Positions 1-38,024 of a DNA stretch of 38,024 bases are shown here, in pieces (position 1 is the first letter of the stretch; the number at the start of each line of letters is the position of its first letter). The DNA comes from Bacteroidota bacterium (GTDB lineage Bacteria > Bacteroidota > Bacteroidia > UKL13-3). The notes beneath the pieces are model-generated. The model did no database searches and was not told the origin of the DNA. It saw only the letters and a list, made by a program, of their open reading frames with translations. Where the stretch lies: positions 1 through 38,024 of the forward strand of contig JAUXUD010000019.1 of NCBI GenBank assembly GCA_030680835.1, given 5' to 3'. The translations under genes were made by a program, and so were the position numbers.

Positions 1-1895
1 TGATCTGTGGTCATCATTTTTACTATCGGATCAGCAGCAATACTTATTTCTTCAGGTTCAATATAAGCATGACTTAAACCATAATTGGCATTGGCAACGC
101 TGGTTTGTTTCATGATATCATCAATTGATTTGATTACGGATTCGGGAGTGATTCCATGTTTGATATTATAAGCAATTTGTATATCTCTTTTTCTGTTGGT
201 TTCATCAATGGTTCTCTGCATACTGTCTGTTGTTTTGTCAGCATACATAATCACTTTTCCCCTCACATTTCTCGCAGCCCTTCCAATCGTTTGGGTAAGC
301 GATCGTTCATTTCGCAGGAAGCCTTCTTTATCTGCATCCATTATAGCAACCAGGCTCACTTCCGGTAAATCCAAACCTTCTCTCAGCAGGTTTACACCAA
401 TTAATACATCAAATTTACCCAAACGTAAATTTCTGAGTATTTCAACCCGGTCTATTGTTTTAACTTCACTGTGGATATAATTGCATTTTATTTTTAGCTT
501 TTGCATATACTTACTCAACTCTTCGGCCATACGTTTGGTTAAAGTGGTAACCAAAACACGGTCCCCCATTTTTATTCGCTGGTCAATTTCATCCAGCAAA
601 TCATCCACCTGGTTCAGGCAAGGTCTCACTTCAATGGTTGGATCAAGCAGGCCGGTAGGTCTTATTATTTGCTCTACTACAATTCCTTCCGATTCCCTGA
701 TTTCATATTCCGATGGCGTTGCACTCACAAAAATGGTTTGCGGAACCATGGCTTCAAACTCATTAAATTTTAAAGGCCGGTTGTCTAAAGCCGATGGCAA
801 TCTGAATCCATATTCTACGAGATTTTCTTTCCGGCTTCTGTCACCTCCATACATGGCGCGCACCTGTGGCATGGTAGCATGACTTTCATCCACAATCAGT
901 AAAAAGTCGTCGGGAAAATAATCGAGTAAACAAAACGGCCGGTCGCCGGGATTGCGTTTATCCATATAACGGCTGTAATTTTCAATACCATTACAATAAC
1001 CCAGTTCACGCATCATCTCCAAATCAAAATTGGTTCTTTCCTCCAGACGTTTGGCTTCCAAAAATTTCCCGATGGATTTAAAATACTCAATTTGTAACAT
1101 CAGGTCATCCTGTATGTCCCTGATGGCAGCATGCAATTGTTCTTTTGGGGTAACATAAATATTGGCAGGGAAAATTGCCATGTATTCAACCGATTCCTGT
1201 TTTCTTCCGCTCACCGGATCTATTATAATAAGATCTTCAATCTCATTTCCAAAAAAAGAAATCCGGAATGCCACATCTGCATAGGCCGGAAAAACATCTA
1301 CTACATCTCCTTTTACCCTGAAATTCCCACGTTGAAAATCGGCCGTTGTTCTGCTGTACAGTGAATCAACCAGCGCATATAATAAATTGTTTCGGGCAAG
1401 AGTCTGTCCTTTTTTCAAACGAATAATGCTGCTCTCATAATCCTTTGGATTCCCTGCTCCATATATACAGCTTACCGATGCCAGTACAATTACATCTCTT
1501 CTTCCGGATAGGAGGGAAGAAGTTGTTTTTAAACGCAGTTTTTCAATCTCTTTATTAATGGCCAGGTCTTTTTCGATATAGGTATTGCTCGAAGGAATAA
1601 ATGCTTCCGGTTGATAATAATCATAGTAGGAAACAAAATATTCGATGGCATTATGCGGAAAAAATTGCTGGAACTCACCAAATAATTGTGCAACCAATGT
1701 TTTATTATGACTCATGATCAGTGTCGGCTTTTTTACCTGCGCAATTACATTGGCCATGGTAAATGTTTTGCCTGAACCGGTAACGCCCAATAATACCTGA
1801 GCGCGATCCCCGCGCTGAATTCCTTCAACCAGATTTTTTATGGCTTCCGGTTGATCTCCTGTTGGTTTAAATTCTGATTCTAACTGAAAATTCAC
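1..1895 (-). CDS. uvrB: UvrABC excinuclease subunit B (3' end beyond window)
   Basis: UvrB is the damage-verifying helicase of nucleotide excision repair: it is loaded by UvrA and recruits UvrC. The reading frame is open from a GTG at 1895 to the left edge, about 631 codons. The family is usually about 670-680 residues, so roughly the last 45 residues, including the UVR (UvrC-binding) motif, are outside the window. The N-terminus contains the conserved FKPTGDQPEAI stretch (residues 9-19) and Walker A GVTGSGKT (37-44). The beta-hairpin region reads YYQPEAFIPSSNTYIEKD. GTG 1895 is chosen because the homologous N-terminus starts there and no upstream in-frame ATG fits. cinA lies 75 bp upstream on the same strand. 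mfd, also in excision repair, is 2.8 kb away. The assignment is certain; only the C-terminus is unseen. Confidence 0.97.
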   Translation of the reverse strand, partial: MNFQLESEFKPTGDQPEAIKNLVEGIQRGDRAQVLLGVTGSGKTFTMANVIAQVKKPTLIMSHNKTLVAQLFGEFQQFFPHNAIEYFVSYYDYYQPEAFIPSSNTYIEKDLAINKEIEKLRLKTTSSLLSGRRDVIVLASVSCIYGAGNPKDYESSIIRLKKGQTLARNNLLYALVDSLYSRTTADFQRGNFRVKGDVVDVFPAYADVAFRISFFGNEIEDLIIIDPVSGRKQESVEYMAIFPANIYVTPKEQLHAAIRDIQDDLMLQIEYFKSIGKFLEAKRLEERTNFDLEMMRELGYCNGIENYSRYMDKRNPGDRPFCLLDYFPDDFLLIVDESHATMPQVRAMYGGDRSRKENLVEYGFRLPSALDNRPLKFNEFEAMVPQTIFVSATPSEYEIRESEGIVVEQIIRPTGLLDPTIEVRPCLNQVDDLLDEIDQRIKMGDRVLVTTLTKRMAEELSKYMQKLKIKCNYIHSEVKTIDRVEILRNLRLGKFDVLIGVNLLREGLDLPEVSLVAIMDADKEGFLRNERSLTQTIGRAARNVRGKVIMYADKTTDSMQRTIDETNRKRDIQIAYNIKHGITPESVIKSIDDIMKQTSVANANYGLSHAYIEPEEISIAADPIVKMMTTD

Positions 1896-1970
1896 AGTGT
1901 ACTAAATTATATCAGGCATATTTATTTTGATATCGTATTTAATTGCAATTAAATTTTAATTCAATAGAAA

Positions 1971-3215
1971 TTAATAACATTCCAGAATATGCCTTCTCAA
2001 TAAATCAAGAGCTGTTAAACCCGTTCTTTCAATTGTTCGTTCCCGGTTATCACCCATATTAAATTTTCTGGCAAATGTTTTTTGAGATGATGAAACGGCA
2101 ATCCAAACTGTACCTACAGGTTTTGATGCAGTGCCTCCCTCAGGTCCCGCTATACCGCTGGTTGCAATGGCAAAGTCGGTATTGAATTTATTACGCAGGT
2201 TGGCTGCCATTTGCAAAACACATGTTTCACTCACAGCTCCTTCGGTTTTCAGAATTTCAGGTTCAACGCTTAATTCGTTTATCTTAATTTCGTTTGCATA
2301 ACTGATGATGCTGCCCTTATAATATGCAGAACTTCCCGGGATGCTGGTTATTAAATGTGCAAGATATCCTCCGGTACAACTTTCGGCTGTTGCCAGACTG
2401 AGTTGTTTTTCTTTAAGCAATACCCCAATTACTTTTTGCATGCTGTCTTCATCTTCTCCAAAAATAAATTCACCTACCAGATCATATAAGTGCTGAACAA
2501 TGCCGTTTAAATCTGCATTCATTTTTTGCTGATCCGCTCCATACGCACTGAAACGAAGCCGTACTGAACCAACAGCGGGAAGATAGGCCAGCCTGATGTA
2601 TCCGGGCAAAGCATCTTCGAGCGGGGCAATTTGTTTTGCAAGAAAGCTTTCACCGATGCCACATGTTTGGATGGTGCGGTGTATGATTTCGGGAAAAGTA
2701 AATTTCGATTTTAATTTGGGAACGGCTTCTTCTTCAAAAATTGTTTTCATTTCAAAAGGTACTCCGGGCATACTGATGTATGCAATGTCATTTTCAAAAA
2801 ACCACATTCCGGGAGCGGTACCATTTTTATTCCAGAGTACTTCACAGTTTTCAGGAATCATTGCCTGCAAATTATTCGATTCGAGCATTGGTAATTTTCT
2901 GCTTGTAAAAATAGAAATCACCCAATCCAGAACTTTTTGGTTCAATACCAGCCGCGTATTAAAAAACTCGGTAAGGGTAATTTTTGTGATGTCATCTTTT
3001 GTAGGACCTAATCCTCCGGTTATAACGATTACATTGCTCCTTTTTTTTGCATCAGTCAATGCCTGTAAAATGGCTTCACGTGTATCACTGATGGTTGACT
3101 TAAAATGTACGTGAAGGCCAATTTTATTGAGCTCCTGGCCAATCCATGCTGAGTTGGTATCAATTACCTGGCCTAATAATAATTCATCACCGATTGTTAT
3201 AATTTCTGCATTCAT
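1971..3215 (-). CDS. cinA: CinA family protein (MoaB-like domain plus NMN deamidase)
   Basis: The 414-residue protein has the two-domain CinA architecture. An N-terminal MoCF/MogA-like domain (about 1-170) starts IITIGDELLLGQVIDTNS and contains VITGGLGPTKDD. A C-terminal PncC-type nicotinamide-nucleotide amidase domain (about 255-414) contains ATAESCTGGYLAH, SYANEIK and ATSGIAGPEGGT. In characterised homologues the C-terminal domain deamidates NMN in pyridine nucleotide recycling, and the N-terminal domain has ADP-ribose pyrophosphatase activity. Length is normal for full-length CinA and the key motifs are intact. The start is the ATG at 3215, directly before the conserved strand. It is transcribed toward uvrB across a 75-bp AT-rich gap; co-transcription is possible but not shown. 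Confidence 0.95.
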   Translation of the reverse strand: MNAEIITIGDELLLGQVIDTNSAWIGQELNKIGLHVHFKSTISDTREAILQALTDAKKRSNVIVITGGLGPTKDDITKITLTEFFNTRLVLNQKVLDWVISIFTSRKLPMLESNNLQAMIPENCEVLWNKNGTAPGMWFFENDIAYISMPGVPFEMKTIFEEEAVPKLKSKFTFPEIIHRTIQTCGIGESFLAKQIAPLEDALPGYIRLAYLPAVGSVRLRFSAYGADQQKMNADLNGIVQHLYDLVGEFIFGEDEDSMQKVIGVLLKEKQLSLATAESCTGGYLAHLITSIPGSSAYYKGSIISYANEIKINELSVEPEILKTEGAVSETCVLQMAANLRNKFNTDFAIATSGIAGPEGGTASKPVGTVWIAVSSSQKTFARKFNMGDNRERTIERTGLTALDLLRRHILECY

Positions 3216-3795
3216 GTAAAAATAATTTATTAAAATAGCAACAGCATATAAATGTTACGATTCTTTAAAATAATTTGAATGGTTAAAGATATGATGCTTT
3301 GTTAAGAGTAAAAAATTTATGTTATTTTTTTTTTGAAATATGTTTTTATAAATGAGAATTCACCACAATCAAAAAAAAATAATTGAGAAGATGTATTTAA
3401 AAGTTCATTTTATGTAAAAATGTATAAAAAAATATACTCATTTTATATAAATTCAATACAAATCATTCAATTTTTTATAATTGCTAATTGTTAAACATTG
3501 AATTCAAAAAAACGGATAAATACCTGGTTGTTAAAATCCATGTACTTGTGATAGCCTGTAAAATAGCCATGTTTCAGGCGCTGTATAAAATTTTATTTAT
3601 AACAATACTTCAAATAATATTTCTTTGCCCTGATCTTCATCCTTTTGGGTGGAAAAAAAAATGCAAGTATTTAATCACATTTATTTTATATGCCTTATAG
3701 CTGAAGAATATAGTAAAATCAATTGTTTACAGCTGTTGCATGCAGTTATCAACATTCAAAAGTGCTATTTTTTTTTATTTATTTTATAGAAAGTG
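3216..3795. other. AT-rich gap without a recognisable gene
   Basis: About 580 bp of very AT-rich DNA between cinA (leftward) and the histone-like gene (rightward). It is rich in A and T runs. The only frame of note is a 70-codon TTG-initiated frame at 3488-3700, with no recognisable domain and AT-driven composition; I do not accept it as a gene. The cinA promoter must lie at the left end, but I cannot pick one site with confidence. Confidence 0.6.
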
Positions 3796-3826
3796 CTTGA
3801 AAATATTGTCAGCACTTATAACTTTG
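3796..3826 (+). promoter_or_regulatory. Bacteroidota-type promoter of the histone-like gene
   Basis: A perfect -7 element TAACTTTG (3819-3826; consensus TAnnTTTG) follows CTTG at 3796-3799 (consensus TTTG) at exactly 19 bp spacing. Transcription would start near 3832, giving a leader of about 24 nt before the ATG at 3856. The site also rules out the longer in-frame GTG start at 3793, which would lie upstream of the promoter. Confidence 0.6.
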
Positions 3827-3855
3827 TTTTCGTAATCAATCAAATTTTTATACAC

Positions 3856-4155
3856 ATGGCAACAACCAAAAAAACTAAAAAAGCAGCTGCTCCTTCAAAG
3901 AGTGCTGTTAAGAAAGCTGCTCCTAAGAAAGCCGCTAAGAAAGCTGCAACTAAAAAAGCTGCTCCTAAGAAAGCTGCAAAAAAGGCTGCTCCTAAGAAAG
4001 CCGCTAAGAAAGCTGCAACCAAAAAAGCTGCTCCTAAGAAAGCCGCTAAGAAAGCTGCAACTAAAAAAGCTGCTCCTAAGAAAGCCGCTAAGAAAGCTGC
4101 AACTAAAAAAGCTGCTCCTAAGAAAGCCGCTGCTCCTGCAGCCAAAAAAGCTTAA
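3856..4155 (+). CDS. Lys/Ala-rich histone H1-like DNA-binding protein
   Basis: A 99-residue protein made almost entirely of Lys, Ala, Pro and Thr, beginning MATTKKTKKAAAPSKS and continuing as repeats of KKAAPKKAAKKAAT. This is the composition of eukaryotic H1 tails and of bacterial H1-like proteins (chlamydial Hc1/Hc2 type), which bind and compact DNA without sequence specificity. No folded domain is visible, so it is presumably disordered until bound. At the DNA level the repeat is 42 bp (starts at 3916, 3985, 4027, 4069, 4111, with one 27-bp short unit at 3958). The ATG at 3856 is preferred because a good promoter ends at 3826. An intrinsic terminator follows the stop, so the gene is a single-gene transcription unit. 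Function is inferred from composition only. Confidence 0.85.
   Translation: MATTKKTKKAAAPSKSAVKKAAPKKAAKKAATKKAAPKKAAKKAAPKKAAKKAATKKAAPKKAAKKAATKKAAPKKAAKKAATKKAAPKKAAAPAAKKA
3916..4130 (+). repeat. 42-bp coding tandem repeat in the histone-like gene
   Basis: Near-identical units beginning GCTGCTCCTAAGAA start at 3916, 3958, 3985, 4027, 4069 and 4111. Spacings are 42, 27, 42, 42 and 42 bp. The 27-bp unit is a shortened copy that keeps the reading frame. Because all lengths are multiples of three, gain or loss of units would change protein length without a frameshift. Confidence 0.85.
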
Positions 4156-4176
4156 TTGGAGTTTACTTCTTAATCC

Positions 4177-4212
4177 AAAAAAGGTCTCATGTGTACATGA
4201 GGCCTTTTTTTA
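4177..4212 (+). terminator. Intrinsic terminator of the histone-like gene
   Basis: An 11-bp stem (4181-4191 pairs with 4196-4206, one G-T pair) with a 4-nt loop, followed by a T run. It begins about 25 bp after the stop codon of the histone-like gene. Confidence 0.85.
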
Positions 4213-4349
4213 TGGCTCCTGGTATTCAGATTTTTTTCGGGTGCCTGCCGTTTTTTTTTCGGGTACATTTATTACCTTCGAATCATTCTTAAAGCCGGCT
4301 TCACATTTTAAATAGTTTTCAGTTCCTGTTATATAATGGATTTTTTAAA

Positions 4350-4490
4350 ATGAATACAACAAAAAAAATCATACTCCTGTTACTGGCACTATGCTTGTTT
4401 GCATGCAGGGTAAAACGCTGCGCAAGTATTGAAGACAATGACAAGGATCACAAATTAAAGTACGATCGCAAAGGCCACGTGAGGAAGTAA
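4350..4490 (+). CDS. Small lipoprotein of unknown function (46 aa)
   Basis: ATG 4350 to TAA 4490 encodes 46 residues. The N-terminus is MNTTKK followed by the hydrophobic run IILLLLALCLFAC, a convincing signal peptide with lipobox L-F-A-C and lipidated Cys19. The mature part is short and charged (RVKRCASIEDNDKDHKLKY, ending GHVRK). Small lipoproteins of this shape are common in Bacteroidota and often unannotated. I do not recognise a family. The stop codon is followed after two bases by a TGTACGA array in the same orientation. It converges on mfd. Whether it is expressed cannot be judged from sequence; the clean lipobox is the main support. Confidence 0.6.
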   Translation: MNTTKKIILLLLALCLFACRVKRCASIEDNDKDHKLKYDRKGHVRK

Positions 4491-4492
4491 AA

Positions 4493-4576
4493 TGTACGAT
4501 GTACGATGTACGATGTACAATGTACGATGTACAATGTACAATGTACGATGTACGATGTACGATGTACAATGTAATA
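4493..4576 (+). repeat. TGTACGA heptamer array 1 (11 full units)
   Basis: Eleven units of exactly 7 bp from 4493 to 4569: seven TGTACGA and four TGTACAA, then a decayed unit TGTAATA. The array starts 2 bp after the stop codon of the 46-aa lipoprotein gene and reads TGTACGA on that gene's strand. It has no stop codon in any of six frames, so it produces spurious MYDVRCT-type frames that should not be annotated as proteins. Confidence 0.95.
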
Positions 4577-4604
4577 TGTATGGATTATCAATCCTACTTT
4601 CATA

Positions 4605-4667
4605 CCCTCATACCCACATACCCTCCTACCCTCATACCCTCATACCCTCATACGCTCATCCCTCATA
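4605..4667 (-). repeat. TATGAGGG octamer array overlapping the mfd stop
   Basis: On the minus strand, eight units of about 8 bp with consensus TATGAGGG, one shortened to 7 bp (ATGAGCG, 4653-4659), decaying further left. The first unit lies inside mfd: the last three codons (Tyr-Glu-Gly) and the TGA stop (4656-4658) are repeat sequence. With the heptamer array it fills nearly all of the convergent gap between the lipoprotein gene and mfd. Confidence 0.85.
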
Positions 4668-7600
4668 ATTCAAAATGCTGTCAAGAATATGCTTCGCATG
4701 TTTAATGGTATTTGCCTGATGAACCATCAGGAGCAGGGTTTTATTTGTTTGTTTTAATTTACACAGGCTGGCATGCGCCTGCACAAACTGTAAAATTTTA
4801 GAAAATAAATCGGATTGAAAATAATGCTGTTTGCTTTCATTTGGGAAATATGCCAAAAGTTGTCCCTTCTTTAAAATCAACTTTTCAAATCCCAGTTTTT
4901 TCCCAATTTCCCTTAGCTGAATCAATGCAATCAGGTCATCAACTTCGGCAGGGATTTTTCCAAAGCGGTCTTCAAGTTGTTTTCTGAAATCCCTTAATTC
5001 TTCATCAGTACCCAATCCCGATAAACTATTATATAAGCTCAGACGTTCTGCAATATTGCGTACATACGAATCCGGAATCAGGGCTTCAAAATCAGTTTCC
5101 AGATTGCAATCCACCGATTCTATTTTATTCAATTTAACATCATCTTTAAACAAATCGGCGAACTCTTCATCTTTCAATTCATGAATCGCCTCGTCCAGAA
5201 TTTTGTGATACATCTCAAATCCGATTTCAGCAATGAAACCACTTTGTTCACCCCCCAATAAATTTCCGGCTCCACGTATATCCAGGTCGCGCATGGCAAT
5301 ATTAAAGCCGCTTCCCAGATCACTAAATTCTTCAATGGCCTGTAACCTTCTTCTTGCATCCGTACTTAATCCAACCATACCCGGTACCAGCAAATAACAA
5401 AATGCTTTTTTATTGCTCCTGCCAACCCGACCTCTCATTTGATGCAAATCACTTAATCCAAACATATGTGCATTATTGATGATGATGGTATTTGCATTTG
5501 AAATATCCAAACCCGATTCAATAATGGTCGTGGCTACAAGTACATCATATTCTCCTTCAATAAACTTCATCATTACATCTTCCAGGTGATCGCCTTCCAA
5601 TTTACCATGGGCGATTCCTACTTTTATGCCCGGACAAAGTCTGCGTATATGTTCCGATATTTCGTAAATGTCTTTAACCCGGTGATGAACAAAAAATACC
5701 TGACCGCCGCGGTTTACTTCTTCCATGATGGCCTCACTGATTACCGTATCACTAAAGTTGTGAAGCTCTGTGTTTACAGGTTGCCTGTTTGCAGGAGGCG
5801 TATTTATTATGGATAAATCACGCGCTCCCATCAGTGAAAAATGCAGGGTGCGCGGAATGGGGGTAGCTGTTAAAGTCAAAGTATCCACATTGGTTTTAAA
5901 TCCCTTTAATTTTTCTTTTGCCGCTACTCCGAATTTTTGTTCTTCGTCAATAATTAATAATCCCAGGTCTTTAAATTTTGTTTCCTTACCCAGAATTTTA
6001 TGCGTACCTATAATAATATCCAGAGTTCCTGCTGCTAATTTTTTCAGCACCTCTTTTTGTTCCCCTGCCGATTTAAACCGGTTGATATAATCGATATTAC
6101 AGGGAAAATCTTTTAATCGTTCTTTAAAAGTGCGGTAATGCTGATTTGCTAAAATGGTTGTAGGTACTAAAATGGCAACCTGTTTACTGTCGCATATCGC
6201 TTTAAAGGCTGCCCGAATAGCCACCTCGGTTTTTCCAAAACCTACATCCCCGCAAACCAGCCTGTCCATTGGATGTGCGCGTTCCATATCTTTTTTTACA
6301 TCGGCAGTGCTGGTTGTTTGGTCGGGTGTATCTTCATACATAAACGATGCTTCCAGTTCAACCTGCATAAAGTTGTCGGGCGAAAATGCAAATCCGGTTT
6401 GGGCTTTTCGCTTTGCATATAACTTTATTAAATCGCGGGCAATATCTTTTACTTTTAGCTTGGTATTGTTCTTTAGTTTTTCCCAGGCATCACTCCCCAG
6501 TTTGTTCATCCGTGGTTCGGTGCCTTCCTTTCCCACATACTTCGAAATTTTATGCAACGAATTAATGCTCACATAAAGTAAATCATTGTCACGATAAACC
6601 AATCTTACCGCTTCCTGTAAATGTCCGTTGATTTCAATTTTTTCCAGCCCGGCAAATTTCCCAATGCCATGATCAATATGGGTTACGTAATCACCGGGCC
6701 TTAATTCCCGGAGTTCTTTCAGGGTTAAAATTTTGTTGTTGGAAAATCCGCTTTTAATTTTCCCTTTATAAAACCGGTCAAAAATCTGGTGCTCGGTATA
6801 GCAAGCCAGATGCAGGTTTCGGTCAATGAAGCCAGCACTCAGGGCATGATACACAGGAACAAACTTTGTCGATTTATCCAGGTCTTCAAAGATGGTATAC
6901 AAACGTTCAATCTGCCGGCTGCTGTCGCTAAAAATCAGATTTAAATAATTTTGAGAAGTATTTTGTTTGAGGTTTTCAATGAGCAGTTTAAAGTTTTTGT
7001 GAAATACAGGTTGCGGCGACATTTCGAAAAGAATTTCTACCTGCGGCTTAAAATGTTTTCGCGTTCCAAATTCAATAAGGTTGAAATTTTCAAATGCTTT
7101 AATCAGTTCATTTGCCGCTAACCAGGTTTTTTCAACAGATTCCAGGGGCTCATTTTCTTTGTTTTTATTTCGGGTTAAAATGATTTCCTCTGCTTTTTCC
7201 CATCCTTTTATTAGCTGGTCTTTACATAGGTTTACATCCTGAACCCAAAAAACAGAATCAACAGGAACATAATTGAATATACTTTGCCGCTGGTCATTAT
7301 TTATATTTTTCTGTACATTGGGGATGATAAAAAAGCGGTCTATTTTTTTTACCGATAACTGATCAACCGGATCAAAAATACGGATGGCTTCAATTACATC
7401 ACCGTTTAATTCTATGCGGTAGGGTTTATCATTGCTGAAAGAAAACACATCAATAATCCCGCCCCGGATACTAAAAGTTCCTGCTTCATATACAAAGTCA
7501 CTTCTTTCAAAATGATGTTCTGTTAAAAACTCTATGAAAAATTCCAGGTCAAAGGGGTCACCTGCTTTCATTTCATAAGTATTTTTCTGCAAGTCATTTT

Positions 7601-8009
7601 CGCTTATTACCAATTCTGCCAATGCTTCTGCCGTGGTTATAACCCATTCCCCCTTGCTGAATTTCTGACTTAAACGATTCAATACTTCGGCGCGTTCAAG
7701 CACTTTATTATTTTCTAAAGTTTCAGGTTGAAAACTTCGTTTATAGGATCCTGGAAAAAAATTAATGGTTTTACCTTCCAGCAAATTTTCAATGTCGGAT
7801 ACAAAATAACGCGCCTCGTCATTGTTGTTAAAAACAACTACCTGGGTTCTGAAATGATGCGGGTAGCATGACGCAGCTATAATTGCCGCAGCTGAACCAA
7901 TTAAACCATGGGCATGAATCTTTTGGGATTTGCTTAAATTAAGAGCACGTGATATGGATAAAACCTGATCGCTTTGTGAATATAATTCTAATAATTCCTG
8001 TAACTTCAT
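4656..8009 (-). CDS. mfd: Transcription-repair coupling factor Mfd
   Basis: Mfd is a DNA translocase that removes RNA polymerase stalled at lesions and recruits UvrA. The 1117-residue length fits the family (E. coli about 1148). Visible in order: an N-terminal UvrB-homology region (FFPGSYKRSFQPE, SIRGGIIDVFSF); the RNA-polymerase-interacting domain (PGDYVTHIDHGIGKFAGLE, about 450-475); the SF2 motor with Walker A GDVGFGKTEVAIR (about 583-595), DEEQKFGV and TLTATPIPRT; motif VI (QMRGRVGRS); and a C-terminal D7-like domain. The start is ATG 8009. The last codons are contributed by an octamer tandem repeat, so the extreme C-terminus (YEG) is probably not conserved. A strong hairpin sits 11 bp upstream of the ATG. 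Confidence 0.97.
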   Translation of the reverse strand: MKLQELLELYSQSDQVLSISRALNLSKSQKIHAHGLIGSAAAIIAASCYPHHFRTQVVVFNNNDEARYFVSDIENLLEGKTINFFPGSYKRSFQPETLENNKVLERAEVLNRLSQKFSKGEWVITTAEALAELVISENDLQKNTYEMKAGDPFDLEFFIEFLTEHHFERSDFVYEAGTFSIRGGIIDVFSFSNDKPYRIELNGDVIEAIRIFDPVDQLSVKKIDRFFIIPNVQKNINNDQRQSIFNYVPVDSVFWVQDVNLCKDQLIKGWEKAEEIILTRNKNKENEPLESVEKTWLAANELIKAFENFNLIEFGTRKHFKPQVEILFEMSPQPVFHKNFKLLIENLKQNTSQNYLNLIFSDSSRQIERLYTIFEDLDKSTKFVPVYHALSAGFIDRNLHLACYTEHQIFDRFYKGKIKSGFSNNKILTLKELRELRPGDYVTHIDHGIGKFAGLEKIEINGHLQEAVRLVYRDNDLLYVSINSLHKISKYVGKEGTEPRMNKLGSDAWEKLKNNTKLKVKDIARDLIKLYAKRKAQTGFAFSPDNFMQVELEASFMYEDTPDQTTSTADVKKDMERAHPMDRLVCGDVGFGKTEVAIRAAFKAICDSKQVAILVPTTILANQHYRTFKERLKDFPCNIDYINRFKSAGEQKEVLKKLAAGTLDIIIGTHKILGKETKFKDLGLLIIDEEQKFGVAAKEKLKGFKTNVDTLTLTATPIPRTLHFSLMGARDLSIINTPPANRQPVNTELHNFSDTVISEAIMEEVNRGGQVFFVHHRVKDIYEISEHIRRLCPGIKVGIAHGKLEGDHLEDVMMKFIEGEYDVLVATTIIESGLDISNANTIIINNAHMFGLSDLHQMRGRVGRSNKKAFCYLLVPGMVGLSTDARRRLQAIEEFSDLGSGFNIAMRDLDIRGAGNLLGGEQSGFIAEIGFEMYHKILDEAIHELKDEEFADLFKDDVKLNKIESVDCNLETDFEALIPDSYVRNIAERLSLYNSLSGLGTDEELRDFRKQLEDRFGKIPAEVDDLIALIQLREIGKKLGFEKLILKKGQLLAYFPNESKQHYFQSDLFSKILQFVQAHASLCKLKQTNKTLLLMVHQANTIKHAKHILDSILNYEG

Positions 8010-8019
8010 AAAATAGCTT

Positions 8020-8048
8020 AGCCCCGGTTGCTGGCCGGGGCTTTTTTT
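8020..8048 (+). terminator. Strong intrinsic terminator facing + at the mfd start
   Basis: An 8-bp GC-rich stem AGCCCCGG/CCGGGGCT (8020-8027 with 8035-8042), 7-nt loop, then a run of T (8042-8048). In this polarity it would end rightward transcription, yet no rightward gene precedes it; mfd occupies the opposite strand. On the mfd strand the same hairpin would sit in the leader, 11 nt before the ATG. It may block antisense transcription leaving mfd or insulate the rightward gene at 8221. Confidence 0.7.
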
Positions 8049-8168
8049 GTGCCTGCGAAAGTAGGAAAAACTTCTAAATTTTCACTTAATATTAAGAACG
8101 CCTTGCATTCGCCTTACCGTATGAATAAGCGCATTAGGCCGTTGAACTTCTGTAAACTGCTGTATGTA

Positions 8169-8199
8169 TTGGATAAAATGTCTAATTTACCTACCTTAG
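8169..8199 (+). promoter_or_regulatory. Possible Bacteroidota promoter for the 8221 gene
   Basis: TTGG (8169-8172) is followed after 19 bp by TACCTTAG (8192-8199), a 7-of-8 match to TAnnTTTG if one substitution is allowed. It would give a leader of about 15 nt for the TTG start at 8221. This is weaker than the histone-gene promoter. Confidence 0.35.
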
Positions 8200-8220
8200 C
8201 TTTTTAAAACCACAAACAAA

Positions 8221-10998
8221 TTGTTTGGTTCAAACCTATATAAAAATACTTTCTTATATTTCGGTCTTTTCTTGCTCTTTTTATTTGCAGCCCGGGCCGG
8301 AGAGATACCTGTAAATAATACAGGATCCGGGTTTGCTTTTACACAAAATGCCGGGCAATGGAATGCTGATATCAAATACCGCTTTTCTTCATCAAATCTT
8401 GACATTCATATAAAAAAAAACAGCATCAATTATTATATTCTTGACAGAAAGGCAATGTCGGTAATCGGAAATCATTCCCATATTGAAAAACCTGAAATCA
8501 ATGCCATAAGCAGTCATTTTATAAAATTAAATTTTATAGGTTCAAACCCTGATCCATACATCGAAAATGAACAGGCGTCAACTTATTATTTTAATTATTT
8601 TACCGGGAAAGATCAAAGCAAATGGAAAACAAAAATTCATAGTTTCAAAAAGTTAATCTATAAAAAAATTTATCCGGGTATTGATTTAAAACTGTATGGA
8701 AATAGTTTTGATAAAGGGATAAAATATGATTGGATTATTGGTCCGAATGCTGATATCAGTACAATTCAGATGCAGTTTGAAGGAGCTGCTTCCGTAAAGG
8801 AAGAGTACGGTGATTTATATATTCATCACAGCCTTGGATACATGCGCGAAAACAGACCCTATGCCTATCAGATTATCAATGGAATTGAAGTTCAGGTATC
8901 GGTAAAATATAAAGTGAACGGAAAAAAAGCAGGCTTTGAAATAACAGGTGCCTACAATAAAAACTTTGAATTAATTATTGATCCGGATCTTATTTTTTCA
9001 ACCTATTCGGGTTCCTCTGCCGATAACTTCGGATTTACCGCCACATACGACAGCAAGGGAAACTTGTATGCAGGCGGAATAGCAGGTGTTTTGTATGGAA
9101 CTTTTAATGTAACCCCGGGAGCGTTTCAAACAGATTATAAAGGAGGTGTGGGAAGATCGCCGGTTGGATTGGCCTGTGATATTGCCTACAGTAAATATTC
9201 ATCAGATGGAACACAACTCCTGTACAGTACTTATTTTGGAGGCTCCGACGATGACTATCCGCATAGTTTTGTGGTTGATCAAAACAACAATCTTATCATC
9301 ATGGGTTCAACCTATTCAACTGATTTTCCAACAAGTAACCAGGCTTATGATAGTACCCACAACGGAGGTTCCGATATTTTGGTAGCTAAGTTTAATGAAA
9401 CCGGAACCAGCTTAATCGGGAGTACATATATGGGCGGATCCGCTAATGATGGCAGAAACGATTTAAGCCCTTTAAACAGGTTTTATGCCGATAATTTCAG
9501 AGGGGATGTGATCACCGATAAAAACGACCAGATCATTATAGGTTCAGTTACATTTTCTTCCAATTTCCCATATACTGCAGGTTCTTTCGGTGTTTCGTAT
9601 AATTTGGGATTCTCTCAAAAAGGTGTACTCTTCAAATTATCGGCAGATTTAAAAACATTAATTTTTAGTTCATTATTGCCGGGAACAAATGATGATGCCA
9701 TTTACAGTGTTGATTTAAATGCGAATGATGATATTTTTATTGCAGGAGGCACTACGGCAGATTCGTTGTTTGCAAATATGGCTGATACTTTTAATGGAGG
9801 AAATTGTGATGGCTTTATAGCCAAAATAAAGAATGACGGAAGCCAGGTTTTAAACGCAAGGTATTTTGGAACCAATGCGTATGACCAGATATTTTCACTC
9901 GAGTTGGATGAATTGGAAAATATGTATATTGTAGGACAAAGTGAAGGTGCAGTACCTGTTATTGGTAATGTATACCGCAATGCAAATTCACATCAGTTTA
10001 TTGCATGTATTGATAAAAATTTTAAGAATACCTTATTCTCTACAGTTTTTGGAAGCGGAAGAAATTCAATTGATCTCACTATAAATGCTTTCCTGGTTGA
10101 TAATTGCGGACGTATTTTTGTTTCAGGATGGGGGGGAGGTATCGCGGGTTCGGGCTCTACTCTTGATTTACCGGTTACCTCAAACGCAATTCAGTCTGTA
10201 ACCGATGGGAAAGATTTTTACATTCTTGTATTGGGCAAGGATGCCCGAAAGATATTGTTCGCAAGTTATTTTGGAGGCAATCAATCGGGCGATCATGTTG
10301 ACGGAGGCACCAGCCGTTTTGATAAAAGGGGATTTATTTACCAATCGGTTTGCGCCAGCTGCGAAGACGATACGCTGCCTCCTAATATCAGTGATTTCCC
10401 CACAACTCCCAATGCAGCTTTTACCATAAAATCAAGTAAAAGATGCAGCAATGCCGCATTTAAAATAGGATTTAATTTTAGTGAAGCTAAATTCGGATAT
10501 GTAGTAGATTCATGCACGGGTATTATTACCTTCGCAAGCCAAAATCCAGATGTGATTGCCTACAAATGGATATTTCCTAACGGACAAATATCAACCGAAG
10601 AAAAGCCTGTGGGATTGATTCAGGATTTTAAAGATAAACCGGTTACTTTTATTGCCTATTACGGCTCAAAATGTTCCGACACGGTAACACATACTATTTT
10701 ATTTCAGGACTCTATTTATAAACCCGGATTTCCAAATGTATTCACGCCGAATGATGACCATTTCAATGATGTTTTTACCTATGGGGGACTTAATACGCAA
10801 TGTGATAAAGTGAGTATTGAAATATACAACCGCTGGGGGCAATTGTTGTTTGAAAGTAAAGAGGTAAATTTTGCCTGGGATGGAACCGATAAAAACGGAA
10901 ATAAAGTTTCTGAAGGCGTTTATTTTTACATGTCAACGATTGAGCAGCGAGGTCAGCCTTTAAAAAAACTACATGGAACCATTATTCTGATCAGGTGA
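8221..10998 (+). CDS. Secreted DUF7948/SBBP protein, T9SS type B sorting
   Basis: A 925-residue surface or secreted protein. A signal peptide (KNTFLYFGLFLLFLFAARA) is followed by a DUF7948-type N-terminal domain (FTQNAGQWNADIKYRFSS, about 40-250). Next come SBBP-type beta-propeller blades (for example LLYSTYFGGSDDDYPHSF and GSTYMGGSANDGRND). A Cys-containing Ig/PKD-like stretch (about 740-830) precedes the gliding-motility-associated C-terminal domain (FPNVFTPNDDHFNDVF, YNRWGQLLFES, GVYFYMSTI), the type B signal for T9SS export. The start is a TTG at 8221: the upstream frame closes at a TAG (8197) with no ATG between. It converges on a second DUF7948/SBBP gene. No enzyme motif is seen; a structural, adhesive or binding role is inferred. 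Confidence 0.9.
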   Translation: MFGSNLYKNTFLYFGLFLLFLFAARAGEIPVNNTGSGFAFTQNAGQWNADIKYRFSSSNLDIHIKKNSINYYILDRKAMSVIGNHSHIEKPEINAISSHFIKLNFIGSNPDPYIENEQASTYYFNYFTGKDQSKWKTKIHSFKKLIYKKIYPGIDLKLYGNSFDKGIKYDWIIGPNADISTIQMQFEGAASVKEEYGDLYIHHSLGYMRENRPYAYQIINGIEVQVSVKYKVNGKKAGFEITGAYNKNFELIIDPDLIFSTYSGSSADNFGFTATYDSKGNLYAGGIAGVLYGTFNVTPGAFQTDYKGGVGRSPVGLACDIAYSKYSSDGTQLLYSTYFGGSDDDYPHSFVVDQNNNLIIMGSTYSTDFPTSNQAYDSTHNGGSDILVAKFNETGTSLIGSTYMGGSANDGRNDLSPLNRFYADNFRGDVITDKNDQIIIGSVTFSSNFPYTAGSFGVSYNLGFSQKGVLFKLSADLKTLIFSSLLPGTNDDAIYSVDLNANDDIFIAGGTTADSLFANMADTFNGGNCDGFIAKIKNDGSQVLNARYFGTNAYDQIFSLELDELENMYIVGQSEGAVPVIGNVYRNANSHQFIACIDKNFKNTLFSTVFGSGRNSIDLTINAFLVDNCGRIFVSGWGGGIAGSGSTLDLPVTSNAIQSVTDGKDFYILVLGKDARKILFASYFGGNQSGDHVDGGTSRFDKRGFIYQSVCASCEDDTLPPNISDFPTTPNAAFTIKSSKRCSNAAFKIGFNFSEAKFGYVVDSCTGIITFASQNPDVIAYKWIFPNGQISTEEKPVGLIQDFKDKPVTFIAYYGSKCSDTVTHTILFQDSIYKPGFPNVFTPNDDHFNDVFTYGGLNTQCDKVSIEIYNRWGQLLFESKEVNFAWDGTDKNGNKVSEGVYFYMSTIEQRGQPLKKLHGTIILIR

Positions 10999-11145
10999 AG
11001 GGTAGTCGGTGGTCGGTTGTCGGTCCATTCGACATGCTCAGGATGATAAATATTTCAGTCATTGGTGGCTTGTCGAACTAAGGTAATCAATGGTCAGTGT
11101 TAGGTGTTCGGGACAAGACATGATTGCGATACTAATTCATTTAAG

Positions 11146-11199
11146 AGCCCATTATCATATTTGCAGAGACTTTACATGCCGGCAAAGCGATAATGGGCT
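11146..11199. repeat. Inverted repeat between convergent surface-protein genes
   Basis: Perfect 11-bp arms AGCCCATTATC (11146-11156) and GATAATGGGCT (11189-11199), with a second inner pairing TTTGC/GCAAA. There is no long T run, so it is either a bidirectional terminator or a dispersed palindrome. Left of it, 11002-11024 holds a short degenerate TCGGTNG repeat and 11030-11050 a sequence resembling the dispersed TTCGAC...GCTCA element. Confidence 0.7.
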
Positions 11200-11219
11200 G
11201 TTCGTGCAATTGTAATAGA

Positions 11220-13694
11220 TCAATTTTTTATAAACTTCAGTGTCTTTTGCAGAATGCCTTTTTCTATTCGCAAAATATACAAACCATTTGAAAAGGTTGA
11301 AACATCGATTTCATTTACATTGTTTTCTTTCAACATAAGACTTCCATTTAAATCATAAACAGAGATGGCACTATTTTCAGCCCCAATAATATAGAGTGTT
11401 TGAGTTGATGGGTTTGGAAAAATGCGTATTCCATTGTTTGCTGCCAACACATTACTCAAATTTGCAAGCAAGCTATCAGGATTATTGAAAGAGGCTACAT
11501 AGGCATCTAAATTACCACCGAAAACAGTTTGAAAGGTACCAGAGGTTGCCAGGCCGCTTGTTGAGGTTGTTTGTCCAGTAATCACTAAGGTTCCAGCCGG
11601 TGACCTTGCTATTGACATGAGTGCATGTTCGCTGCCGGAACCTCCAAAATAAGTCGCCCACTCGCGCAAACCACCCGAATTTAGTTTAAGGATAAAAGCG
11701 TCTGTAATTCCGTCAAAGGTAGTTTTGTAAGCTCCACTGCTTGCGATGCCTGTTGCTGAATAGGTGTTACCGGCAACAAATACATTTCCACCCGGATCGT
11801 TAACAATATCCCAGCCATTGTCCTCATCACTTCCGCCATAATAGGTAGACCATTGTATGGCGCCAGCTGGATTAAACTTGGCTATATACGCATCAAATGA
11901 TCCACCGGCATAAGTGGTTTGATAGGCACCCACAGTTGCAATAGCCGAATTAGATTGGGTATGCCCGGTTATAAAAATATTTCCATTTGCATCTGCAGCT
12001 ATTCCTGTTGCAAATTCATCGGCGGGGCCACCAAAATAAGTGGACCATTGCAGGACACCTGCAGCGTTGTATTTTGCTATATAGGTATCAAAAACTCCGT
12101 TGATTGCGGTGTGGAAAGCACCGGTAGTGGCAATTGCATTACTTGAAGCAGTCCTGCCGGTGATCAATATGTTTCCGTTATAATCACTGACAACGGACCA
12201 TGTAAACTCTCCTAATCCGCCACCAAAATACGTAGCCCACAACCTGGAACCAGCAGCATTAAATTTTACAGTGATGGCATCTTTGTCTCCGCCATTGGTA
12301 GTTTGTGCTGCTCCGGAGGATGCCAAAGTTGTGGAATAACTGCTTGCACCCATTACCACATTTCCATCAGGGTCGGTTGCTACCGAATGGCCCATATCGG
12401 TGTAGGCGCCTCCGTAGTATGTACCCCAAAGACGTGCACCTGCTGTATTGAATTTTACCAGGTACGCATCAAAATCGCCACCACCGTAAGTTGTTTGAAA
12501 AGAACCGGTGGTAGCCATTCCTGATGCAGATGAGGTGAGTCCGGTTACGTATATATTTCCGGCATTATCTGTTGCTATACCATAGCCATGGTCATTGCCG
12601 GTACCGCCATAATAAGTGGCCCATTGCCTTACGCCATCTGCATCAAACTTTACAACAAATGCTTCGTAAAAATCATTTCCGGCAAAGGTGACCTGATGGG
12701 CTCCACTTGAAGCTATTGCCGAATAAGATCCTGTTGTTCCGGTAATAAAAACATTGCCCTTTGCATCGGTTGCAATCGCCGATCCATATTCAGGTCCGGT
12801 TCCTCCATAATAAGTGGCCCAGGGAGCCGGATCGATCACAAGGGTTTGGGCTGGGTCATAATAAGGTATTTCGATGCCGAAAAGATTGGCTGCCTCCAAA
12901 TTGATAAATTGCGCATGCACTTTCTTATCACTTGAAGTATTGACGGAGGAAGCTGCTCCTGCATTTCCTGATGTGACATAACTATAAGGAATGCTTTCTT
13001 CAATTTTGCCATAAGCAGTTTCGATCAAAATATTTCCCTCACCGGTTAAACTTGTTTGGCTTGCACCTTCAAACCTTAGTTTTATATCTTCCGGATTTCC
13101 TCCGGGATGTACAATGACATTATATTTGAACCTGCCTGTTCGGCAGGCAGGTTTGCTTTCCTCTTTGTCGTTTAAAACAAATTCTATATCAATGTTAGGA
13201 TAGATATTTTGGTAAACAATTTTTTTGTAATGCGCAACATGAATGGCTCCTGTTTCGCCTGTTCCAGGTCTATAATAGTTTACAAAATCTGCAGCAGGTT
13301 CGTAAGCAATGATGGCACCACTTTGTTTTGATCCCACAAATGAAATATCAACCCGATGAATGAATAGTGTAGCAGGAGCAGGAACCTCGATATCCATATC
13401 GGTCAATTTTTGATTTTGTTGAACAACTGCGTTTGCCTGACTTGTTTCGGTTTTGATTAACTCATAACTGAAACCATTTTGTTTGAGTAGCACCTGAATG
13501 CCAAAGCCATTGTACAGGTATAAAACTTCTTTGTTCAGTTGTTTGTTCTGATTGAGGATTTGTCCTTTGTTTTCTATAAATCCTAACTGTCCAACTCCGG
13601 CTATGGGGTTGGAAGCAGTTGACGTTAAAACACCGGAGGCAAGTAAAATTTCATTGCAAAGCAACAGGACGAATGCGAATATTATTCTTTTCAT
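11220..13694 (-). CDS. Secreted DUF7948/SBBP seven-blade protein, T9SS type A
   Basis: An 824-residue secreted protein. After a signal peptide (MKRIIFAFVLLLCNEILLAS) comes a DUF7948-type domain (GQLGFIENKGQIL... YQNIYPNIDIEF... FKYNVIVHPGGNPEDIKLRF). Seven SBBP blades follow, each opening with W-x-TY(Y/F)GG and carrying D-x-x-GN-(I/V)-x-(I/V)-TG, about 66 residues apart, which fits a complete seven-bladed propeller. The C-terminus is a type A T9SS sorting domain (IRIFPNPSTQTLYIIG ... GLYILRIEKG). It starts 53 bp after the lipoprotein gene on the same strand, so it is probably the last gene of the sigma-factor row. A palindromic element is inserted in frame in the DUF7948 region (13129-13153), adding residues such as KPACRTGRF. 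Confidence 0.9.
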   Translation of the reverse strand: MKRIIFAFVLLLCNEILLASGVLTSTASNPIAGVGQLGFIENKGQILNQNKQLNKEVLYLYNGFGIQVLLKQNGFSYELIKTETSQANAVVQQNQKLTDMDIEVPAPATLFIHRVDISFVGSKQSGAIIAYEPAADFVNYYRPGTGETGAIHVAHYKKIVYQNIYPNIDIEFVLNDKEESKPACRTGRFKYNVIVHPGGNPEDIKLRFEGASQTSLTGEGNILIETAYGKIEESIPYSYVTSGNAGAASSVNTSSDKKVHAQFINLEAANLFGIEIPYYDPAQTLVIDPAPWATYYGGTGPEYGSAIATDAKGNVFITGTTGSYSAIASSGAHQVTFAGNDFYEAFVVKFDADGVRQWATYYGGTGNDHGYGIATDNAGNIYVTGLTSSASGMATTGSFQTTYGGGDFDAYLVKFNTAGARLWGTYYGGAYTDMGHSVATDPDGNVVMGASSYSTTLASSGAAQTTNGGDKDAITVKFNAAGSRLWATYFGGGLGEFTWSVVSDYNGNILITGRTASSNAIATTGAFHTAINGVFDTYIAKYNAAGVLQWSTYFGGPADEFATGIAADANGNIFITGHTQSNSAIATVGAYQTTYAGGSFDAYIAKFNPAGAIQWSTYYGGSDEDNGWDIVNDPGGNVFVAGNTYSATGIASSGAYKTTFDGITDAFILKLNSGGLREWATYFGGSGSEHALMSIARSPAGTLVITGQTTSTSGLATSGTFQTVFGGNLDAYVASFNNPDSLLANLSNVLAANNGIRIFPNPSTQTLYIIGAENSAISVYDLNGSLMLKENNVNEIDVSTFSNGLYILRIEKGILQKTLKFIKN
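13129..13153. repeat. Palindromic element inserted in frame in a coding region
   Basis: Ten-bp arms (AACCTGCCTG at 13129-13138, CAGGCAGGTT at 13144-13153) around TTCGG. It resembles the CCTGCC/GGCAGG palindrome at 18682-18710. It is read in frame as part of ESKPACRTGRF within an otherwise conserved DUF7948 segment. Confidence 0.75.
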
Positions 13695-13747
13695 AAGAGT
13701 TGTTGATTTAATAGATAAGTTAAAAAGGAAGGAATTTTATTAAGGGT

Positions 13748-14740
13748 TTATAGCAGTTTGATTGCATCATTTATTTCTGCTTCTGTCATTTCCACAAGGT
13801 CAAATTTGGTGTGAATATCGCTGTTAAAAATATGCGTTTGCTTTGCATAGAAAAATCGCCCTGATTTTTTCTCCTTGATTATACAAACCATGATTACTGA
13901 AGTGCCTGCAGGTATTTTCTTTCCTACCTCGGCCTTACCCGCATTATTGAACCAAACCGACGCTACTGTATTAGTTGCCTTGAATACCATGAAGCATTCC
14001 TGTAAAAATATACCTTTATTTATTGCTGGCAAGTTAACATTTGCTGAAAAGCCATAGCTGCTTCCGCTGGTATCAATAGGTTTGTCTATATTGATCCATT
14101 TGTAATCAAGTTTCTGAAGGAAGCACATGAAGGAACTAAAAGTATCAATAACCATTCCAACAGGATTATTAACAACCCACGATACACCGCCCTTTATACT
14201 GTCTTCCACACCACCCAAAAGCTTCATTCCATAAACAGGTCCCGAAGGTTTCGGAATCATGATATTTATATAAGATCCGGGTTTCAATTTCAACGATTCT
14301 CCGCCAGAAGTTACTGAGAGATAAATCTCGCCTCCAGATTGCAACAGTTCGCCATTCTGACCAACCGTTGGTTTGTTGTTCATGATCATTTCACCGGGTG
14401 TTAGAATCTCTTTCAACACAATGTTAACCGGTGAGGTGGGCGCCAATCCGTTAGGGAGAAGTAATGCATTGGCAGGGATGGAAACCTGTACTCCTTTAGG
14501 ACCGGTGATATAACCAAAGTCCATTGCATTAAAGGTTACCGAGGTAGAAGGGCTGCTGTATTTTTCGTGAAGCTCTTTCAGTACATTGGCATTGCTGATG
14601 ACGGTAGGTATAGTTTGTGCAGGTATGTATTCGCTAATCAGCTTATCATTTTTGCACGAACTGAGTATACAACAAAGCAGGATGGAAAAAATACCGGCTG
14701 TGCTGAATATACGTGAATTTTTTAAGGGTGATGATTTCAT
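13748..14740 (-). CDS. Hypothetical lipoprotein with ZU5-like domain
   Basis: A 330-residue lipoprotein: the N-terminal hydrophobic stretch FSILLCCILSSC ends in a lipobox (L-S-S-C) at about residue 29. The segment ITGPKGVQVSIPANALLLP, then VNIVLKEI and LKLKPGSYINIMIP, resembles the ZU5-like beta domain (TGPxGVxVxIPxNAL) found in Bacteroidota surface lipoproteins. The C-terminal part is unassigned. Its ATG overlaps the stop of the upstream barrel protein by 4 bp (ATGA), the usual sign of translational coupling, and the secreted propeller gene follows after 53 bp. A partner role at the outer membrane for the secreted protein or the barrel protein is inferred from context only. Confidence 0.75.
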   Translation of the reverse strand: MKSSPLKNSRIFSTAGIFSILLCCILSSCKNDKLISEYIPAQTIPTVISNANVLKELHEKYSSPSTSVTFNAMDFGYITGPKGVQVSIPANALLLPNGLAPTSPVNIVLKEILTPGEMIMNNKPTVGQNGELLQSGGEIYLSVTSGGESLKLKPGSYINIMIPKPSGPVYGMKLLGGVEDSIKGGVSWVVNNPVGMVIDTFSSFMCFLQKLDYKWINIDKPIDTSGSSYGFSANVNLPAINKGIFLQECFMVFKATNTVASVWFNNAGKAEVGKKIPAGTSVIMVCIIKEKKSGRFFYAKQTHIFNSDIHTKFDLVEMTEAEINDAIKLL

Positions 14741-16134
14741 AATTTAATGTTATTTAAGTGGTAAATAATTCCGAAACCTGCGCCCCATGACCTGCTCAGG
14801 TGTGTTACCGGTATGTTTTTATAAGTTTTTTGCTTCAGTACCGGACTAAAGCTGTACTTATAAAATGGTTCGACATATATGCTCCATTTATCATTTAACT
14901 GCAACTCCAGGCCGGCAGCCAGGTGACCTGCAATGCCTATGGATAATGCGCTGAGATTGATGCGGTCGCGGTACAGGTCACCGTTCTCATATGATTCCCT
15001 GATAAAATAACTTTTGCTTCTGGGCAGATTAAAGCTGGCAATCGCTCCTGCCAATCCATAGATGCGTAAGGTACCGGCGAGTCTGCAATAGTATTTCAAA
15101 CTTAGCGGAACTTCCAGGTATCTTCCCTGGTAAAGCATTGAATAGTTTCTATAGCTTGACCCCAAAGTATCTCCACTATACGCGATATAAGTTTCATTAA
15201 TGGAGATAACTGGTTTTTGTGAATACCACACACCTGTTTGTAAATAGAAGTTTTGCGAAAAACTATAACTAAGATTCATACCAAGTGTGTTACAGATCTT
15301 TTTACCAGGGTTGGCAATAATTAAAATATCCTGACCCGATGCCGTCCTGCTTTCATAATAACTGTTTTCCGGAGCTACGTATATTCCGATCCCCCATTTC
15401 TTTACTCCATAAAAATATTTAGTGCCGGCGCTTTTTTTCAATTCCCCTTCCTTTAAACTGTCTGGTTGAACAGGCTGTTTATCTTTTTGCGCCTGAGTAA
15501 CGATTTGCTGTTTTTCTCCAACTGAATCAATTGCAGTTTGTAAAGATGTCTGATTATTTTCTTGCGATGATTTTTTTGATTGAACAACGGCAATGGCTTC
15601 CTGCAGAATTATCGATTGATTTTCCAAGTGCAATGCGCTAACTGCCTGCGTTGGTTTTTCGGCTTGCTTGTAAACAAGGCCCGGAACTTCATTTACTGCA
15701 CCGGCATATAGATCAATCTGGTTTGCAGGAGTAATTGTTTTTTGAGGTGTGCCATTTTTTCCGGCCTTCACCAAGTCAGATGGTACTATTGAATTTGGCA
15801 GGTTTATTTTTTTCTCAAAATCTGACTGGTTAGTATTTGTTTGAACCGGAACAGGATGTGTGGCACTCGTTTTTGGTTCATTGCTTAAAGCGATTGTTCC
15901 GGTATTTTTTACCAGCTGTGATTCCTGTAAAGTCAGGATCAAAGCAGTCGAAATTCCGAGTGCAAGGATCCACACAATAAATACAAACAGCTTTCTCTTT
16001 CTATTCAACAACTTTTCTTTAATGAGCAATTGCCGCATCTCCTGCCAGTCCTTTTCAGTGGGACTATCAGCAGCAGACTGGCCAAGGCTGTTCCTGAATA
16101 CCTCTTCCATATTGTTGTGTTTATTATACTGCAT
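14737..16134 (-). CDS. TM-anchored protein with C-terminal beta-barrel-like domain
   Basis: A 465-residue protein with unusual architecture. A short charged cytoplasmic N-terminus (about 1-47, with EKDWQEMRQLL) is followed by one transmembrane helix (LFVFIVWILALGISTALIL, about 49-67). A long Gln/Lys/Thr-rich linker (about 70-240) then leads to a C-terminal region with alternating aromatic strands (WGIGIYVAPENSYYE ... SWGAGFGIIYHL) like the outer-membrane beta-barrel families of Bacteroidota. Such genes often follow ECF sigma factors in this phylum, and the N-terminus could hold the sigma factor as an anti-sigma domain. Start: ATG 16134 overlaps the sigma stop by 11 bp; ATG 16110 is an alternative. 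The stop overlaps the next gene by 4 bp. Confidence 0.7.
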   Translation of the reverse strand: MQYNKHNNMEEVFRNSLGQSAADSPTEKDWQEMRQLLIKEKLLNRKRKLFVFIVWILALGISTALILTLQESQLVKNTGTIALSNEPKTSATHPVPVQTNTNQSDFEKKINLPNSIVPSDLVKAGKNGTPQKTITPANQIDLYAGAVNEVPGLVYKQAEKPTQAVSALHLENQSIILQEAIAVVQSKKSSQENNQTSLQTAIDSVGEKQQIVTQAQKDKQPVQPDSLKEGELKKSAGTKYFYGVKKWGIGIYVAPENSYYESRTASGQDILIIANPGKKICNTLGMNLSYSFSQNFYLQTGVWYSQKPVISINETYIAYSGDTLGSSYRNYSMLYQGRYLEVPLSLKYYCRLAGTLRIYGLAGAIASFNLPRSKSYFIRESYENGDLYRDRINLSALSIGIAGHLAAGLELQLNDKWSIYVEPFYKYSFSPVLKQKTYKNIPVTHLSRSWGAGFGIIYHLNNIKL

Positions 16135-16714
16135 AACTGCTCCTCTTTTCGTGACTAAAATCTTTCAACATCATCCTAACTTTATTTTTTGCCTTGCTCA
16201 AATTCGATCGTGAAGTACTTTCATTGATTCCCAGCATCTCTCCAATTTTTTTATGTGAATAACCCTCTATAATACTCAGGTTAAAAACCATGCGGTAAAC
16301 AACAGGTAATTGCAGTACCAGCGAGAGTAGGAATTGCGGGTCAACGGGAAAATGGTCATTGTCGTCCTGATCCAAATTTTCAGGCCGGTCAATTTCCTCG
16401 TCATTCAAATAATTAACAGTGTGTTCCCTAATACTTTTTTTGTAGTGGTCGATGGCGGTATTAACCATAATGCGTTTCATCCATCCTTCAAATGAACCTT
16501 CCTGCTTATACTGTTTAAGATACCTGAATATCTTTATGAATCCTTCCTGTAAAATATCCTTGGCCTCTTCAGCATCCGGTGTATAGCGCCGGCAGATGCC
16601 AAGCATTACACCATAGTATGTGTTGAATAGTAATTTGCAATATTTTTCAATACCCTTTTCGCAACCTTCAATGAGTTCCTTTTCGTTGGGCGCTATTTTG
16701 GTTTTGATCAGCAT
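16124..16714 (-). CDS. ECF-type RNA polymerase sigma factor
   Basis: A 196-residue sigma-70 family factor of ECF size. Region 2 is visible as DILQEGFIKIFRYLKQY followed by GSFEGWMKRIMVNTAIDHYKK. Region 4 is visible as LPVVYRMVFNLSIIEGYSHKKIGEMLG plus the recognition helix (INESTSRSNLSKAKNKVR). These motifs match the phylum-specific ECF group that directs envelope and surface-protein genes. It heads a leftward row of four genes: the TM-barrel protein (11-bp overlap), the lipoprotein (4-bp overlap) and the secreted propeller. Autoregulation and control by the TM-anchored neighbour are inferred from layout. Confidence 0.93.
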   Translation of the reverse strand: MLIKTKIAPNEKELIEGCEKGIEKYCKLLFNTYYGVMLGICRRYTPDAEEAKDILQEGFIKIFRYLKQYKQEGSFEGWMKRIMVNTAIDHYKKSIREHTVNYLNDEEIDRPENLDQDDNDHFPVDPQFLLSLVLQLPVVYRMVFNLSIIEGYSHKKIGEMLGINESTSRSNLSKAKNKVRMMLKDFSHEKRSSYAV

Positions 16715-16775
16715 TTATAGGTAAGACTGGCAATTTCCAAAAGTGCTGCCTGAACATTTATTTTTTTTAAAAGGT

Positions 16776-17774
16776 TTATTTCTTTAATGAATCAAAATAA
16801 GCGGCCTTTTCGATCATCAGTATATAGGCAGGTGAATTGGGCAGGTCCTTTTTATATTGCACGAGATTCCAAACTATGTGGTAGTTTTTCAGATAATCCG
16901 CCAGCGGCGAAAGGCCCATCTCAGCACGCCTCTTGTCAACATTATCTACATCTTCAATCGGGTGCACATAGTAGCCACTTGAATCATGATAGGGTTGGGT
17001 GCCATAGATCTGCATCTTTCCTTTACCTACCAAGACCCTGTCCTGAAGCAATGCAAAGCTGCTGCCTCTTGCCTTACCCATCTTTACTGCCTCCTTCATC
17101 ATGGGCAAATACTTATCCTGCATTTGCGGATTTGAATGTTGGATCACCAGGAATAAAGCTGAATTGCCATTTTCACCAACTACATCGGCGCCAAGCCATC
17201 CGTACTTATCTAAAATTTCTTTTACTGCTATTTGATTAACGGAATCCTGCCGACTAATGAGTTCCCAAATCGCTTTGGATTCATTGGATTGCCAGCCATA
17301 CTTTTTATCAATTTCTGCTGATTGCTTTCTGTAAATCCGATCGGCGATAAAAATAGAATCCAATCGCGCCGCCAGTGGTTTGTTTAAATTCGCTTCTGCC
17401 TTTTCTTTATTCTGCTTAACCAATTCAAGGAAAGCATCCCATCGTTTGTCCTTATATAATGTGTCCAGATCGTGATCTGTAATGATGCGGCCATAGTCTT
17501 TAAAGTTCTCGGAGGCCATGATATTCAATTGTGAAAAAGCTGAATCATGATAATTTGCCAACGCCCACGCAGAAGCTGCATTCCATCGATGGTTCAGTGA
17601 AATTTTTGAACCGCTTAGAGCAAATGCTTCGGCATACATAATACCGGCATTCTTATAGTCCTTTGCCTCGTATAATGAATCTCCCTTTTTTATCAGCTTA
17701 GAAAATTGATTGGCTTGTGCAAAGGCAAATCCTGTAATACACAGATGAATGATTAAAAAAATAAAATGTTTCAC
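16776..17774 (-). CDS. Exported TPR-like/DUF6624 protein
   Basis: A 332-residue protein with signal peptide MKHFIFLIIHLCITGFAFAQ. The N-terminal part (about 25-115) has TPR-like helices (GDSLYEAKDYKNAGIMYAEAFALSG). The C-terminal half matches DUF6624: KYGWLGADVVGENGNSALFLVIQHS, then QDKYLPMMKEAVKMGKA, LLQDRVLVGKGKMQIYGTQ, and a DNVDKRRAEMGLSPLADYL segment. The biochemical function of DUF6624 is not known to me. It lies 61 bp upstream of the sigma factor on the same strand and divergent from cvfB (66 bp gap). The gap to the sigma gene makes a shared transcript possible but unproven. Confidence 0.85.
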   Translation of the reverse strand: MKHFIFLIIHLCITGFAFAQANQFSKLIKKGDSLYEAKDYKNAGIMYAEAFALSGSKISLNHRWNAASAWALANYHDSAFSQLNIMASENFKDYGRIITDHDLDTLYKDKRWDAFLELVKQNKEKAEANLNKPLAARLDSIFIADRIYRKQSAEIDKKYGWQSNESKAIWELISRQDSVNQIAVKEILDKYGWLGADVVGENGNSALFLVIQHSNPQMQDKYLPMMKEAVKMGKARGSSFALLQDRVLVGKGKMQIYGTQPYHDSSGYYVHPIEDVDNVDKRRAEMGLSPLADYLKNYHIVWNLVQYKKDLPNSPAYILMIEKAAYFDSLKK

Positions 17775-17840
17775 ATGCTTGAATTAGCTTACTTTTGTTT
17801 TTGATTTGCAATATACATTTTTGTTAATAAGAATTAAGTG

Positions 17841-18674
17841 ATGATCGAAATTGGTAAAAAAAACACATTAAAAGCCATCCGGAATACGAGTGTTGGTATA
17901 TTTTTAGGAGATGAAGAGGGGAATGAAGTTTTATTGCCGAACAAATATGTTCCTAAAACATTAGGCGCAGAAGAAAATATTGAAGTTTTTGTATATAAAG
18001 ATTCGGAAGACCGGGTTGTTGCAACCACGTTGGAGCCCTATCTGATGGTGGATGAGTTTGCCCTGTTACGTGTGAATGAGGTGGCTCCCTTTGGTGCTTT
18101 TATGGATTGGGGTATGGAAAAGGATTTGCTGGTACCTTTTAAAGAACAGTCCGAAAAAATGTATGAGGGCAAGGAGTATGTAGTATACATGTATCTCGAC
18201 AATGAAACCCAGCGTTTGGTAGGTACCACCCGCATGAATAAAGTGTTGAATAACGATGAAATTGATTTTAAGGAAGGCGAAGAAGTTGCCATGATGGTTT
18301 ATGAAAACACCCACCTGGGTTATTTTGTAATTATTGAAGGCAAACATAAAGGATTGATTTATCATAACGAAGTGTATAAACCTATTTTACCCGGAGATAT
18401 TTTAACCGGTTATATTAAAAAAATAAAGGAGAATAACGAGATAGATATCAGTTTGCAAAAAATAGGTTTCGAACATGTAACCGAGCAAACCGACGAGGTA
18501 CTGAATTACCTGAAAGCCAACCAGGGTTTCCTGGAACTCACGGATAGCAGCACCCCTGAGCAAATCGCAGCCAAATTGCATATCAGCAAAAAAACCTTCA
18601 AGAAATCAATAGGCATTTTATACCGCCAACGCTTGATTCGTATTGAACCGGATGGGGTTTATCTGGTGAATTGA
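17841..18674 (+). CDS. CvfB/YitL-like S1-domain RNA-binding protein
   Basis: A 277-residue protein of the CvfB family: tandem S1-like OB folds followed by a C-terminal winged helix. Visible segments are KNTLKAIRNTSVGIFLGD (first OB), LLRVNEVAPFGAFMDWGMEKDLLVP (second), a third S1-like part (ILTGYIKKIKENNEIDISLQ) and the winged-helix end (TPEQIAAKLHISKKTFKKSIGILYRQ). In Gram-positive bacteria CvfB binds RNA and affects virulence-factor expression; its role in Bacteroidota is undefined. ATG 17841 is preferred over the adjacent GTG at 17838. A heptamer array starts at the first base after the TGA stop. Confidence 0.9.
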   Translation: MIEIGKKNTLKAIRNTSVGIFLGDEEGNEVLLPNKYVPKTLGAEENIEVFVYKDSEDRVVATTLEPYLMVDEFALLRVNEVAPFGAFMDWGMEKDLLVPFKEQSEKMYEGKEYVVYMYLDNETQRLVGTTRMNKVLNNDEIDFKEGEEVAMMVYENTHLGYFVIIEGKHKGLIYHNEVYKPILPGDILTGYIKKIKENNEIDISLQKIGFEHVTEQTDEVLNYLKANQGFLELTDSSTPEQIAAKLHISKKTFKKSIGILYRQRLIRIEPDGVYLVN

Positions 18675-18927
18675 TGTACGCTTGCCTGCCGTAACTTTGT
18701 GAAGGCAGGATGTACGATGTACGATGTACGATGTACGATGTACGATGTACGATGTACGATGTGCAATGTACGATGTGCAATGTACGATGTGCAATGTACG
18801 ATGTGCAATGTACGATGTGCAATGTACGATGTACGATGTACGATGTACGATGTACGATGTACGATGTACGATGTACGATGTACGATGTACGATGTACGAT
18901 GTACGATGTACGATGTACGATGTACGA
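18675..18927 (+). repeat. TGTACGA heptamer array 2 (31 units plus one detached)
   Basis: The first unit (TGTACGC, 18675-18681) begins at the base after the cvfB stop. A 29-bp palindromic element (18682-18710) interrupts, then 31 consecutive units of exactly 7 bp run from 18711 to 18927. Of these, 26 are TGTACGA and five are TGTGCAA. The variant occupies units 8, 10, 12, 14 and 16, giving a 14-bp higher-order repeat in the left half. There are no stops in any of six frames. Orientation matches cvfB. Confidence 0.97.
18682..18710. repeat. Dispersed palindrome inside heptamer array 2
   Basis: CCTGCC (18685-18690) and GGCAGG (18704-18709) flank the loop GTAACTTTGTGAA. The loop resembles that of the palindrome at 27184-27209 (GAAGCCTTGGCGAA), and the arms resemble those at 13129-13153. 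It separates the first heptamer unit from the rest of the array, which looks like an insertion into the array. Confidence 0.7.
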
Positions 18928-19027
18928 TGTAAATTTTAAGGGGTACAAGGTAGGATAGATTTTTGTAAAATAGCAAAATCCTATTAACTATACCTCAAGC
19001 CTAATTAGTGTATGACCACATAATACG

Positions 19028-19165
19028 GAGTCTGAGCTAGAATGTTCTCTGGCAAGGCTTGCGAAGTCACCAAAAAGCGCCCCCGATAGCTATCGGGGGT
19101 GCTGGTGTACATGAGCATTTTTGGGGATGAGCATAACGCAGCCAGAGGACATTATAGACAGACTC
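19028..19165. mobile_element. MITE-like 138-bp inverted-repeat element
   Basis: Termini GAGTCTG and CAGACTC (19028-19034, 19159-19165) are followed inward by AATGTTCTCTGGC on the left and its near-complement GCCAGAGGACATT on the right (one mismatch in 13). The centre is a perfect 20-bp palindrome, CCCCCGATAG and its complement, at 19080-19099. The inner arms differ in length (about 26 and 41 bp). No coding frame is present, so it looks like a non-autonomous palindromic element. Its right terminus ends exactly where the TAG stop of the DUF4296 gene begins. A shorter copy of the central palindrome occurs at 37986-38001. Confidence 0.6.
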
Positions 19166-19584
19166 TAATTAACAGTTACTTTAATTGTGGATATGGAATC
19201 ATTTAATGATTTTACATCTTTCCCTCTCAGTTCTGATTCTTTACGATGCAATATCTCGAGAACTACAGTGTATATGCTATCCATTTCATCGGGGGTACTG
19301 AGGTAATAGTGATAACTACCTTCAAAATCTTCTTTTTTTACCGCATGCTTCTTATAGATAAAATCATAATAGCCGGCATGGGTCATATTGCTGGTATCCG
19401 GGTGTAGATTTTTTTGTGTTACCGCCGATTCAGCAAGTTGAATATCACTGATTACTGCTGCCATTTGCTGTCGGTTCAATAAGTTTTTAGGCTTGGCAGT
19501 TTGATTGATTCTGTTGTTTTCACAAGATATACTTAGTACAAGTGAAAACAGAAACAGATATTTGAAAAATTTTATTATACGCAT
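19165..19584 (-). CDS. DUF4296 lipoprotein
   Basis: A 139-residue lipoprotein with signal FFKYLFLFSLVLSISC (Cys21 lipidated). The mature part matches DUF4296, a small family restricted to Bacteroidota: LLNRQQMAAVISDIQLAES near the start, then FIYKKHAVKKEDFEGSYHYYLSTPDEMDSIYTVVLEIL. The biochemical role is unknown. The stop codon abuts the MITE-like element. Its ATG (19584-19582) overlaps the divergent yggS ATG (19583-19585) within the tetramer CATG, so no intergenic promoter space exists and each gene's promoter must lie inside the other. Confidence 0.9.
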   Translation of the reverse strand: MRIIKFFKYLFLFSLVLSISCENNRINQTAKPKNLLNRQQMAAVISDIQLAESAVTQKNLHPDTSNMTHAGYYDFIYKKHAVKKEDFEGSYHYYLSTPDEMDSIYTVVLEILHRKESELRGKDVKSLNDSISTIKVTVN

Positions 19585-20242
19585 GGTAGCCGCAAATATT
19601 CAAAAAATTAATGATGAAATCAGCAATCGGGCAAAGTTAATTGCTGTAAGTAAAACAAAACCTGTAGAAACCATACTGGAAGCCTATCAGGCAGGGCAAA
19701 GAATTTTTGGAGAAAATAAGGTTCAGGAAATGGTGGCTAAACAAATTGCATTGCCTAAAGATATTGAATGGCATTTAATTGGTCATTTGCAAAGCAATAA
19801 AGTTAAATATATCGCACCTTTTGTAGCCATGATCCATTCGGTTGATAGCTATAAATTGTTGGAAATTATTAACAAAGAAGCTCAAAAAAATAAGCGTATT
19901 ATTAAATGCCTGTTGCAAATATTTATTGCCCATGAAGAGTCAAAGTTTGGAATGGATCGGACAGAAGTATTGGAGTTATTAAACAATCCTGCATTAAAGG
20001 TTTTAGATTCAATTGAAATTTGTGGCGTTATGGGAATGGCCAGCAACACAGATGATTTGGTGCAAATCAGAAATGAATTCAGAGGATTAAAACAGTTGTT
20101 TACAGAACTCAAAAACACTTTTTTCCTGAACCAAAGCAGTTTTCGTGAGATCTCTATGGGGATGAGCAGTGATTACAAAATTGCTCTTGAGGAAGGCTCG
20201 ACTTTGATTAGAGTGGGAAGTCTGATTTTTGGTGAAAGGTGA
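19583..20242 (+). CDS. YggS-family PLP homeostasis protein
   Basis: The 219-residue protein belongs to the YggS/PLPBP family, single-domain TIM barrels that bind pyridoxal 5'-phosphate and buffer its free level; no catalytic activity is established. The PLP lysine lies in LIAVSKTKP (Lys24). Other family signatures are IFGENKVQEM, WHLIGHLQSNKVKYI, HSVDSYKL, EESKFGMD, GVMGMAS and REISMGMSSDYKIALEEGSTLIRVGSLIFG. ATG 19583 is selected because homology starts there; an upstream in-frame ATG at 19505 would add 26 residues that are antisense to the lipoprotein signal peptide. Divergent from the DUF4296 gene with overlapping start codons. Confidence 0.95.
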   Translation: MVAANIQKINDEISNRAKLIAVSKTKPVETILEAYQAGQRIFGENKVQEMVAKQIALPKDIEWHLIGHLQSNKVKYIAPFVAMIHSVDSYKLLEIINKEAQKNKRIIKCLLQIFIAHEESKFGMDRTEVLELLNNPALKVLDSIEICGVMGMASNTDDLVQIRNEFRGLKQLFTELKNTFFLNQSSFREISMGMSSDYKIALEEGSTLIRVGSLIFGER

Positions 20243-20276
20243 ATGCCAAAATTGTGAAATCGTTTTCGGTAATTAT

Positions 20277-21431
20277 TTACATTTTATAAGGTTTAAGAGA
20301 CTGGAAATTGATGCCTAAACCAACAGTCACAGTATTTACTTTCCCAATACTGTATTCAGCACTTATTGTTACCATGTATAACTTCATTCTTAAACCAGCA
20401 TTCATTCTTACATTACTCATGGTAGTTTCTAAATTAACAGGATTGCTCACCTTTTCGATTATGGTTACATTATTACCCCCTTCATTGTTTTTATTAGGTG
20501 ATGTAATTGGAAAATCTCCTTCAAATTTAAGATGCACTTTTGACCATGCATAATTTACCCCAATATAAGGATCAACACCAATGTTTTTGAAAGGACTGAA
20601 ATCTTTTGAAACGATAATTCCGCTCGTGAAGGCAGCTCCCGTAAAATTGATACTCTGGTTACTATAATTAAAACCTGGGTCTGGATTATAAGCTGTTGGA
20701 TCAACCTGAAGTAGTGACTTTGTTAATTCTGCTCCAAAATTTGTGTAACCAATAAACACGGAACAATCAAATGGCCTTTTAGAATTCAATAACACATCAT
20801 TATAACGCGGAATCCATTGGATAAGATCATGTTTTACCCCAATCCCAAATAAACGAACCTTATAATAATCCGGAAATAATGTTTTAGGAAAATACCGGAT
20901 GGTTAATTGAGTATTTTTTATTATCCCGAGACTCAGCTGAAGCATTGGTAATGAAGGGGTATAGGTTGATCCAATTCCATTGGGCATTGTAAATTCGGAA
21001 ATCAGCGTATCTACTCCGCCAACGTTTGATCTTACGTAAGCTTTTGGAGGATTTGCCTCTTTAATTCCGTACAATGAAGGTCTTTTTGGATCAACTCCCG
21101 GAGCAAGCACAAGATAGGGTTTACTACGGTCTGTATTAAGTCCGAGATTATTGATATTGTATGATTGATCCACTTTATCAACCAGGCCTATACCCAGGTT
21201 AAACCGGAGATCAAAACCCCATAATCCCAAGGGTTTTGCTGTATTGTACCAACCATCATTAATTCCCTGCCCGAATCCTTTAAGACTTGGAGCAAAGTAA
21301 GCATTAATTAATTTTGTTCCATCAGAAACACCTGCTTTGAGAAAGTTGCCCGACTGTTCCTGTGCTTTCACACCCGAAGTATACATCAGGATAAATAGCG
21401 TTATACTACTTACTTTTATTATTTGTTTCAT
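20277..21431 (-). CDS. DUF6588 family exported protein
   Basis: A 384-residue protein with signal peptide MKQIIKVSSITLFILMYTSGVKAQ. The mature part begins with AGVSDGTKLINAYFAPSLKGFGQGINDGWYNTAKPLGLWGFD, the hallmark of DUF6588, followed by alternating beta strands (LQLSLGIIKNTQLTIRYFPK, LFGIGVKHDLIQWIP) and a C-terminal strand region. This suggests an outer-membrane or periplasmic beta-rich protein. Function is unknown. ATG 21431 is preferred over ATG 21473 because it places the signal peptide at the N-terminus. It ends 35 bp from the convergent yggS stop, with no clear terminator visible between them. Confidence 0.85.
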   Translation of the reverse strand: MKQIIKVSSITLFILMYTSGVKAQEQSGNFLKAGVSDGTKLINAYFAPSLKGFGQGINDGWYNTAKPLGLWGFDLRFNLGIGLVDKVDQSYNINNLGLNTDRSKPYLVLAPGVDPKRPSLYGIKEANPPKAYVRSNVGGVDTLISEFTMPNGIGSTYTPSLPMLQLSLGIIKNTQLTIRYFPKTLFPDYYKVRLFGIGVKHDLIQWIPRYNDVLLNSKRPFDCSVFIGYTNFGAELTKSLLQVDPTAYNPDPGFNYSNQSINFTGAAFTSGIIVSKDFSPFKNIGVDPYIGVNYAWSKVHLKFEGDFPITSPNKNNEGGNNVTIIEKVSNPVNLETTMSNVRMNAGLRMKLYMVTISAEYSIGKVNTVTVGLGINFQSLKPYKM

Positions 21432-21626
21432 TTCTATTTGTTTTACCCGAGAGTGGGTTTTAACAATATACAATGTTAGGCAGGGTTAATCGTCGGCTAG
21501 TTACAGAATTATAGGAAAATGATACATGATTCACTTTTTTAATGCCCGCTTTTTCAAACATTGGGTTCGATTGAATGCATTATAATAATTTCTGTCTATT
21601 TCCTATCTTTCAAAAAAGAAGAGGTT

Positions 21627-21989
21627 ATGGAAACACGTATATGTCAGTTTTGCAATGAACCGCTAAGGGGCCGGCAAGATAAAAAGTTCTGTGATGACGC
21701 ATGTCGCAGCGCTTTTAACAATAAAATAAATTGTGATCAAACCAATACAATGCGAAATATTAATAATGTGCTGAGAAGGAACAGAAGAATTTTAGAAGGG
21801 CTTTTAACCCAGGTAAAAGACCATAAAACCAAAGTTAGTGAAAAGAAAATACAAGAATTGGGATTTATTTTCAATTTCCATACACATACCCAAACTTCCA
21901 AAACCGGAGCCAAATATTTTTTTTGCTATGATTATGGCTATATGCCCCTTAACAATGAATATTTAATTGTAGTAAAGAGTAAAACGTAA
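21627..21989 (+). CDS. Zn-ribbon protein of unknown function
   Basis: A 120-residue protein. The N-terminal motif ETRICQFCNEPLRGRQDKKFCDDACRSAF has Cys6, Cys9, Cys22 and Cys26 (C-x2-C-x12-C-x3-C), a treble-clef/Zn-ribbon like MYM or DUF2116 fingers. The middle is a basic helical region (INNVLRRNRRILEGLLTQVKDHK) and the C-terminus is beta-rich (AKYFFCYDYGYMPLNNEYLIVV). Similar small proteins are widespread in Bacteroidota without known function; nucleic-acid binding is plausible but only inferred. ATG 21627 is preferred; an in-frame start at 21561 would add an unrelated tail. Heptamer array 3 starts 5 bp after the stop. Confidence 0.8.
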   Translation: METRICQFCNEPLRGRQDKKFCDDACRSAFNNKINCDQTNTMRNINNVLRRNRRILEGLLTQVKDHKTKVSEKKIQELGFIFNFHTHTQTSKTGAKYFFCYDYGYMPLNNEYLIVVKSKT

Positions 21990-21994
21990 TTTAA

Positions 21995-22078
21995 TGTACG
22001 ATGTACGATGTACAATGTACGATGTACGATGTACGATGTACGATGTACGATGTACGATGTACAATGTACGATGTATAA
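21995..22078 (+). repeat. TGTACGA heptamer array 3 (11 units)
   Basis: Eleven 7-bp units from 21995 to 22071 (nine TGTACGA, two TGTACAA), then a decayed unit TGTATAA. It begins 5 bp after the stop of the Zn-ribbon gene, in that gene's orientation. It also forms the left side of a pair of oppositely oriented arrays that enclose the four-helix-bundle gene. Confidence 0.95.
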
Positions 22079-22167
22079 TATGCAATGGATAAATGAGAAT
22101 TTATTTTGTCCAAAATGTAACGCGCTGAATATTGATAGTATGTGATAATAAATGAAATTGTAATAAA

Positions 22168-22524
22168 ATGAAAGAAGTCCTTAAATTAAGAACTAAAAAA
22201 ATTGGTATTGATGTGATTATGCTGATTGATGAATTGCCTAATAAGCCTTCAGCGTGGGCAATTGCTAAACAAATTGTTAAAAGTTCAACATCTATAGGGG
22301 CTAATTACCGGGCTTCCTGTAGGGCAAAATCTAATGCTGATTATATCAATAAACTTAAAATAGTTGAAGAAGAATCAGACGAAACTATTTATTGGTTAGA
22401 AATCATTGAAGAAAGCAAGTTATTGAATCCGGAAAAAATAAAACGAATAAAAAATGAAACAATGGAAATCCTTGCCATCGTTGTTGCCACAATAAAAACA
22501 ATGAGACTAAAAATCAATCAATAA
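22168..22524 (+). CDS. Four-helix-bundle protein (23S IVP / Avd-like)
   Basis: A 118-residue all-helical protein matching the 23S-rRNA-intervening-sequence protein / four-helix-bundle family. Signatures are LRTKKIGIDVIMLIDELPNK, then WAIAKQIVKSSTSIGANYRASCRAKS, and KLKIVEEESDETIYWLEIIEES. The fold is shared with Avd, the accessory protein of diversity-generating retroelements, which binds reverse transcriptase and RNA. No reverse transcriptase or 23S rRNA gene is present in the window, so this is a standalone copy. Standalone genes of this kind are common in Bacteroidota and unexplained. It lies between two TGTACGA arrays of opposite orientation (21995-22078 and 22545-22659). Confidence 0.9.
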   Translation: MKEVLKLRTKKIGIDVIMLIDELPNKPSAWAIAKQIVKSSTSIGANYRASCRAKSNADYINKLKIVEEESDETIYWLEIIEESKLLNPEKIKRIKNETMEILAIVVATIKTMRLKINQ

Positions 22525-22544
22525 GGCAAGTAATTTTTTATATA

Positions 22545-22659
22545 TCGTACATCTTATATTGTATACTGTACATTGTACAAAGTACATCGTAGGTTTCGAT
22601 TCCGCTCAACCTGACAGGAGTACATTGTACATTGTATATCGTACATCGTACATTGTTAT
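22545..22659 (-). repeat. TGTACGA heptamer array 4, interrupted and degenerate
   Basis: On the minus strand, reading away from the DEAD-box gene, units begin 3 bp after its TAA stop (22656-22658): two TGTACGA, then TATACAA and TGTACAA. A dispersed element of about 27 bp (22594-22620) follows, then seven more diverged units to 22545. Spacing is 7 bp throughout. It is the most decayed of the four arrays, and its orientation is opposite to array 3. Confidence 0.88.
22594..22620. repeat. Dispersed TTCGAYTCCGCTC element inside array 4
   Basis: This roughly 27-bp stretch splits the heptamer array. It shares about 20 of 24 bases with the right arm of the inverted repeat at 29424-29446 (core CGACTCCGCTC, then CTGACA), so both belong to one dispersed family. 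Confidence 0.65.
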
Positions 22660-23993
22660 TTCTTCCTGGCTCTGTTCCGCTCCACGCCGCGGTTTCTGGG
22701 TTTTGTTTTGTGGGGTTTCCTTTTACGTGGACCTCCTAAATGTTCTTTTTTGTTTTTTGCTTTTTTCTCATGAACCGCACTTTGGGTGCTTTTGCGTTTC
22801 TGATTTTTAAAATAGTTTTTAACCAAAACGGCAGGCAATTCATCTTCCGTAAATAGGGATGAAACTTCTACTGCATCGGGCAGTTCTGTAATTTCAATTT
22901 CCCTTTTCATCAGGGTTTCAATTGCTTTTAAATAAACCTCTTCAGGCGCATTTGCAAAGGTTATGGCAATACCGGCCTTGCCCGCCCTGCCGGTTCTTCC
23001 AATTCTGTGCAGGTAATCGCCCGGTGCAGCCGGTGTGTCAAAATTAATTACATGCGTAACGTCTTTAATATCCAAACCCCTTGCAGCAATATCGGTGGCA
23101 ATTAACACCCTGAATTTGCCTTCCTGAAACTGAGATAATGTGGTAAACCGGTTGCTTTGTGTTTTACCCGAATGGATCAATGCTACCTGATCCGTGTATA
23201 CCGCGTTCACCTGTTCAAACAAACTGTCGGCAAGCTTTTTACTGGCTGCAAAAACCATAATTTTGCTCATGCTTGCATCTGTCTTCAGCAAATGCAGAAG
23301 CAATCTCACTTTGGTCTGATAATTTGGAACATGATAAACGCCCTGAATAATTTTATCCAAAGGGGTGCCATGCGCAGCAATTTCAATTTTTTTGGGGTTG
23401 GTAAAAAATATAGAAATAATCATTTCAATATCCGGCGACAAGGTTGCGGAAAACAAAATATTTTGTCGTTTGGGAGGCATTAAATCCATAATGGTGGTGA
23501 GCTGTGAACGAAATCCCTGATCCATCATTTCGTCCACTTCATCAATTACCAGATGTTGCGCAAGTTTTAAATTCAATGACCCGATTGCAGCCAGGTCAAT
23601 TAAACGCCCCGGTGTGGCTACCAAAATGTCCAAACCGTTAAATACGGCCTGCTTTTGCGGGTTGATGTTTGAGCCTCCATAAATGCCCGTATAACGTAAA
23701 GTGATGTATTTGCTTAATTTTTCAATCTCCTGAACCACCTGCATCACCAACTCCCGGGTGGGCACTAATATTAATGTTTTGGGATGCTTTGATTTGGAAA
23801 ATTTATGCTGCCTTAAAATAGGCAACAGGTAGGCAAATGTTTTTCCGGTGCCGGTTTGGGCAAGGCCAATTACATCCTGACCCGACATGATAACGGGGAA
23901 CGCCTGTTCCTGGATTGGGGTGGGATGTATGTACTCTAATTCCTCCAACGCACTTAGTAAAGAGGCGTTTAGGTTTAATTCTTCAAAATTCAA
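22656..23993 (-). CDS. DEAD-box RNA helicase (RhlE-like)
   Basis: A 445-residue ATP-dependent RNA helicase with the full set of SF2 motifs: Q motif (HPTPIQEQAFP, residues 23-33), motif I AQTGTGKT (45-52), PTRELV, TPGRLID, motif II as DEVD rather than DEAD, SAT, ARGLDI, and HRIGRTGRAGKAG. A basic C-terminal tail (KNKKEHLGGPRKRKPHKTKP...) would add non-specific RNA binding, as in RhlE-type proteins that act in ribosome assembly or cold adaptation. The start is ATG 23993. The TAA stop is 3 bp from the first heptamer unit of array 4. Divergent from mutS2 across a 133-bp gap. Confidence 0.95.
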   Translation of the reverse strand: MNFEELNLNASLLSALEELEYIHPTPIQEQAFPVIMSGQDVIGLAQTGTGKTFAYLLPILRQHKFSKSKHPKTLILVPTRELVMQVVQEIEKLSKYITLRYTGIYGGSNINPQKQAVFNGLDILVATPGRLIDLAAIGSLNLKLAQHLVIDEVDEMMDQGFRSQLTTIMDLMPPKRQNILFSATLSPDIEMIISIFFTNPKKIEIAAHGTPLDKIIQGVYHVPNYQTKVRLLLHLLKTDASMSKIMVFAASKKLADSLFEQVNAVYTDQVALIHSGKTQSNRFTTLSQFQEGKFRVLIATDIAARGLDIKDVTHVINFDTPAAPGDYLHRIGRTGRAGKAGIAITFANAPEEVYLKAIETLMKREIEITELPDAVEVSSLFTEDELPAVLVKNYFKNQKRKSTQSAVHEKKAKNKKEHLGGPRKRKPHKTKPRNRGVERNRARKK

Positions 23994-24126
23994 ACGGATT
24001 TTTTGTTAGTGTATAGAATGCTTATAAAGGTACAAAAATAACGACTTAAACGGCTATTTCTCAGGTATATTTTCTGCATACTCACAAATACGCTTAATTT
24101 GCATCGAATTTAAAATCTAAAGTATC

Positions 24127-26532
24127 GTGCCTTTTCCTAAAAACATAGAACAAAAACTGGGTTTCGACCAGATAAAAGAATTATTGGCCACCCGATGTCT
24201 CTCACCTATGGGTTTGCAATATATTGACAAAATTCGCTTTGTAAACCGATTCGATTTATTGGAGAAAATGCTGCAGCAAAGCAAGGAATTTAAAACCCTT
24301 CTATTGGAAGAATCCGTTTTCCCCAACGAGCATTATTATGATATTGGTCCTTATTTGAACAAGGCAAAAATTGAAGAACTTTGGCTGTCTGAAGAAGAAT
24401 TGTTTCAGATTAAAGGGGCTATTCAAACCTTCTTAAACATCACCCGGTTCTTGCGCGAACGCAATGGGAAATATCCGCAACTTGAATCCTTGCTGGAAGG
24501 ATTAATTTACAACGATTTAATCATCCGGCGTATCGACCGTATTTTGGATCAGGAAGGAAATTTAAAACCCAATGCCTCTCCTGAACTGGCAAAGATCAGT
24601 TCTAAGATCAATGAAAAGGAAATTGAAATCAGGAAAAAGATTCAGCGCATTTTCGATAAAAGCATGGACCTGGGTTATCTAGCCGATAATATTGGTGTTG
24701 CCGTGAGAGATGGTCGTTTGGTTTTGCCTGTTTTGGCTGAACACAAAAGACATATCAGTGGTTTTGTTCATGATGAATCAAGCACCGGTCAAACCGTTTA
24801 TATTGAACCCGCCGAATGCTTTGACATGAATAATATTTTGCGTGAATTACAGATTGCATACCGGCGCGAACGCGAACGCATTTTACTGGAAATTACCGAC
24901 CAGATACGACCCGAAATTTCTGAGCTGGAACGCAACCTGCAACGCCTGGGTTTATTTGATTTTATAAGAGCCAAGGCATTGGTGGCTATAGAAATGAAAG
25001 CCGACCTGCCTATATTAAACAGACATCCCGGTTTAGTACTTTATAATGCATATCATCCCTTATTACGTTTGAGTCATGATAAAGCAAAGTTAAAAACCAT
25101 TCCATTAAGTATTGAACTCAATAAGGACAAACATATTGTTGTCATCTCGGGTCCGAATGCCGGGGGTAAATCGGTATGTTTAAAAACTGTGGGTTTATTG
25201 CAGTATATGCTGCAATGCGGCATGCTGGTTTCATGCGACAGTCATAGTGAAATTGGAGTGTACAAAGAAATGATGGTTGATATCGGAGATGAACAAAGCA
25301 TAGAAAACGACCTGAGTACATACAGTTCACATTTATTAAGCATGAAAAACTTTTGTGATTTTGCAGATGGTAAAACCTTGTTTTTGATTGATGAATTTGG
25401 TACAGGCACCGACCCGCAATTTGGCGGACCATTGGCCGAAGCCATTCTGCATCATCTTACCCAAAAAAGGGCACATGGAATTGTAACAACACATTTTAGC
25501 AACCTTAAAAACTTTGCAGCAAATACACAAGGATTAACCAATGCAAGCATGTTGTTTGACCATGATAAAATGCAACCCTTGTTTATCCTTGAATTGGGCA
25601 AACCCGGCAGCAGTTATGCCTTTGAACTGGCAACTAAATCCGGGTTGAGTCAGCAGATAATTAACTATGCCAAAAACAAAGTAGGAGACAAGCAGCGCAA
25701 AGTGGATGACCTGTTGATTGAACTGGAAAAGGAGAAAAAGCAAGTGCACGATATGCATGTTCGGTTTACTGAGAAGGAAGCAAAAACGCAGCAACTTTTG
25801 GTTCAATATGAAACCTTAAAAGAAGATTTGGAAAGCAATAAACGCACACTGATAAAACAGGCAAAGCTCGAAGCCCTGGCCATTATGAGTGAGGCCAACA
25901 GCAAAGTAGAAGCAACCATCAGGGAGATTAAAGAACAACAGGCCGACAGTGAAGTGCAACGCAAAGCACGCACCGGAATTAAAACACAGATTCAGGAATT
26001 GAAAACTTTTGTAGAAGAAGCAAATCGGGAAGAAAAACCTAAGAAAAAAGAATTGAAAGAAAAAACCGGTACAGAAATGATAACGGTTGGTTCCTATGTA
26101 AAGGCAGGCGGACAGGAAGCAACGGGTCTTGTAATGGAACTTACAAAAAATAAAGCAGTGGTTGCCTTTGGAGATTTACGCACAACGGTTCCAATCGAAA
26201 ATCTGGAAATAGTAGCAGAACCTGTTCAAAAAAAACAGCTTAATATAAGTCCGAAAGGAATGGATATTAATGAGAAGATGCAGCATTTTAAGGGGGAGTT
26301 AAACATTATTGGAACCCGTGGGGATGATGCCATGAAACAAGTGAGAGAATATATAGATGATGCCTTTTTATTAGGATTTAAACAGGTAAGGATTGTACAT
26401 GGAAAAGGATATGGAATTTTAAGAAAACTGGTAAGGGAATATTTAAAAAGCAGTACCCTTATTGCAAGTTTTCATGATGAACGTATGGAAATGGGCGGCG
26501 ATGGCGTAACGATTGTTAATTTGAAAATATAA
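24127..26532 (+). CDS. mutS2: Endonuclease MutS2
   Basis: An 801-residue MutS2, a paralogue of MutS lacking the mismatch-recognition domain. In other bacteria it suppresses recombination or rescues collided ribosomes. Visible in order: a helical core (LEKMLQQSKEF...); GRLVLPVLAEHKRHISGFVHDESSTGQTVYIEP; Walker A GPNAGGKS (342-349); Walker B LFLIDEFGTGTD (about 418-429); the signature around GDEQSIENDLSTYSSH; a long coiled coil (about 520-640); and a C-terminal Smr domain (about 725-801) with VRIVHGKGYGILRKLVREYL. The Smr HGKG motif is intact, but the usual LDxRG motif reads LNIIGTRG. The start is a GTG at 24127. An inverted repeat follows the stop. Confidence 0.95.
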   Translation: MPFPKNIEQKLGFDQIKELLATRCLSPMGLQYIDKIRFVNRFDLLEKMLQQSKEFKTLLLEESVFPNEHYYDIGPYLNKAKIEELWLSEEELFQIKGAIQTFLNITRFLRERNGKYPQLESLLEGLIYNDLIIRRIDRILDQEGNLKPNASPELAKISSKINEKEIEIRKKIQRIFDKSMDLGYLADNIGVAVRDGRLVLPVLAEHKRHISGFVHDESSTGQTVYIEPAECFDMNNILRELQIAYRRERERILLEITDQIRPEISELERNLQRLGLFDFIRAKALVAIEMKADLPILNRHPGLVLYNAYHPLLRLSHDKAKLKTIPLSIELNKDKHIVVISGPNAGGKSVCLKTVGLLQYMLQCGMLVSCDSHSEIGVYKEMMVDIGDEQSIENDLSTYSSHLLSMKNFCDFADGKTLFLIDEFGTGTDPQFGGPLAEAILHHLTQKRAHGIVTTHFSNLKNFAANTQGLTNASMLFDHDKMQPLFILELGKPGSSYAFELATKSGLSQQIINYAKNKVGDKQRKVDDLLIELEKEKKQVHDMHVRFTEKEAKTQQLLVQYETLKEDLESNKRTLIKQAKLEALAIMSEANSKVEATIREIKEQQADSEVQRKARTGIKTQIQELKTFVEEANREEKPKKKELKEKTGTEMITVGSYVKAGGQEATGLVMELTKNKAVVAFGDLRTTVPIENLEIVAEPVQKKQLNISPKGMDINEKMQHFKGELNIIGTRGDDAMKQVREYIDDAFLLGFKQVRIVHGKGYGILRKLVREYLKSSTLIASFHDERMEMGGDGVTIVNLKI

Positions 26533-26543
26533 TTTTGTTTCCC

Positions 26544-26605
26544 TTAGTTCCTTTGTTTCTTCGTAGCAATAGGCAATATGGGCTACTAAGAAACAAAGAA
26601 ACTAA
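26544..26605. repeat. 24-bp-arm inverted repeat between mutS2 and gpx
   Basis: Arms 26544-26567 and 26582-26605 match at 22 of 24 positions (TTAGTTCCTTTG... against its complement), with a 14-nt loop. It lies between convergent genes. It could end transcription in both directions, but the arms are far longer than a normal terminator and there is no strong T run, so a dispersed palindromic element is equally likely. Confidence 0.75.
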
Positions 26606-26652
26606 ATAAATAAAACAACTTTGTAGCGTTGAAAAACATGATGGATACTTAA

Positions 26653-27144
26653 TTAAATCAACAATTTTTCAATCTTCTTTCTTATCCTGCCACTCATCGG
26701 ATTGGTAAAGGTCCAAAAATAATCAACAACCCTACCATTGCTATCAACCAGATATTTGTGAAAATTCCAGTGGGGAGCAATATTTACGCTACCATTAAGT
26801 GACTTGTTACTTAAGAATTTGTATAAGGGATGTGCGTTTTTTCCCTTTACATTTATTTTATCAAAAACCCGAAAATAAACTTGAAATTCTGAAGAACAAA
26901 ACTCCTGTATGGCCTCAGCTTCCAAAGGCTCCTGATTTCCAAAATCATTGCTCGGGAAAGCCAGTATTTCAAATCCTTTTTGATGATATAAATGATACAA
27001 TTCATTTAACCCTTGAAACTGTGGTGTATATCCGCATTGGCTGGCCGTATTTACAATCAAAAGAACTTTCCCCTGATAATCTTTCAGTGAAACATTTTTC
27101 CCCTTAAGGTCATTAACTGTAAACTGGAAAATACTTTTGCTCAT
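26653..27144 (-). CDS. Glutathione peroxidase family (thioredoxin-type) peroxidase
   Basis: A 163-residue Cys-type GPx. The peroxidatic cysteine is Cys37 in NTASQCGYT. Catalytic partners are Gln71 in GNQEP and Trp126 in HWNFHKYLVD. A second cysteine, Cys83 in EFCSSEFQVYF, sits where the resolving cysteine of plant-type GPx is found, so the enzyme probably uses thioredoxin rather than glutathione. The FPCNQF cysteine of many homologues is Ser here (FPSNDF). There is no signal peptide, so it is cytoplasmic. ATG 27144 (MSKSIFQF) is chosen over an upstream TTG at 27162. It converges with mutS2. Confidence 0.94.
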   Translation of the reverse strand: MSKSIFQFTVNDLKGKNVSLKDYQGKVLLIVNTASQCGYTPQFQGLNELYHLYHQKGFEILAFPSNDFGNQEPLEAEAIQEFCSSEFQVYFRVFDKINVKGKNAHPLYKFLSNKSLNGSVNIAPHWNFHKYLVDSNGRVVDYFWTFTNPMSGRIRKKIEKLLI

Positions 27145-27183
27145 TGCCACAAAGGTAATCAAGTTTAATTAAAGCCCCTTTCA

Positions 27184-27209
27184 TCCACCGAAGCCTTGGC
27201 GAAGGTGGA
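27184..27209. repeat. Dispersed palindrome TCCACC...GGTGGA
   Basis: Six-bp arms TCCACC (27184-27189) and GGTGGA (27204-27209) around GAAGCCTTGGCGAA. The loop resembles that of the palindrome at 18682-18710, while the arms differ in a compensated way. It lies in the divergent gap upstream of the Omp28-like gene. Confidence 0.6.
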
Positions 27210-27229
27210 ATGCCTTTTTCACTTCCGAT

Positions 27230-27259
27230 TTTGGATTTTGGTTAAAATATGTAACTTCG
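27230..27259 (+). promoter_or_regulatory. Likely promoter of the Omp28-like gene
   Basis: TTTG (27230-27233), 18 bp spacing, then TAACTTCG (27252-27259; one mismatch to TAnnTTTG). Transcription would start near 27265, about 18 nt before the ATG at 27283. This placement supports the ATG over the longer in-frame start at 27196. Confidence 0.45.
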
Positions 27260-27282
27260 AGTTTTACTTTAAAAATAAACTT

Positions 27283-29298
27283 ATGAGAAAAGCGTATTTT
27301 ACTATTATGATTGCCCTTTGTTTTGTGTTCAACATAAAGGGCCAAACTTTTAGCGATAATTTTGATACTTACACAGCAGGCGCCTGGCTGGGCGTAAGCA
27401 ATTCAACCTGGAAAACATGGGCCAACACCCCCGGAGGTGCCGATGACGTAAAAATATCAAATGCCAAAGCCAAAAGCGGCAGCAACTCATTATACTTCTC
27501 TTCAACCGTAGCTAAAGGCGGTCCGGCTGATATTGTATTGCCTTTTGGGGGCAATTACAATACCGGCACATTTAATATCAGTATGTGGATGTTTATTGAT
27601 AATCTGAAAAAAGGATATTTCAATTTGCAGGAACAAACTGTTGTAGGTAAAGGCTGGAGTGTGGATGTAAACTTTGATTCATTGGGCAAGTTTAACCTGG
27701 TGAATACGACTGCCGGAACCTTGTTAACAGGAACGTATACCCAAAATGCCTGGATGAAAGTAGAATTTAACATTGACCTGAATACGAATACCTGGGATTT
27801 TAAAATTGACGGAACTTCAAAAGGTGTTTTTCAAAACTCATACCGGCAAATAGCTTCTATGGATATTTATCCAACTCAAAACAGTTCCTATTATGTGGAT
27901 GATGTTAGTTTTACCTACACGCCTTACACACTTCCCACATTAAATGCTGCAGTTACCTATATTGATAAAGTAGTTGGTAAACTTGCCACTCAGGTAGTAG
28001 TGCCCACTGTTGAAATCAGAAATTTGGGAACTACAACAATTACTTCCTGCGAGATAGAATTTATTTACAACGGAGATACAGAATATGTGGAACTCCTCCC
28101 TATGAATCTGGTTTCTTTGGCAACCGCAGTGATTCCGATGGGTTTTCCGATAACCATTTTGCAAGGCACAAGTACGGTTAAAGCAAGTGTAATAAAAGTA
28201 AATGGATCAACAGATAGCAACAGTGCCGACAATTCAAAAATAATTATTTTAAATCCTGTTACACCTGCTTTGGGTAAAATTGTTGTAGCCGAAGAAGCCA
28301 CCGGAACCTGGTGTACCTGGTGTCCGCGCGGTGCTGTATGGCTCCGTAAAATGGATGAAAAATACAATGGTTTAATTATGGGGATTGCAGTACACAATAA
28401 TGATCCTATGGCCGACTGGAATTATGATAAAGGTTTGGGCACCAAACTCAGTGGATATCCAAGCATGATTGTTGACCGGGGCGCAGATATTGATCCATCG
28501 GCAATGGAAGCTGATTTTGTTGAACGGATACTGGTTCCTGCTGCAGGCAAAATTCGTGAGGGTGCTACCTATAATAGCAGTACCAAAGAATTGAAAGTAA
28601 GTTTAACAACCAAATTTAACAAAGCGGTTACAGGCAATTACCGCATTGCTTTTGTATTGATAGAAGACAGTGTAACCGGAACCACCAGTGGCTATAATCA
28701 GGTTAATGCCTATGCCAATAACGCAAATGGAGTAATGGGTGGATTTGAATTATTACCCAATCCTGTTCCTGCCTCCATGATGGTTTATGATCATGTAGGA
28801 AGATTAATCTATCCGAATTTTGCGGGTCTGCCAAATTCCTTTCCCGCTTCCATCAATGCAAATGATTCGTTTACGCATAATTTCACGGTGACTTTGGATC
28901 CTGCTTATAAATATAATAAATTACATATTGCAGGCTTACTGATTGATCCAAGCGGCAGAATTGACAATGGTTCAAGGGCCTCTATTGATGAAGCCATTGC
29001 CAACGGATATGTAACAGGTACTATGGTTTCGGGATTGAAAAATATCGTTTCAACCTATAATAATATAAAAGTTTATCCAAATCCTACTTTCAATAATTTC
29101 TCTGTTCAGATTCCTGAGGAAATAAAAGAAGCAAAAGCCATTCAGATTTTTGATATGCAGGGTAAATTGATTCAGGTTACACCTATTCACAATTTTGAAA
29201 ACACCAATATCAACGCACAGTTATGGCCTGCCGGAGTTTATGTGGGTGTAATTACCCATGAAGGCGGAACGATACAGGTGAAATTAATTAAAGAATAA
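27283..29298 (+). CDS. Omp28-like CxxC protein with T9SS type A signal
   Basis: A 671-residue secreted protein. The signal peptide (RKAYFTIMIALCFVFNIKGQ) is followed by a lectin/LamG-like N-terminal domain (about 20-210; DNFDTYTAGAWLG, then YYVDDVSFTY). A beta-sandwich region comes next. The central domain is Omp28-like, with EEATGTWCTWCPRGAVWL (Cys344-x-x-Cys347, thioredoxin-like CxxC), KYNGLIMGIAVHNNDPM and GYPSMIVDRG. The C-terminal type A sorting domain is NIKVYPNPTFNNFSVQIP ... LWPAGVYVGVI. Export by T9SS with anchoring or release at the surface is expected. The CxxC suggests a thiol-redox or disulfide role, unproven. A terminator follows the stop. Confidence 0.9.
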   Translation: MRKAYFTIMIALCFVFNIKGQTFSDNFDTYTAGAWLGVSNSTWKTWANTPGGADDVKISNAKAKSGSNSLYFSSTVAKGGPADIVLPFGGNYNTGTFNISMWMFIDNLKKGYFNLQEQTVVGKGWSVDVNFDSLGKFNLVNTTAGTLLTGTYTQNAWMKVEFNIDLNTNTWDFKIDGTSKGVFQNSYRQIASMDIYPTQNSSYYVDDVSFTYTPYTLPTLNAAVTYIDKVVGKLATQVVVPTVEIRNLGTTTITSCEIEFIYNGDTEYVELLPMNLVSLATAVIPMGFPITILQGTSTVKASVIKVNGSTDSNSADNSKIIILNPVTPALGKIVVAEEATGTWCTWCPRGAVWLRKMDEKYNGLIMGIAVHNNDPMADWNYDKGLGTKLSGYPSMIVDRGADIDPSAMEADFVERILVPAAGKIREGATYNSSTKELKVSLTTKFNKAVTGNYRIAFVLIEDSVTGTTSGYNQVNAYANNANGVMGGFELLPNPVPASMMVYDHVGRLIYPNFAGLPNSFPASINANDSFTHNFTVTLDPAYKYNKLHIAGLLIDPSGRIDNGSRASIDEAIANGYVTGTMVSGLKNIVSTYNNIKVYPNPTFNNFSVQIPEEIKEAKAIQIFDMQGKLIQVTPIHNFENTNINAQLWPAGVYVGVITHEGGTIQVKLIKE

Positions 29299-29312
29299 CA
29301 GCTACCGCTTAT

Positions 29313-29352
29313 AAAAAAGGCTTTCCTCTTTTTAGTGGAAAGCCTTTTTTTT
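29313..29352 (+). terminator. Intrinsic terminator of the Omp28-like gene
   Basis: The stem GGCTTTCC (29319-29326) pairs with GGAAAGCC (29337-29344), extended by A/T pairs, followed by eight T residues. It starts about 15 bp after the stop codon. Confidence 0.85.
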
Positions 29353-29355
29353 GAG

Positions 29356-29446
29356 TGTCAGGTCGAGCGAAGTCGAGACCTAATTAGGGAGGTAACAAAA
29401 TACTTGTTTTCATTCAAGCATGTTCTCGACTCCGCTCGAACTGACA
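29356..29446. repeat. Inverted pair of the dispersed GTCGAG element
   Basis: The left arm at 29356-29378 and right arm at 29424-29446 match as inverted repeats at 21 of 23 positions (TGTCAGGTCGAGCG against its complement). They are separated by 45 bp that include no gene. A related single copy interrupts heptamer array 4. The pair sits between the Omp28-like terminator and the DUF885 start. Confidence 0.75.
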
Positions 29447-29490
29447 AAGGACTTCGATGTTACCGAATAGAAGCTTCAACCATATTAATC

Positions 29491-31209
29491 ATGAATAAAA
29501 TTCTCACATTTTCACTCATCCTGCTATGTTTGGGATGCAGCAAGAAACCACAATTTGATGATACTACATTTGATACCTTCAAAAGTCGTTTTATCCTGGC
29601 TTACTGGAAACAAAATCCTATAGCGGCAACAAGTGCAGGATATCATCACTACGACTCTTTATTGCCTGCTTATACCGAAACATACAGGAATGAAGGAAGA
29701 CAATTTTGTAAAACTTATTTAGACAGTCTTAACTTGTTTAAACCCGGGAATTTGCAGGCCTCCAATCGCCTGGATTGGGTACTTTTACAAAATGCGTTGA
29801 CATCGCAATTATTTTATGTTGATACGTTTAAAGCCTGGCAATGGGATCCTTCCGGCTACAATATAGCATCATCACTTGCAGAAGTTTTGCAGGCTAAAAA
29901 TATAACAAATAGTGAGAAGTTAAGCTTTATAGAAAAACGACTTGCGGCTATTCCGGCTTATTATAAAGCGGCAATGGAAAATATAGTTGATCCAACAGCC
30001 GAACATATAAAACTTGCTATTGAACAAAATGAGGGAACGGTTAATTATATTTTGGGAGGCTTTTGTGCTGAAATGGATAAATTGATGCCGGGAATGAAGG
30101 CTTGTTCTGAAAATAAATATTTTATTGCAATGGCCGATGAAGCCATTCGGAAGTATATAGAATTTTTAAAGGCAATTCCTCAAAAACCAAATTATAAAGC
30201 AAGAGATTTCAGAATAGGAAAAACTTTATATGAACGTAAGTTCGAACTCGATATACAATCGAAAGGCAGTGCTGTTGAGATTTATCAAAAAGCGTTGATA
30301 CGAAAAAGAGCGCTGCATCGGCAAATGGCCGGTTTAACTTCGCAACTATGGACAAAGTATTTTAAAGAACCCCAACCCAAAGATACCCTTGCAGCCATAC
30401 AACAGCTCATTCAAAAAATTGCAGACAAACATGCGCATCGCGATTCATTTATGGAAAGCATCGAAGCACAAATTCCGCAATTGACAAAATTTGTAAGTGA
30501 GAAAAATCTGCTTTATCTCGATCCCAAAAAACCTTTAAAAGTTCGGCGCACCCCTGCCTATATGGATGGGGTTGCAGGCGCCAGCATCAGCGCCCCGGGC
30601 CCATACGACAGCGATGCTGAAACTTTTTACAATGTAAGTACACTTGAAAAAATGAGTGCGGAGCAAGCTGAAAGTTACTTACGTGAATATAATTTTTATG
30701 TGTTGCAGATCCTGAATATTCATGAAGCGATTCCGGGTCATTATGCACAACTCGTTTATGCCAATCAATCGCCTTCACTGGTAAAAACATTATTTGGAAA
30801 CGGAGCCATGATTGAAGGATGGGCTGTATACAGCGAACGCATGATGCTTGAAAATGGCTATGGAAATAATGAACCGGAAATGGAGCTCATGTATTGTAAA
30901 TGGCACCTGCGTTCGGTTTGCAATACCATTTTGGATTATAGCGTGCATGTATTGGGCTGGGATCAAAATCAGGCAATGGATTTACTGGTAAACCAGGCCT
31001 TTCAGCAGGATGCAGAGGCCAGGGGGAAATGGCGCCGGGTTAGCTTAACACAGGTGCAATTATGCAGTTACTTTTCGGGCTATACCGAAATCTATGAACT
31101 TCGCGAACGCCTCAAACAAAAAGGCAATTTCGACTTGAAGACATTTCATGAAAAACTTTTGAGTTATGGAAGTTCTCCCGTAAAAGAGATTGCACAGATG
31201 ATGAAGTAA
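29491..31209 (+). CDS. DUF885 family lipoprotein, putative metallopeptidase
   Basis: A 572-residue lipoprotein with signal MNKILTFSLILLCLGC (Cys16 lipidated). It belongs to the DUF885 family of mostly helical zinc-peptidase-like proteins. The metal-site signature is NIHEAIPGHYAQLVY (HEAIPGH at 411-417), with the downstream glutamate motif EGWAVYSE (442-449). The AYMDGVAGASISAPGPYD segment is also family-typical. The usual HExxPGHH has Tyr in place of the last His. Substrates of the family are poorly known; peptide hydrolysis in the periplasm or at the outer membrane is inferred. ATG 29491 is chosen for the lipobox; a longer GTG frame from 29335 would translate the upstream terminator and inverted repeat. 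Confidence 0.88.
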   Translation: MNKILTFSLILLCLGCSKKPQFDDTTFDTFKSRFILAYWKQNPIAATSAGYHHYDSLLPAYTETYRNEGRQFCKTYLDSLNLFKPGNLQASNRLDWVLLQNALTSQLFYVDTFKAWQWDPSGYNIASSLAEVLQAKNITNSEKLSFIEKRLAAIPAYYKAAMENIVDPTAEHIKLAIEQNEGTVNYILGGFCAEMDKLMPGMKACSENKYFIAMADEAIRKYIEFLKAIPQKPNYKARDFRIGKTLYERKFELDIQSKGSAVEIYQKALIRKRALHRQMAGLTSQLWTKYFKEPQPKDTLAAIQQLIQKIADKHAHRDSFMESIEAQIPQLTKFVSEKNLLYLDPKKPLKVRRTPAYMDGVAGASISAPGPYDSDAETFYNVSTLEKMSAEQAESYLREYNFYVLQILNIHEAIPGHYAQLVYANQSPSLVKTLFGNGAMIEGWAVYSERMMLENGYGNNEPEMELMYCKWHLRSVCNTILDYSVHVLGWDQNQAMDLLVNQAFQQDAEARGKWRRVSLTQVQLCSYFSGYTEIYELRERLKQKGNFDLKTFHEKLLSYGSSPVKEIAQMMK

Positions 31210-31228
31210 ATTATGATAATTGTTTTTT

Positions 31229-31320
31229 TTAACACATAGGCACATAGCAAAAACCATAGGCACATAGGCAACATATTTACTATGTGACTATGGTTTTCCT
31301 AATGTGCCTATTGTGTTTAA
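31229..31320. repeat. About 40-bp imperfect inverted repeat (CACATAGG-rich)
   Basis: The left arm (31229-31268, AACACATAGGCACATAG...) pairs imperfectly with the right arm (31279-31320, ...ATGTGCCTATTGTGTT) around a 10-nt loop. It contains internal CACATAGG direct repeats. It lies between the convergent DUF885 and cysteine-synthase genes, in the same position as the mutS2/gpx hairpin. Confidence 0.75.
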
Positions 31321-31363
31321 TCCCTCCTTTAATTTCAACAAATCTCTACTGAAAAATTAGTAT

Positions 31364-32392
31364 TCAATCCTGTTCACAAATCTGGCAAATCCTTCTATGG
31401 GATGATACAGAAAGAAATTCGATATCACTCGAATAAAATCCATCTTTCACCGGTTCCTCTTTAAGCAGATCCGTGCTCAAATATTTTTTATTGCTATCAG
31501 CAAAAACAGTAACCACAATTTTATCCTTCCCAAACTTATTTTGCATCATCAGAGCCCCAATAAAATTTGCTCCCGATGAAATCCCAACGCCCAGGCCAAG
31601 TTCCGCTGCTAATTTTTGTGCCATGATAATTGCATCGCCATCATCAACAGAAACAATTTCATCCAGTTCTTTTAAGTGAACAATGGAAGGAATAAATTCA
31701 TCCGAAATGCCCTGAATACGATGTTTCCCAACTTTATAGCCTGTAGATAAGGTAGGCGAGTTTGCAGGTTCCAGCGGGCAGGTAATAATCTTTGGGTCCT
31801 GTTCTTTTAAAAATTTTTCTACTCCCATAATGGTTCCGCCTGAACCCACTCCGGCAACAAATATTTCGGGTTTGAGGTTGATGGCACTCAACTGCCACCA
31901 TATTTCCGGTCCGGTTGTTAGGTAATGTGCCTGGGTATTGTCTTCATTGGAAAACTGACTCGAAAGAAACCCATTGGTTCGGGCAGCTGCATGTTTGGCC
32001 AGATCAATGCTTCCCAAAAAACCACCTTCTTCTTTGCTCACCAGTGTAATTTTTGCACCCAGACTTTTAATCAGATTTTTCCGTTCCATACTCATCCAAT
32101 CCGGCATAAAAATATTCACCTGATGCCCGAGTGCCCGGCCAATGGCTGCCACCGAGATTCCGGTATTGCCGCTGGTTGCTTCATAAATTTGCATCCCTGG
32201 TTTTAAAGCACCGGTATCATAAGCGTTTTTTAAAATATAAAAGGCCATACGGTCCTTAATGCTACCTGTCATATTCAAGCTTTCGGCTTTGCTAAAAACC
32301 CTTCTTTCCTCGCCTTTATACCTAAAATGAATTTCAAGCAAGGGAGTATTTCCAATAAGGCTCTTCAAAGCCTGAGCTCTGTTATTAATCAT
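31364..32392 (-). CDS. PLP-dependent cysteine synthase family protein
   Basis: A 342-residue fold-type II PLP enzyme of the cysteine synthase / cystathionine beta-synthase family. Visible are the PLP lysine Lys46 in [10 protein letters not shown], the substrate loop [10 protein letters not shown], the phosphate-binding loop [22 protein letters not shown] and VGISSGANF. The expected reaction is O-acetylserine plus sulfide to cysteine, or a related beta-replacement; the exact acceptor cannot be read from sequence. The C-terminus carries an additional Cys-x-x-Cys tail ([10 protein letters not shown]), unlike classic CysK. It is monocistronic as far as can be seen, converging with DUF885. Confidence 0.92.
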
Positions 32393-32553
32393 AAGTCTGT
32401 AATATCATACGAATATAACCGAATGTTTTTGTTTAAAAGTTTGACCTGTATCAGTATTGGGAGAAAATCAATAAACCCAAGATTAATCTGAGTACATTAT
32501 GTTTTTTGAAGATGATTTGATTCGGGCAATTTTATTAAGGGATTGATAAACAG

Positions 32554-33216
32554 TTAAGAATAAAATTCATCTTCTTTCCAATTTTGAGGGTTATTAATGA
32601 TATAATTCCGGATATTTTCAAATTCTATATAATTGCGAATTATGTAATCATGAAATCGGCCTTGCCATTTAAAACCTACATTTATTTTGTGTATTTCAAA
32701 TGCAGAACGCCCTTTATACCATCGTATAATTCGTGAAATGTTTTCATTAATCATCGGATTTTTATCACCTGAAATACCCCCTGGATTATAAATGCCTGTG
32801 GATTGTAAATCCAAAGGTAATGGAGGCGGCAATATTGATGGCAATGGTGCCTGTAGAGACGCGATTAATCGCGTCTCCGTGGGGGCCACCGTATCTCCCT
32901 GAAAAACATTTTGGTTAATTCCAACACCTGATTTATCAAAAATAAAAATCATATGAACATGATTGGGCATAACCACAAAATTACCCAATTCAGTAAATGG
33001 AAATTGTTTCGGTATTTCGGTCAAATATTGCCCAGCCAATCTACCTGTTTCATCCAAATGCATGGTGAGTTTACCCGATGAATCAGAAATAATTTCCCCA
33101 AAAAAATGTTTCCGTTTTCTTGTGCATATTGTTATAAAATAGGTAGCATCGCTGCCATAATCCCAGTTTTGCAACCTGGCCGATCCGATGCGATATTTGT
33201 TTTTATATTTAATCAT
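32554..33216 (-). CDS. REP-associated (RAYT / IS200-like) HUH transposase
   Basis: A 220-residue Y1 transposase-like protein of the RAYT group. The N-terminus YRIGSARLQNWDYGSDATYFITICT is typical of Bacteroidota members. The HUH motif is His86-Val-His88 in VVMPNHVHMI. The C-terminal helix is GRFHDYIIRNYIEFENIRNYIINNPQNW; Tyr191 is the nearest candidate for the nucleophile, slightly displaced from the usual position. RAYTs are single-copy, domesticated relatives of IS200/IS605 TnpA that act on REP palindromes. A REP copy encodes residues 113-121 (TETRLIASL) within an expanded Pro-rich linker (about 100-155). Two more REPs lie 80-290 bp upstream. No IS ends are seen. Confidence 0.85.
   Translation of the reverse strand: MIKYKNKYRIGSARLQNWDYGSDATYFITICTRKRKHFFGEIISDSSGKLTMHLDETGRLAGQYLTEIPKQFPFTELGNFVVMPNHVHMIFIFDKSGVGINQNVFQGDTVAPTETRLIASLQAPLPSILPPPLPLDLQSTGIYNPGGISGDKNPMINENISRIIRWYKGRSAFEIHKINVGFKWQGRFHDYIIRNYIEFENIRNYIINNPQNWKEDEFYS
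32854..32877 (+). repeat. REP palindrome inside the RAYT gene
   Basis: TAGAGACGCGAT (32854-32865) followed by its complementary arm to 32877, with 11-bp pairing including the TTAA centre. It matches the REPs at 33295 and 33478 except in the central bases. It is in frame with the transposase and encodes part of TETRLIASL. Confidence 0.9.
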
Positions 33217-33294
33217 AAATATTTTTTAATCAACGTAATTTTTTAACCACTGTATATTTTTAATCAACGTAACAAAATTTTGGTTATATGATGG

Positions 33295-33318
33295 TAGAGA
33301 CGCGATTTATCGCGTCTC
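33295..33318 (+). repeat. REP palindrome a
   Basis: Arms GAGACGCGAT (33297-33306) and ATCGCGTCTC (33309-33318), with the asymmetric flank TA on the left. It forms an inverted pair with REP b at 33478-33501, as in bacterial BIMEs. It lies 80 bp upstream of the RAYT start. Confidence 0.9.
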
Positions 33319-33477
33319 CTGATGTGCCACGTTTTCTCGTGAATCACATAACCCGTTTTAACGTGTTTCCCGATTTATCCCGTTTCTCGATTTATCATAT
33401 TATTCGTTTTATCATGTTTTTCGTTTCATTATGATTCCCGTTTTATCGTTTTTAAACACGAAATTCGTTGCACCCAT
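33319..33477 (+). repeat. Degenerate REP-half-like tandem cluster
   Basis: About 160 bp between the two intact REPs consists of roughly 16-17-bp units such as CCGATTTATCCCGTTTC, CGATTTATCATATTATT, CGTTTTATCATGTTTTT and CCGTTTTATCGTTTTT. These resemble the right half of the REP (CGATTTATCGCGTCTC). I read it as a cluster of decayed partial REPs, although a low-complexity origin is possible. Confidence 0.55.
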
Positions 33478-33501
33478 GAGACGCGATAAATCGCGTCTCT
33501 A
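33478..33501 (-). repeat. REP palindrome b (inverted to a)
   Basis: Arms GAGACGCGAT and ATCGCGTCTC at 33478-33499, with TA on the right. It is thus the exact inverse of REP a, including the asymmetric dinucleotide. Confidence 0.9.
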
Positions 33502-33518
33502 CATGCGATAGGGGATAC

Positions 33519-33540
33519 ATTTGTTAATAAATTAACAAAT
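33519..33540. repeat. Perfect 10-bp-arm AT-rich inverted repeat
   Basis: ATTTGTTAAT (33519-33528) and ATTAACAAAT (33531-33540) around AA. This is the shape of a dimeric regulator operator, but no gene start lies close by; the RAYT start is 300 bp away. The rest of 33541-33740 shows nothing I can assign. Confidence 0.45.
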
Positions 33541-33740
33541 ATTTTCGGCCAAAATCATCAATAAAACATGCGATGCATTTATTTAATTTCAAAATGGAAT
33601 TTCATCATGACAAATTTCAGGTACAATGAATTCATATCAAAACAATTGACTGAAATGAAATCCTATTTTTGGGATTTAATTTTATAATGAAATGTGTGAA
33701 GGGTAAAAAGAATAATTATAGGTACCCTACGTCTCCAATA

Positions 33741-33777
33741 AATAAAAACCTGACAAACCAAATGACCGACAGGTTTT
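33741..33777 (-). terminator. Intrinsic terminator of the LamG gene
   Basis: On the minus strand, AAAACCTG pairs with CAGGTTTT (+ coordinates 33745-33752 and 33770-33777), followed by TTTTTATT. It sits about 60 bp after the stop of the LamG T9SS gene. Its 25-bp core shares 21 bases with the terminator at 37842-37866, loop included. Confidence 0.75.
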
Positions 33778-33838
33778 CTGGCACAAAGAGGTTAGACACA
33801 ACGAAACAATTTTCGAACTTTTTATAGTTGAATTAAAA

Positions 33839-34813
33839 TTAATGTTTAATAACTTTATAAAAATGATTATCTAATTGCAGGATATAAAGGCCACTTGTGA
33901 ATATCCCCGTTAAATCAAGAACAGAATTATCAGGCTCAATTTTTTGCTCGAAAATTTTGTTCCCCATCAGATCGAATACAAGTGCCTGAATTGATTTATT
34001 TGAATTATTAAGAATATTGATATGATTTGAAAAGGGATTTGGATAGATATCAAACCTGCTGATGGGTGAAGACGTATTTTCGATAGATGCTGATATGCTG
34101 TACATCTGGGCAATTTCGCTTTCTGATAAAGCCCGGTTATGAATGCTTATATCATCAATTTTACCTTTAAAGTAATCGCCTCCGGGCGAACTGCAGCCAA
34201 AATAAAGCGGGAGGCTGCTGTATCCGATTAAACCCGTACACGAGACGCTTGAGTCTAATTTGCCATTTACATATAATTTAAGGGTGCTTCCATCGTAAAC
34301 GGAAGTTAAAAAGACCCATGCTCCGGTAGAAACAATGTTTTTTGCCATTGCATACTTGTAGGTGCCTGCAGCACTCCTTGAAATTTGGCCAAGCCAATGA
34401 AGGTTGGAAGGAGAGGTAGGGTTGATATTAAAACTATATGAATCATAAGGATCAGTAGATAATGTATATCTTTTAATAATGGCTGGCTGCCAGCCTGATG
34501 CTTTGTATTCTATAGCAACCCAAGCTGAAAGGGTTAAGGCATTTTGCGGCTCAATGGATGCGGAAGATGGAACCCTGATATAACTGTCTGAACCGTTAAA
34601 ATAATAGGCGGAATTGGGCGCATTGAACCGGTCACTTGTTAATGTTGCCCCATAAATAATCCCATGGTTTGAATTTCCAGAAGAGTCACCAACGTTGCCA
34701 TTGAATTTGTAATATGCGCCCAGGCCATTTGTTGGAACCCCTTGTGATCTTCCCGGTATAAAACAAAACATTAAAATCAGTGTTCCCAAAAAATACTTAA
34801 GTTGATTATTCAT
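33839..34813 (-). CDS. LamG-like secreted protein with T9SS type A signal
   Basis: A 324-residue protein. A signal peptide (NNQLKYFLGTLILMFCFIPGRSQ) is followed by a concanavalin-like LamG/laminin-G_3 domain (about 25-235). It carries the usual marks: GLGAYYKFNGNVGDSSGNSNHG, AYYFNGSDSYIRVP, TLSAWV, LKLYVNGKLDSS and GKIDDISIHNRALSESEIAQMY. The C-terminal sorting domain reads FDIYPNPFSNHINILNN ... GLYILQLDN. A surface carbohydrate- or protein-binding role is plausible. ATG 34813 is preferred over the upstream in-frame start at 34870 because it places the signal peptide at the N-terminus. A terminator lies downstream. Confidence 0.88.
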   Translation of the reverse strand: MNNQLKYFLGTLILMFCFIPGRSQGVPTNGLGAYYKFNGNVGDSSGNSNHGIIYGATLTSDRFNAPNSAYYFNGSDSYIRVPSSASIEPQNALTLSAWVAIEYKASGWQPAIIKRYTLSTDPYDSYSFNINPTSPSNLHWLGQISRSAAGTYKYAMAKNIVSTGAWVFLTSVYDGSTLKLYVNGKLDSSVSCTGLIGYSSLPLYFGCSSPGGDYFKGKIDDISIHNRALSESEIAQMYSISASIENTSSPISRFDIYPNPFSNHINILNNSNKSIQALVFDLMGNKIFEQKIEPDNSVLDLTGIFTSGLYILQLDNHFYKVIKH

Positions 34814-35171
34814 AATTTTTTCATTTAAAAATACGAAAAACACAATCAAATTTAAAACAAAATTAAACAAAGTGAAATTTATATTTCTGCATCCCAGACC
34901 GTTTGGGGGTTACCTTACAAAGTACATTACAAAAAACAAGGCCCAATTTAATTGCCAGGTCTGGAACTGCTCCCAAGGAGTTTCAAATTTATATACTGCA
35001 TTTTATACAGGTTCCGGATTTTTAGATAATTTAAAGCGTATAAAATGAAATAAAAGTAATTCCTATGGATTGGATAATCCTTAACCTAATCCCAATTGAC
35101 AAAACAACTATCAGATTTTACGATAGAATAAAAGAAAAAAACCAATCAATCTAATTAAAACAAAATACAAT
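34814..35171. other. Divergent gap, no gene seen
   Basis: About 360 bp between the LamG gene and the 72-aa gene. It contains an interrupted inverted repeat, CCAGACC (34894-34900) with GGTCTGG (34958-34964), that might fold in RNA. I do not recognise a known RNA family, and no coding frame is convincing. Confidence 0.5.
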
Positions 35172-35390
35172 ATGAAAACCAACATTGACAAAGAATTTAT
35201 CAAAAACAACTTGCCGTATTTTGCATTTTATAGAATGCCAACAGGCTTATTAAGGTGCATATTTTCAGATACTTTTGACGAAGAAATGGAAATAGTTGAG
35301 GCAGTCTTTTTTGCCCGACCTGAAATTATGAAGGCTTTTGAATCAGCAATCAAAGTGGCAAAGAAAACTAAAATAAAAATGAAGAATTAA
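35172..35390 (+). CDS. Small hypothetical protein (72 aa)
   Basis: ATG 35172 to TAA 35390 encodes a balanced acidic/basic sequence starting MKTNIDKEFIKNNLPYFAFY, with a central acidic part (SDTFDEEMEIVEAVFFARPEIM) and a basic tail (KVAKKTKIKMKN). I do not recognise a family. Composition is protein-like, the leader is A-rich before the ATG, and a 15-bp hairpin follows the stop, which supports a real gene. It converges with the HEPN gene. Position inside a possible accessory segment suggests an accessory or regulatory role, but nothing in the sequence specifies one. Confidence 0.6.
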   Translation: MKTNIDKEFIKNNLPYFAFYRMPTGLLRCIFSDTFDEEMEIVEAVFFARPEIMKAFESAIKVAKKTKIKMKN

Positions 35391-35397
35391 AACTGTA

Positions 35398-35438
35398 AAT
35401 AATGCCTGTTAATGGAAAACACGTTAGCAGGCATTATT
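35398..35438. terminator. Bidirectional terminator between small gene and HEPN gene
   Basis: A 15-bp stem (35398-35412 with 35424-35438; AATAATGCCTGTTAA against TTAGCAGGCATTATT, one G-T pair) with an 11-nt loop. It fills the gap between two convergent stop codons, ending one base before the HEPN stop. Confidence 0.7.
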
Positions 35439-35439
35439 C

Positions 35440-36063
35440 TTATACAGCGTTTCTTGTCATAAAGTCTGTAACACTTTGAAGCATTATTTCCACTTGTTGT
35501 TGAGTATAGTCACCATATTTTCCATGTGCCGCTTTATTTCTTAAATCAAGCAATGCGGTTACGTTCTTTTGATCAAGTTTATTATAAATCCCGAGGTTTC
35601 CAAGGTCACCATTAAGGGTGTCTGCTTTTTTAGGAATTGCTTTTCCTCCCTTCTCATCATTTATGGGAATTCCACTTTTAACACAAAGTTGACGAAGATG
35701 TTCCTCAAGCACACTTCCAATCATGACAGCTGCAGGGTCTTTATATTTTTCCTTTAGAAGGTGTTCAGCCATTTCCAAGAAGTCAGAGAATATTTCAGAT
35801 GAAACGAGGCCCTTAAAGGTTTGGAGCCATCCACCGTCAATTTCAACTTTTATAGCTTTCAAAATTCCTTTCCCAATTAACGTGTCTTGATGCTTTATTT
35901 CAGTTACTGTGGTTAAAAAATCTTTATAATAAGGATGTTGACTACCAAACAAATTCAAAATAAAAGAAAGGCAGGAAGTCCTAAACTCCATAAAAAGTTC
36001 AGTATTTACAAGCTGTCCACCTCCATATCCTTGATAAGTTGTTGCAAGAGTCTTATCTGACAA
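35440..36063 (-). CDS. HEPN-domain protein, candidate RNase (start unclear)
   Basis: As read from TTG 36063, a 207-residue protein. The C-terminal half is HEPN-like: FLEMAEHLLKEKYKDPAAVMIG, then SVLEEHLRQLCVKSGIPI, then ALLDLRNKAAHGKYGDYT. The last segment has the Arg175-Asn176-x3-His180 (Rx4H) signature of HEPN ribonucleases and resembles abortive-infection C-terminal domains. The frame continues upstream of the TTG for 16 protein-like codons (IANIKQLSERLNQLID) back to a stop at 36112, with ATA where ATG would be expected. The true start is therefore either a non-standard codon near 36111-36102 or the TTG. It follows the TM-TPR gene on the same strand (67 bp, or 19 bp with the longer start). 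Toxin or defence nuclease is inferred. Confidence 0.7.
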   Translation of the reverse strand: MSDKTLATTYQGYGGGQLVNTELFMEFRTSCLSFILNLFGSQHPYYKDFLTTVTEIKHQDTLIGKGILKAIKVEIDGGWLQTFKGLVSSEIFSDFLEMAEHLLKEKYKDPAAVMIGSVLEEHLRQLCVKSGIPINDEKGGKAIPKKADTLNGDLGNLGIYNKLDQKNVTALLDLRNKAAHGKYGDYTQQQVEIMLQSVTDFMTRNAV

Positions 36064-36130
36064 ATCGATAAGTTGATTTAATCTTTCGCTGAGTTGTTTA
36101 ATGTTGGCTATCTATATTTTTCTTACGACT

Positions 36131-37744
36131 CTACCTTGATTTATTTAATTCCATTGTAATTTCCTCAATACTTTCATTGTCGAAAATGTAGAATTTTGCG
36201 GCTGACTTATTGGCGTTAAACAAGTAGTAACCCTCCTTGGTTTCCTTTTTAATCTGCGAGGAATAGTCGCTGTCATATGAAGCCTTTCCAAATAATAAAT
36301 GTCCTTCTGTTGTTATTCTATGTTCCCAAAAAGTATCACGCCACGCAAAAGTAAATCCTTGCACGGTCTTAGTAATCTCTATGCTAAAGGAATTGATTTC
36401 AAACTTTTCCAATTCCAATGAGGTTAATTCCTCTAACCCTCTCTTTAAGATTTCCTCGCCAGCATTGAGCAAAAATTCTCTTGCCTTTTTTGAATTAACC
36501 TTTAATAGCTTAATTCGATCCTCAAGGTCAACTTTGCCCCTTCTAAGTTTTTCAAACGCAAAATACACATTCACATGCACCTCATTTTCACGTCTCACTT
36601 TCTCCAAAATAGCTTCTGCCTCATCGTAAAAATGAGCATCAATTAATTTGCCGGCCAAATTTGCGGCTGCCAAAGTAATTCCCAAATTGTTAGCAATTGT
36701 GTAGTGTTTTATGGCAAAATGTTCGAAATTCATGTTGCTAAAAGATACTCCTAAATTATTTTCCGCCATCCCATATTTTGGGTCAATTTTAATTAATTGT
36801 TCATAGACGGAATATGCCGTAAGATTATCATTAGCATTATACCCTGCATTAAACAATAAGCTAGTATCATTTCCCTGATGATTGGCTGCCATTAAATAAA
36901 AAACACCTTTAATATTAAACTCGTCAGAAATCTCCGCAATTCTTATAATCAGGTCAAATCGCTTTGAACTGTTAATTTGCGTAAATTCTTTTATTAAATA
37001 GGCAATTTCCTCTTTCTTCGAACTCAATTGTCCTATACATATTCCTATATTAATAATTATATCAACAAAATGCTTATTATCTGCAGATTTCGCCTTCGAT
37101 AGTGCATCTTCAAACATTTCTTTTGCCCGAGCATGATTTTTAGAAAAGGCAGTACAAAGTCCTAAAAAATATAGGCCAGTTATTACTTCATTGGTGCTAC
37201 TTAGCGTATCAATAAACTTTCTTAAAGAATCAATCGCATCTGTATTTCCGGCTATATGTTGAAAATAATAGCCTATAAAGCGCCACCTGTTTTTTAGTTC
37301 ATTATTATCCTCCTTTAGAATCAATTTTTCCAGTAACTCATCACCTTCCTTTGCTTTATTGGACTTATAAAGCAGAGAAAGTTCCAACAATCCATCATCT
37401 TCATTTGGTTCTTCCGTTGATGTCACCAGCTGGTCTACAACCAGTGGGGTCGATAGTCCATCATCCAATGTTGTATTATCAGGTTGATTATTGAATTCCA
37501 ATTTTTGTCCGGCGAGTTCGATTTTTGCCGAATCAATACGACTAAACTTCAACCAAATTGTTTTCCATTTGAGCAAAACAACTGTAATAAAAAAAACGGT
37601 CAAAATAAATTGCCAAGTGAGAACATGTTCAAGACAAAGCGCTAATAAAGGATATTCACCGCCGTTTTGAATGGTAGGACTAATGCTTTGAAAATTACTC
37701 AAACTGTCATTAACCAATTTTGAGGTATCAATATTTATAGGCAT
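36131..37744 (-). CDS. TM-anchored TPR protein, unknown function
   Basis: A 537-residue protein read from ATG 37744 (MPINIDTSKLVND). A short N-terminal stretch is followed by one transmembrane helix (about 42-59, LTWQFILTVFFITVVLL) and a large soluble domain. The soluble part has TPR/Sel1-like helices: NRWRFIGYYFQ, TGLYFLGLCTAFSKNHARAKEMFEDALSKAK, MAENNLGVSFSNMNFEHFAIKHYTIANNLG and AAANLAGKLIDAHFYDEAEAILEKV. A distinct C-terminal region (FSIEITKTVQGFTFAWRDTFWEHRITTEG) is unassigned. The frame extends upstream to a TTG at 37849, but that start would fall in the tRNA terminator, so I reject it. It precedes the HEPN gene, probably in one transcript. No catalytic motif is seen. Confidence 0.7.
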   Translation of the reverse strand: MPINIDTSKLVNDSLSNFQSISPTIQNGGEYPLLALCLEHVLTWQFILTVFFITVVLLKWKTIWLKFSRIDSAKIELAGQKLEFNNQPDNTTLDDGLSTPLVVDQLVTSTEEPNEDDGLLELSLLYKSNKAKEGDELLEKLILKEDNNELKNRWRFIGYYFQHIAGNTDAIDSLRKFIDTLSSTNEVITGLYFLGLCTAFSKNHARAKEMFEDALSKAKSADNKHFVDIIINIGICIGQLSSKKEEIAYLIKEFTQINSSKRFDLIIRIAEISDEFNIKGVFYLMAANHQGNDTSLLFNAGYNANDNLTAYSVYEQLIKIDPKYGMAENNLGVSFSNMNFEHFAIKHYTIANNLGITLAAANLAGKLIDAHFYDEAEAILEKVRRENEVHVNVYFAFEKLRRGKVDLEDRIKLLKVNSKKAREFLLNAGEEILKRGLEELTSLELEKFEINSFSIEITKTVQGFTFAWRDTFWEHRITTEGHLLFGKASYDSDYSSQIKKETKEGYYLFNANKSAAKFYIFDNESIEEITMELNKSR

Positions 37745-37830
37745 TGGGTATGCGTTTAAAAAGCAAGATAAGCCTTTAGTTGTATTCCAACAAATCCGAG
37801 CCCAAAGTTTGTCCCCTATTTCGTCCCCCA

Positions 37831-37870
37831 AATAAAAAACACCTGACAAACTAATTGATTGACAGGTGTT
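37831..37870 (-). terminator. Terminator of tRNA-Arg
   Basis: AACACCTG (37838-37845) pairs with CAGGTGTT (37863-37870). On the minus strand the stem is followed by TTTTTTATT. It lies 15 bp past the tRNA 3' end and before the TM-TPR gene. Confidence 0.75.
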
Positions 37871-37885
37871 AGGACATTTAGTCAG

Positions 37886-37959
37886 TAGTCCCTGAAGGAC
37901 TCGAACCTTCGACCTACGGTTTAGAAAACCGTTGCTCTATCCAGCTGAGCTAAGAGACC
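37886..37959 (-). tRNA. tRNA-Arg (anticodon UCU)
   Basis: A 74-nt cloverleaf on the minus strand. The acceptor stem is GGTCTCT with AGGGACT (G1-U72 wobble) and discriminator A; CCA is not encoded. The D stem is GCTC/GAGC. The anticodon stem ACGGT/ACCGT encloses loop TTTCTAA, giving anticodon TCT (arginine, AGA/AGG). The variable loop is AGGTC and the T arm is GAAGG-TTCGAGT-CCTTC. All stems are intact. Confidence 0.95.
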
Positions 37960-37972
37960 ATCTGTGTTTTTA

Positions 37973-38015
37973 GTTGCTCTGTCCTCCCGATAGCTATCGG
38001 GAACACTATGAGACC
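37973..38015 (-). pseudogene. Possible tRNA-Arg 5'-half remnant split by a palindrome
   Basis: Upstream of tRNA-Arg on the same strand, GGTCTCATAG (38015-38006) matches the tRNA 5' end GGTCTCTTAG at 9 of 10 positions. GGACAGAGCAAC (37984-37973) matches the tRNA segment GGATAGAGCAAC at 11 of 12. Between them, instead of the 7-nt D-arm stretch, there are 21 nt containing the perfect 16-bp palindrome CCCGATAGCTATCGGG. The 3' half is missing. The matches are short, so chance or a repeat-derived origin is not excluded. Confidence 0.4.
37986..38001. repeat. Dispersed palindrome CCCGATAGCTATCGGG
   Basis: A perfect 16-bp palindrome. The same core forms the centre of the MITE-like element at 19080-19099. 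Here it sits alone, within the tRNA-like remnant. Confidence 0.85.
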
Positions 38016-38024
38016 TTCTGTAAA

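Follow-up and report, generated by a model that had tools for sequence, protein, structure and literature searches.

Why does a putative transposase gene of a Bacteroidota bacterium (GTDB lineage UKL13-3) carry, within its own reading frame, a palindrome that recurs across its genome, and does this copy have a role there? The initial annotation of the DNA stretch analyzed here (38,024 nucleotides of contig JAUXUD010000019.1, assembly GCA_030680835.1; the window from now on) recognized a RAYT transposase with a REP palindrome inside the gene and two more upstream, and it offered two explanations, namely, autoregulation through the gene or its mRNA and a fortuitous insertion tolerated in a loop.

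Sequence and predicted structure support a RAYT-type enzyme as the product of the gene (Table 1). The ORF matches the Pfam family PF01797 (Y1_Tnp) with 25.5 bits, against a cut-off of 23, and the NCBIfam model NF047646 (REP_Tyr_transpos) with 40.3 bits, under the cut-off of 80, the best stretch covering residues 158 to 210 only; the long linker may be what lowers this last score. The AlphaFold2 model (38 rows, mean pLDDT 79, pTM 0.71) had fold matches to the IS608 and ISDra2 transposases and to 4er8, TnpArep with a REP hairpin (rank 4, E 5.6e-5). This E. coli TnpAREP shares the HuH/Tyr fold and has a REP hairpin as its partner, and its YIYINP motif aligned with YIINNP of the window protein, although the sequence match is weak (E 0.14) and the identity in the fold alignment is 16%. 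The 4er8 chain has 165 residues and lacks a long linker. As judged from sequence and the fold match, the Y1_Tnp fold, the HuH motif, and the single Tyr expected of a Y1 HuH enzyme are all present in the window protein. The initial annotation had also described a long Pro-rich linker between HuH and Tyr. This linker varies among homologues and is mostly predicted to be disordered: the ten-residue blocks between residues 101 and 150 have mean pLDDT values of 39 to 61, and the REP-encoded residues fall in a stretch (108 to 125) with a pLDDT of <50. A phage origin was considered as well and is not indicated, with one match (31.6% identity) in 50,697 phage records.

Table 1. Coordinates of the putative RAYT gene, its motifs, and the REP copies in the window
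Feature	Position	Strand	Evidence or remark
RAYT/TnpAREP-like transposase gene, 220 aa (putative)	32554..33216	-	ATG ORF; PF01797; AF2 fold match
HuH motif NHVH, residues 85-88	32953..32964	-	Translation; H86 and H88 unchanged across an alignment of 38 sequences
Tyr motif YIINNP, residues 205-210; Tyr205 presumed catalytic	32587..32604	-	Y205, N209, and P210 invariant in 38 sequences
Variable Pro-rich linker, ~residues 94-152, mostly predicted disordered	32761..32937	-	pLDDT; length variation in relatives
In-frame REP within linker; stem 32856-32877, GTA foot 32853-32855	32853..32877	+	Minus-strand reading TETRLIASLQ
Upstream REP, REPIN first half, GTAG foot at left	33294..33318 (palindrome 33297-33318)	+	
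Upstream REP, REPIN second half, CTAC foot at right	33478..33502 (palindrome 33478-33499)	-	

The REP is indeed in frame within the transposase gene, with the start of the stem now corrected to 32856 and the three preceding bases assigned to the foot. The in-gene palindrome is perfect and takes up codons 114 to 121, read ETRLIASL; the plus strand, i.e., the template strand of the gene, bears its GTAG foot. The two further REPs reported upstream were recovered too, and they form an inverted pair with the GTA feet pointing outward, i.e., a REPIN (33294-33502). The arm GAGACGCGAT occurs six times in the window (≤1 mismatch) against 0.63 expected, making up both arms of the three palindromes, and none of 100 shuffles reached six. 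Folded as plus-strand DNA, the in-gene REP had a z score of -5.0. No REP arm was found in the window on the 3' side of the gene at ≤1 mismatch, the REPs being only upstream and inside. Between the two upstream REPs (33352-33453), there are four copies of a degenerate 17-bp repeat, CCCGTTTTAACGTGTTT-like.

Exact copies of the window palindrome number 20 in its own genome (4.30 Mb); 40 related genomes, including 18 from the same genus, have none. With up to three mismatches, the genome holds 67 copies (0 in the backward control), so that the lack of other REP copies, which the initial annotation had named as evidence against its proposal, is not observed. We located 50 of the 67 (≤4 mismatches) in retrieved stretches. 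Many of these are single-footed (GTA), in which case the loop dinucleotide mostly corresponds to the side that bears the foot; copy number and the GTA feet of the placed copies mark it as a GTAG-footed, genome-repeated REP. Six of the 50 lie within ORFs of at least 90 amino acids: the RAYT itself; an ORF (L011:3160-4551, in C39) that we take to be kynureninase-like, with the REP in frame at codon 368 and read RDAIHRIS; three ORFs with the REP near or before their likely starts (codons 4, 5, and 47); and an ORF that is short and of doubtful status. The kynureninase-like name and the ORF starts are our own reading. The in-frame copy in the kynureninase-like ORF indicates that tolerance alone can place REPs in genes.

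There are three RAYT-like genes in this genome and three REP families, one with each. The family of the C5 RAYT (L002:1471-2241) is found at 34 places, and four of its nine exact copies are inside the linker of that gene, where this different REP, GTAGGGGCGAATTGCATTCGCCC, stands three times direct and once inverted and where direct 84-nt repeats are found. The C56 family (17 places) has one REP at each side of the C56 RAYT (L003), whose short linker contains no REP; the flanking near-perfect palindromes are at 1132-1199 (68 nt) and 1778-1839 (62 nt), and one of the two overlaps the 3' end of the RAYT ORF.

In-frame REPs between HuH and Tyr have been reported for TnpAREP subclass 2.4 (Quentin et al. 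2018, PMC6006769), and therefore the in-gene REP is an already described phenomenon. As characterized in that paper, the subclass (group 4 of Bertels) has the motifs NH[IFV]H, WQ, and YIxNNP and a variable insertion from HuH to Tyr with in-frame REPs; eight additional residues where alphaB ends are likewise listed for it. All three motifs are found in the window RAYT (WQ at residues 184 and 185), and the variable insertion with in-frame REPs is found in it and in its relatives. The REPs of the subclass are described as GTAG-footed like those of the window, some being double-footed, and its hosts are Cyanobacteria, Bacteroidetes, and other phyla; the window gene differs in having REPs 5' and inside, with none found 3'. 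The window gene seems to us best explained as a RAYT belonging to subclass 2.4 (group 4), an assignment made by motifs and linker rather than by placement in a tree. GTAG REPs, and REPs inside genes, were also described by Di Nocera et al. 2013 (PMC3733652), with the same GTAG foot, palindrome, association with RAYTs, and copies inside ORFs, although the intragenic cases stressed in that text are in replication and repair genes, unlike the RAYT genes here. The Rickettsia palindromic elements, as presented in the same paper, are likewise palindromes in frame in likely functional genes, but they are CGTC-tagged, and CGTC repeats reportedly have no association with transposase genes. The description of subclass 2.4 consulted in PMC6006769 is silent on paired substitutions, on the use of two reading frames, and on copies confined to the gene. 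To it we add these three and the frequency of linker hairpins, a comparison that covers open-access full text and makes no claim of their absence from print.

Homologues were found in 80 of 196 genomes, including that of the window. The RAYT loci comprised 60 of those homologue places of that search that had no locus yet and 80 named loci, the best 80 of 534 confirmed relatives. A first set of 92 distinct RAYT ORFs (66 with both motifs kept) grew to 168, from which 137 with both motifs were analyzed; the other 31 were excluded as partial, broken, or variant in a motif. Hairpins with arms of at least 10 were found in the linkers of 109 of the 137. The initial annotation had singled out homologues with the linker and no palindrome as speaking against its proposal, and such genes do exist: 28 of the 137 at this arm threshold and, among the 23 members of the clade of the window gene, L032 and L145. 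In total, there were 130 linker hairpins in 33.7 kb over the 137 genes, against 2.2 in codon shuffles. Their density was 3.85 per kb in the linkers, 0.35 in the N part, 0.23 in the C part, and 0.075 in ca. 900 other ORFs of the same loci (the control set ended at 901 ORFs, the last one being in the base count but unscanned).

The feet fall into codon phases 61, 19, and 0 times on the sense strand, and the phase with zero counts is the one in which the TAG of the foot would be read as a stop. There was no recognizable foot in 43 of 161 linker hairpins. Ten genes have a linker with two REPs in which both senses are represented by single-footed copies, and in nine of them the feet are directed outward (one-sided sign test, P = 0.011), a REPIN-like arrangement. 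Six relatives (L144, L064, L019, L037, L090, and L030) have an in-frame palindrome at a second site, ORF residues 52 to 67, some 40 to 50 residues before HuH, that may relate to the alphaB insertion of subclass 2.4. At the extreme, a 368-aa RAYT relative (L031:1498-2601, genome G022) contains 12 in-frame REP copies in a repeated unit of ca. 33 residues.

The clade of the window gene (n = 23, picked by the motif R[WG]YKG[RK] among the 137 genes) has hosts that include members of several Bacteroidota families as well as a Balneolota and a Parcubacteria bin. A REP of the window type is inside the gene in 21 of the 23 members, L032 and L145 being the exceptions, and it is read in two frames: 13 genes translate it as VETRLIASL-like and eight as RDAINRVST-like peptides. 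Where two genes of one frame agree in an amino acid, their codons within the REP are identical in all 471 comparisons for the first frame and in 108 of 122 for the second, against 58.5% and 55.3% for core codons, an identity that is partly by construction as the copies were preselected at ≤3 mismatches from the consensus. Recent insertion could account for another part of it. On the tree of the clade, the frame label needs five changes (five to six in the bootstrap), although the starred branches force only one, and 11 of the 20 inner branches are left open. Independent REP insertions in the clade are therefore likely, albeit not proven, rather than one ancestral insertion in a single frame.

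We compared the stems of seven gene pairs, hand-picked as close and palindrome bearing, and three of them had paired, amino-acid-changing substitutions that preserve the stem. L131 (from the isolate Flavobacterium tagetis) and L158 differ at 14 of 564 nucleotides, and their stems are GAGACG...CGTCTC and GATACG...CGTATC. Of the five bases that differ from HuH to the NPM motif, two are synonymous and lie outside the REP, one belongs to a foot, and the other two make up a paired change that converts E to D and S to Y. In L027/L129, one paired change (D to G and V to A) is the only difference in the REP, and the stems of L063/L054, with 137 of 546 nucleotides different, differ by another (Y to H and T to A). 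As to the remaining pairs, L063/L066 differ at 68 of 558 nucleotides and at none of the 28 REP positions, L063/L071 at 53 of 558 with one unpaired REP position, L134/L132 keep the stem of the second copy while the first is degraded in L134, and L132/L143 have a shared first copy that differs in the loop. The stems of L153, L140, and L031 are off the consensus on both sides and still fully paired. One-sided inner changes also occur (L141, the first copy of L134, and the third copy of L191), and many in-gene copies are unpaired at the outermost position. No other copy of the changed stems of L158 and L027 was listed in their genomes. At the level of sequence, then, the use of the same DNA in two frames and the paired amino-acid-changing substitutions show that it is the stem, rather than the peptide, that is preserved.

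In the 21 clade genomes with an in-gene REP, copies were counted at ≤3 mismatches over whole genomes and located with the retrieved loci; most of these genomes are drafts, and copies outside the gene may therefore be missed. All copies found were in the gene in six of the 21 (G075, G129, G130, G198, G205, and G209), at least one in-gene stem being paired 10/10 in five of the six and both stems being 9/10 in G075. With G199, G203, G206, and G211, in which the remaining copies are ≤400 bp away, these make 10 of 21, and in G022, 12 of 14 copies are within the L031 gene. Elsewhere the REP has spread, to 67 copies in the genome of the window, 34 in G201, and 26 in G207. Of the clade genomes without an in-gene REP, G208 has 17 copies and G009 has 10 matches to the 16-nt core, three of them 250 to 550 bp upstream of its RAYT. 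The inner REP is thus not needed for spread, as the genomes of L032 and L145 hold 10 and 17 without it. Outside the 21, one of the two copies of G136 separates two pieces of a RAYT-like gene, the single copy of G063 is 146 bp from a RAYT match, and G070 and G175 have none.

For other clades, exact 22-mers of the type GAGACG-N10-CGTCTC were searched. G025, G043, G041, and G077 each gave a single match to the in-gene palindrome, namely, the one inside the gene. Both copies of G152 fall within the called ORF, although one is close to a start that is uncertain. G116 has four copies, two of them inside the gene, a third immediately upstream, and the last 3.6 kb off, and G072 has two, one inside the gene and the other 66 bp past it. 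G165 and G108 have copies or near variants elsewhere too, and this exact search gave only other palindromes in G018, G059, and G065.

The reading that we prefer, with a probability of roughly 0.6, is that of a RAYT with its cognate REP in frame in a disordered linker, kept as a DNA hairpin, travelling with the gene, and acting as a source of the REP population. A REP or REPIN copy would have entered the linker, where an in-frame insertion spares the fold and stays open in two of the three frames. Since then, it would have moved along with the gene, kept as a DNA hairpin rather than as a peptide. Together with the REPs inside and beside it, the gene would arrive in a new host as a self-contained source from which an intergenic population could grow, as may have happened here (67 copies). 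Three elements of this reading are inferred: binding or cleavage of the in-gene REP by the enzyme, selection on the hairpin, and seeding of the population by it. The reading has against it the two clade members without an inner REP, the one-sided inner changes, and the footless hairpins mentioned above.

The main competitor, to which we give somewhat less than an even chance, is that the inner copy is a functionless bystander: REPs and REPINs often land near RAYTs, only in-frame insertions in the linker survive, and template switching keeps the stem. The in-frame REP in the ORF presumed to be kynureninase-like, the predicted disorder of the linker, and the two clade members without an inner REP all fit this, and repeat duplication also lengthens linkers, as in L031 with its 12 hairpins and L002 with its direct 84-nt repeats. 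The published account of subclass 2.4 reads the linker as tolerant (PMC6006769), and template switching, as described in PMC8794818, can maintain stems and produce paired changes without selection for function. The fortuitous insertion of the initial annotation therefore explains the place and agrees with print, but alone it leaves unexplained that the same REP recurs in 21 of the 23 clade members and that in some genomes no copy was found outside the gene. It also has to face a density of linker hairpins ca. 50 times that of other ORFs and the fully paired stems in five of the six gene-only genomes. A weaker objection concerns the feet. The 3' foot is kept and its mirror lost in the window, L134, L143, and L158, and the 5' foot is kept in the first copies of L132, L143, and L049; arm-to-arm repair would not maintain such a foot, although decay to one foot looks alike. 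The stem would be kept either by the use that the enzyme makes of it as single-stranded DNA or by arm-to-arm template switching.

Autoregulation, by the RAYT binding the REP in the mRNA or by the REP slowing translation, is very improbable, even if a hairpin within the coding sequence with a strong stem (z about -5, computed as plus-strand DNA) would suit it. The 64 mismatches of the linker hairpins include 13 G-T and 13 A-C, so that the sense strand displays no wobble asymmetry, and selection at the mRNA level was rejected on this ground. Moreover, one-foot hairpins have their foot antisense in 38 cases and sense in 18 (copies of one gene counted separately). The window copy is of the antisense kind, its sense strand having no 5' GTAG foot and the template strand having GTAG, and this part of the initial annotation found no support. 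E. coli TnpAREP is described as needing GTAG on single-stranded DNA, while the S. maltophilia enzyme still binds GTAG mutants (PMC8266576). Least credible of all is a function of the REP-encoded peptide as a protein part, since VETRLIASL-like peptides do recur in many linkers but a given REP sequence yields different peptides in its two frames, the paired changes leave the stem intact at the cost of the peptide, and the encoded residues of the window protein have a pLDDT below 50.

A hairpin kept as DNA fits better than one kept as peptide or as mRNA. The wider proposition that selection maintains, within the RAYT genes of this branch, a DNA copy of the substrate of the enzyme, that enzyme and hairpin are inherited and transferred as a unit, and that the inner REP or REPIN seeds populations after horizontal transfer is possible but on the doubtful side. 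If the pattern is neutral, RAYT linkers would document, as a natural archive, how REPs insert and how template switching repairs palindromes. If the gene does carry its matching REP, the co-inheritance of RAYT and REP would be automatic, which bears on how RAYTs and REPs are matched and on the origin of REP families, and the pairs L131/L158 and L027/L129 would be ready tests of whether specificity follows the in-gene stem.
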